DNA of 32,795 bases from a virus. Positions within the stretch are counted from its first letter, which is position 1, and every line of letters begins with the position of its first letter. Location of the stretch: the IMG/VR virus record IMGVR_UViG_3300028854_000040, positions 1 through 32,795 of that record; one strand, 5' to 3'. Of this stretch, positions 1-32,795 are shown piece after piece. The notes below the pieces were generated by a model, which was not told the DNA's origin, did no database searches, and saw only the letters and a list, made by a program, of their open reading frames with translations. Both the position numbers and the translations under genes were made by a program.

Positions 1-1093
1 AATCAGTTATTTTATTAAAAAGATTATCCCTTAATATTTGTAAATCTTGAACTGGTTTTCCACTTGTTAATCTAACATCTTTTGAAGTTATATTTATTAA
101 ATCAAGTGAATTATTAAAATCATATTTACCGCTATTATATGTTGATTTAACGGCTGATAAATATGGAATCATGTAATTATTCTTAATATCATCAAGAATA
201 TTTCTCTCATTAATTTTATCTTGTAAACCTGTTGATAATGTATTTTGTGAAATTTTATTTATTTGATAATCCCCATCTTTCACCTTTTTCATTAATTCGA
301 CTATTTTTGGTAGTGCAGTACCATCGGATGATGTAAACCTACCATTTGCTACTTGTGCATCCCAATAAGCTGAGCCAGCACCTTGAAATTTGCAATAAGG
401 CGCGGCCATTAAATATGAAATTTGAACATCATTTAACATCGCATAGGTATATCCGATAAAACTTACGATAATATCAAAATTACCAGTTGTTGCATTAAAA
501 TCAGCCTTAAAATCAGAACAATGTAAAGGATAAGATACAGCATCTCCATAAAACCCTTTGATTTTTAAAACATACATTGGATATGGAAAATCAAAAAACG
601 ATTTAAATAGACTTCTATTTTTAACACTACTCGCTGGGTTACCATCTTTTAAATAATTAACGTAATCCGTTTCTGTCATTAAAGCCGCACCCCTTACATC
701 TGTAAAATTAATAATAACAGATGCTGCATACCACGAACTAAATTCAACATCAATTGAACTAACGCACATTGCCTCAGAAATATTTTCTGAATCATCCGTT
801 TTATCACCAATATTAGCAAAGAAATCAGTTAAAACACTTGCTCCACCTAAATTTCCACCTTCTAAAAAATTAATTTTAGTATTTGGACCTATTAAATTAT
901 ATGAATATTGTTGATTTCCAGAAGTTATAGTGCTTTGATTTTTGACGGTAACCATTAAATCTACACCAATACAAAGATCCTCTGGATTCTGCATTAATTG
1001 AGATGGCGTATCACTTATATTACCATTACTATCTACTGTACTATTATTTGGATCAAAATATAAAACTTTTCCAATTTCGGTTGGCTGTGGCAT
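1..1093 (-). CDS. Baseplate/tail structural protein, 3' end outside window
   Basis: An open frame starts with ATG at 1091-1093 and runs off the left edge without a stop, giving at least 364 residues, so the C-terminus is missing. The N-terminus begins MPQPTEIGKVLYFDP and is followed by beta-rich, Asn/Ser/Thr-rich sequence with no signal peptide or membrane segment, which suits a virion protein. It is the last visible gene of the minus-strand tail module, 52 nt after a gp53-type wedge gene and downstream of the OmpA-domain baseplate protein, so a baseplate role is likely from context. I do not recognise a named family. The upstream sequence has a CTATAATATTAATAAAA stretch that loosely resembles the putative late promoter. 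Confidence 0.75.
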   Translation of the reverse strand, partial: MPQPTEIGKVLYFDPNNSTVDSNGNISDTPSQLMQNPEDLCIGVDLMVTVKNQSTITSGNQQYSYNLIGPNTKINFLEGGNLGGASVLTDFFANIGDKTDDSENISEAMCVSSIDVEFSSWYAASVIINFTDVRGAALMTETDYVNYLKDGNPASSVKNRSLFKSFFDFPYPMYVLKIKGFYGDAVSYPLHCSDFKADFNATTGNFDIIVSFIGYTYAMLNDVQISYLMAAPYCKFQGAGSAYWDAQVANGRFTSSDGTALPKIVELMKKVKDGDYQINKISQNTLSTGLQDKINERNILDDIKNNYMIPYLSAVKSTYNSGKYDFNNSLDLINITSKDVRLTSGKPVQDLQILRDNLFNKITD

Positions 1094-1145
1094 TATTTGT
1101 TATGTTTTTATTAATATTATAGACTAATTTTGTTGTGTTTAAGTG

Positions 1146-1463
1146 TTACGTAAGGCCATAATTAGTTATATAATTAACTATTAGGGAATTATATTGAGTA
1201 ATTGATGTTTCAAGTGGAAAAGGAACCGTAACAGGAGATCCATCTGGGATATTAAATTCCAAACCACCATAACCTGGATTAGCCAACATTATTAACCACC
1301 CATAACTTGCATCCTGATAATATTTATATGAAATTAAATCCATTCGTGATGTACCTAATTTATAATATTCTGTTTTATCAGTCGTTTTCGTTTTTAATTT
1401 AATAAATGGAACATTTTTAGCCATTCCATTTATTCTAAATTGTTGATATCTATCTATACTCAT
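1146..1463 (-). CDS. Baseplate wedge protein, T4 gp53-like (LysM-like fold)
   Basis: This 105-residue protein has the layout of small gp53/LysM-like baseplate wedge proteins. An N-terminal strand (residues 1-15) leads to a conserved core near residues 35-80 with YKYYQDASYGWLIMLAN, then a Gly/Pro turn (NPGYGG) and a P-x-G-x-x-V segment typical of a LysM-type hook. T4 gp53 clamps neighbouring wedges together; that role is inferred here by analogy. The start is an ATG only 6 nt downstream of the stop of the large baseplate gene, so the two are almost certainly co-transcribed and translationally linked. Alternative: another LysM-type tail protein (protein X-like). Confidence 0.55.
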   Translation of the reverse strand: MSIDRYQQFRINGMAKNVPFIKLKTKTTDKTEYYKLGTSRMDLISYKYYQDASYGWLIMLANPGYGGLEFNIPDGSPVTVPFPLETSITQYNSLIVNYITNYGLT

Positions 1464-1469
1464 ATTTAA

Positions 1470-4400
1470 TTATTGAATTATATCCTTTGCATTTATTCTT
1501 GCTTGCGTTAATAAAGAATCTACAGATAAGGTGCTTGAAGCTACTCCTTGATCTATAATATTTCCATTCTTATCCGTAACAACAACCCATTTATTTGCTC
1601 CAGATGTGTTAACTGTGTATTTATATCCTAATTTACTATGATATGTTGGTTGAAATGTCGTACCTTTATCTGTATTAACTACTGGACTTTGATTTGCTGA
1701 TGGAATTACTTGGTTATCATAAACGCCTGGATTATACAACGGATAATAAGTATCACCTGTTATAGCATCATGAGAAGTTATTCTATCATTTCTATCATCA
1801 TAAACACCTGTATTTGCGAAGAAATTAAAGGTAATTGCATTCTGTAATCTCGCAATAGGTCCTGTTAAATCTGAACCTCCAATAAATTTGAATGATAAAT
1901 TAACATTAGCTAACATCGGTTGAACTCCTATACCTTCTACATTCAAATCCCAGACCAGTGGTTCAAAATCAATATTTAAATTATCAAAAATAACCTTTGT
2001 ATTATAAAAATCTCCAATTCTAAGTACACAAATAGGTGACCTACCAAAAGATAAATTAGTTGCAACTCCAGCATTATTAACTGTATTACCCTGTCTCATA
2101 CATTGATGTAAAAAGGTTAACCTTGAATTAAATCCTTCAGGAGTTGTACTATGGAAAGCTGGACTAAAATATTTAATTTTTTCACTAAATTTATCAAATA
2201 TAAAATCTCCTGTTCCACCCTTATCCCCACCAAGTTTTTCAAAAAATTGAGCTTCATCATTATATAATTTTGAATTACTCCCATCAACTGGATTAGTTGC
2301 TGAATAACTATACATATCAACTTTTGCACGGGTAGCCAAACTTGAAATAGTTGTAGTTGATTGAATAACTGGTAAAGCATAAGTAGTTCCTGTTGGAGCA
2401 TTGAATATAGTTTCTGGATTTGTGGTTAAACGAACATAAACTACACGTTCTTTTTTCATTTCTAAAGAATTTGTAAGATTAGTATCCGATGGTCCAGTTT
2501 TATAAATTCCCTTTGATGTAATATTTTGAGATTTAATTGTTGGGCTGTATAAAATCATATATTTTCTTAACCAATTCTCAACTGTTTTTGCTCTATTATT
2601 TGAAAGTGTTATGTTTTGCGAATCACTTCCCTGATTACTTGCACATCCATTTATTTCAATTTTATTAATCGTTTTAAAGACCTCTAAAATAGACTGATCA
2701 GCACTATCATTATTTGCATCAACATAATTTAAAGTAGACAATAATTCAAAAAATGAATAATTATCACCAGAACCAACAATTGAATTTAAATTATTTGCGT
2801 TTGTATCTTTGTAGTTTGCATATATATCTGGTGAACTTGCTGGTAGATCTAAACCTTGATTTTCATAAGCAGAATCAACCTTATAATAAAATTTATTGTT
2901 TTGACATATGGCATCATTTTCTAAATTTAAACCCAACCAAGGACCATTTAAAATTTCATAACCATTTCCGCCAGACCAGTTACATCCTTCACCTTTACCT
3001 AAATAATTCATAACATCTCTTGGATCGGTATAATCTACTCCACTAAAATTATTAGGGAAATATATTTTAAATGTAAAAGTATTCGCTTTAGTTTGTACTA
3101 CTGGAACTGGTGGAGCAGGAGGTGTTGGATTTAAAATTGTATTATTTTCCAAATCAATTACATCTACTCCAGCAAATAAACGAAGATAATCATCATCTTG
3201 AATATTTACTCCGCTTGGATCTTTTTGCTTATAATAATTAATAATACTCGGATGATCCACAATAACTTTGAAACTTAATGTTCCGCTTCTTTCAGTGTTT
3301 AAATAAGTATATACAGGTTCTCCTCTTCCTATAAAATTATCGGAATTCCAATTGACATTAGTTTGATCTGTAAATTTAATTTCATAAGGAGGAAACCACA
3401 TTATTCTTCCACCATTAGGGCCGTCTTGTGAACTACCCTGAATTAAACTATCTAAAAAGCCTGATTGCTGTTTCCAAGCTAAATTCTCAATTGAAAACAT
3501 ATATTTATGTACGTCGTTCTTTTGTACAAAATCTTTATAAGGTGATATTTTAACAAATCCATCATCTTGTAAAACGCCATAAGTCTTCAATGCTTGAGCT
3601 CCTGGCCTTACACGCTTTAAATCGTTTTCTAATGTTTGAGTATTTTCAGTATCTGAATTAAATGGACGTATTAAATTTTTTATATTCCTGTATTGATTTT
3701 GAGAAGTCCAAATTCTACTATAATTAATCCCGTCTTTATTTTTTAAAGCTCTACCCTTGGTAATTATTCCAGCATCTCCCTTGGTATATTTAGGACCAGA
3801 ATTATCGTAATCAGTTACCAGTGAGTTTATTTTACCACTAATAAACATCTGTTGGGTTTTATATAATAAAGATTGTTTATTGGTAATTATAGAACTCGTA
3901 TCTATAACATTTCCTGGGTTATTTACATCAAAGACATATTGACCACTTGAAAGATTACTCCAAGACAAATCATTTTTATAAATATTAAAACTATTACCTC
4001 CATCTTGTTTTATATCACTAAAAAGATAAATTGGAAACACTCCACCTATTATATTTGAAAGTCCGCTTGATAGATTTAACTTAGTTGTATCTAATTTATC
4101 AATTGCATCAGCATAGGATAATGGTTTAGCTATCCACTTAATTAGATCGTCATTTTGACGCGTTTTATTGAGTACTGAGTTAGCTAACGATAAACCAAGA
4201 GATCGTAGTCCTATGGCACCTAATTTGCTTTCTGTGCCCAATGCAACACCTAAAGCTTCCCCTTCTAATGTATTCCCAATCTCAAAAGTTGAACTTACAT
4301 TGAAATTATTATTTCCTGTTATACTCATACCAACAGTATCACCTAATAAATACCCTAGAACTACATTGGCTGTTTGTTGAGCTATTCCTTCCGATGTTTT

Positions 4401-4697
4401 ATCAATATAGGTATAATCCTTGGTATAAATATTTTTTTGTTTTACGTAATCAACTATAGTAGAATCTAAGTCTCTGTAAGCGGAATAAAAATCATTTTGA
4501 ATAGTATTGTTGGTATAGGTTAACAAGCCATCAGGCGCAATATAATTTTTTAATGTTGGTACGGAATTATAAATATCAATAGATGTTCCTATTGGATCTA
4601 TTAAAGGAATTGTCACCATTGGATATTTACCGATGGTCTGCATTAATAAATTATCCCTTAATTTAGGTGAAACGCTATTGATATCTTTATTTAACAT
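1470..4697 (-). CDS. Large baseplate protein with embedded OmpA-like domain
   Basis: This 1075-residue virion protein has three recognisable parts. Residues ~385-510 contain a beta-rich segment with ERSGTLSFKVIVDHPSI, reminiscent of contractile-injection-system tube or hub-cap proteins. Residues ~535-760 look like an OmpA/peptidoglycan-binding domain: a beta strand FTFKIYFPNN, then an INGCASNQGS turn near 680, an LSNNRA helix start near 695 and a final VVYVRL strand. Residues ~845-975 (FHSTTPEGFNSRLTFLHQC, then RIGDFYNTKVIFDN) form a C-terminal structural domain. In OmpA proteins an Asp in the turn and the Arg of the LS-x-x-RA helix bind diaminopimelate; here the Arg is kept but the Asp position reads Ser/Asn. 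It lies between the tape measure and gp53-type genes, so a baseplate hub or wedge location is likely. A long non-coding leader precedes it. Confidence 0.7.
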   Translation of the reverse strand: MLNKDINSVSPKLRDNLLMQTIGKYPMVTIPLIDPIGTSIDIYNSVPTLKNYIAPDGLLTYTNNTIQNDFYSAYRDLDSTIVDYVKQKNIYTKDYTYIDKTSEGIAQQTANVVLGYLLGDTVGMSITGNNNFNVSSTFEIGNTLEGEALGVALGTESKLGAIGLRSLGLSLANSVLNKTRQNDDLIKWIAKPLSYADAIDKLDTTKLNLSSGLSNIIGGVFPIYLFSDIKQDGGNSFNIYKNDLSWSNLSSGQYVFDVNNPGNVIDTSSIITNKQSLLYKTQQMFISGKINSLVTDYDNSGPKYTKGDAGIITKGRALKNKDGINYSRIWTSQNQYRNIKNLIRPFNSDTENTQTLENDLKRVRPGAQALKTYGVLQDDGFVKISPYKDFVQKNDVHKYMFSIENLAWKQQSGFLDSLIQGSSQDGPNGGRIMWFPPYEIKFTDQTNVNWNSDNFIGRGEPVYTYLNTERSGTLSFKVIVDHPSIINYYKQKDPSGVNIQDDDYLRLFAGVDVIDLENNTILNPTPPAPPVPVVQTKANTFTFKIYFPNNFSGVDYTDPRDVMNYLGKGEGCNWSGGNGYEILNGPWLGLNLENDAICQNNKFYYKVDSAYENQGLDLPASSPDIYANYKDTNANNLNSIVGSGDNYSFFELLSTLNYVDANNDSADQSILEVFKTINKIEINGCASNQGSDSQNITLSNNRAKTVENWLRKYMILYSPTIKSQNITSKGIYKTGPSDTNLTNSLEMKKERVVYVRLTTNPETIFNAPTGTTYALPVIQSTTTISSLATRAKVDMYSYSATNPVDGSNSKLYNDEAQFFEKLGGDKGGTGDFIFDKFSEKIKYFSPAFHSTTPEGFNSRLTFLHQCMRQGNTVNNAGVATNLSFGRSPICVLRIGDFYNTKVIFDNLNIDFEPLVWDLNVEGIGVQPMLANVNLSFKFIGGSDLTGPIARLQNAITFNFFANTGVYDDRNDRITSHDAITGDTYYPLYNPGVYDNQVIPSANQSPVVNTDKGTTFQPTYHSKLGYKYTVNTSGANKWVVVTDKNGNIIDQGVASSTLSVDSLLTQARINAKDIIQ

Positions 4698-5089
4698 ATT
4701 GACTTATTTTATAAAATTTGAAAAAGAAAAACGTTTATTATTGAAATATAATTTTAAAACATCTTTCCTTTTATGATAAATACCTAAAAAATTATTTTTC
4801 TATTGGTATTTCTTAAATTATAACGCATTTTTAAATTACGTTCGTAAAATCAACCAAAAAAAATTTTAAAAAGACAACGGTTGGAAATAAGGCTGAAAGC
4901 CAAACGTATTGTTCTAAAATTTTTTTCCTAACATATGTTTTTAGAATATGTTTAACAATCGTTTAAAACGTTCGTAAATATTGAAATCAGATTTGAAATA
5001 AAAAAACGATTGTTGATAACACTTGTTGTTTTTATTTCAAAATATGTTTTTAGTGATTGAATTTGTTGGAATACGTTTAAACATTTGTT

Positions 5090-5161
5090 CTTAAGATTTT
5101 ACATTACGGAACGCGCCTATGCGCGATATACTGAAAATATTTTCAATAAACAAGTTATTTT
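5090..5161. repeat. 72-bp direct repeat, copy A (partner 5438-5509)
   Basis: Copy A aligns end to end with the sequence at 5438-5509. Both start CTTAAGATTTT(T)ACAT, pass through a GC-rich core (ACGCGCCTATGCGCG here, ACGGGCGCGCACGGG in the partner) and end with the identical 17-mer AATAAACAAGTTATTTT. The outer blocks are conserved while the core varies, which suggests functional constraint rather than recent duplication. Confidence 0.8.
5123..5153 (-). promoter_or_regulatory. Variant promoter in repeat copy A
   Basis: On the minus strand the sequence reads AAAATAACTTG, then exactly 20 nt, then TATATCGC. The -33 part and the 20-nt spacing match the five class 1 promoters of this window, but the -7 octamer TACATTTG is replaced. 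It points towards the OmpA-domain baseplate gene, with a leader of about 430 nt. It may be a promoter for a modified polymerase, or a decayed host-type promoter. Confidence 0.4.
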
Positions 5162-5437
5162 TCAAAAATTTTATTTTTTAACTAATAATTTTAAAAATTG
5201 TTTTTACGTTTTTAACTGTTTAAAAATTTTTTAAAAATTCTAAAATATTTTTGTAACATATGTTTAAACGATTGTTTTAACATTTGTTTTTCTTTTAAAA
5301 TTTGTTTTTAGAATTTTCTTACATATGTTTAAACATATTCTTAAAACGTATGTTAGAAAAACGTTTGGCTTTCAGCCTTATTTCAAATTTTGGTTTTTTA
5401 CGATTGTTTTAAAATGAAATTTGTTTAAAAATATTCT

Positions 5438-5509
5438 CTTAAGATTTTTACATAAGAACGGGCGCGCACGGGATGGTACGGATAATATTTTTAATAAACA
5501 AGTTATTTT
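5438..5509. repeat. 72-bp direct repeat, copy B (partner 5090-5161)
   Basis: This is the second copy of the element at 5090-5161, with the same CTTAAGATTTT start and the same terminal AATAAACAAGTTATTTT. The core is GC-rich (GGGCGCGCACGGG), striking in a region that is otherwise almost pure A/T. Confidence 0.8.
5471..5501 (-). promoter_or_regulatory. Variant promoter in repeat copy B
   Basis: The minus strand reads AAAATAACTTG, 20 nt, then TACCATCC. It shares the -33 block and spacing with copy A and with the class 1 promoters, again without the TTTG part of the -7 box. It lies 56 nt downstream of the tape-measure stop and points to the baseplate genes. Confidence 0.4.
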
Positions 5510-5564
5510 GAATAAATAATTTGAATAAAACAAAGATTTAACAATTTTTATAATTATCAACAAA

Positions 5565-8063
5565 TTAGAATGAATCTGGTCCCAATGGTCCACTATATCC
5601 ACCACCATTATCATCCCTATTATTAATCTGGCTTATTATACGCGACATTTCTCTAACAAACTGTGGGTTTCTCATTAATTCGCTTGCATCAACCCTCGAA
5701 GATCCACCACCAGCCATATTCAATGTAATAGCACCACTCAAATCAACCTTATGATTATTATTTGAGCTATTATTAGACCCGCTGCTTGAATTATTATTGC
5801 AGGATGGAGAAACACCCGTAAATATAGATGAAGTCTCATTACGTGGCATTATAGACTGCTGAATGGCACCTCCTGGCTTCATAGCATATACATCATCCTT
5901 TGTGTCCAACTTAATTGGTCTACCACCTCCTGATGGGATTAAAACGTCATTACCTGTTTCCCATCTTGATTCTGGATGTAAAGAGTCATGAATGTCCATT
6001 CCTGTATTTGCGGCATTTATTGCCAAACCAGCTACTGGACCAACTCCTGGTATAAAATTAGCGGCTCCTGCGGCAATATTCATACCAGCACTTCGCCAAT
6101 GGTTGTGAAACATATCATTAACAGCGAATCCAGCATCTACTAATCCTCCAGCAAATGGGATAGCTCTTGCCCCAGTTTCTAATCCTAAATTAGCTAAACT
6201 CTTTATTCCACTTCGAGCAGCATTTTTTCCAAACATCTGCCCAACATCTCCTAATACTTTTCCTCCGCCAGAAGAATTGGCAACATTTGAAATACCTTTA
6301 GCACCATTTTCAACAGTTGGCATTAAATAATGAAAAGCATCTAAAATATATTTTGCAACTAAATTAACAGCTGGTAATAATTGACCAACTATTGCGGTCA
6401 ATAACGATTTTATACCATTATCAATTATTTCTTTTATTCCAATTGTATTTTCAGCAATATCTGCTATATGCTGCGGTTCTGGTTTAAGATAAGCCAAATC
6501 CTTTGAATCTAAAGTCGTTATTGATTTTTGTGTGCCATTAACGTTAACACTATAACCCTTACCTTTTTCAAATGTAGCTAATGTAGCCAAAAGATTTTTT
6601 TGATCTTCTGTTTTAATATTTGTATTTAAAGAAACATCGTGTTGAATAGCTCCACGCTGAGCCTTCGTTCTAGCTGCTGTCATCATATCATCGAATGAAA
6701 TTCCAGCAGCTTCAGCAGCAGCCTTGATACGAATTTTCTCGTATCCGTTTTCATTCATTTTGCCTGTTGCTTTATCAATTGATATAACTCCATCTAACAT
6801 TTTTGAATAAGTTTCTGTTAAACCACCCATATCTGTTATTCCTTGATTCATAAGTTTCAGTGGATCAGCCATTTGACTAAAACTGCCACCGAGCACTTGG
6901 AGTGACGCTGCAGTTTTCAAGGCACCCTCTGGCGTCGAAATTTTATCTGCAAAAGCGGCAACAGATTCAAGTTTAATACCCATTTGGGTAGCATAAACCG
7001 TCATTTCTTTTACACCATCAACACCATTTTTGAAATTATAGGTATTAGCAAGTTTTAAATTACCTTCAAAGTTTTTAGCTGCGACACTTGCAGATACACC
7101 AGATTTTTTTGATAAATCAACCATACTCTGTAAAGTATCCATACTATCAGCAACTCCAGATCCAAACAGGTTCATATCTGCTGCCATCTGGCCTGTCGCC
7201 TCAACACCCAAACCTAATGCTACAGATGTATTGGCCATTGAAACCATATTTTCTTTTCCAAGCATTACCGATCTACCCATTTGATCAGTATAAGATGTTT
7301 GAAGCTTAACTAAATCTCCTGTCCCAACGCCAATTAATTGAGTTCTCCAAGCTATTTCACCAATATTTTTCTTTAGTTCACCAGATTCGTTTTTAGATAA
7401 TGAATAATTAGCCGACAACTTACTAATAGCACTATCGGAATCCAACATTATATCAAGAGCGTCACTAGCCTGTTTTAATAAAAATTTTCCAGTGGCCTTT
7501 CTAATATTATCAGCTGACTCTTTTCTTTTCTGCCTACCTTTTTCTAACTCTTCTTCTTTTTTTATAGCCTTTGCCTCATCTACGCCAGCATCTTTTATTA
7601 TTTGTGCTTTCTCTTCTTCTAATTTTATTTCTTTTTCTAATAATTTATATTTTTCAGCCTCTCTTTTATAATCATCCTCAGCTGTTTTTATCATTTTACC
7701 ATGAGCAACAAGTTGTGATTTAGTCATAGAAGCTGCTTTTGCATCTCTAAGTTGTTCTAATTCGCCTTGTTTTTTAATATAAATTAATTTTTGTTTATCT
7801 AATTTTTCATTCTCAGTTCCTAATTTTAGATTTGCTTGCGAATTTTTTTCTATTTTAGTTAATATATCAAGATATTTTTGGTTGTCTTGTAATTTTTTTG
7901 TAAGTAATTTACTCATTTTTTGAGCAGAATTTACATCTGTTTTAGATGTAGTTCCTCCTTTACTATCACCAGAGAGATTACCTTTACCAATTGTGGTAAT
8001 TAATTTTTCAAGTGTATCAGTTAATTTATTTATATCCCTTGATGTTAATACTGGATCTGGCAT
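5565..8063 (-). CDS. Tail tape measure protein
   Basis: This 832-residue protein has the usual tape-measure plan. Residues ~35-190 are Lys/Glu-rich, strongly helical and likely coiled coil. Residues ~190-530 are Ala/Gly/Ser/Thr-rich helical repeats (for example VSMANTSVALGLGVEATGQM). Residues ~540-690 hold hydrophobic segments (IKSLLTAIVGQLLPAVNLVA and a Gly/Ala stretch AAGAANFIPGVGPVAGLAI) of the type thought to insert in the host membrane during DNA ejection. The C-terminus is Asn/Ser-rich. Tape measures set tail length and are released into the host; this follows from the family. The ATG is 15 nt downstream of a TATTTATA element. It lies between the hub genes and the OmpA-domain baseplate gene, separated from the former by a divergent small-gene cassette. 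Confidence 0.8.
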   Translation of the reverse strand: MPDPVLTSRDINKLTDTLEKLITTIGKGNLSGDSKGGTTSKTDVNSAQKMSKLLTKKLQDNQKYLDILTKIEKNSQANLKLGTENEKLDKQKLIYIKKQGELEQLRDAKAASMTKSQLVAHGKMIKTAEDDYKREAEKYKLLEKEIKLEEEKAQIIKDAGVDEAKAIKKEEELEKGRQKRKESADNIRKATGKFLLKQASDALDIMLDSDSAISKLSANYSLSKNESGELKKNIGEIAWRTQLIGVGTGDLVKLQTSYTDQMGRSVMLGKENMVSMANTSVALGLGVEATGQMAADMNLFGSGVADSMDTLQSMVDLSKKSGVSASVAAKNFEGNLKLANTYNFKNGVDGVKEMTVYATQMGIKLESVAAFADKISTPEGALKTAASLQVLGGSFSQMADPLKLMNQGITDMGGLTETYSKMLDGVISIDKATGKMNENGYEKIRIKAAAEAAGISFDDMMTAARTKAQRGAIQHDVSLNTNIKTEDQKNLLATLATFEKGKGYSVNVNGTQKSITTLDSKDLAYLKPEPQHIADIAENTIGIKEIIDNGIKSLLTAIVGQLLPAVNLVAKYILDAFHYLMPTVENGAKGISNVANSSGGGKVLGDVGQMFGKNAARSGIKSLANLGLETGARAIPFAGGLVDAGFAVNDMFHNHWRSAGMNIAAGAANFIPGVGPVAGLAINAANTGMDIHDSLHPESRWETGNDVLIPSGGGRPIKLDTKDDVYAMKPGGAIQQSIMPRNETSSIFTGVSPSCNNNSSSGSNNSSNNNHKVDLSGAITLNMAGGGSSRVDASELMRNPQFVREMSRIISQINNRDDNGGGYSGPLGPDSF

Positions 8064-8078
8064 ATTAAAGTTGTTTAG

Positions 8079-8086
8079 TATAAATA
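8079..8086 (-). promoter_or_regulatory. Putative class 2 (late) promoter of tape measure gene
   Basis: The minus strand reads ATATTTATACTAAA, with the octamer TATTTATA ending 15 nt before the ATG. The same octamer lies in the same orientation before seven other genes of the window. Confidence 0.5.
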
Positions 8087-8125
8087 TATGCTTTTAAAAT
8101 TTTGGTTTAAAATATATTAATTTAT

Positions 8126-8156
8126 TTGGCTAATTCGAGATATTAGTCTACATTTG
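8126..8156 (+). promoter_or_regulatory. Class 1 (host-type) promoter for 8203 gene
   Basis: TTG at 8126-8128, 20 nt, then TACATTTG at 8149-8156. This matches the Bacteroidota -33/-7 promoter pattern and is identical in spacing and -7 box to the four other class 1 sites. The start codon is 46 nt downstream. Confidence 0.7.
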
Positions 8157-8202
8157 TATTTCAATTTACAACAGAATTAGAACAATTTAAAATTAAATTA
8201 TT

Positions 8203-8367
8203 ATGGAAAAGAGATATTGGATACACAAACCGATCAAAGGTGATGATTTCGAAGAGATTTATTCCAGCGAAGATTTTTGGGGAGTTACGTTACTTTGGTT
8301 TTTCGCAAGAATTATTGGAATTGCTTTAATAGTTGGGTTATTTTTATTATTTTCGTTATTTGCTTAA
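8203..8367 (+). CDS. Small single-pass membrane protein
   Basis: This 54-residue ORF starts with ATG after a host-type promoter and stops at TAA 8365-8367. Residues 1-27 are polar and charged (MEKRYWIHKPIKGDDFEE); residues ~28-54 form one hydrophobic segment (GVTLLWFFARIIGIALIVGL and onward) ending at the C-terminus, so it is probably anchored in the inner membrane with its N-terminus in the cytoplasm. It opens the small plus-strand cassette between tape measure and hub genes. I do not recognise a family. Phage proteins of this size and shape often interfere with host membrane functions or exclude other phages, but nothing here shows that. Confidence 0.6.
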   Translation: MEKRYWIHKPIKGDDFEEIYSSEDFWGVTLLWFFARIIGIALIVGLFLLFSLFA

Positions 8368-8384
8368 ATAAATTTTAAAGTTAC

Positions 8385-8415
8385 TTGTTTTTCTCATATT
8401 TTATTGGTACATTTG
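8385..8415 (+). promoter_or_regulatory. Class 1 (host-type) promoter for 8431 gene
   Basis: ACTTGTTTTTCT with TTG at 8385-8387, 20 nt, then TACATTTG at 8408-8415. The -33 flank is shared with the promoters at 14404 and 23252. The ATG of the next gene is 15 nt downstream. Confidence 0.75.
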
Positions 8416-8430
8416 TAAAAATAATAACTT

Positions 8431-8799
8431 ATGGAACAGGATCGTTTAATTTCTTTTGAAACAGCAAAATTATTAAGGTATAGTAAATTACTATTAAAAG
8501 ACGTACTATATTATTATACCAATAAAGGTAAGTTAAAAATGGATTCAAATATTTTTATTAAAAAATTATTTGGGTATTTTATTTATCCATGTATAACACA
8601 AAACGAACTAAAACAATATCTTCATAATAAATACGATATTGAAATTATTATTGATGCAAGTTTAATGATGTGGACAGTAAATATTTTTTACAAAGGAAAT
8701 AAAGTAATATTCATCAAATGTGAACCTTATGAAGAAGTTTTAGAAAAAGCTTTGTGTGAATCAATTAAATTAGTGAAAAAAAATGAAAAAGACAATTGA
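8431..8799 (+). CDS. Conserved phage protein of unknown function
   Basis: The 122-residue protein starts MEQDRLISFETAKLLRYSKL, an opening I associate with a widespread small-protein family of phages from Bacteroidota and other hosts. The middle (TQNELKQYLHNKYDIEIIID, residues ~57-77) corresponds to the family's TQ-x-x-LQ-x-WL-x-x-x-x-x-I-x-V block, and the end (YEEVLEKALCESIKLV) to its YEEALE helix. No catalytic motif is visible and the function of the family is unknown to me. It is the first gene behind a strong host-type promoter, so early expression is likely. Its last 17 nt overlap the next gene, implying translational coupling. Confidence 0.65.
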   Translation: MEQDRLISFETAKLLRYSKLLLKDVLYYYTNKGKLKMDSNIFIKKLFGYFIYPCITQNELKQYLHNKYDIEIIIDASLMMWTVNIFYKGNKVIFIKCEPYEEVLEKALCESIKLVKKNEKDN

Positions 8800-9226
8800 A
8801 ATTAATATCCCTGATGGATATAGAGAAAACATTAAAGAAGCTGATAGTAAAATCATTATTAATTTTGTCAAAGTTAACAAAAATAAAGCAATGGAAGATT
8901 TCTTTAAGCTATTTTTAACCGATTTATTAATAGTTATAATGATAGAACGTCCTAACTCAGTATTTTATAAAAAAGATGGTGAAGTTATTTTTGAATTATA
9001 TCAGGATTCAAATAATAAAAATATTATGAATTTCTGGGTTGATTATTATAAAATATGGAAAGTTTTTTCTAATAAATTCGGACTTAGCTACGATGAAATT
9101 CAGTCCTTTATAAAAATGGAAGTAAATAACGTTTTAAAATTAGAAACAACTCCAACAACATGGGTAGGAATTAGATGGCAGGAAATAAATGGTAAAATAA
9201 GTATTGTTAGACAGAGATTTCAATAA
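8783..9226 (+). CDS. Hypothetical phage protein
   Basis: The 147-residue protein begins MKKTIEINIPDGYRENIKEA, a start seen in many small phage proteins (KTIEINIPEGYE-type) in which an N-terminal strand with a GY motif precedes a variable body. Residues ~35-60 form an amphipathic to hydrophobic helix (MEDFFKLFLTDLLIVIM), and the C-terminus contains WVGIRWQEINGKISIVRQRF. No enzyme motif is visible. Its ATG lies 17 nt inside the end of the preceding gene in another frame, and it is followed 32 nt later by another small gene, so it belongs to the same plus-strand operon. Confidence 0.6.
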   Translation: MKKTIEINIPDGYRENIKEADSKIIINFVKVNKNKAMEDFFKLFLTDLLIVIMIERPNSVFYKKDGEVIFELYQDSNNKNIMNFWVDYYKIWKVFSNKFGLSYDEIQSFIKMEVNNVLKLETTPTTWVGIRWQEINGKISIVRQRFQ

Positions 9227-9258
9227 TAAAAATAATAATTAGATGAAATATATACATT

Positions 9259-9594
9259 ATGAATAATTATAAATTAATAAAAAGATATGACGGTTTATCC
9301 GAAGATGTTGAAATAGGTGAAATATTATTAGATGTTGGGAATTTATTTAGTGAGAAAGGTGTTGAATTCACCCAATTAGAAATAGAAGAACATACTGATT
9401 GCTGGGAAAATTTGTCAAGTTTAGAATTGAAAATAGATGATAAATTATTAATAGATAATGAAATTTATGAGGTCATGTATTATAATGTATTCAGCCCAGA
9501 TGTTTATTTAAAATCAAAATTATTTAAATTTGCGGTAATGAATTATTTGGTATTAAATAAATTATATCTTGAAAATAAAGTAGATTTAATTTAA
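9259..9594 (+). CDS. Hypothetical acidic phage protein
   Basis: This 111-residue protein starts MNNYKLIKRYDGLSEDVEIG, the YKLIKEYPGSP-like opening common in small phage proteins that carry a short beta barrel near the N-terminus. Residues ~48-60 (CWENLSSLELKID) are compatible with that. It is Leu/Asp/Glu-rich with no membrane segment and no catalytic motif. It is the last gene of the cassette 8203-9594 and is followed 26 nt later by a hairpin terminator. Confidence 0.55.
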   Translation: MNNYKLIKRYDGLSEDVEIGEILLDVGNLFSEKGVEFTQLEIEEHTDCWENLSSLELKIDDKLLIDNEIYEVMYYNVFSPDVYLKSKLFKFAVMNYLVLNKLYLENKVDLI

Positions 9595-9619
9595 CATTTA
9601 AATACGTCACATAAATTAT

Positions 9620-9660
9620 AAAACGGCAGTCCTAAATTAATTAGTTCTACCGTTTTTCTT
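9620..9660. terminator. Bidirectional hairpin terminator
   Basis: AAAACGGCAG (9620-9629) pairs with CTACCGTTTT (9647-9656) with one mismatch; the interior adds a CTAA/TTAG stem. On the plus strand it runs into TTTTTCTTTT, and on the minus strand the A-rich left flank also gives a U tract. It sits between the convergent genes ending at 9594 and 9661 and can end both transcripts. Confidence 0.75.
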
Positions 9661-9906
9661 TTAATGTTTATTCTTTGTTTTATTTAAAGCTGCAGTTCGT
9701 TCCTCATTTTCCTTTTTTGTTTTATCGTTATGCCTTGCAATTTGATATTTTCGTTCGTAAACGGGCATCGATTTTATAAAAGTCATATCCAATCCAATAT
9801 AAGCTTGACAACTCCAGAATTCATCAAATAATTTAGACTTAAAATCATTTGTAATTGAGAAAAATAGATTCGTCGATGGTAAGAAAGGTAGTAAAAGTTG
9901 AGCCAC
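9661..9906 (-). CDS. Small baseplate-hub-associated protein (start uncertain)
   Basis: The core FDEFWSCQAYIGLDMTFIKSMPVYERKYQIARHN resembles the short protein encoded just after the hub gene in many T4-related phages (hydrophobic helix, then SMPVYER, then a basic tail); it may act in hub assembly, as gp51 does in T4. The reading frame begins at a GTG (9904-9906), which overlaps the upstream gp26-like gene by 62 nt, giving 81 residues. There is no ATG that would keep the conserved core: the next in-frame ATG removes it. The real start may be the GTG, a rarer codon nearer the upstream stop, or the two frames may be joined by a +1 shift. The C-terminus is Lys/Glu/Asn-rich. Confidence 0.55.
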   Translation of the reverse strand: MAQLLLPFLPSTNLFFSITNDFKSKLFDEFWSCQAYIGLDMTFIKSMPVYERKYQIARHNDKTKKENEERTAALNKTKNKH

Positions 9907-10996
9907 CTCCTAGACTCGAAGTTGTATTATCTGGTCGTGTTATTTCTATCTCAAAATTCAGAACTGGCATTGACTGAACTATATGACGTCTTAAGGAAAG
10001 GCTATCATAAACACGCATATTTTTAACGTAGTCATGAATAAACTTCCTATTCTTTTCTCCGTTGATTGAAATAATAGATTTTTCAAGTCTGAATGTAATT
10101 CCTTTCGCATTCAAATAATCATCCGTATCTTCTATTGTTCCAACATAATCACCAATAACTTTTAAAGCATTATCTAATTTTGTTTTTGAAAGTTTTTCAA
10201 TTGATTCATCTTCCCCAATCATTTCAACTAATAATTCTTTTGCGCTATTTAACGCATGTTTTTTTAATTTATTATTAGTTTTCTTGAGTAACTTATTGTA
10301 ATCAAGTTCATCTTTATGAACTAAGAATCTAAATTCAATTTCATCTTTAGAATTTGGTAATGTAAATTCAAAATATCCATTTTCATTTGGCTCAAGAATA
10401 AATGGTTTTGGTTTAATTTGTGATAGATCAATTTCCGTATCAAAACGTTCTCCAGTATCAGGATCAAGTGTTGAAATAGGATAATTACCGTAGCTTGTAG
10501 CTCTTAGCCAAACAATAATAGCGTCACGGTCAGCATTACAAAGAAGTTCAGGCCTAATATTTTTATCTAAAATTTTTCTACGAAGTAAAACGTCAAATAA
10601 CTGACTTTCTCCATCAACTGTTTCCGTATAAATTCCAGGGTTTGAAATTATATCTTCGTCCGAGCCTGTGAGATAGGCAACACTTATCTTCGAAGTCTTG
10701 AAACTTTTACCGTAAATTTTTCCAGCACTTGGGAGGCTAACTTTGTCATAACCAACCTCATAACTCTCTTCAAAATCCCCTTCATATTCTCCGCCATTTT
10801 CGTATTCTTCAATTTCTGGAACATATTCATCTTCAACAACCGCATTTTGTTTAATTGGTTTTTGTTGGGTAGTTTGTTTCGGAACTAATGCTTCCAATGT
10901 TTTCACACTTTTTTCACTACCTCTTTCTCTTGCTTCATTTAATGCTTCCAATAAAAAGGCATCGGCTGATTCTTTCTGTTTCTCTTCTTTTGTCAT
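9845..10996 (-). CDS. Baseplate hub protein, T4 gp26-like (T4_baseplate family)
   Basis: Residues 88-171 carry the hallmarks of the T4 gp26-type baseplate family: LPSAGKIYG (88-96), a KISVAYLTGSDEDI strand-turn (103-116), LLRRKI, then LLCNADRDAIIVWLRATSYG (151-170), corresponding to the family's L-x-x-D-R-x-A-I-x-x-A-R-x-x-x-YG block. At 383 residues it is much longer than T4 gp26 (208). The extra sequence is an N-terminal acidic linker (residues ~50-80, Glu/Tyr-rich) and a C-terminal helical domain (~250-360). In T4, gp26 takes part in assembly of the central hub; the same role is inferred here. It precedes the small hub-associated gene and follows the papain-like protease gene. Confidence 0.7.
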   Translation of the reverse strand: MTKEEKQKESADAFLLEALNEARERGSEKSVKTLEALVPKQTTQQKPIKQNAVVEDEYVPEIEEYENGGEYEGDFEESYEVGYDKVSLPSAGKIYGKSFKTSKISVAYLTGSDEDIISNPGIYTETVDGESQLFDVLLRRKILDKNIRPELLCNADRDAIIVWLRATSYGNYPISTLDPDTGERFDTEIDLSQIKPKPFILEPNENGYFEFTLPNSKDEIEFRFLVHKDELDYNKLLKKTNNKLKKHALNSAKELLVEMIGEDESIEKLSKTKLDNALKVIGDYVGTIEDTDDYLNAKGITFRLEKSIISINGEKNRKFIHDYVKNMRVYDSLSLRRHIVQSMPVLNFEIEITRPDNTTSSLGGGSTFTTFLTIDESIFLNYK

Positions 10997-11034
10997 ATTT
11001 TGATATTATAATATTTTTTTATTTTTCGAATTAA

Positions 11035-11769
11035 TCAGATTAAGTCAATTTGCCAGAAATCACTTGCTAAATTTGAGTTAGTTAGATATGTATATGGTAT
11101 CGTAAAATATCCAGCCTGTCCCCATGAAGAACCCCAGCTATTTCGAACAATGAAACGTTGTGTTGAGTCATCATAACCGACTGCAACAACAGCATGACCT
11201 CCAAGTAACTTTTCAGTTTTAGTAGGTAAATTAACAATACCCGTAGATTCAACACTCGCACTTTCAAACGATGTATATACGCTAAAACCAAAAACAAATG
11301 GGTAACCTAAAGCTAAGCAAGTTTTCATACTATTTAAATCTTGATTAACCGCCGAATATGTCTTAACAACTGTTTTTAATGCATCTTTATAAGACTTAGC
11401 CGTAGGTTTAGTTTTGAATTTTGAAATTGTATAAGGCCATTCAGTTTCTGGGCATACTCCTTGCGTATTAGCTGATTTAATTCCATCACGTATATTAGCT
11501 CCAGAATCTGTTTTAACAGTACCTTCAATAACTCGTTCATTATAATAAATAAATAATCGTGATGGTACAAAGTCAGGCTTCAATTCTTTATCTATTGCAA
11601 ATTCAAAGCTCCCTGCTATTGCATTAGCCGTGCAGGAACCTAATTGACCCTGGTCATAAACAGGTGGCATTTTAGGTCTTAAATCAACAGATGTTGGTAA
11701 TACAGCTATTGTTTGTGAGAATTGATAATCCCTAATATCGGGTAATTGTGGTTTCCATGAATATTTCAT
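11035..11769 (-). CDS. Papain-like (C1A) cysteine protease
   Basis: All papain catalytic positions are present: oxyanion Gln40 and nucleophile Cys46 in DQGQLGSC, His192 in GGHAVVAVGYD, and Asn210 in VRNSWGSSWGQAGYF. The N-terminus MKYSWKPQLPDIRDY is the W-x-P-x-x-PD-x-RD-x opening found in bacterial and viral C1A enzymes that lack a long inhibitory propeptide. No signal peptide is seen, so it probably acts in the infected cell or inside the virion. At 244 residues it is a complete domain. It lies between the tube/nuclease block and the baseplate hub genes and has a TATTTATA element 14 nt upstream, which indicates late expression. Roles could include processing of virion proteins or degrading a host target on entry; which one is not decidable from sequence. 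Confidence 0.88.
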   Translation of the reverse strand: MKYSWKPQLPDIRDYQFSQTIAVLPTSVDLRPKMPPVYDQGQLGSCTANAIAGSFEFAIDKELKPDFVPSRLFIYYNERVIEGTVKTDSGANIRDGIKSANTQGVCPETEWPYTISKFKTKPTAKSYKDALKTVVKTYSAVNQDLNSMKTCLALGYPFVFGFSVYTSFESASVESTGIVNLPTKTEKLLGGHAVVAVGYDDSTQRFIVRNSWGSSWGQAGYFTIPYTYLTNSNLASDFWQIDLI

Positions 11770-11783
11770 ATGTTTCTTTTGTT

Positions 11784-11791
11784 TATAAATA
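11784..11791 (-). promoter_or_regulatory. Putative class 2 (late) promoter of protease gene
   Basis: The minus strand reads AATATTTATAAACAAAAG, with TATTTATA ending 14 nt before the protease ATG. It lies downstream of the two nuclease genes, so it would give the protease and hub genes their own transcript. Confidence 0.45.
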
Positions 11792-11813
11792 TTTTAGTTT
11801 AATTATTTTGTGT

Positions 11814-12311
11814 TTAAATGATTGGATTATTTTTCTTATGGAAGAATTCGCCCGTTTTCTTTTTCTCAATAATAATTTGTTTTTCTTTTTCTGCACCCGT
11901 TCGTTTTCGTAACATTTCCATAACAATTTCGGGATTTTTATGAATATCATATTCCCAAATTCTAATCAAAACAATTCCATTAACAGCTGCCCACCTATTT
12001 TTGGCTTCATCCGAACGTTTGTTTTTCTTTTGCATTCTTGATAATTTAGTTTGATCGTAAAACCTTGGATCTGAATGATAAAATTGGCCATCAATTTCGA
12101 TAAGTATATGAGAATCAGTAAGATAAAAATCCCAAACACGTTTCAATGATGGAAATTCTTTTTGATATTCATATTCAATTCCCAGTTTATCTAAAAATTC
12201 TTCTTTAAAATAAATTTCAAGTTTAGATGTACCATATCCACATTTATGTCCCTTAACTTCCTTTTTCTTTTTAGAATTAATACCAGTTGATTTATTAATC
12301 GGTTGTTTCAT
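11814..12311 (-). CDS. Vsr/DUF559-type endonuclease, probably homing-associated
   Basis: The 165-residue protein has a single PD-(D/E)xK-fold nuclease of the Vsr/DUF559 type. LEIYFKEEFLDKLGIEYEYQ (31-50) is the opening helix and strand, Asp61 (VWDFYL) and Glu72/Asp74 (ILIEIDGQFYHSD) are likely metal ligands, and VLIRIWEYDI (114-123) is the closing strand with a Trp seen in this family. Residues 1-28 are basic and may contact DNA. Its ATG overlaps the end of the upstream zinc-repeat nuclease gene by 17 nt, so the two nucleases are translated together. Neither has an obvious phage-structural role, and together they sit as an insertion between tube and protease genes, which fits free-standing homing endonucleases. 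A mismatch-repair-like nicking role is an alternative. Confidence 0.7.
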   Translation of the reverse strand: MKQPINKSTGINSKKKKEVKGHKCGYGTSKLEIYFKEEFLDKLGIEYEYQKEFPSLKRVWDFYLTDSHILIEIDGQFYHSDPRFYDQTKLSRMQKKNKRSDEAKNRWAAVNGIVLIRIWEYDIHKNPEIVMEMLRKRTGAEKEKQIIIEKKKTGEFFHKKNNPII

Positions 12312-13212
12312 TTCTAATTGAATTTATTAAGTCATCTAAAACGGATAAATCTTTTCTAATATAAATCATTTTGATTCCATTCTTAATACAGAGTTCTAAT
12401 TTTACTCTATCTCTATCCTGTCTTAAAATAAAATCTTTTTCTCCCCCATACCTTTCAATCGAAACAAAATGTTGCTCTCCTTGAACTTCAATAGCTATTT
12501 TTTGTTCTGGTAAATAAAAATCTAACGATAATCTCCTTATATATTTTAGCCATTTAAACCCCTTTTCTCTAATAAATTCTATATTATTATTTGTTAATAC
12601 AAAACTAACATATTCTTCAGTTTTACTCTTTTTATTACTATTACATTTTGGACAATTACTTCCATTTAAATGGTTGGCGGCTATTTGCCAAAATCCTCCA
12701 TGGCCTTCTTCTTTACATATTATATAAATATTTTTCAAAGCTTTTGTATAATTAGATTCTGAATAATCATATTTATCTCCATGAACCAATTTCGCTTTTT
12801 CTATCCATTCTTCTGTATTTGATTGTAGACTTCCACCACAAATTTGACATCCACATCCAGCCAAATGATCAAGTGGTTTTTGTATAAAATCTCCATGTTC
12901 TTGACATCCCATAATAACTGGGATTCTATTATTAATATATTCAACTTTTGAATAATTATATTTGTCTCCATGAACTATCTTCGCCTTAATTATAAATTCT
13001 TCTGTTGTTGATTTTATGTTCGGCCTACATTTATCACATCCTCTACCAAAAAGATGATCGGATGGTAATTGCCAGAATTCTCCGTGTATTGGACATATAA
13101 TACAAACTTTAATCTTACTATTAATATATTCAACTTTAGAATAATCATATTTACCATTGTGTTTTTCAGTTGCTCTTTCTATAAAATCTTTTGTTGTTAA
13201 TTTTCTTGGCAT
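12295..13212 (-). CDS. Zinc-repeat (DUF723-like) homing-type endonuclease
   Basis: The 305-residue protein consists of three tandem ~55-residue repeats and a C-terminal nuclease. Each repeat reads F-I-x-x-A-x-x-x-HG-D-KYDYSKVEYIN, then a C-x2-H (or C-x4-H) pair and a C-x2-C pair: C40/H43/C59/C62, C103/H106/C122/C125 and C166/H171/C187/C190, with exactly 15 residues between His and the next Cys every time. These look like zinc-binding DNA-recognition modules. Residues ~196-305 are a PD-(D/E)xK-type nuclease with Asp231 (LSLDFYLP) and Glu242 (IAIEVQGEQHF). A closely related protein with five repeats is encoded at 25529-26854. Free-standing homing endonuclease is the best reading. A TATTTATA element lies 14 nt upstream of the ATG. 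Confidence 0.75.
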   Translation of the reverse strand: MPRKLTTKDFIERATEKHNGKYDYSKVEYINSKIKVCIICPIHGEFWQLPSDHLFGRGCDKCRPNIKSTTEEFIIKAKIVHGDKYNYSKVEYINNRIPVIMGCQEHGDFIQKPLDHLAGCGCQICGGSLQSNTEEWIEKAKLVHGDKYDYSESNYTKALKNIYIICKEEGHGGFWQIAANHLNGSNCPKCNSNKKSKTEEYVSFVLTNNNIEFIREKGFKWLKYIRRLSLDFYLPEQKIAIEVQGEQHFVSIERYGGEKDFILRQDRDRVKLELCIKNGIKMIYIRKDLSVLDDLINSIRNETTD

Positions 13213-13214
13213 AT

Positions 13215-13239
13215 TATTTATTTTAATATAAATAGTATA
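13215..13239 (-). promoter_or_regulatory. Putative class 2 (late) promoter of nuclease gene
   Basis: The octamer TATTTATA (13227-13234, minus strand) sits in a 25-bp block that is identical to 17653-17677 upstream of the sheath gene. A 25-bp identity between upstream regions of a nuclease gene and a sheath gene supports a shared control element. Confidence 0.55.
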
Positions 13240-13293
13240 AAATGTTTTATTTGAAAAATAATCACCATTTATTTCAATAATCTTTTATTTTAA

Positions 13294-13338
13294 TAAAAAA
13301 ATTGGTTCATTAAACGTTTTAAGTCTAACGAACCAATT
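13294..13338 (-). terminator. Rho-independent terminator after tube gene
   Basis: The arms 13300-13308 (AATTGGTTC) and 13330-13338 (GAACCAATT) are exact complements, with an AAACGTTT palindrome in the loop. In the minus direction the stem is followed by seven U residues (A tract 13295-13301). It lies 46 nt beyond the stop of the tail tube gene and before the nuclease genes, so tube transcripts can end here. Confidence 0.75.
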
Positions 13339-13383
13339 GAAAAAAGAAAAAGAAATTATGTTAAGTGGTTGAATATCAATAAA

Positions 13384-13872
13384 TTAGAACACCAAAATCC
13401 CATACGTGTATTGAATACTTACCGTAATCTCATTGATTGCATCATCATCATATTTTAATGAACCAAAAGAAGTAGTTGTGGGAAATGCGTTTTTTAATAT
13501 CCATTTTTGAATAGTAACTCCAGTTGGGTCTAATAATTCAATTGAAATATCACGTTTATATCCAGCGGCGTATCCTTGTCTCCCAGTAACTTCTTCATAT
13601 CCTAAACGAATCCATTCCATTAAAGATTGGGCTGTTGATGGTCCAATTAAGTTTCTAAAAACAACATCTATTTTTTCCCAAGTAGCACGGCCTAATACAT
13701 AATCAGATGTATTCATCCAAGGAATTTCAATTGAATTTTGGTTAAGTGAAGGCAACCCAGAAGATGCGACTGTCCATGACTGAATTCCCATGTCTGATGG
13801 AAATTTAACCACAAAACGATTATTTTGGATAGGTTGGTATAAAAGAGGAATTTGGGTTAATAAATCTGACAT
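13384..13872 (-). CDS. Tail tube protein, T4 gp19-like
   Basis: The 162-residue length equals that of T4 gp19 (163). The sequence has the tube-protein signature: N-terminal NNRFVVKFPSDMGIQSWTVASSGLPSL, then EIPWMNTSDYVLGRATWEKIDVVFRNLIGPSTAQSLMEWI, where the G-x-x-x-W-E-x-I-x-V-x-F block and the downstream E-W helix are typical, and a terminal beta strand pair (INEITVSIQYTYGILV). Tube subunits stack as hexameric rings round the tape measure inside the sheath. It lies 21 nt downstream of a small helical protein gene and has its own terminator, as expected for a highly expressed late gene. Confidence 0.88.
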   Translation of the reverse strand: MSDLLTQIPLLYQPIQNNRFVVKFPSDMGIQSWTVASSGLPSLNQNSIEIPWMNTSDYVLGRATWEKIDVVFRNLIGPSTAQSLMEWIRLGYEEVTGRQGYAAGYKRDISIELLDPTGVTIQKWILKNAFPTTTSFGSLKYDDDAINEITVSIQYTYGILVF

Positions 13873-13893
13873 ATTAGTATATTTTTTAATTAA

Positions 13894-14241
13894 TTATTTA
13901 ATTTCTTTTTCAACTTTAGGTTCTATCAATTTATCGCAAGCATCTAAAATTGCTCTAACTGATTTATAATCGGTTGCCTTTTCGGATGGATCAATTTCTC
14001 CCATTATCGAAATAGCTGATTTTCTGATTATGTTAATTTTATCCTTAATCGGATCAACAGACTCAGTTTTTTCTTCTGGTTTCATCTCACGAGGAAGTTC
14101 ACGTCCTAAATCAAGTGATTCAGATGGTTTTTCATGGGTATCTGTTGGAAACGTAAATGATTCCTTCAATATTTTTGATTTATCAAATTCACTTCTAATC
14201 TCATTCAGCATTTCGCGAATTTCTTTTCCTTCGTTATCCAT
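13894..14241 (-). CDS. Small charged helical protein of the tail module
   Basis: The 115-residue protein is highly charged (Lys/Glu/Asp-rich), with an N-terminal helix (NEGKEIREMLNEIRSEFDKSKI), a Pro-rich linker (residues ~33-65) and a C-terminal helical half (IKDKINIIRKSAISIMGEID and onward). I recognise no family. It shares a late-type promoter with the tube gene and is separated from it by 21 nt. A tail assembly chaperone or a minor virion component is possible from position only. Confidence 0.55.
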   Translation of the reverse strand: MDNEGKEIREMLNEIRSEFDKSKILKESFTFPTDTHEKPSESLDLGRELPREMKPEEKTESVDPIKDKINIIRKSAISIMGEIDPSEKATDYKSVRAILDACDKLIEPKVEKEIK

Positions 14242-14271
14242 TTTTTTTGAATAGTTGTATTTTTATTTTAT

Positions 14272-14279
14272 TATAAATA
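14272..14279 (-). promoter_or_regulatory. Putative class 2 (late) promoter of 14241/tube operon
   Basis: The minus strand reads GTTCTATTTATAATAAAAT; the octamer ends 30 nt before the ATG at 14241 and would drive the small helical protein and the tail tube. Confidence 0.55.
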
Positions 14280-14403
14280 GAACCGATTTATTTTTTTTGA
14301 TAAATATTTTAAAATATATTTCACTTATTTTTCAGTCGTTGTTTTTTAATTTTCATATAAATATAATTATTTTCATTTTTTATAAAAATATTTTTAAAAT
14401 AAC

Positions 14404-14434
14404 TTGTTTTTCTTAAATATTTTTCGTACATTTG
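14404..14434 (+). promoter_or_regulatory. Class 1 (host-type) promoter for 14453 gene
   Basis: AAAATAACTTGTTTTTCTT with TTG at 14404-14406, 20 nt, TACATTTG at 14427-14434. The start codon is 18 nt downstream. The -33 block matches the sites at 8385 and 23252 and the two minus-strand variants at 5123 and 5471. Confidence 0.78.
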
Positions 14435-14452
14435 CTTAAATTAAAATAAATT

Positions 14453-14824
14453 ATGGCAAAAATTAAATTAAACTTAACAGCAGATCACATTAAGATAATT
14501 AAAAACTTCAAGTTTACGAAAGTTAATGATTATAATATTAATTTAGATAGTTGGAACCCTTATGGTGGAGATAATCTGATGGAAGATTTGGCAATTATCC
14601 TTGGTAAGTGGAATGATTTTACACCAGGAACAGAAAATGATTTTGATGGGAAAAAATTTGGCTTGGAAGTTGAAACTGAAATGCTCGCATTACACACATA
14701 TGTTGTTGATAACATTGATTATATTATTAGCTTAATATTCCAATTCATTGAAGTTGGATTAAAACCAGGTACTTATTCAACAATATCTTATAAAATTGAT
14801 TGGAAATTTATAGAAAATAAATAA
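14453..14824 (+). CDS. Conserved phage protein of unknown function
   Basis: The 123-residue protein begins MAKIKLNLTADHIKIIKNFKF, an opening I associate with a small family in Bacteroidota phages (I-K-L-x-x-x-H-L-K-L-I). The middle WNPYGGDNLMEDLAIILGKWN (residues ~35-55) and the mid-C-terminal EMLALHTYVVDNIDYIISLIFQF (~77-100) are helical and hydrophobic on one face, without a membrane anchor. No catalytic motif is visible. It is the first gene of a two-gene early cassette placed between sheath and tube genes, directly behind a strong host-type promoter. Confidence 0.65.
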   Translation: MAKIKLNLTADHIKIIKNFKFTKVNDYNINLDSWNPYGGDNLMEDLAIILGKWNDFTPGTENDFDGKKFGLEVETEMLALHTYVVDNIDYIISLIFQFIEVGLKPGTYSTISYKIDWKFIENK

Positions 14825-14841
14825 TTAAATAAAATAAAAAT

Positions 14842-15024
14842 ATGGCACCACAAATAATAATTTTATGTTTTTTCTTTTTTAATTTTTTAATCGCTTTTAA
14901 AAAACACGGAGAACTAAAGCCAGAATTGTCTCAAAAATATAATATTTGGTTAACAATTGTAGATAGTATAATCACTATTTCACTCCTTTATTGGGGTGGC
15001 TTCTTTAATGTATTCTTTAAATAA
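14842..15024 (+). CDS. Small two-helix membrane protein
   Basis: The 60-residue protein has two membrane segments, residues ~3-18 (PQIIILCFFFFNFLIAF) and ~36-54 (LTIVDSIITISLLYWGGFF), joined by a polar KKHGELKPELS loop. PQIIIL at the start, the KHGE loop and the LLYWGGFF end are shared with a family of tiny membrane proteins common in phages of many hosts, whose function is unknown to me. It lies 17 nt after the preceding gene and 34 nt before a shared terminator. Confidence 0.65.
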   Translation: MAPQIIILCFFFFNFLIAFKKHGELKPELSQKYNIWLTIVDSIITISLLYWGGFFNVFFK

Positions 15025-15058
15025 AACTGTCCAACCTCTCTCGAAGTTTCAACAGAAA

Positions 15059-15098
15059 GAAAATGCCCAACAGATATTTTTATCTATTGGGCATTTTT
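15059..15098. terminator. Bidirectional hairpin terminator
   Basis: 15059-15075 pairs with 15082-15098 with one mismatch: AAAAATGCCCAA against TTGGGCATTTTT, extended by CAGAT/ATCTA. Flanking A and T runs give a U tract in both directions. It separates the convergent early cassette (ending 15024) and the sheath gene (ending 15115). Confidence 0.85.
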
Positions 15099-15114
15099 GA
15101 TTTATTTAATTTAT

Positions 15115-17631
15115 TTAAAGAGAACTAAAATCGAAACCTTCATCTGTGATCATGAAATCAATATTAATAAATTCAAGCGCTCCGATTGGCTTAATAAATA
15201 TTTTAACATTCATTTGATGTAAAGCTGTTGCTTCTGGACCATTATCGACGATAATTTTATAATCAGAAATTCCTCTACCAGATTTAACACCATCTAAAAT
15301 TGGAGTAACAATTGCTAAGAATTGGTTTTTGGTTGTATTATCGTTAGGTTCGAATATTAAAGGTAAATTTCCGCTTCTAATTGATGTTCTAAGGAATAAC
15401 ATCATACGTCTAACTCCAATTTTATTTAATTGGGTATCGGCAATTTGTAAAGTATTTTGTCCCCAAACTCTAACTCCTTCAATAGAAAATGTACGTAGTG
15501 CGTTTATTTGTGCATTTGCTAAAAGGTCAAGTTCATCCAAGATTAAATTCTTTTTCGCTTTAACACAATTCAATTGACCGCGAGACATACCAGCAGGTGC
15601 AAACCAAGCGTAAGCCGTATTATCAGTTAAAGCAAGATTAGTAACAACATCTTTTGTTGGGGATAAATATAAATATTGGGCATTATCCTGATCAAAATAT
15701 TGAATCCAAGGGAAATAAGTTGCTGAATAACTTGAGTCAATCCCAGTATCTGAAAATGCAGATATTAAATCATTAACTGAATACATAGAAGATTTTGAAT
15801 CATCATATGTCCCTAATGGTTTATCGGGGGTATTAACGATATAGATAGAATCTTTTCTCTCATTTTCAATCATATCGATCGTTTCATTAACCAATATACT
15901 ATTATTAATAGTATCTATTCCAGGGGTTGAAAAAACATTAATACTTGCCAATTCTGGATTTGAAAAAGTTCTAATAGCAGACCAAAAAGCATAAAAATCA
16001 GAAGTTATTCCAAATGCATCAGTTATGTTAGGTATACCAAGAGTTGGATCTAAATCTGTACCAATAAATTTTGTAAATTGAAGACCTGTACCTATTTGAT
16101 CTGGATGTACTCTATTATATTGATTATATTGATATGCATTTCCTGTTGTTCTATTAGCTCTAAAAACATCCCACCCATCAAATCCACCGTAAAAGAACGC
16201 AGTATATTTCATTAATGTAATATCTGAATCAACAGTATCTTCTGTTTCTCCAGTATAAATAGTTTGGAATTTAATATTTCCAATACCAGTAATTTCTGTA
16301 ATATCAGCAGCGGAACTTTCCATATGAAAGCCATCTGTCATTGATAAACTATTTGCGTCAATTCCATTAAATTTAAAGAAGTCCAAGTCTACTCCACTTA
16401 AATCACTTAATCCAAAATATTGTTTTTTATTTTTAACAGCATCATTATATTCACAGTTATAAATTATCTTTGATGGAGTATAACCAGTTATATTTTTAAC
16501 TTCATATCCAGTAAATCCCATTGGTATTGATTGTGCAACGAGTGGATTATCATCAATATCAACTATAACATATTTCGAATTAGTATTATAGACTGTGTCA
16601 AGTGTACCAATCTGTGCCCCAATATAACTATTTCCAGATAATGGGTCTAAAGAACAATTATTAAAGGACTCATATATAACAGGGTTAGCATCAGTATCAT
16701 TTATTGAACGTACTTGAACATTAAATGTCAAAGCGTTTACATCTACATTAGTTATACTAATTTTAAACATGTTATTAGCGTTTTCACCATCTGAAATCGT
16801 TACAAATCTAAAAAGTTGTATAATATGTTCTCCTTTTACCTCTGATACAAACCAAGGTGTTTTAGCTCCAGTATAAGTGCTACTATAATTATTATGTCCA
16901 TTATCAATATTTGACATTTGGATAGTAGTGCCACTATAGAAACCAGTGGTCTTATTTGGGTCATTTAATCCATTTAAAGCAACTTCAAACATTTCTTCAA
17001 CAAATATTTTTGCATTTGAAGAACCATCAGGTGTATTACCGAGAACTTTTAAAATATAATCTTTTTTTGTTGAATCTAATGATACAGTATATGTTTCAGT
17101 AGTTCCACTATTAATCTGAGCTACAATTTGGAAATCAACTGAAGTACCAGTAATTGATGCACCACTCTGAATTGTCATTCCAGTAACATAAGGAGTTAAT
17201 TCTTCGCCAAGATATTGTGATTTACTTCTTAAAGTTGCAATTACAGTATTAGGATCAATAGAAGCTCCAATTGTAGTTCCACTCGTTGTATCATTATTAT
17301 ATAAACACCAAATTCCATCATATTTAAAACCACTAAGCCCAAGAACCCTTGTAACATAAAGTTGACTTGATTCAGTCAAATATGATTTTGCTATATAAGG
17401 TAATTCATAACGAGGATAGCCATTATCATATTTTTCAGTATTTGTTCCACCAAAATAGTTATTAAATGTGCTCCAATCCGTAATAGGAATAGGTTGAAAT
17501 GCTGGCCCAATTAGAGTTTCTCCGACTAAACCAAGAGTTGTAACGCCCAATGATTTAACCGAAGATGTTAAGTCTATTTCACGGGTATAAATATCTGCGG
17601 TACTATGTGTTCCTTGTGCGAGAGTTGCCAT
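15115..17631 (-). CDS. Contractile tail sheath protein, T4 gp18-like
   Basis: The 838-residue protein has the sheath plan. The N-terminus TADIYTREIDLT is the docking strand. The segment LVGETLIGPAFQPIPITDWSTFNNYFGG is the widely conserved GPAf-P-x-x-i-x-x-w-x-x-F-x-x-xFGG motif. A long variable insertion covers residues ~110-470. The conserved C-terminal region holds NTLQIADTQLNKIGVRRMMLFLRTSIR near 730 and ends with a gp18-type strand pair (NVKIFIKPIGALEFINIDFMI). Sheath subunits form the helical cylinder that contracts around the tube. It is longer than T4 gp18 (659), mainly in surface-exposed domains. A class 2 element lies 33 nt upstream and a terminator 17 nt after the stop. Confidence 0.93.
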   Translation of the reverse strand: MATLAQGTHSTADIYTREIDLTSSVKSLGVTTLGLVGETLIGPAFQPIPITDWSTFNNYFGGTNTEKYDNGYPRYELPYIAKSYLTESSQLYVTRVLGLSGFKYDGIWCLYNNDTTSGTTIGASIDPNTVIATLRSKSQYLGEELTPYVTGMTIQSGASITGTSVDFQIVAQINSGTTETYTVSLDSTKKDYILKVLGNTPDGSSNAKIFVEEMFEVALNGLNDPNKTTGFYSGTTIQMSNIDNGHNNYSSTYTGAKTPWFVSEVKGEHIIQLFRFVTISDGENANNMFKISITNVDVNALTFNVQVRSINDTDANPVIYESFNNCSLDPLSGNSYIGAQIGTLDTVYNTNSKYVIVDIDDNPLVAQSIPMGFTGYEVKNITGYTPSKIIYNCEYNDAVKNKKQYFGLSDLSGVDLDFFKFNGIDANSLSMTDGFHMESSAADITEITGIGNIKFQTIYTGETEDTVDSDITLMKYTAFFYGGFDGWDVFRANRTTGNAYQYNQYNRVHPDQIGTGLQFTKFIGTDLDPTLGIPNITDAFGITSDFYAFWSAIRTFSNPELASINVFSTPGIDTINNSILVNETIDMIENERKDSIYIVNTPDKPLGTYDDSKSSMYSVNDLISAFSDTGIDSSYSATYFPWIQYFDQDNAQYLYLSPTKDVVTNLALTDNTAYAWFAPAGMSRGQLNCVKAKKNLILDELDLLANAQINALRTFSIEGVRVWGQNTLQIADTQLNKIGVRRMMLFLRTSIRSGNLPLIFEPNDNTTKNQFLAIVTPILDGVKSGRGISDYKIIVDNGPEATALHQMNVKIFIKPIGALEFINIDFMITDEGFDFSSL

Positions 17632-17652
17632 CTTATTAAATTATTTTTAAAA

Positions 17653-17677
17653 TATTTATTTTAATATAAATAGTATA
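17653..17677 (-). promoter_or_regulatory. Putative class 2 (late) promoter of sheath gene
   Basis: This 25-bp block is identical to 13215-13239 and contains TATTTATA (17665-17672, minus strand), ending 33 nt before the sheath ATG. Confidence 0.6.
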
Positions 17678-17723
17678 GAAGATTAGAAAAACAATAAAAA
17701 TGAAAATTTATTTTTAAAATATT

Positions 17724-18728
17724 TTAACTGGCTGTTGATAATGTTATTTTTGAAACTCTTGTTGGATCGATTTTAACTACTTTAATTTCTATTTTATCAT
17801 ATTTATTTAATTCGAACGACGTACCAGCAACCTGTCCATTGATTTTAACAGTAAAATTTTCAATATTTTCAGCAATAATATTTGTTATTATATAATAATC
17901 AGATGATTTAATTTTAATCGTGTTTTTTGAATTAATAGGAAATTCAACTATTAAATTACCGTTTGTGTCAATAGGAATATTATTTAAACTTTTAGATTCT
18001 AATTCAAACCCAACCATTGAAGCAACCATATTTTCTTCTATTAATAGATCCGATTCATTAATAATATATCCTTTAATAAGTAATTGGAATGTTTGAATAA
18101 ATATTTTTCTTTCATCAAGTTCATAATCACTTTCATCTGACACATCCTCCAATTGAATAGGCATATAATGACCATTTGGACAGATATAAGATTGTTTTGA
18201 TTTAAAATTATCGTTTATTTTATTATTAACCTCATTAAGTAAATCAATTTTATTGGAAATCAATTTAATATTATAAATAAAATCAACCGTATATGGCTGA
18301 CGCATTTTATAAGAAATTATTATATTTTTATCTCCAGACCATTTTTCCGATGTCCCAATTGTATAAAACGAATTTCCAGGAATATTTGCATAATCCTGCT
18401 GTTGAGTTCCTTTTTTTGGGTTATTTTCTCTTGTAATTACAATAAAATTTGATTGAATATTTTTATTTTCATCTACATATTCCCATGTTTTCGAAAATTC
18501 TGAAAAACGTTGTTGTGTTAGAAAGAATGCTGGTAATTTACTTCCATTATAATCAATAGATAAATCTTCTTTAATAAAACGAATTATATCATCATGAATT
18601 TCATTATAAGTGACTGGTTTTGGTAAAATATTTCCATTCACAAATAAATTCTTATTCATTTGTTCTATTCTATCTGGACCAGTTTTTGATTGGTTGAAAT
18701 TTAATTTATTAAAGTTTATTTTTGTCAT
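17724..18728 (-). CDS. Tail sheath stabiliser/completion protein, T4 gp15-like (tentative)
   Basis: The 334-residue protein has the arrangement of gp15-type tail completion proteins: an N-terminal helix followed by PAFFLTQQRFSEFSKTWEYV (residues ~67-86), a central pair of strands and helix MRQPYTVDFIYNIKLISNKIDLLNEVNNKIND (~146-177), then a loop with CPNGHYMPIQLED and ERKIFIQTFQLLIKGYII (~207-224). The C-terminal ~90 residues form an extra beta domain. gp15 caps the tail tube and sheath and joins them to the neck. The gene stands between a neck-type gene and the sheath gene, the same order as T4 genes 14-15-18, which supports the call; sequence similarity alone is weak. Confidence 0.5.
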   Translation of the reverse strand: MTKINFNKLNFNQSKTGPDRIEQMNKNLFVNGNILPKPVTYNEIHDDIIRFIKEDLSIDYNGSKLPAFFLTQQRFSEFSKTWEYVDENKNIQSNFIVITRENNPKKGTQQQDYANIPGNSFYTIGTSEKWSGDKNIIISYKMRQPYTVDFIYNIKLISNKIDLLNEVNNKINDNFKSKQSYICPNGHYMPIQLEDVSDESDYELDERKIFIQTFQLLIKGYIINESDLLIEENMVASMVGFELESKSLNNIPIDTNGNLIVEFPINSKNTIKIKSSDYYIITNIIAENIENFTVKINGQVAGTSFELNKYDKIEIKVVKIDPTRVSKITLSTAS

Positions 18729-18731
18729 TTA

Positions 18732-19250
18732 TTATATTCCTTTAAATTCTGGTTTATCACAGGAAACCGCTAAAATCGTTTTGAACAATGGTAAAAATCC
18801 AAATAATGTATGAGCATTATCAAAATCCATTCTACCGTCTTGGTTCACCACGAAATATTCCATTTGATCGGGGGTTAATTGAACACCAATATAATCGCCA
18901 TAATCTATATCTGTATTATTATCTTTTAATGTTTTAATATAAATATCAATTTTAAGATTACCTATTTGTTGGAAATGTCCTAAATTTTGAGTAGTATCTT
19001 GGGCTTTATTTTTAACCTTATCAATTAAATAACGACATGTTAATTCAATAGGTTCTTTATAAATTACCCCATCTGGAGATGTTTCCCCCCATCTATCAGT
19101 AGTTGTTTTAACTCTATCAACTTTAAATAAAGTAATGCTTTGATTTATATCTTGCTTAAAATAATCTTCCCCCATTTCAGAATCAAAATTAAAATCTGTT
19201 TCTGAATAGAATAAATTATTACGTGTTATTTTTGCTTTTCTTGAAGACAT
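18732..19250 (-). CDS. Neck/head-tail connector-type protein (tentative)
   Basis: The 172-residue protein contains DRWGETSPDGVIYKEPIELTCRY (residues ~52-75), a beta region LKIDIYIKTLKDNNTDIDYGDYIGVQ and QMEYFVVNQDGRMDFDNAHTLFGFLPLF near the end; the YGDYIGV...YFVV arrangement recalls neck proteins of T4-related phages. Its position directly upstream of the gp15-like gene (3-nt gap) agrees. I chose the ATG at 19248-19250; an in-frame TTG ten codons upstream would overlap the preceding fibre gene and is less likely. The chosen ATG is 11 nt after that gene's stop. Confidence 0.45.
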   Translation of the reverse strand: MSSRKAKITRNNLFYSETDFNFDSEMGEDYFKQDINQSITLFKVDRVKTTTDRWGETSPDGVIYKEPIELTCRYLIDKVKNKAQDTTQNLGHFQQIGNLKIDIYIKTLKDNNTDIDYGDYIGVQLTPDQMEYFVVNQDGRMDFDNAHTLFGFLPLFKTILAVSCDKPEFKGI

Positions 19251-19261
19251 AATTGTTTTTG

Positions 19262-21523
19262 TTAATATGTTACCAGCCAACCCATACTTGTTAATGTTGT
19301 GTAATCTGATGTGGTTAAAGATGAAGCACCTGGATTACCTGCAAATTCTAATCTGTTTGGGTAACTTGTGTCTATGTTTACCAAGCCATTTGTGATAGTT
19401 TGATTAATTATAGATAGTATATTAGTTCTATCCAATTGATTATTTTGGACCTGTAATTTTGTCATCTGAGTACATCCACTAACGTTTACAGAAGTAAGTA
19501 AATTATCTGTGAATGCAGCCACTACTAAATTATTTAAGCCAGATAAATCCATTGTGGTAAATTGATTAAAATCTCCAGTGAAGTAATTAATAGTTGTATT
19601 AGGTTTAGTAATTCCAGTTAAATCATTTACATCAACATATAATTCTTTTAATGATGTACAACCAGATATATTAATATTAGTTAAATCGTTATTATTTGCA
19701 TATATATATTGTAACTGATTTAAACCTGAAAAATTAAGTGATGAAAGTATATTATTTTTACAATTTACTGTTGTTAAATTAGGACATCCAGTTAAAGATA
19801 AAGTAGATAAATTATTTAGATAACAATATAAAGTACTTAAATTACCACAATTTTGAACATTAAGAGTTGTTAGACTATTAAAATTAACGGTATTAAGTGT
19901 TGTAATTAATGTATTATTACAATCTAAACTTATTAAATTACTTGAATTATCAATAACAATATCTGTTAATTGATTACCACCACAACTCAAATGTAATAAT
20001 GATTGTAAATCCAATAAATTTAGAACGCCAGAAAATACTGAATTTGTTCCTCCTAAATTAAAAGTGGTAGTTGCCTTTGGCACGCTTAACATCACGTTTC
20101 CTTTAACAGAAGTGGATTGGTTTATGCTATCAGAATAAACTACAGACCCATCTATTTTTTTAAAACCAATAATATTATCAGCAGAAATAATTTCATAAGT
20201 AGAACCTGTTGTTAAACTAAGACCACTTATAATTGTTGGGTTAATTACTGGAAAATTTAAAAAATCTATATTACTCAAATTATCATCCAACATTCGTTTT
20301 GCTACAGGTGAGTTTGGTAATAAATCATCGTAAGTTAAAAAATGACTTAAACCATGTGAACCTTCCAAATCATCAGCCAACATATTTTTGTAATCCGTAT
20401 TTTCAGAATAATTATCCTTGATATATTGAATTGCAGCGTTGGTGTTAATAATGCCGAAACCCATATACATATTCCAATTATATGTATAAACCCCATCAAC
20501 TACGGTTGTTAAAGAAGCTGTTTTTCTGGCTGATAAACGAACTAATGACCAATTTGCCCCAGTAAGAACCTGTATCTTTTTTAATTTAGCGCCAACAGTT
20601 GCCGTAGTGGGCGATTGTTCCTGAAGTTCTTCGTAAAACTCTACCCCATAACCAAAAGAAGATGTCCAACCAGTAGGTGCTTGTTCCAAAGTAGTTCCAG
20701 GATTACAAGCACTAACCTGTATAACATTATCAAAAAAATAATCTGGATTATATGTTGAACCCGTGAATGAATCATCAACAAATCCATTATTGTGCCGATT
20801 GCGTACATTTTCGAAATGAGAACATACTGTTAAAATATTTGCGTTAGAACCTTGTTCTTCAGAAATACCAACACCAACAAAAGGTTTTAAATATAAATCA
20901 CAACCCTTAATAGCAGCATAATTAGCTTTAAAATTAGCATTTAACATTCCATAACCAGTGAGTGGGTCTAATTCTGACTGAATTCTAATACCTTTATATT
21001 CTGGATATACAGCATCCCACCATGTATGGGCAGTATAAGTCGAATGATTTGTATCGCCTAAATCGTGATCAGATATAAATCCATCTCCTAATACCTGTTT
21101 TTTACCATCATATCTTACGCCTATTGAATCAATGATGTTATAACTAAGATAAACTATATCAAAATCATTATCCTCCCTTAAAAGCCCTTGTGCATCTTTT
21201 ATATAAAAACCACTAAAAGGAACTCCATTCCAAGTATCGGAAGATGGATAATTAATAATTGGATCTAAATCTTTTGTTCCAGAAACAGAATTAATAGAAA
21301 GTGATACATCTGTAACTTCTTTATTAGTATTTAACAACCCACTATAAGGAATCATTATAAACCCACTATTCCAATTAATTTCTTGTTTAATAAGCACTAA
21401 ATTAAACTGCGTAGAAGTTCCACCAGTAATAACAATATTACCTATAGTATCATCAACATACCCTTTAGTGGCAAGATCACCGCCGCCAATTATATCCTCT
21501 ATTTTAATTATTTCTTGGGTCAT
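19262..21523 (-). CDS. Tail fibre with subtilase-like and LRR regions
   Basis: The 753-residue protein has three parts. The N-terminus has the fibre-type segment GGGDLATKGYVDDTIG (residues ~13-28). Residues ~130-370 show a pattern reminiscent of the S8 subtilase fold: GYGMLNANF near 188, FDNVIQVSACNPG, SSFGYGVEF, QSPTTATVGAKL near 303 and MGFGIINTNAAI. Residues ~500-715 are ten or so leucine-rich repeats of the L-x-x-L-x-C-x-x-N-x-L type common in Bacteroidota surface proteins. The LRR tail is the likely receptor-contact part. It lies 2 nt downstream of the beta-helix spike gene in a run of adsorption genes. The protease resemblance is weak and the expected catalytic His is not evident, so it may be an inactive fold. 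Confidence 0.65.
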   Translation of the reverse strand: MTQEIIKIEDIIGGGDLATKGYVDDTIGNIVITGGTSTQFNLVLIKQEINWNSGFIMIPYSGLLNTNKEVTDVSLSINSVSGTKDLDPIINYPSSDTWNGVPFSGFYIKDAQGLLREDNDFDIVYLSYNIIDSIGVRYDGKKQVLGDGFISDHDLGDTNHSTYTAHTWWDAVYPEYKGIRIQSELDPLTGYGMLNANFKANYAAIKGCDLYLKPFVGVGISEEQGSNANILTVCSHFENVRNRHNNGFVDDSFTGSTYNPDYFFDNVIQVSACNPGTTLEQAPTGWTSSFGYGVEFYEELQEQSPTTATVGAKLKKIQVLTGANWSLVRLSARKTASLTTVVDGVYTYNWNMYMGFGIINTNAAIQYIKDNYSENTDYKNMLADDLEGSHGLSHFLTYDDLLPNSPVAKRMLDDNLSNIDFLNFPVINPTIISGLSLTTGSTYEIISADNIIGFKKIDGSVVYSDSINQSTSVKGNVMLSVPKATTTFNLGGTNSVFSGVLNLLDLQSLLHLSCGGNQLTDIVIDNSSNLISLDCNNTLITTLNTVNFNSLTTLNVQNCGNLSTLYCYLNNLSTLSLTGCPNLTTVNCKNNILSSLNFSGLNQLQYIYANNNDLTNINISGCTSLKELYVDVNDLTGITKPNTTINYFTGDFNQFTTMDLSGLNNLVVAAFTDNLLTSVNVSGCTQMTKLQVQNNQLDRTNILSIINQTITNGLVNIDTSYPNRLEFAGNPGASSLTTSDYTTLTSMGWLVTY

Positions 21524-21525
21524 TT

Positions 21526-22662
21526 TTATTGGTTTGTTGCTGCTGTTCCGTTACCATTAATACAATATGTTATATGACCCCCTATTGCTACCGTTGGGAA
21601 AACATAATCTGAATCTGTTAATCTACAACTGATTAATTTACCTGACATATGCGTCCCACCAAAACAATCACTATCTATAGACTCACAATTAATTGCTGTA
21701 CCAGTAAAAGATCCAGTTCCACCTGCTCCACTTCCACTACCAAAAGAATACCCACCAGCACTACAATTTATTGCAATACCACTAAAAGTTCCTCCAGTAC
21801 CATCATTATCACCACCAAAAGAACTACTCCCCCCCACACAATTAATAGCCTTACCTGAAAATACACCGCCACAAACAAAAGAACTCACACCTCCTTTACA
21901 ATTTTCACAAACCAATAAAGGTAAATTAGAAGCAATGGTAAAATAAAATGATCCAGTATCAATTCCCTTAACTAGTCCATCGCAACTTGTAATATTAATA
22001 CCATCAAGTATGACATCTGCATTACCTGTTAACGATACCACATCAACTCCAACTGCATTTATTAAAAATTTGGTAGTTCCAAATGTATATATTCCAGGTG
22101 CTACAATAACAGTGGCTCTACCCACAATATCATCATATAAATTTTTAGCAGTATTAAAAGCAGCTTGTAATTCAGCAGCATTTTGAGTAGGAGTTCCTTT
22201 ACCCTGTACAAATACATAGTTAGTACCTGAAAGAGATGAACCATTACTTAAATCCCCAGTAATATAATATATTGAGTCCATTTGCTTAAGGACCCTTATT
22301 ACTTTATAATTTGGAATAGGAAGATTAGGCGTAGTTGTCCCATCAATCATGCCACCCTCAGTTATAAATTCACATAAAGGTGTTTGTATATCGATTTTAC
22401 CTACACTTAAATTTACAACATCAACCGAAAATCCAGCAGGTAATGGTTCAGGTAAAATACAATGTATAGTTGTTTCTGTATTATTATAATTAAATACAAT
22501 CGTTTTTCCATTATCTGTTGATAAACAGGTATATGATGTTTGATTAGCCAACACAAAATTGGTTAACCCACCAGCAAATCCTTCCAATAAAGAAAGAGGA
22601 ACTAATTTAGTTGTATCAGAATCGGTTAATGAATTTGCAATGAAATCGCTTAAATGTGACAT
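21526..22662 (-). CDS. Tail spike/fibre with right-handed beta-helix
   Basis: The 378-residue protein begins with a helical attachment segment (MSHLSDFIANSLTDSDTTK) and a beta-rich domain (~40-140). A pectate-lyase-type opening follows (VFVQGKGTPTQNAAELQAAF, then VIVAPGIYTF), and then coils of a beta-helix marked by FSGKAINC, FSGIAINC and FTGTAINC repeats spaced ~30-35 residues with Gly/Ser-rich turns (~250-340). Such helices form trimeric spikes, sometimes with polysaccharide-degrading activity; no catalytic residues can be named here. It is translated between the fibre-associated protein and the LRR fibre with a 2-nt gap to the latter. Confidence 0.75.
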   Translation of the reverse strand: MSHLSDFIANSLTDSDTTKLVPLSLLEGFAGGLTNFVLANQTSYTCLSTDNGKTIVFNYNNTETTIHCILPEPLPAGFSVDVVNLSVGKIDIQTPLCEFITEGGMIDGTTTPNLPIPNYKVIRVLKQMDSIYYITGDLSNGSSLSGTNYVFVQGKGTPTQNAAELQAAFNTAKNLYDDIVGRATVIVAPGIYTFGTTKFLINAVGVDVVSLTGNADVILDGINITSCDGLVKGIDTGSFYFTIASNLPLLVCENCKGGVSSFVCGGVFSGKAINCVGGSSSFGGDNDGTGGTFSGIAINCSAGGYSFGSGSGAGGTGSFTGTAINCESIDSDCFGGTHMSGKLISCRLTDSDYVFPTVAIGGHITYCINGNGTAATNQ

Positions 22663-22694
22663 ATTATTATATTTTTTATTTTATTATATTATTT

Positions 22695-23207
22695 TTAATT
22701 TGTATAAATTAAACCACCAGTGTTATCTGTAATTACATCGTTAACATTATTGGTTAAAACGTCAATAGTTGACATATATGCATTATAAAAATTTGTTAAT
22801 TTATCCAAATTAAGTTGAGATAAAGCAGGATCTATTACGGTAGTGTTTACAAAATAAGTTACCTCAATTGTACTTCCTAAACTTGGAGGAAACCCAATCA
22901 TGAATACTTGCTCATTTAAATAAGTAACTTCACGTTTTATTCCATTTACAAATACATTTAAAAAATCAATACTTATAGGAGTTTGAGTCAATGTAAATAT
23001 ATTATTAATACCATTCACAGCTCCACCAGGTACTTCTCTTATAAAAGTTGATACGATTGAATTAATATCCTGAAAAGTAGCTAATTTGTTCTTCTCAGCT
23101 CTCGTAAATGGGAATAAATCCGTACTACTATCAACCACTACTGTATTTGAAACAATAGTAGAACCATAATTATTATTTACTTTTTTTGATACTTGTATTT
23201 CTCCCAC
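22695..23207 (-). CDS. Fibre-associated structural protein (start uncertain)
   Basis: The ~170-residue protein has an N-terminal attachment-like region (GEIQVSKKVNNNYGSTI), then a small beta domain NIFTLTQTPISIDFLNVFVNGIKREVTYLNEQ (residues ~68-100) of the F-x-L-x-x-x-P-x-x-x-x-V-x-V-NG-x-x type found repeatedly in phage fibre and baseplate proteins, and a C-terminal helix. There is no ATG: the frame opens at GTG (23205-23207), or four codons earlier at an ATT that would give MENYVGEIQV. It is the first gene of the adsorption block and lies just downstream of a TATTTATA element. Confidence 0.6.
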   Translation of the reverse strand: MGEIQVSKKVNNNYGSTIVSNTVVVDSSTDLFPFTRAEKNKLATFQDINSIVSTFIREVPGGAVNGINNIFTLTQTPISIDFLNVFVNGIKREVTYLNEQVFMIGFPPSLGSTIEVTYFVNTTVIDPALSQLNLDKLTNFYNAYMSTIDVLTNNVNDVITDNTGGLIYTN

Positions 23208-23223
23208 GTAGTTTTCAATTTAT

Positions 23224-23231
23224 TATAAATA
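23224..23231 (-). promoter_or_regulatory. Putative class 2 (late) promoter of adsorption gene block
   Basis: The minus strand reads CAGGTATTTATAATAAATTG. The octamer ends 16 nt before the GTG start (4 nt before the possible ATT start) of the 22695-23207 gene and is divergent to the helicase promoter 20 nt away. Confidence 0.5.
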
Positions 23232-23251
23232 CCTGAAATTTTAAAAATAAC

Positions 23252-23282
23252 TTGTTTTTCTAAAATTTTTTTAGTACATTTG
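23252..23282 (+). promoter_or_regulatory. Class 1 (host-type) promoter of helicase gene
   Basis: AAAATAACTTGTTTTTCT with TTG at 23252-23254, 20 nt, TACATTTG at 23275-23282; the ATG is 25 nt downstream. It shows that the helicase can be transcribed by unmodified host polymerase. Confidence 0.78.
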
Positions 23283-23307
23283 ATGAAATTAAATTTTCAC
23301 AAAGAAG

Positions 23308-25320
23308 ATGGCCAAATTATCAGTTAAAAATAATAAACTTGCGTTAGAGATATTGGAAACATATATTGGAGATAATCCGTATATTAAGATGATAAAAAAT
23401 AATGTGTTAATTAAAAAAAGTCAGGCAACTGATTTTGAACTAAACTACGTTTTAAAAAATTATGAGTTTAAAGCAGTTGAAATTAATAAAATTGTAAAAA
23501 TAACGGATGAATTTGGAGAAAAGAAAAGAGAATATTGGAAATACGACCACGAAATAAAAAAATTGCAAGTTGTATCATTGTTGGGTGAAACAGAAAATTA
23601 TTATCATTGTTATGTAAACTACAAACGTGGCCAAGATAAACCAGTTATGTGTTTAATTCCAAAGAGAGATTTACTGGACTCACTTTATGATGATAATTCA
23701 TATGAGAAATTAGAAATTGATTTTGATAAATATGATAATTTAACAAAAAATTTACCTGAGCCAAGATTTTTAAAGGATCATCAAAAGACTGGATCAAAAT
23801 TTTTATTGGTTAGAAAAAAATGTTTATTATGTGATGATCAAGGAGTTGGTAAGTCGGCAACGATGATAGTTGCAGCGATTGAGAGTAAAGCCAAGAGTGT
23901 TTTAATCGTTTGCCCTGCCTCAGTAAAATACACAATTAAACGAGAGTTGATGTATTATGTTGATGAAAGTGAAATTGCTGTAATTGAAGGTATAACCGAT
24001 AAGAAAAAATCAGAATTAGAAGAATTACTTGGATATGAAGCTGGAAAATCAAATTTAAAAGCAACCGAATTAAGGCAATTAGCTAAAGAAAAAGGTAAAT
24101 GGGATTATGATAAAAAATATATTATTATGAATTATGATATATTAAAAGAATTTTACCAAATACCTGAAAGTAGAAGTAAAGCAAATATTAAAATAGCTTT
24201 TGATAATAGCCCAATGTTACAAAATAAATTTGAATTGGTTATATTAGACGAAATTCATAAGCTTAGTAACCAAACCAGTGATAGATACAAGATAATTAAA
24301 GATTTTATAAAACGAGCAAATCCTGAATATATATGGGGAATAAGCGGAACACCCTTAACGAATAAACCAATTAATTTATTTAATATCCTTCAAATAATTG
24401 GTAGTGATATAAGTAATGATTTTGAAGAGTTTGTTGTAAGATATTGCGAGGGAAAACAGATTCCAGCTAAGGGGGAGATCCAGAAATGGACAAATTTTTA
24501 TTTAAATATTAAAAAGAAATCTTGCTGGTATGATCTTTCGGAAATTGAAAAAGAAGATTTAAAAGAATATATTGATAAAAACGCTAAAAAAATATGGCTA
24601 ACGGGTGGTAGTTCAAATTTGGAAGAATTAAAAGAACGCATTAAGAGTATTTATATTCGACGAATGAAAAGTGAAATGAATATGGTTGAAAAAACTATTC
24701 TAACAAGAAATTATTCATTAACGAAATTGCAACAAGAAAAATATGAAAATTTATGGGAAGAATACCAAAATCAAGAGGGTAAAACGGATGAAATTAGGGA
24801 AAAAGCAGAAGAATATAAGCAATTAATAGAGGGTTCTGTTTTCAGACAATATTTGGGCCTTGAAATGGTTAAAAATACAATTAAATTAGCCGAAGAACAT
24901 TTGGAAGAAGGTGAAAAAGTTATGATCGTAACTTGTTACGAGAACGAAATGGTCGCTCTGAAAGAGCATTTCGGTGAAAAATGTGTAACATTCTCTGGAA
25001 AATCTACACCAAAACAAAAACAGTTAGCTGAATTTGAATTTATGAATGACCCCAAGAAAAAAGTCTTCATAGGACAGATAATAGCTTGCGGTGTCGGATT
25101 GACACTTACGGCGGCAACTGTGTGTATACTTAACAGTTTTGATTTCGTTCCTGGAAATGTCTTACAGGTAGTTGATCGTATACATCGCATAAGTTCTACC
25201 AAAGATGTTACGGTTTATATTCAATTATTTACAGATACTATTTTTGAAGATATTTGGAATACGGTGATGAAAAAGGCTCTCATAATTGAAACTGTAATCA
25301 AAAAAGAAATTGAAAAATAA
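23308..25320 (+). CDS. SNF2-type superfamily 2 helicase/translocase
   Basis: The 670-residue protein has all core SF2/SNF2 motifs: Q-like region KDHQKTGSKFLL (156-167), Walker A DDQGVGKS (176-183), motif Ia VCPASV (201-206), Walker B/DEIH (314-317), motif III SGTPL (347-351), and in the second RecA lobe TFSGKSTPKQKQ, GVGLTLTAA and the arginine-finger motif QVVDRIHRIS (~616-626). An insertion in lobe 1 near 236-262 (LKATELRQLAKEKG) resembles a small SAP DNA-binding helix pair. Residues 1-150 are a family-specific N-terminal domain. It probably remodels DNA or DNA-protein complexes during replication and recombination, comparable to T4 UvsW, but the exact job is not shown by sequence. A host-type promoter places it early. 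Confidence 0.9.
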   Translation: MAKLSVKNNKLALEILETYIGDNPYIKMIKNNVLIKKSQATDFELNYVLKNYEFKAVEINKIVKITDEFGEKKREYWKYDHEIKKLQVVSLLGETENYYHCYVNYKRGQDKPVMCLIPKRDLLDSLYDDNSYEKLEIDFDKYDNLTKNLPEPRFLKDHQKTGSKFLLVRKKCLLCDDQGVGKSATMIVAAIESKAKSVLIVCPASVKYTIKRELMYYVDESEIAVIEGITDKKKSELEELLGYEAGKSNLKATELRQLAKEKGKWDYDKKYIIMNYDILKEFYQIPESRSKANIKIAFDNSPMLQNKFELVILDEIHKLSNQTSDRYKIIKDFIKRANPEYIWGISGTPLTNKPINLFNILQIIGSDISNDFEEFVVRYCEGKQIPAKGEIQKWTNFYLNIKKKSCWYDLSEIEKEDLKEYIDKNAKKIWLTGGSSNLEELKERIKSIYIRRMKSEMNMVEKTILTRNYSLTKLQQEKYENLWEEYQNQEGKTDEIREKAEEYKQLIEGSVFRQYLGLEMVKNTIKLAEEHLEEGEKVMIVTCYENEMVALKEHFGEKCVTFSGKSTPKQKQLAEFEFMNDPKKKVFIGQIIACGVGLTLTAATVCILNSFDFVPGNVLQVVDRIHRISSTKDVTVYIQLFTDTIFEDIWNTVMKKALIIETVIKKEIEK

Positions 25321-25378
25321 AATTTTAATTTTATTGAAAAATAATTATTTAGAATTGGTGAAAAAATAAATATTTACA

Positions 25379-25395
25379 CTATTTATTAATATAAA
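25379..25395 (+). promoter_or_regulatory. Class 2-like promoter before structured RNA
   Basis: CTATTTATTAATATAAAA resembles the class 2 elements (CTATTTATANTAAAA) and ends exactly where the first hairpin of the proposed RNA begins. It is a variant, with one substitution in the octamer. Confidence 0.35.
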
Positions 25396-25494
25396 AACCA
25401 ATCATCTACTTGGTTAAAAAAAATATTATAAATCTGGGTTAAACTCATAATAGAAGGTAGATGGTCTATTATTGTTTTTAATCCAGATTTTTTT
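25396..25494 (+). ncRNA. Candidate small RNA with two kissing hairpins
   Basis: Hairpin 1 pairs 25396-25401 (AACCAA) with 25410-25415 and has the loop TCATCTAC. Hairpin 2 has a 14-bp outer stem (25430-25443 with 25477-25490, one G-U pair), an 8-bp inner stem (ATAATAGA 25447-25454 with TCTATTAT 25465-25472) and the loop AGGTAGATGG. Loop bases 25403-25409 (CATCTAC) are exactly complementary to loop bases 25457-25463 (GTAGATG), so a 7-bp loop-loop contact is possible. Hairpin 2 is followed by seven T residues and works as a terminator. A class 2-like promoter immediately upstream would give a ~100-nt RNA; alternatively it is the structured 3' end of the helicase mRNA. Confidence 0.45.
25430..25494 (+). 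terminator. Strong terminator hairpin after helicase gene
   Basis: A 14-bp outer and 8-bp inner stem with a T7 tract at 25488-25494. It lies 109 nt after the helicase stop and 34 nt before the next ATG, and would separate the helicase transcript from the nuclease operon. Confidence 0.75.
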
Positions 25495-25528
25495 GTATGA
25501 AAAAATAAAAACTTAAATATATTTAAAA

Positions 25529-26854
25529 ATGCCTAAAAAATTAACAACAGAAGAATTTATTAAAAGATCAAATTTAAAACACAATAATAAATATGATTAT
25601 TCCAAAACAGAATACATTAACAATTACACACCAGTGTGCATAATATGTCACGAAAAAAATGAAAATGGAATTGAGCACGGTGAGTTTTTGCAACTTCCAT
25701 CATCTCATATGAACGGGGCAAAATGCACAAAATGCCCAAATTATACAATTGGTGATTTTATTAAAAAAGCGTTATTAAAACACAACAATAAATATTCTTA
25801 TGAAAAATCAGAATATTTTGGTTGTAACATACCAATTTGTATTACATGTCTTATTCATGGAGATTTCTGGCAGTTACCGAAGTCTCATCTTGATGGACAG
25901 GGTTGTTCAAAATGTGGTTTTGAAAAATTATCAAAATTATATATTTCAAATAAAAAAGAATTTATAGAGAAATCAATTAAAGTTCATGGAGACAAATACG
26001 ATTATTCTAAGGTTAAATATGTAAATGGAAATACTAAAGTAGATATTATATGTAAAGAACATGGGTTATTTTCAATAGAGCCAGGGCAACATTTATTAGG
26101 GCGCGGATGTAAATATTGTTCTGAGCATAAATTTAATACAGAAATATTCATAGAAAAATCAAATAAAAAACATAATTTTAAATATAATTATTCGAAGATT
26201 GTATATAAATCATTTTTAGAAAATGTAATTATTGGGTGTCATATTCATGGTGACTTTGAACAAACTCCAGCAACACATCTAAATGGAGGCGGTTGTCCTT
26301 ATTGTGCAAATAATAAATCAAATACTGAAGTATTTATCGCCAAATCAATTTTAATACATGGTGATAAATATGATTATTCAAAAGTAATTTATATATCCAA
26401 AACTGAAAAAGTTTGTATTATATGTCCAAAACACGGAGAATTTTGGCAAGCTCCAAGAGATCATATAAGGGGAGCTGGTTGTCAGAAATGTAAGGAGAGT
26501 CTATTAGAAACAAAGATACGTGTTATGTTGGAAAATAATAAGATTAATTATTCATTTGAAGGGCGTTTTAAATGGCTTGGTAGACAATCATTAGACTTTT
26601 ACTTACCAGAATATAATATTGCTATCGAATGTCAAGGACAGCAACATTTCAGGCCATTGGAAGTTTTCGGTGGAATTAAACCGTACAAAAAAGCTGTATT
26701 AATGGATTCAAATAAATTCAACCTTTGTAAAGAAAATGGTTTAAAATTATTTTATTTCGCGAATGAAGTGGTTGATGATTATCTTGATAAAATATATGTT
26801 GATAAACAAGAACTCTTAGAAGAAATATTAAAACATCCAATTATTCAAAACTAA
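25529..26854 (+). CDS. Zinc-repeat (DUF723-like) homing-type endonuclease, five repeats
   Basis: A 441-residue paralogue of the protein at 12295-13212: both begin MP(R/K)KLTT(K/E)(D/E)FI. It has five repeats with putative zinc ligands C40/H50/C66/C69, C107/H110/C126/C129, C175/H178/C194/C197, C237/H240/C256/C259 and C299/H302/C318/C321. The first has a seven-residue insertion between Cys and His; the spacing from His to the CxxC is 15 residues in all. The C-terminal nuclease (~328-441) has Asp356 (QSLDFYLP) and Glu367 (IAIECQGQQHF), again PD-(D/E)xK-like. The gene sits after the helicase terminator and 6 nt before the next gene. Homing endonuclease is the best reading. Confidence 0.75.
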   Translation: MPKKLTTEEFIKRSNLKHNNKYDYSKTEYINNYTPVCIICHEKNENGIEHGEFLQLPSSHMNGAKCTKCPNYTIGDFIKKALLKHNNKYSYEKSEYFGCNIPICITCLIHGDFWQLPKSHLDGQGCSKCGFEKLSKLYISNKKEFIEKSIKVHGDKYDYSKVKYVNGNTKVDIICKEHGLFSIEPGQHLLGRGCKYCSEHKFNTEIFIEKSNKKHNFKYNYSKIVYKSFLENVIIGCHIHGDFEQTPATHLNGGGCPYCANNKSNTEVFIAKSILIHGDKYDYSKVIYISKTEKVCIICPKHGEFWQAPRDHIRGAGCQKCKESLLETKIRVMLENNKINYSFEGRFKWLGRQSLDFYLPEYNIAIECQGQQHFRPLEVFGGIKPYKKAVLMDSNKFNLCKENGLKLFYFANEVVDDYLDKIYVDKQELLEEILKHPIIQN

Positions 26855-26860
26855 AAAATT

Positions 26861-27523
26861 ATGTTAACCGAACAAGAGTTTAAAGAATTAAGAAATTTAA
26901 AAACTAACGAAAAAGTCAGAACAAAGCTATTTTTATCTGGCGAAGAATTTAAAAATTTGGTATACGACCCACTAAAAAATGATATATGGGGACATTTTGT
27001 AAAAATGATGGAAGAACAAAATAAGATTTATCAAGAATTTTTTAAAATACGGCCATTGAATTCAGTAGATAACATAAAAAACATTTCAGAAGAGATTTAT
27101 CATTATTCCAAACACAATCATAAATATTATCCAAAGAAAATATATAATATAGTACCATATACAAATTTAATAAACATATTATCAAACGGATTAAACCCAA
27201 AAACAAATTTTAATTCCGAAATAGTTTATTTCCTAACGGTTGAACCAAATGAGCAGCTAATTAAAAACTTTATCTTGAAATCATATAAAATAAATGTAAA
27301 CGAAACATATGTTGTTTTGGAAATTGATTTGGATAGGGCATCATATACGATAGATGGATCTGATAGACCACCAATTAAGCTATTAAAAGAGTTAAATTCA
27401 GAGGATGAAATATTCACAATTGAATCAATGCACCCACGATCATTAACACCAACCAAATTAATTCAAATAACAATAGAAGATGAATGCAAAACATCCTTTG
27501 GAATTAGTATTACAACAATTTAA
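26861..27523 (+). CDS. Unknown protein, possible ADP-ribosyltransferase-like fold
   Basis: The 220-residue protein has a helical N-terminal part (1-90) and a C-terminal part (~95-215) with a weak resemblance to ADP-ribosyltransferase/KptA-type folds: YNIVPYTNLINILSNGLNPKT, where families have YH-x-T-x-x-x-x-L-x-x-IL-x-x-GL-x-P, then IVYFLTVEPN, a strand VVLEIDLDRA, and EIFTIESMHP near the end, where a catalytic Glu would be expected. The first catalytic position, usually His or Arg, reads Asn. T4 carries ADP-ribosyltransferases that modify host proteins, so the idea has precedent, but the match is by eye. It lies 6 nt after the homing-type nuclease gene and is probably co-transcribed with it. 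Confidence 0.4.
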   Translation: MLTEQEFKELRNLKTNEKVRTKLFLSGEEFKNLVYDPLKNDIWGHFVKMMEEQNKIYQEFFKIRPLNSVDNIKNISEEIYHYSKHNHKYYPKKIYNIVPYTNLINILSNGLNPKTNFNSEIVYFLTVEPNEQLIKNFILKSYKINVNETYVVLEIDLDRASYTIDGSDRPPIKLLKELNSEDEIFTIESMHPRSLTPTKLIQITIEDECKTSFGISITTI

Positions 27524-27565
27524 AAACCAGATAAATAAACTACAATATTAATATAAAACAAAATT

Positions 27566-28759
27566 ATGGAAACAATAAAATTAAACGAAACAGACTTAAA
27601 ACTTTTAATTGAAAAAATAGTCAACGAAAGATATGGCGTACCAGATAACATTACACAAACGTCAGAACAGATATTGAAAGGAATAATAACATTTTTAAAT
27701 TCAGATAAGAAACATGACGCTGCAATTGAAGTAAATTTTGTTATTAAAGACAATTTCGAAATTTCAGATTTTAAATTCGATTTTATGCGAATACTTATTA
27801 CGATTAAGAAAATTTCCAAATATGATAATATTGGTATAAATGGGGCGGTATCTAACACAACGTTCAAATTAGTAGACGGATTTAAACTAAAACAACTTGA
27901 ATATTCAACCGACAATAATTATCTTGAAATTATTCTAACAGCACAAAATAACTTTCCAATAACATATGGGATACTATCTTACGTTTTCAATAGCGCATCA
28001 AATTATATTAAAAATGTAATTACCCATGAATTAAAACATCAATTTGATAATATTAAAAATCCAATTAATAAAGCACTTGCAAAATCTGATTATTCTAGTT
28101 ATATCTCAAATTTGAATAAATCAATACCGCCAATTAATAATTTTGTAATGGCATTATATTATACCCACGATCTTGAAAACTTAGTTAGAAACAGTGAATT
28201 ATATTCTGAGTTAGTACAGGATAATATAACAGAACCTGAGTTTAGAACATTTTTGGAAAATTCTGATACTTATAAAACGCTTGTAAAATATAAATATCTA
28301 ACTATTGATAATATAATATTCGAAATAAAAAATAGTTATATGTCCACTGTGAATGAATTTCTATTATTTAAAAATACAGAAAATTTAGAACAGATGACGG
28401 ATGTTCAAAAAATAAAAGAAATTTTTAAAATATTATATATTGCCATAAAGGATAGTAAATTAAAGCAATTAAGAAATTATATGGCAAACGTATTAAAAGA
28501 TCAATTAACTTTAATTTCCCAAAATCAAAAATATTACAATAAAGAGTTACGTAGGCTTGATAATATGGATATTATGGAATATTTCTATAATAAGCAAATT
28601 GAAATTAATAAAAATGCGGATAAAACATTAATAAAATTATCGAAACTGTACGGAATGTATAAAGATAGTCCAATAATTAGAGAAAGAATAGTCGAACCAA
28701 CAAGACCAAATGCACCGAGAATTTCACTTGAAGAAATAAGGAAAAACATGGTCGATTAA
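27566..28759 (+). CDS. Putative HEXXH zinc metallopeptidase
   Basis: The 397-residue protein contains VITHELKHQFDNI, giving the zinc-protease motif H154-E155-x-x-H158 on a predicted helix. About 40-60 residues later YYTHDLENLVRNSELYSEL offers Glu residues as a third ligand, as in gluzincin-type enzymes. The N-terminus METIKLNETDLKLLIEKIVNE is an amphipathic helix of the kind seen at the start of many phage proteins and possibly a virion-targeting leader. The C-terminal third is helical and Lys/Asn-rich. It lies 42 nt after the preceding gene and ends at a hairpin terminator. Peptidase activity is inferred from one motif; the substrate is unknown. Confidence 0.55.
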   Translation: METIKLNETDLKLLIEKIVNERYGVPDNITQTSEQILKGIITFLNSDKKHDAAIEVNFVIKDNFEISDFKFDFMRILITIKKISKYDNIGINGAVSNTTFKLVDGFKLKQLEYSTDNNYLEIILTAQNNFPITYGILSYVFNSASNYIKNVITHELKHQFDNIKNPINKALAKSDYSSYISNLNKSIPPINNFVMALYYTHDLENLVRNSELYSELVQDNITEPEFRTFLENSDTYKTLVKYKYLTIDNIIFEIKNSYMSTVNEFLLFKNTENLEQMTDVQKIKEIFKILYIAIKDSKLKQLRNYMANVLKDQLTLISQNQKYYNKELRRLDNMDIMEYFYNKQIEINKNADKTLIKLSKLYGMYKDSPIIRERIVEPTRPNAPRISLEEIRKNMVD

Positions 28760-28766
28760 AGAAAAT

Positions 28767-28802
28767 ATGGCTACCAAAATATTAATCGGTAGCCATTGTT
28801 TT
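28767..28802. terminator. Hairpin terminator
   Basis: ATGGCTACC (28767-28775) pairs exactly with GGTAGCCAT (28788-28796) round a 12-nt loop, followed by TGTTTT on the plus strand. It ends the plus-strand HEXXH gene and lies at the end of the convergent minus-strand microprotein gene. Confidence 0.65.
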
Positions 28803-28908
28803 AAAGGTCTGTTAATATAAAATTTTGGTCATAACATGTTTGGCAATAATGATTGTAATTAACCGTAGTCACAACATTTGGACTTGTACATAAACAACAT
28901 TTATTCAT
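28801..28908 (-). CDS. Zinc-knuckle microprotein (35 aa)
   Basis: The ORF from ATG (28906-28908) to TAA (28801-28803) encodes MNKCCLCTSPNVVTTV and onward, with two cysteine pairs: C4/C7 (also C5) and C22/C25 in HYCQTC. This is a minimal treble-clef or zinc-ribbon arrangement. There is no other domain. Its stop overlaps the edge of the terminator of the opposite-strand gene, and it lies 13 nt after the stop of the 28922-29356 gene, suggesting one minus-strand operon. Function unknown. Confidence 0.6.
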   Translation of the reverse strand: MNKCCLCTSPNVVTTVNYNHYCQTCYDQNFILTDL

Positions 28909-28921
28909 ATTATTTTGGCTT

Positions 28922-29356
28922 TTATTTGTATTCAGAATTTAAAATTCCAGGTTGAAGATATCCATTTTTTCCTTCAAAACTATAAAAAATATATTCACCA
29001 TTATTATATGAGAAGAATTTAATTCTATCGCCATATTGAGCTTTTAAATGTAAAATATGACTCCACATATATTGTTTACTCTTATTTGGATAATAATTAT
29101 AATTTGGAACCCTTGGTGGACTCATTCTTTTCCATTGTTCTCTCTTTTCAGGACTTGCGATCCCCATATCTTTAATAAAACGTGCAATCTCCTCGGCTTC
29201 GTGCGATTGAGGGATAGAATTAAGGCTTGATTCAGATCCTTGGTGGTTTCCAAGTGCTCCTGGACGCCTTTCATGATAGTTCCCATTATTAAATTCAACC
29301 ACCAATGCTTCTTTTATCATCTTGCGTAAAACGCTTTCTTTTACTAATATTTTCAT
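28922..29356 (-). CDS. Hypothetical phage protein with leader-like N-terminus
   Basis: The 144-residue protein begins MKILVKESVLRKMIKEALVVE, a short strand plus amphipathic helix shared in style with the HEXXH protein (METIKLNETDLKLLIEKIV). This kind of start is common in large phages and resembles T4 capsid-targeting leaders that are cut after Glu. A Ser/Gly/Asn-rich linker follows (~25-50). The C-terminal domain (~55-144), EAEEIARFIKDMGIASPEKR and WSHILHLKAQYGDRIKFFSYNNGEYIFYSFEGKNGYL, is mixed alpha/beta. No family recognised. It is followed by a zinc-knuckle gene and preceded at 12 nt by a small structural-type gene. Confidence 0.55.
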   Translation of the reverse strand: MKILVKESVLRKMIKEALVVEFNNGNYHERRPGALGNHQGSESSLNSIPQSHEAEEIARFIKDMGIASPEKREQWKRMSPPRVPNYNYYPNKSKQYMWSHILHLKAQYGDRIKFFSYNNGEYIFYSFEGKNGYLQPGILNSEYK

Positions 29357-29368
29357 TTAAATAATATG

Positions 29369-29581
29369 TTAATTTATTAAAATGGTAGGAATATTTAAGC
29401 TAGTTCCAAATTCATTTGGATTAAGAAATGTTCCACTCCCATTACTTAACCAAGACCATACGCCATCGATTAACATCGTATATCTACTATAAGTAATTGT
29501 ATTTAACCAAGTATCGTTAAGGGCATAACCAGCTGAAATATTTTCATTGGTTGTAGGATTTATTTGTTTATAATGTATCAT
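29369..29581 (-). CDS. Small structural-type protein
   Basis: The 70-residue protein contains GYALNDTWLNTITYSRYTMLIDGVWSWL, a pattern like the W-x-NT-x-T-x-x-x-Y-x-x-xDG-x-W beta hairpin found in phage fibre and virion proteins. It ends in a hydrophobic strand (LNIPTILI). A TATTTATA element lies 16 nt upstream, which puts it with the late genes and suggests a minor virion component. No family is named with confidence. Confidence 0.5.
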   Translation of the reverse strand: MIHYKQINPTTNENISAGYALNDTWLNTITYSRYTMLIDGVWSWLSNGSGTFLNPNEFGTSLNIPTILIN

Positions 29582-29596
29582 ATTATTTTATTTTAT

Positions 29597-29604
29597 TATA
29601 AATA
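29597..29604 (-). promoter_or_regulatory. Putative class 2 (late) promoter of 29581 gene
   Basis: The minus strand reads AACTATTTATAATAAAAT, the same core as upstream of 14241; the octamer ends 16 nt before the ATG. Confidence 0.55.
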
Positions 29605-29630
29605 GTTTGATTTTATAAAAAGTACGTCAA

Positions 29631-29732
29631 TCAAGAAATTTTATTTTTATCTTGAAAATTGATATAATCGACCACAAAACAAATTACAATACCAACGATA
29701 ACTAAAATAGCTAAAAGAATATTTGTAAACAT
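29631..29732 (-). CDS. Single-pass membrane microprotein (33 aa)
   Basis: The ORF from ATG (29730-29732) to TGA encodes MFTNILLAILVIVGIVICFV followed by a short polar tail VDYINFQDKNKIS. One transmembrane helix (residues ~4-21) makes up most of it. A longer in-frame version starting at 29828 exists but its first half overlaps the zinc-ribbon gene in another frame and is probably not used; the short form starts 4 nt after that gene's stop, which suits translational coupling. Function unknown. Confidence 0.5.
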   Translation of the reverse strand: MFTNILLAILVIVGIVICFVVDYINFQDKNKIS

Positions 29733-29736
29733 AGTA

Positions 29737-29877
29737 TCAAACGTTATCAATATTTTTATTAACCAATGTATCCACAATAAATTTTTGGCATTCTGGGCAA
29801 TAACGATACTTACCAATACGTTTTGCATCTTTCAAATCAAAATCTCTCAAACAGCCTGCACATTGGATTTTAAACAT
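29737..29877 (-). CDS. Zinc-ribbon microprotein (46 aa)
   Basis: The ORF from ATG (29875-29877) to TGA (29737-29739) encodes MFKIQCAGCLRDFDLKDAKR and onward, with C6-x2-C9 and C27-x2-C30 (RYCPECQKF), a compact zinc ribbon. There is no further domain. Small zinc ribbons in phages may bind nucleic acid or host RNA polymerase, but nothing here decides that. It lies directly upstream of the membrane microprotein gene. Confidence 0.6.
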   Translation of the reverse strand: MFKIQCAGCLRDFDLKDAKRIGKYRYCPECQKFIVDTLVNKNIDNV

Positions 29878-29928
29878 ATTCTGATTAGTTTATTTGATTA
29901 TTTAATATGTTAAATTAACATTAATAAG

Positions 29929-29959
29929 TTGTTTTTTACGAAAATTATTAGTACATTTG
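29929..29959 (+). promoter_or_regulatory. Class 1 (host-type) promoter of hydrolase gene
   Basis: TTG at 29929-29931, 20 nt, TACATTTG at 29952-29959, 54 nt before the ATG of the GH15-like gene. The -33 flank (AAGTTGTTTTTTACG) is the most divergent of the five. Confidence 0.65.
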
Positions 29960-29990
29960 TCTAAAATAGATTAATTTTAAATAAATAGTC

Positions 29991-29998
29991 TATTTATA
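29991..29998 (+). promoter_or_regulatory. Putative class 2 (late) promoter of hydrolase gene
   Basis: GTCTATTTATAAATAAAAC lies on the coding strand with the octamer ending 15 nt before the ATG. It is the only exact plus-strand copy placed at a gene start, and it stands 31 nt downstream of a class 1 promoter. Confidence 0.5.
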
Positions 29999-30013
29999 AA
30001 TAAAACACATTTA

Positions 30014-31057
30014 ATGGAAAAAATAAAATTACAACATATTCTCACCGAACTTTACAAGACGAATGAATTATTAAAAGAGCCTTATTCTGGTCTATATTTT
30101 GCATCATTGGGAGAGCATTATAGATATATTTGGATTCGAGACACGTATTATCAATCAAAACCATCGCTAAAAACAAACCCAAAGGCTTATATTCAAACAT
30201 ATAGAAGTTTATTGGACTATTTCAAAGGGTTAAATCATAAATATGATAGTAAAATAGATCATTTAATAAAAAAACCTTTTCCACTTGACAATATACGATT
30301 TATTCATCCAAGGCTCAATCCAGATCTAACAGAAGTAACAGGCAATTGGGGTAACCTGCAATGTGATATTTTTGGATATTTCTTCTTAGGAATCGCAGAA
30401 GGAATAAAAGCAGGTTTAAATATCATACGCGATGAATCAGATATTGAAATTACCAATAAATTAATCAAAGTTCTTTATAAAATTCAATATTGGACAATTG
30501 AAGATTCAGGTATTTGGGAGGAGAACAATGAGATACATTCAAGCAGCATAGGGGCTGTTTTATCAGGTTTAATGGCCTTAGAGGAAGTAGATTTCATAAT
30601 ACCAAACAAACTATTAACAGAGGGCCTTAAAAGGCTTAACGAACTTCTTCCAAGAGAAACTTATATCAGAAATGTTGATTTATCATTAATGACATTAATA
30701 TATCCGTTTAATATAATAACAAATGCTGGAATAAAATCTGAAATATTAAAAAACGTTCACGAAAATCTGGAAAAAGAACGTGGGGTAATTAGATACGTTG
30801 GTGATAAATATTATAATAAAAACGGGGAAGCGGAATGGTGCTTTGGATTCTGTTACCTATTCTTTGCATATATAGAAACAGATTTTAAATTGGCTGAAGA
30901 ATATTTATTTAAAACAATTAATTTGTTGGATGAAAATAATTATCTACCAGAATTATATTTTTCTGGGACCAATAAAGCAAACCAAAATAATCCGTTAGGG
31001 TGGGGAGTGGCTATGTTAATATTAGCAATTGAAAAATATCTGGAAGTCAAAATTTGA
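30014..31057 (+). CDS. GH15-like glycoside hydrolase (glucoamylase-type fold)
   Basis: The 347-residue protein has the landmarks of the (alpha/alpha)6 barrel of family GH15 and related enzymes: YRYIWIRDTYY (36-46, the family's Y-x-W-x-RD-x-x-Y), GNWGNLQCDIFGYFLLG-like segment (110-125), DSGIWEENNEIHSSSIGAVLSG (164-185) with Glu169 in the general-acid position, LSLMTLIYPFN (223-233), GVIRYVGDKYYN (257-268), AEWCFGF (273-279), and LPELYFSG plus NNPLGWGVAM (311-334) with Glu313 where the catalytic base lies. It is shorter than typical glucoamylases, without starch-binding domain or signal peptide, so it probably acts in the cytoplasm or in the particle. Likely substrates are alpha-glucans such as glycogen or a glycan on host or phage; this is inference. 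It has both promoter types upstream. Confidence 0.75.
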   Translation: MEKIKLQHILTELYKTNELLKEPYSGLYFASLGEHYRYIWIRDTYYQSKPSLKTNPKAYIQTYRSLLDYFKGLNHKYDSKIDHLIKKPFPLDNIRFIHPRLNPDLTEVTGNWGNLQCDIFGYFFLGIAEGIKAGLNIIRDESDIEITNKLIKVLYKIQYWTIEDSGIWEENNEIHSSSIGAVLSGLMALEEVDFIIPNKLLTEGLKRLNELLPRETYIRNVDLSLMTLIYPFNIITNAGIKSEILKNVHENLEKERGVIRYVGDKYYNKNGEAEWCFGFCYLFFAYIETDFKLAEEYLFKTINLLDENNYLPELYFSGTNKANQNNPLGWGVAMLILAIEKYLEVKI

Positions 31058-31088
31058 CATATTGTACATTTTGGGCGTTAGTAATTAT

Positions 31089-31265
31089 TTATTTTTTAAT
31101 CCATTTTCTAATAGAATTATCACTAACGCCATATTTTCTACCAGTACCAACATAACCCAATTCATTAATATCAATTAATAATTGTTCTATTGAAGGCCTT
31201 TCTTTTATTTTTCTTAATTTTTTAGCCGTACACTTTTTACATAAACAACTTTTAGATTTATTTTT
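31089..31265 (-). pseudogene. Remnant of HNH homing endonuclease C-terminus
   Basis: The 58-codon open stretch between two in-frame stops has no start codon. It encodes KSCLCKKC followed by ERPSIEQLLIDINELGYVGTGRKYGVSDNSIRKWIKK, the zinc-knuckle plus helix-turn-helix tail that ends many phage HNH homing endonucleases (RKVERP...GYGRKYGVSDNAIRKW-type). The nuclease domain is absent. It follows the stop of the 31266-31493 gene in the same frame, separated only by TAA, so it may be read by rare readthrough but looks like a decayed insertion. Confidence 0.65.
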
Positions 31266-31493
31266 TTAAATTTCACAAACTATTTCAAAATTATTTTCCA
31301 CATATTTTTCTGGATCGTATATTTCATCTTTAATATCACATTTTTCATAGGTATAAGAATCTAAATGATTATGATGTTTATATGACATTGGATAAATACC
31401 TCTAAAATCGTTACGATTAAGATGTTTTATATCATAAACTAAATGTTCGAGAACGTATAATAATTTATTTTCTTTATTTCTATATAAATTCAT
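31266..31493 (-). CDS. Hypothetical phage protein
   Basis: The 75-residue protein begins MNLYRNKENKLLYVLEHLVYD, an opening seen in small phage proteins with an N-terminal beta hairpin. The middle has FRGIYPMSYKHHNHLD, the place where relatives carry a G-x-Y-x-A-x-P-Y block, and the end is acidic (DEIYDPEKYVENNFEIVCEI). No function is known to me. It starts 3 nt after the stop of the 50-residue gene upstream, and ends directly before the HNH remnant in the same frame. Confidence 0.55.
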   Translation of the reverse strand: MNLYRNKENKLLYVLEHLVYDIKHLNRNDFRGIYPMSYKHHNHLDSYTYEKCDIKDEIYDPEKYVENNFEIVCEI

Positions 31494-31496
31494 ATT

Positions 31497-31649
31497 TTAT
31501 TCTTTTATAATTTGTTTTTCATCTATTTCAACTGGATGTATTACTGTATATCCATAATACCACTTTTTATTGTAATCATAATATGCAATCATCCAATGTT
31601 TTACATTTCCAAATAACTTAATCCAGTAGTAACCATTTTCTCTTTCCAT
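31497..31649 (-). CDS. Small aromatic-rich phage protein (50 aa)
   Basis: The ORF from ATG (31647-31649) to TAA (31497-31499) encodes MERENGYYWIKLFGNVKHWM, then IAYYDYNKKWYYGYTV and a polar end. The GYYW-x-K-x-x-x-x-x-x-W-x-I-A-x-Y arrangement with a following W is a small beta-sheet protein pattern frequent in phage early regions. It fits tightly between neighbours (4 nt after the upstream stop, 3 nt before the next ATG), which supports its reality. Function unknown. Confidence 0.6.
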   Translation of the reverse strand: MERENGYYWIKLFGNVKHWMIAYYDYNKKWYYGYTVIHPVEIDEKQIIKE

Positions 31650-31653
31650 AATT

Positions 31654-32454
31654 TTATTCAGTTATATATTTACCACAAGAGTTGCCGTCTTCGAATTCAA
31701 AGGTTTCTAAAAAGTCGCCATAACTAATAATATAATGATGTTCATAATATAAATTATATTCATCAAATTCGATAATTTTAAAACGTTGTTTGCCGCCTCC
31801 TTTATCTTGAAGCCATTTATCTCTAAACATTTTATTATCTTCAAATGTGAATGGAACTAATTTTGGCTCTGGTTTAATTCGATATTCACAGTCAGATAGC
31901 CACATTGGAACACGACAATCATCCCAACTATTATAATCACTTTTTCTATATTGAATATTCCTACCATTCTTAAAAGCTTCCTTTAATTCTTTATAAGGAT
32001 CTTCTTCTGGTTTAATTCGATAAAGAGAAATATCACCATCAAATGAAGGACTGTAAGTTATCATATCTATCCATTTATCACCCTCAAATAAATATTGAAT
32101 AGTTTTACCGTTTTTCAAAGCTTCTTTTAATTTTTCATAAGGATCTACTTCTGGCTTAATGCGATATGTCATATCATTCTTTAAAAACACTGGAAATTCA
32201 CAATCTACCCATTGTCCACCATATATGTTTTTACATTGAAAACTTTTACCATTTTTATATGCATCTTTATAAATTTCAAACAAGGTTTTTTCTTCTTCTG
32301 GCTTAATGCGATATTGATCCGTATGATATTCACATGAAGGGTTATTACCAACATCAACACAACTATCTATTCCGTTAAATGAAAATTCCACTTCTTTACC
32401 TTCAGCAAATGCCTGAATAATCGGTAACAATTCTTTTGCTTCTTGTTTAAACAT
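31654..32454 (-). CDS. YRIKPE-repeat phage protein
   Basis: The 266-residue protein contains four tandem copies of a ~45-residue unit, each ending in YRIKPE: near residues 48-53, 96-101, 145-150 and 191-196. A unit reads as a helix with a conserved (A)x(K)NG(K) turn, an I-x-Y strand, a W-x-D turn and the YRIKPE strand. The C-terminal part (PFTFEDNKMFRDKWLQDKGGGKQRFKI and onward) matches the end domain often joined to single YRIKPE units in phage proteins. Role unknown; the unit looks like a small binding module. It lies 4 nt before its small downstream neighbour and 3 nt after the upstream one. Confidence 0.65.
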   Translation of the reverse strand: MFKQEAKELLPIIQAFAEGKEVEFSFNGIDSCVDVGNNPSCEYHTDQYRIKPEEEKTLFEIYKDAYKNGKSFQCKNIYGGQWVDCEFPVFLKNDMTYRIKPEVDPYEKLKEALKNGKTIQYLFEGDKWIDMITYSPSFDGDISLYRIKPEEDPYKELKEAFKNGRNIQYRKSDYNSWDDCRVPMWLSDCEYRIKPEPKLVPFTFEDNKMFRDKWLQDKGGGKQRFKIIEFDEYNLYYEHHYIISYGDFLETFEFEDGNSCGKYITE

Positions 32455-32457
32455 AAT

Positions 32458-32691
32458 TTATTTAGTTTTAATAAAGTTATCACTTGCCATTGCCTTACGG
32501 ATATATCTCATAAAGAAAACGCCTTTTTCTGTCGCGTTAAAATACGCATTTCCTACATCTTCCTTATCATTCATGTTAATTGGAAATTGGTAAGTTTCCT
32601 CACCAACTTCTATAGTGTAATACAATATCCCTGCACAAGCATAGCTAAAATTAGCTGTCGTTCCTTTAACTGCTTCTATTAATGTAATCAT
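32458..32691 (-). CDS. Conserved phage protein of unknown function
   Basis: The 77-residue protein contains ANFSYACAGILYYTIEVGEETYQFPINMNDKEDVGNAYF, a YAC-x-G-x-LYY-x-I-E-x-x-x-x-x-YQFPI-x-M-x-DKEDVG block I know from many phages of Bacteroidota and other hosts, then a C-terminal helix RYIRKAMASDNFIK. Function unknown to me. It is a compact alpha/beta protein without membrane segments, first in the tight minus-strand run 31266-32691. Confidence 0.65.
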   Translation of the reverse strand: MITLIEAVKGTTANFSYACAGILYYTIEVGEETYQFPINMNDKEDVGNAYFNATEKGVFFMRYIRKAMASDNFIKTK

Positions 32692-32705
32692 TTTGCTTTA
32701 TTATT

Positions 32706-32792
32706 TTAATTTATAGTTTCCATATTATCATTTGATCCTGTTATATCTCCTCTGGGAACAATGGGTAAACTTTCTAATTCGATACTTGTCAT
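32706..32792 (-). CDS. Possible 28-residue ORF at right edge
   Basis: ATG (32790-32792) to TAA (32706-32708) encodes MTSIELESLPIVPRGDITGS and eight further residues. It lies 14 nt upstream of the 32691 start, in the same direction as the following small genes. The length is short and there is no domain, so this may be a real microprotein or chance; sequence right of the window is needed to judge its promoter context. Confidence 0.35.
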   Translation of the reverse strand: MTSIELESLPIVPRGDITGSNDNMETIN

Positions 32793-32795
32793 TTT

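Follow-up and report, generated by a model that had tools for sequence, protein, structure and literature searches.

A conserved non-coding island with tandem promoter-like units in the tail module of a phage probably infecting Bacteroidota

Bacteroidota promoters of the sigma-ABfr type carry a -33 TTTG and a -7 TAnnTTTG element (PMC7366714). In phage T4, a minimal replication origin consists of a promoter and an A+T-rich downstream element, and unrelated A+T-rich DNA can take the place of the unwinding element, according to the part of the T4 literature that we draw on here (PMC3016281). Here we compare with these systems, and with the operator arrays and iterons of phages and plasmids, a non-coding island in the tail module of a virus record. 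Like sigma-ABfr promoters (PMC7366714), the units of this island have a -33 TTG, the same spacing, the GTA with which the -7 box starts and a lineage-specific co-variation with the phage's other promoters; unlike them, all six have a GC core where the TTTG half of the -7 box would lie, and they occur once per record (twice in the window) with no coding gene directly behind them. As in T4 oriF and oriG, a non-late promoter is followed by an A+T-rich element, whereas the T4 minimal origins of that account are ~100 bp long with a MotA-dependent promoter, and a conserved leader or palindrome array of the island's kind is not described in that part of the T4 literature (PMC3016281). As in operator arrays and iterons, multiple palindromes of ~10 bp are spaced at 12-14 bp within one intergenic region, with the difference that the palindrome sequence changes between lineages and that the binding protein is only putative.

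The window, i.e. the whole stretch of DNA that was analysed, is a virus record of 32,795 bases and probably a fragment. The phage host is probably a member of the Bacteroidota, judging from the promoter type. The initial annotation had singled out an 867-bp non-coding gap, and this gap is real, repeat-organised and conserved (Table 1): gene calling by simple ORF rules gave no credible gene between 4698 and 5564, and no conserved ORF was found in the island. Comparison with cultured phages returned low-complexity matches only at the DNA level and no match for the baseplate proteins. Elsewhere in the window, the tail module encodes a papain-family cysteine protease-like protein (11035-11769; Pfam PF00112, E 1.9e-19), the structural module encodes a 753-aa protein with a leucine-rich-repeat domain (19262-21523), and three HNH/homing-endonuclease-like ORFs (11814-12311, 12295-13212 and 25529-26854) lie in or beside structural genes.

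Table 1. Coordinates of the island, its parts and its flanking genes in the window
Feature	Position	Strand	Remarks
Whole non-coding island, 867 bp	4698..5564	-	between the 832-aa tape-measure-like and the 1075-aa baseplate genes
1075-aa baseplate-region protein, OmpA-like domain; downstream gene	1470..4697	-	
832-aa protein; upstream gene	5565..8063	-	tape-measure-like, inferred from position and composition, without a family match
Upstream unit, promoter upstream half AATAACTTGTTTATTAAAAATATTATCCGTA (-33 TTG, 19-nt spacer, GTA)	5477..5507	-	PWM rank 5
Upstream unit, GC core CCCGTGCGCGCCCG, at the expected place of the -7 TTTG and start site	5459..5472	-	
Upstream unit, leader ATGTAAAAATCTTAAGA	5437..5453	-	
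Upstream unit, inverted copy of the GGCTGAAAGCC hairpin element, one 24-bp inverted-repeat arm	5361..5384	-	within the upstream unit
Upstream unit, palindrome array	5242..5361	-	exact copies at 5255, 5267, 5279, 5345, plus near-copies
Downstream unit, promoter upstream half AATAACTTGTTTATTGAAAATATTTTCAGTA	5129..5159	-	PWM rank 6, score 24.1
Downstream unit, GC core CGCGCATAGGCGCG	5112..5125	-	
Downstream unit, leader ATGTAAAATCTTAAGA	5089..5104	-	
Downstream unit, palindrome array	4930..5089	-	exact copies at 4930, 4954, 5005, 5080, plus near-copies
Terminator-like element ACGTTTGGCTTTCAGCCTTATTTCCAACCGTTGTCTTTTT	4868..4907	-	conserved in L012 and L009
Late-type motif TATTTATCATAAA	4770..4782	-	directly upstream of the baseplate gene; recurs before other minus-strand structural genes

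The island holds two units read on the minus strand, each laid out as promoter upstream half, GC core, leader and palindrome array. Both start with AATAACTTGTTTATTNAAAATATTNTCNGTA, followed by the GC cores CCCGTGCGCGCCCG and CGCGCATAGGCGCG. The first part is the upstream half, TTG-N19-GTA, of the phage's ordinary host-type promoter, and the GC core stands in place of the TTTG of the -7 box. The third part, a near-invariant leader of the form GTTC..ATGTAAAA(A)TCTTAAGA, opens into an A/T-rich stretch with the fourth, an array of 10-bp palindromes AACRWWYGTT. The downstream unit closes with ACGTTTGGCTTTCAGCCTTATTTCC and a T-run, and the inverted copy of this element in the upstream unit creates a 24-bp inverted repeat. 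Located 3' of the units and ahead of the baseplate gene are a hairpin with a T-run and the late-type motif TATTTATMATAAA.

The repeats listed in the initial annotation are all present. The perfect inverted repeat has 24-bp arms (4884-4907 and 5361-5384) with imperfect extensions (53-56 bp, 75-77%) and goes beyond shuffled sequence: a perfect arm of at least 24 bp occurred in one of 500 Markov shuffles, and one with at least 8 G/C in none of the 500, the real arm containing 10. The two direct repeats with GC cores correspond to the two units, 348 bp apart, and align locally with a score of 49 vs a maximum of 25 among 300 shuffle pairs; the repeat finder breaks them into pieces of 71 and 34 nt with 72-79% identity. 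The repeated 11-mers, AACAATCGTTT (4954, and inverted at 5004 and 5266) and ACGTTCGTAAA (4838 and 4968), are in part members of the wider palindrome family AACRWWYGTT. As for the near-symmetry about 5130, it applies to the inverted-repeat arms only (~5134), whereas the main organisation is a tandem duplication of same-direction units with a 348-bp period, read on the minus strand, and not a dyad. The inverted arm at 5361-5384 was not seen in the relatives, which carry the other arm only.

The ordinary promoters of these phages, ACTTGTTTTTCT...GTACATTTG, are by their sequence of the Bacteroidota type, and their spacer measures 19 nt in 28 of 30 canonical matches from four records. All six units keep the TTG-N19-GTA spacing. 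With a PWM that spans six bases before the TTG through the GTA, and from which the island units were left out, the two units of the window score 29.0 and 24.1, directly behind the four canonical promoters, and the site at rank 7 scores 15.0. In G001 the unit ranks 11th, among canonical promoters; the remaining sites of the top 18 all run on into a -7 box, and the units are the only high scorers without a following WTTTG. The tandem promoter units that had been proposed are thus borne out in their anatomy, their supposedly structured leader being a different matter (see below). In G006, the canonical promoters read TTTGGTTT..TTTTTCGTA and the island unit has the same form, scoring 28.0 with the G006 matrix vs 13.3 with the G000/G001 matrix. 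Such a change of the -33 half together with that phage's other promoters is to be expected only if the half is recognised, so that the unit is almost certainly a working promoter.

The -7 box TAnnTTTG is absent from all six units, which read TACCATCC, TATATCGC, TAGAATCG, TACATCCC, TAAGTCCG and TATATCGC instead. The units are therefore a variant rather than plain members of the sigma-ABfr class, and since the TTTG is missing from every one of them, the strength and even the activity of the promoter are uncertain. The GC core forms an alternating pyrimidine-purine run in several copies, a pattern that need not be meaningful given that the differences between copies are mostly transitions. Canonical Bacteroidota-type promoters are also found on the plus strand of the window (8379, 14398, 23246 and 29923), where they precede plus-strand genes inside or beside the minus-strand tail module.

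The relatives are metagenome contigs only, found via the baseplate protein (L009 and L010/L011/L012), the sheath (L115/L116) or the leader pattern (L134), and the unit is present in five lineages only. The four lineages other than the window have one clear unit each at the same gap position, with baseplate proteins 77, 80, 47 and 50% identical to that of the window; the upstream protein, complete in three of these lineages, has 76, 54 and 41% identity. The initial annotation would have been contradicted had close relatives lacked the gap or carried an unrelated one; they have it, and it is homologous. The leader persists while the flanking proteins drop to 41-54% identity, being invariant except for one A (six copies, five lineages), and was found at this locus only in the records searched. 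A core HMM of 98 positions matches these sites with E<1e-16 and has no other significant match in six records, including the 147-kb G001. In ~70 more distant homologues, mostly with 30-45% identity over the whole protein and higher identity in conserved segments, the gap is mostly ~40 bp and the core is absent, indicating that the island is a feature of one clade. As a site, it is conserved and probably functional.

Unrelated viral contigs and genomes also contain matches to the leader motif; these have no GC core and were set aside as chance matches. All six leader copies contain an ATG immediately followed by TAA (window 5453-5448 and 5104-5099, minus strand), which could be a minimal ORF of start and stop codon but is inseparable from conservation of the DNA. 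A short peptide after the leader (MFK..., noticed by eye) was rejected, as the upstream unit and L134 do not have it.

Eight of the 11 exact AACRWWYGTT copies in the window fall in the gap, where 0.18 would be expected. With one mismatch allowed, the island is the record's densest 300 bp for this palindrome in G000, G001/G002, G003 and G005 (in G001, 11 sites vs 5 in the next-best 300 bp), and in G006 the same locus is densest for another palindrome, ATAATATTAT. As in an iteron or operator array, one short motif is dense here and not elsewhere. Positions R4 and Y7 vary independently, as half-sites would. Palindromes that are retained while their sequence changes, at a spacing of 12-14 bp, fit putative sites of a dimeric protein with evolving specificity. 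They would fit hairpins too, against which stand the equal folding of both strands and the lack of a common fold.

Given the lineage-matched promoter half, the constrained leader, the unique palindrome array, the conserved position and the tandem duplication, all established by sequence and comparison, we believe with a probability of roughly 75% that the island is a functional promoter-driven untranslated unit. Transcription by host RNA polymerase, which a phage protein would either assist or hold back, would start in the GC core and produce a non-coding RNA of ~250-300 nt on the late-gene strand. The palindromes would be operator sites bound by dimers of a fast-evolving phage protein that gates transcription, and the unit would set the timing with which transcription enters the baseplate region. 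To this mechanism as a whole, in which regulated promoter-plus-untranslated-leader units stand in tandem, are gated through operators and take part in the control of the baseplate operon, we give slightly less than even odds. The locus is a constrained non-coding one in a phage group known here from metagenome contigs only, and it shows a division of the genome between host-type promoters and a separate late-type motif. It also provides one small DNA segment in which to ask whether, and for what purpose, the phage uses a promoter without the -7 TTTG.

The initial annotation had also considered control of the baseplate genes by the units, which is unproven: a late-type motif of the gene's own is present at 4770-4782, and the terminator-like element lies in between. 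The two units sit ahead of this motif and separate from it, and with such a motif in place they need not be the main promoter of the gene. The motif TATTTATAWTAAA, which resembles the T4 late motif TATAAATA, often lies ~10-30 nt upstream of structural-gene starts on the same strand (of the intergenic matches, 12 of 15 in the window and 31 of 46 in G001). In this phage group it is likely a late promoter or a motif of the start region. Its sites on the minus strand of the window are 4770-4782, 8074, 13222, 14267, 17660, 23219 and 29592, and there are many in G001.

A generic terminator scan called nothing in the island, including the element at 4868-4907, and an intrinsic terminator is clear in L226/L228 only. 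In these two and in L191, all distant relatives, the same gap contains a complete TTG-N19/20-TATTTTTG promoter, then almost pure A/T sequence, a hairpin with T7 (in L226/L228 a perfect stem, GGCACA-TAT-TGTGCC, plus T7) and a late-like motif. These contigs share with the window the gene neighbours and the order of promoter, A+T-rich stretch, terminator-like hairpin and late-like motif, but differ from it in having an intact TATTTTTG -7 box and no GC core, leader motif or AACRWWYGTT array. Their layout suggests repeated retention, or gain, of a short promoter-terminator unit ahead of the gene. In L115 both the GGCTTTCAGCC element and an obvious late motif are missing, so that there the unit would run straight into the gene. 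As most of the distant relatives lack the island, baseplate expression in general does not depend on it. We rejected GGCTTTCAGCC as a widespread element: it has ~100 exact 15-mer matches in viral contigs, and extended matches in a comparable context occur in this group only.

A serious rival, if on our analysis an unlikely one, is an origin that, like T4 oriF/oriG, is primed by transcription, a replication origin being among the functions initially proposed. An early-type promoter in the late tail region would yield an RNA; its GC-rich 5' end would anchor an R-loop across the A+T-rich array, the RNA would prime DNA synthesis, and the palindromes would bind a putative initiator. Indeed, the island has the promoter followed by an A+T-rich unwinding element that characterises T4-type R-loop origins, matching the minimal origin as laid out in the T4 account used here (PMC3016281), its downstream sequence turns over yet stays 78-94% A+T, and it is found at one place per record with an iteron-like array of palindromes. 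Against an origin, the island ranks among the least stable ~1%, yet both the window and G001 contain a less stable region, so that low stability fails as a sign unique to it; GC skew follows the gene strand and was rejected as an origin signal; no initiator was identified; and the island is missing from most of the distant relatives with the same genes. A more specific version, which strikes us as rather improbable, takes the island as a dedicated initiation locus, present in essentially one copy, of a large Bacteroidota myophage, in which an alternating C/G dyad core replaces the -7 box, a phage factor is needed, and the untranslated transcript opens the palindrome array and starts genome replication. 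If this were true, a T4-like transcription-primed origin would have evolved on a Bacteroidota promoter.

Rather doubtful, too, is a gene for a trans-acting small non-coding RNA, made up of the promoter, a conserved 5' seed (GUUCnUnAUGUAAAAAUCUUAAGA), an A/U-rich body and a terminator. Conservation is strongest just downstream of the promoter, where a seed is expected, and a terminator-like element is present in the window, L009 and L012, while the corresponding position of L226/L228 holds a clear terminator; L115 and L134, by contrast, do not have the same terminator and the L226 group does not have the seed. Neither conserved RNA secondary structure nor covariation was found: RNAalifold, run with five units, returned an unfavourable covariation term and no supported common structure, folding z-scores were similar on the sense and antisense strands, i.e. 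there was no strand-specific RNA fold, and Rfam returned no match above threshold and one meaningless match below it. With sense folding equal to antisense and no common fold, the "structured leader" of the initial annotation is not supported. The body sequence and the array are not conserved either, so that a small RNA explains the conserved 5' leader and not the missing conserved structure or body.

A packaging (pac/cos) or recombination site, also suggested initially, would suit the unique place per record and the repeats but is very improbable and unsupported, as no terminase, integrase or recombinase gene was recognised nearby, a Pfam search for one terminase family in five records found none, and the island is missing from most of the distant relatives. 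PHROG terminase matches of the G001 protein at 43368-45887 are better explained as a helicase. Least probable of all, to the point of being nearly negligible, is an invertible promoter segment in which the 453 bp between the 24-bp inverted repeats could flip with the downstream promoter: the perfect inverted repeat does surround this promoter, but L009 and L012 have one arm only, none was seen in L115 or L134, and a PHROGs scan of the 20 larger ORFs turned up no recombinase.

Some relatives show peculiarities at this gap. A distant one (L196, 30% identity) has an alternating pyrimidine-purine GC-rich run of 18-20 nt, CACGCACGCACGTGCGCATA, at ~2260-2280, which may be a terminator, an analogue of the GC core or chance. 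In L134, the baseplate gene is apparently broken by a frameshift or stop after ~50 codons (near 1385), which is either a sequencing error or real. Weak inverted core-like matches near the main one (G006 43455-43496 and 43820-43847) suggest that the L134 island holds extra core copies too. Furthermore, a TnpB-like gene of the IS605 family (2399-3724, minus strand; recognised by eye) is inserted in this island and ends beside inverted GC-core sequence.
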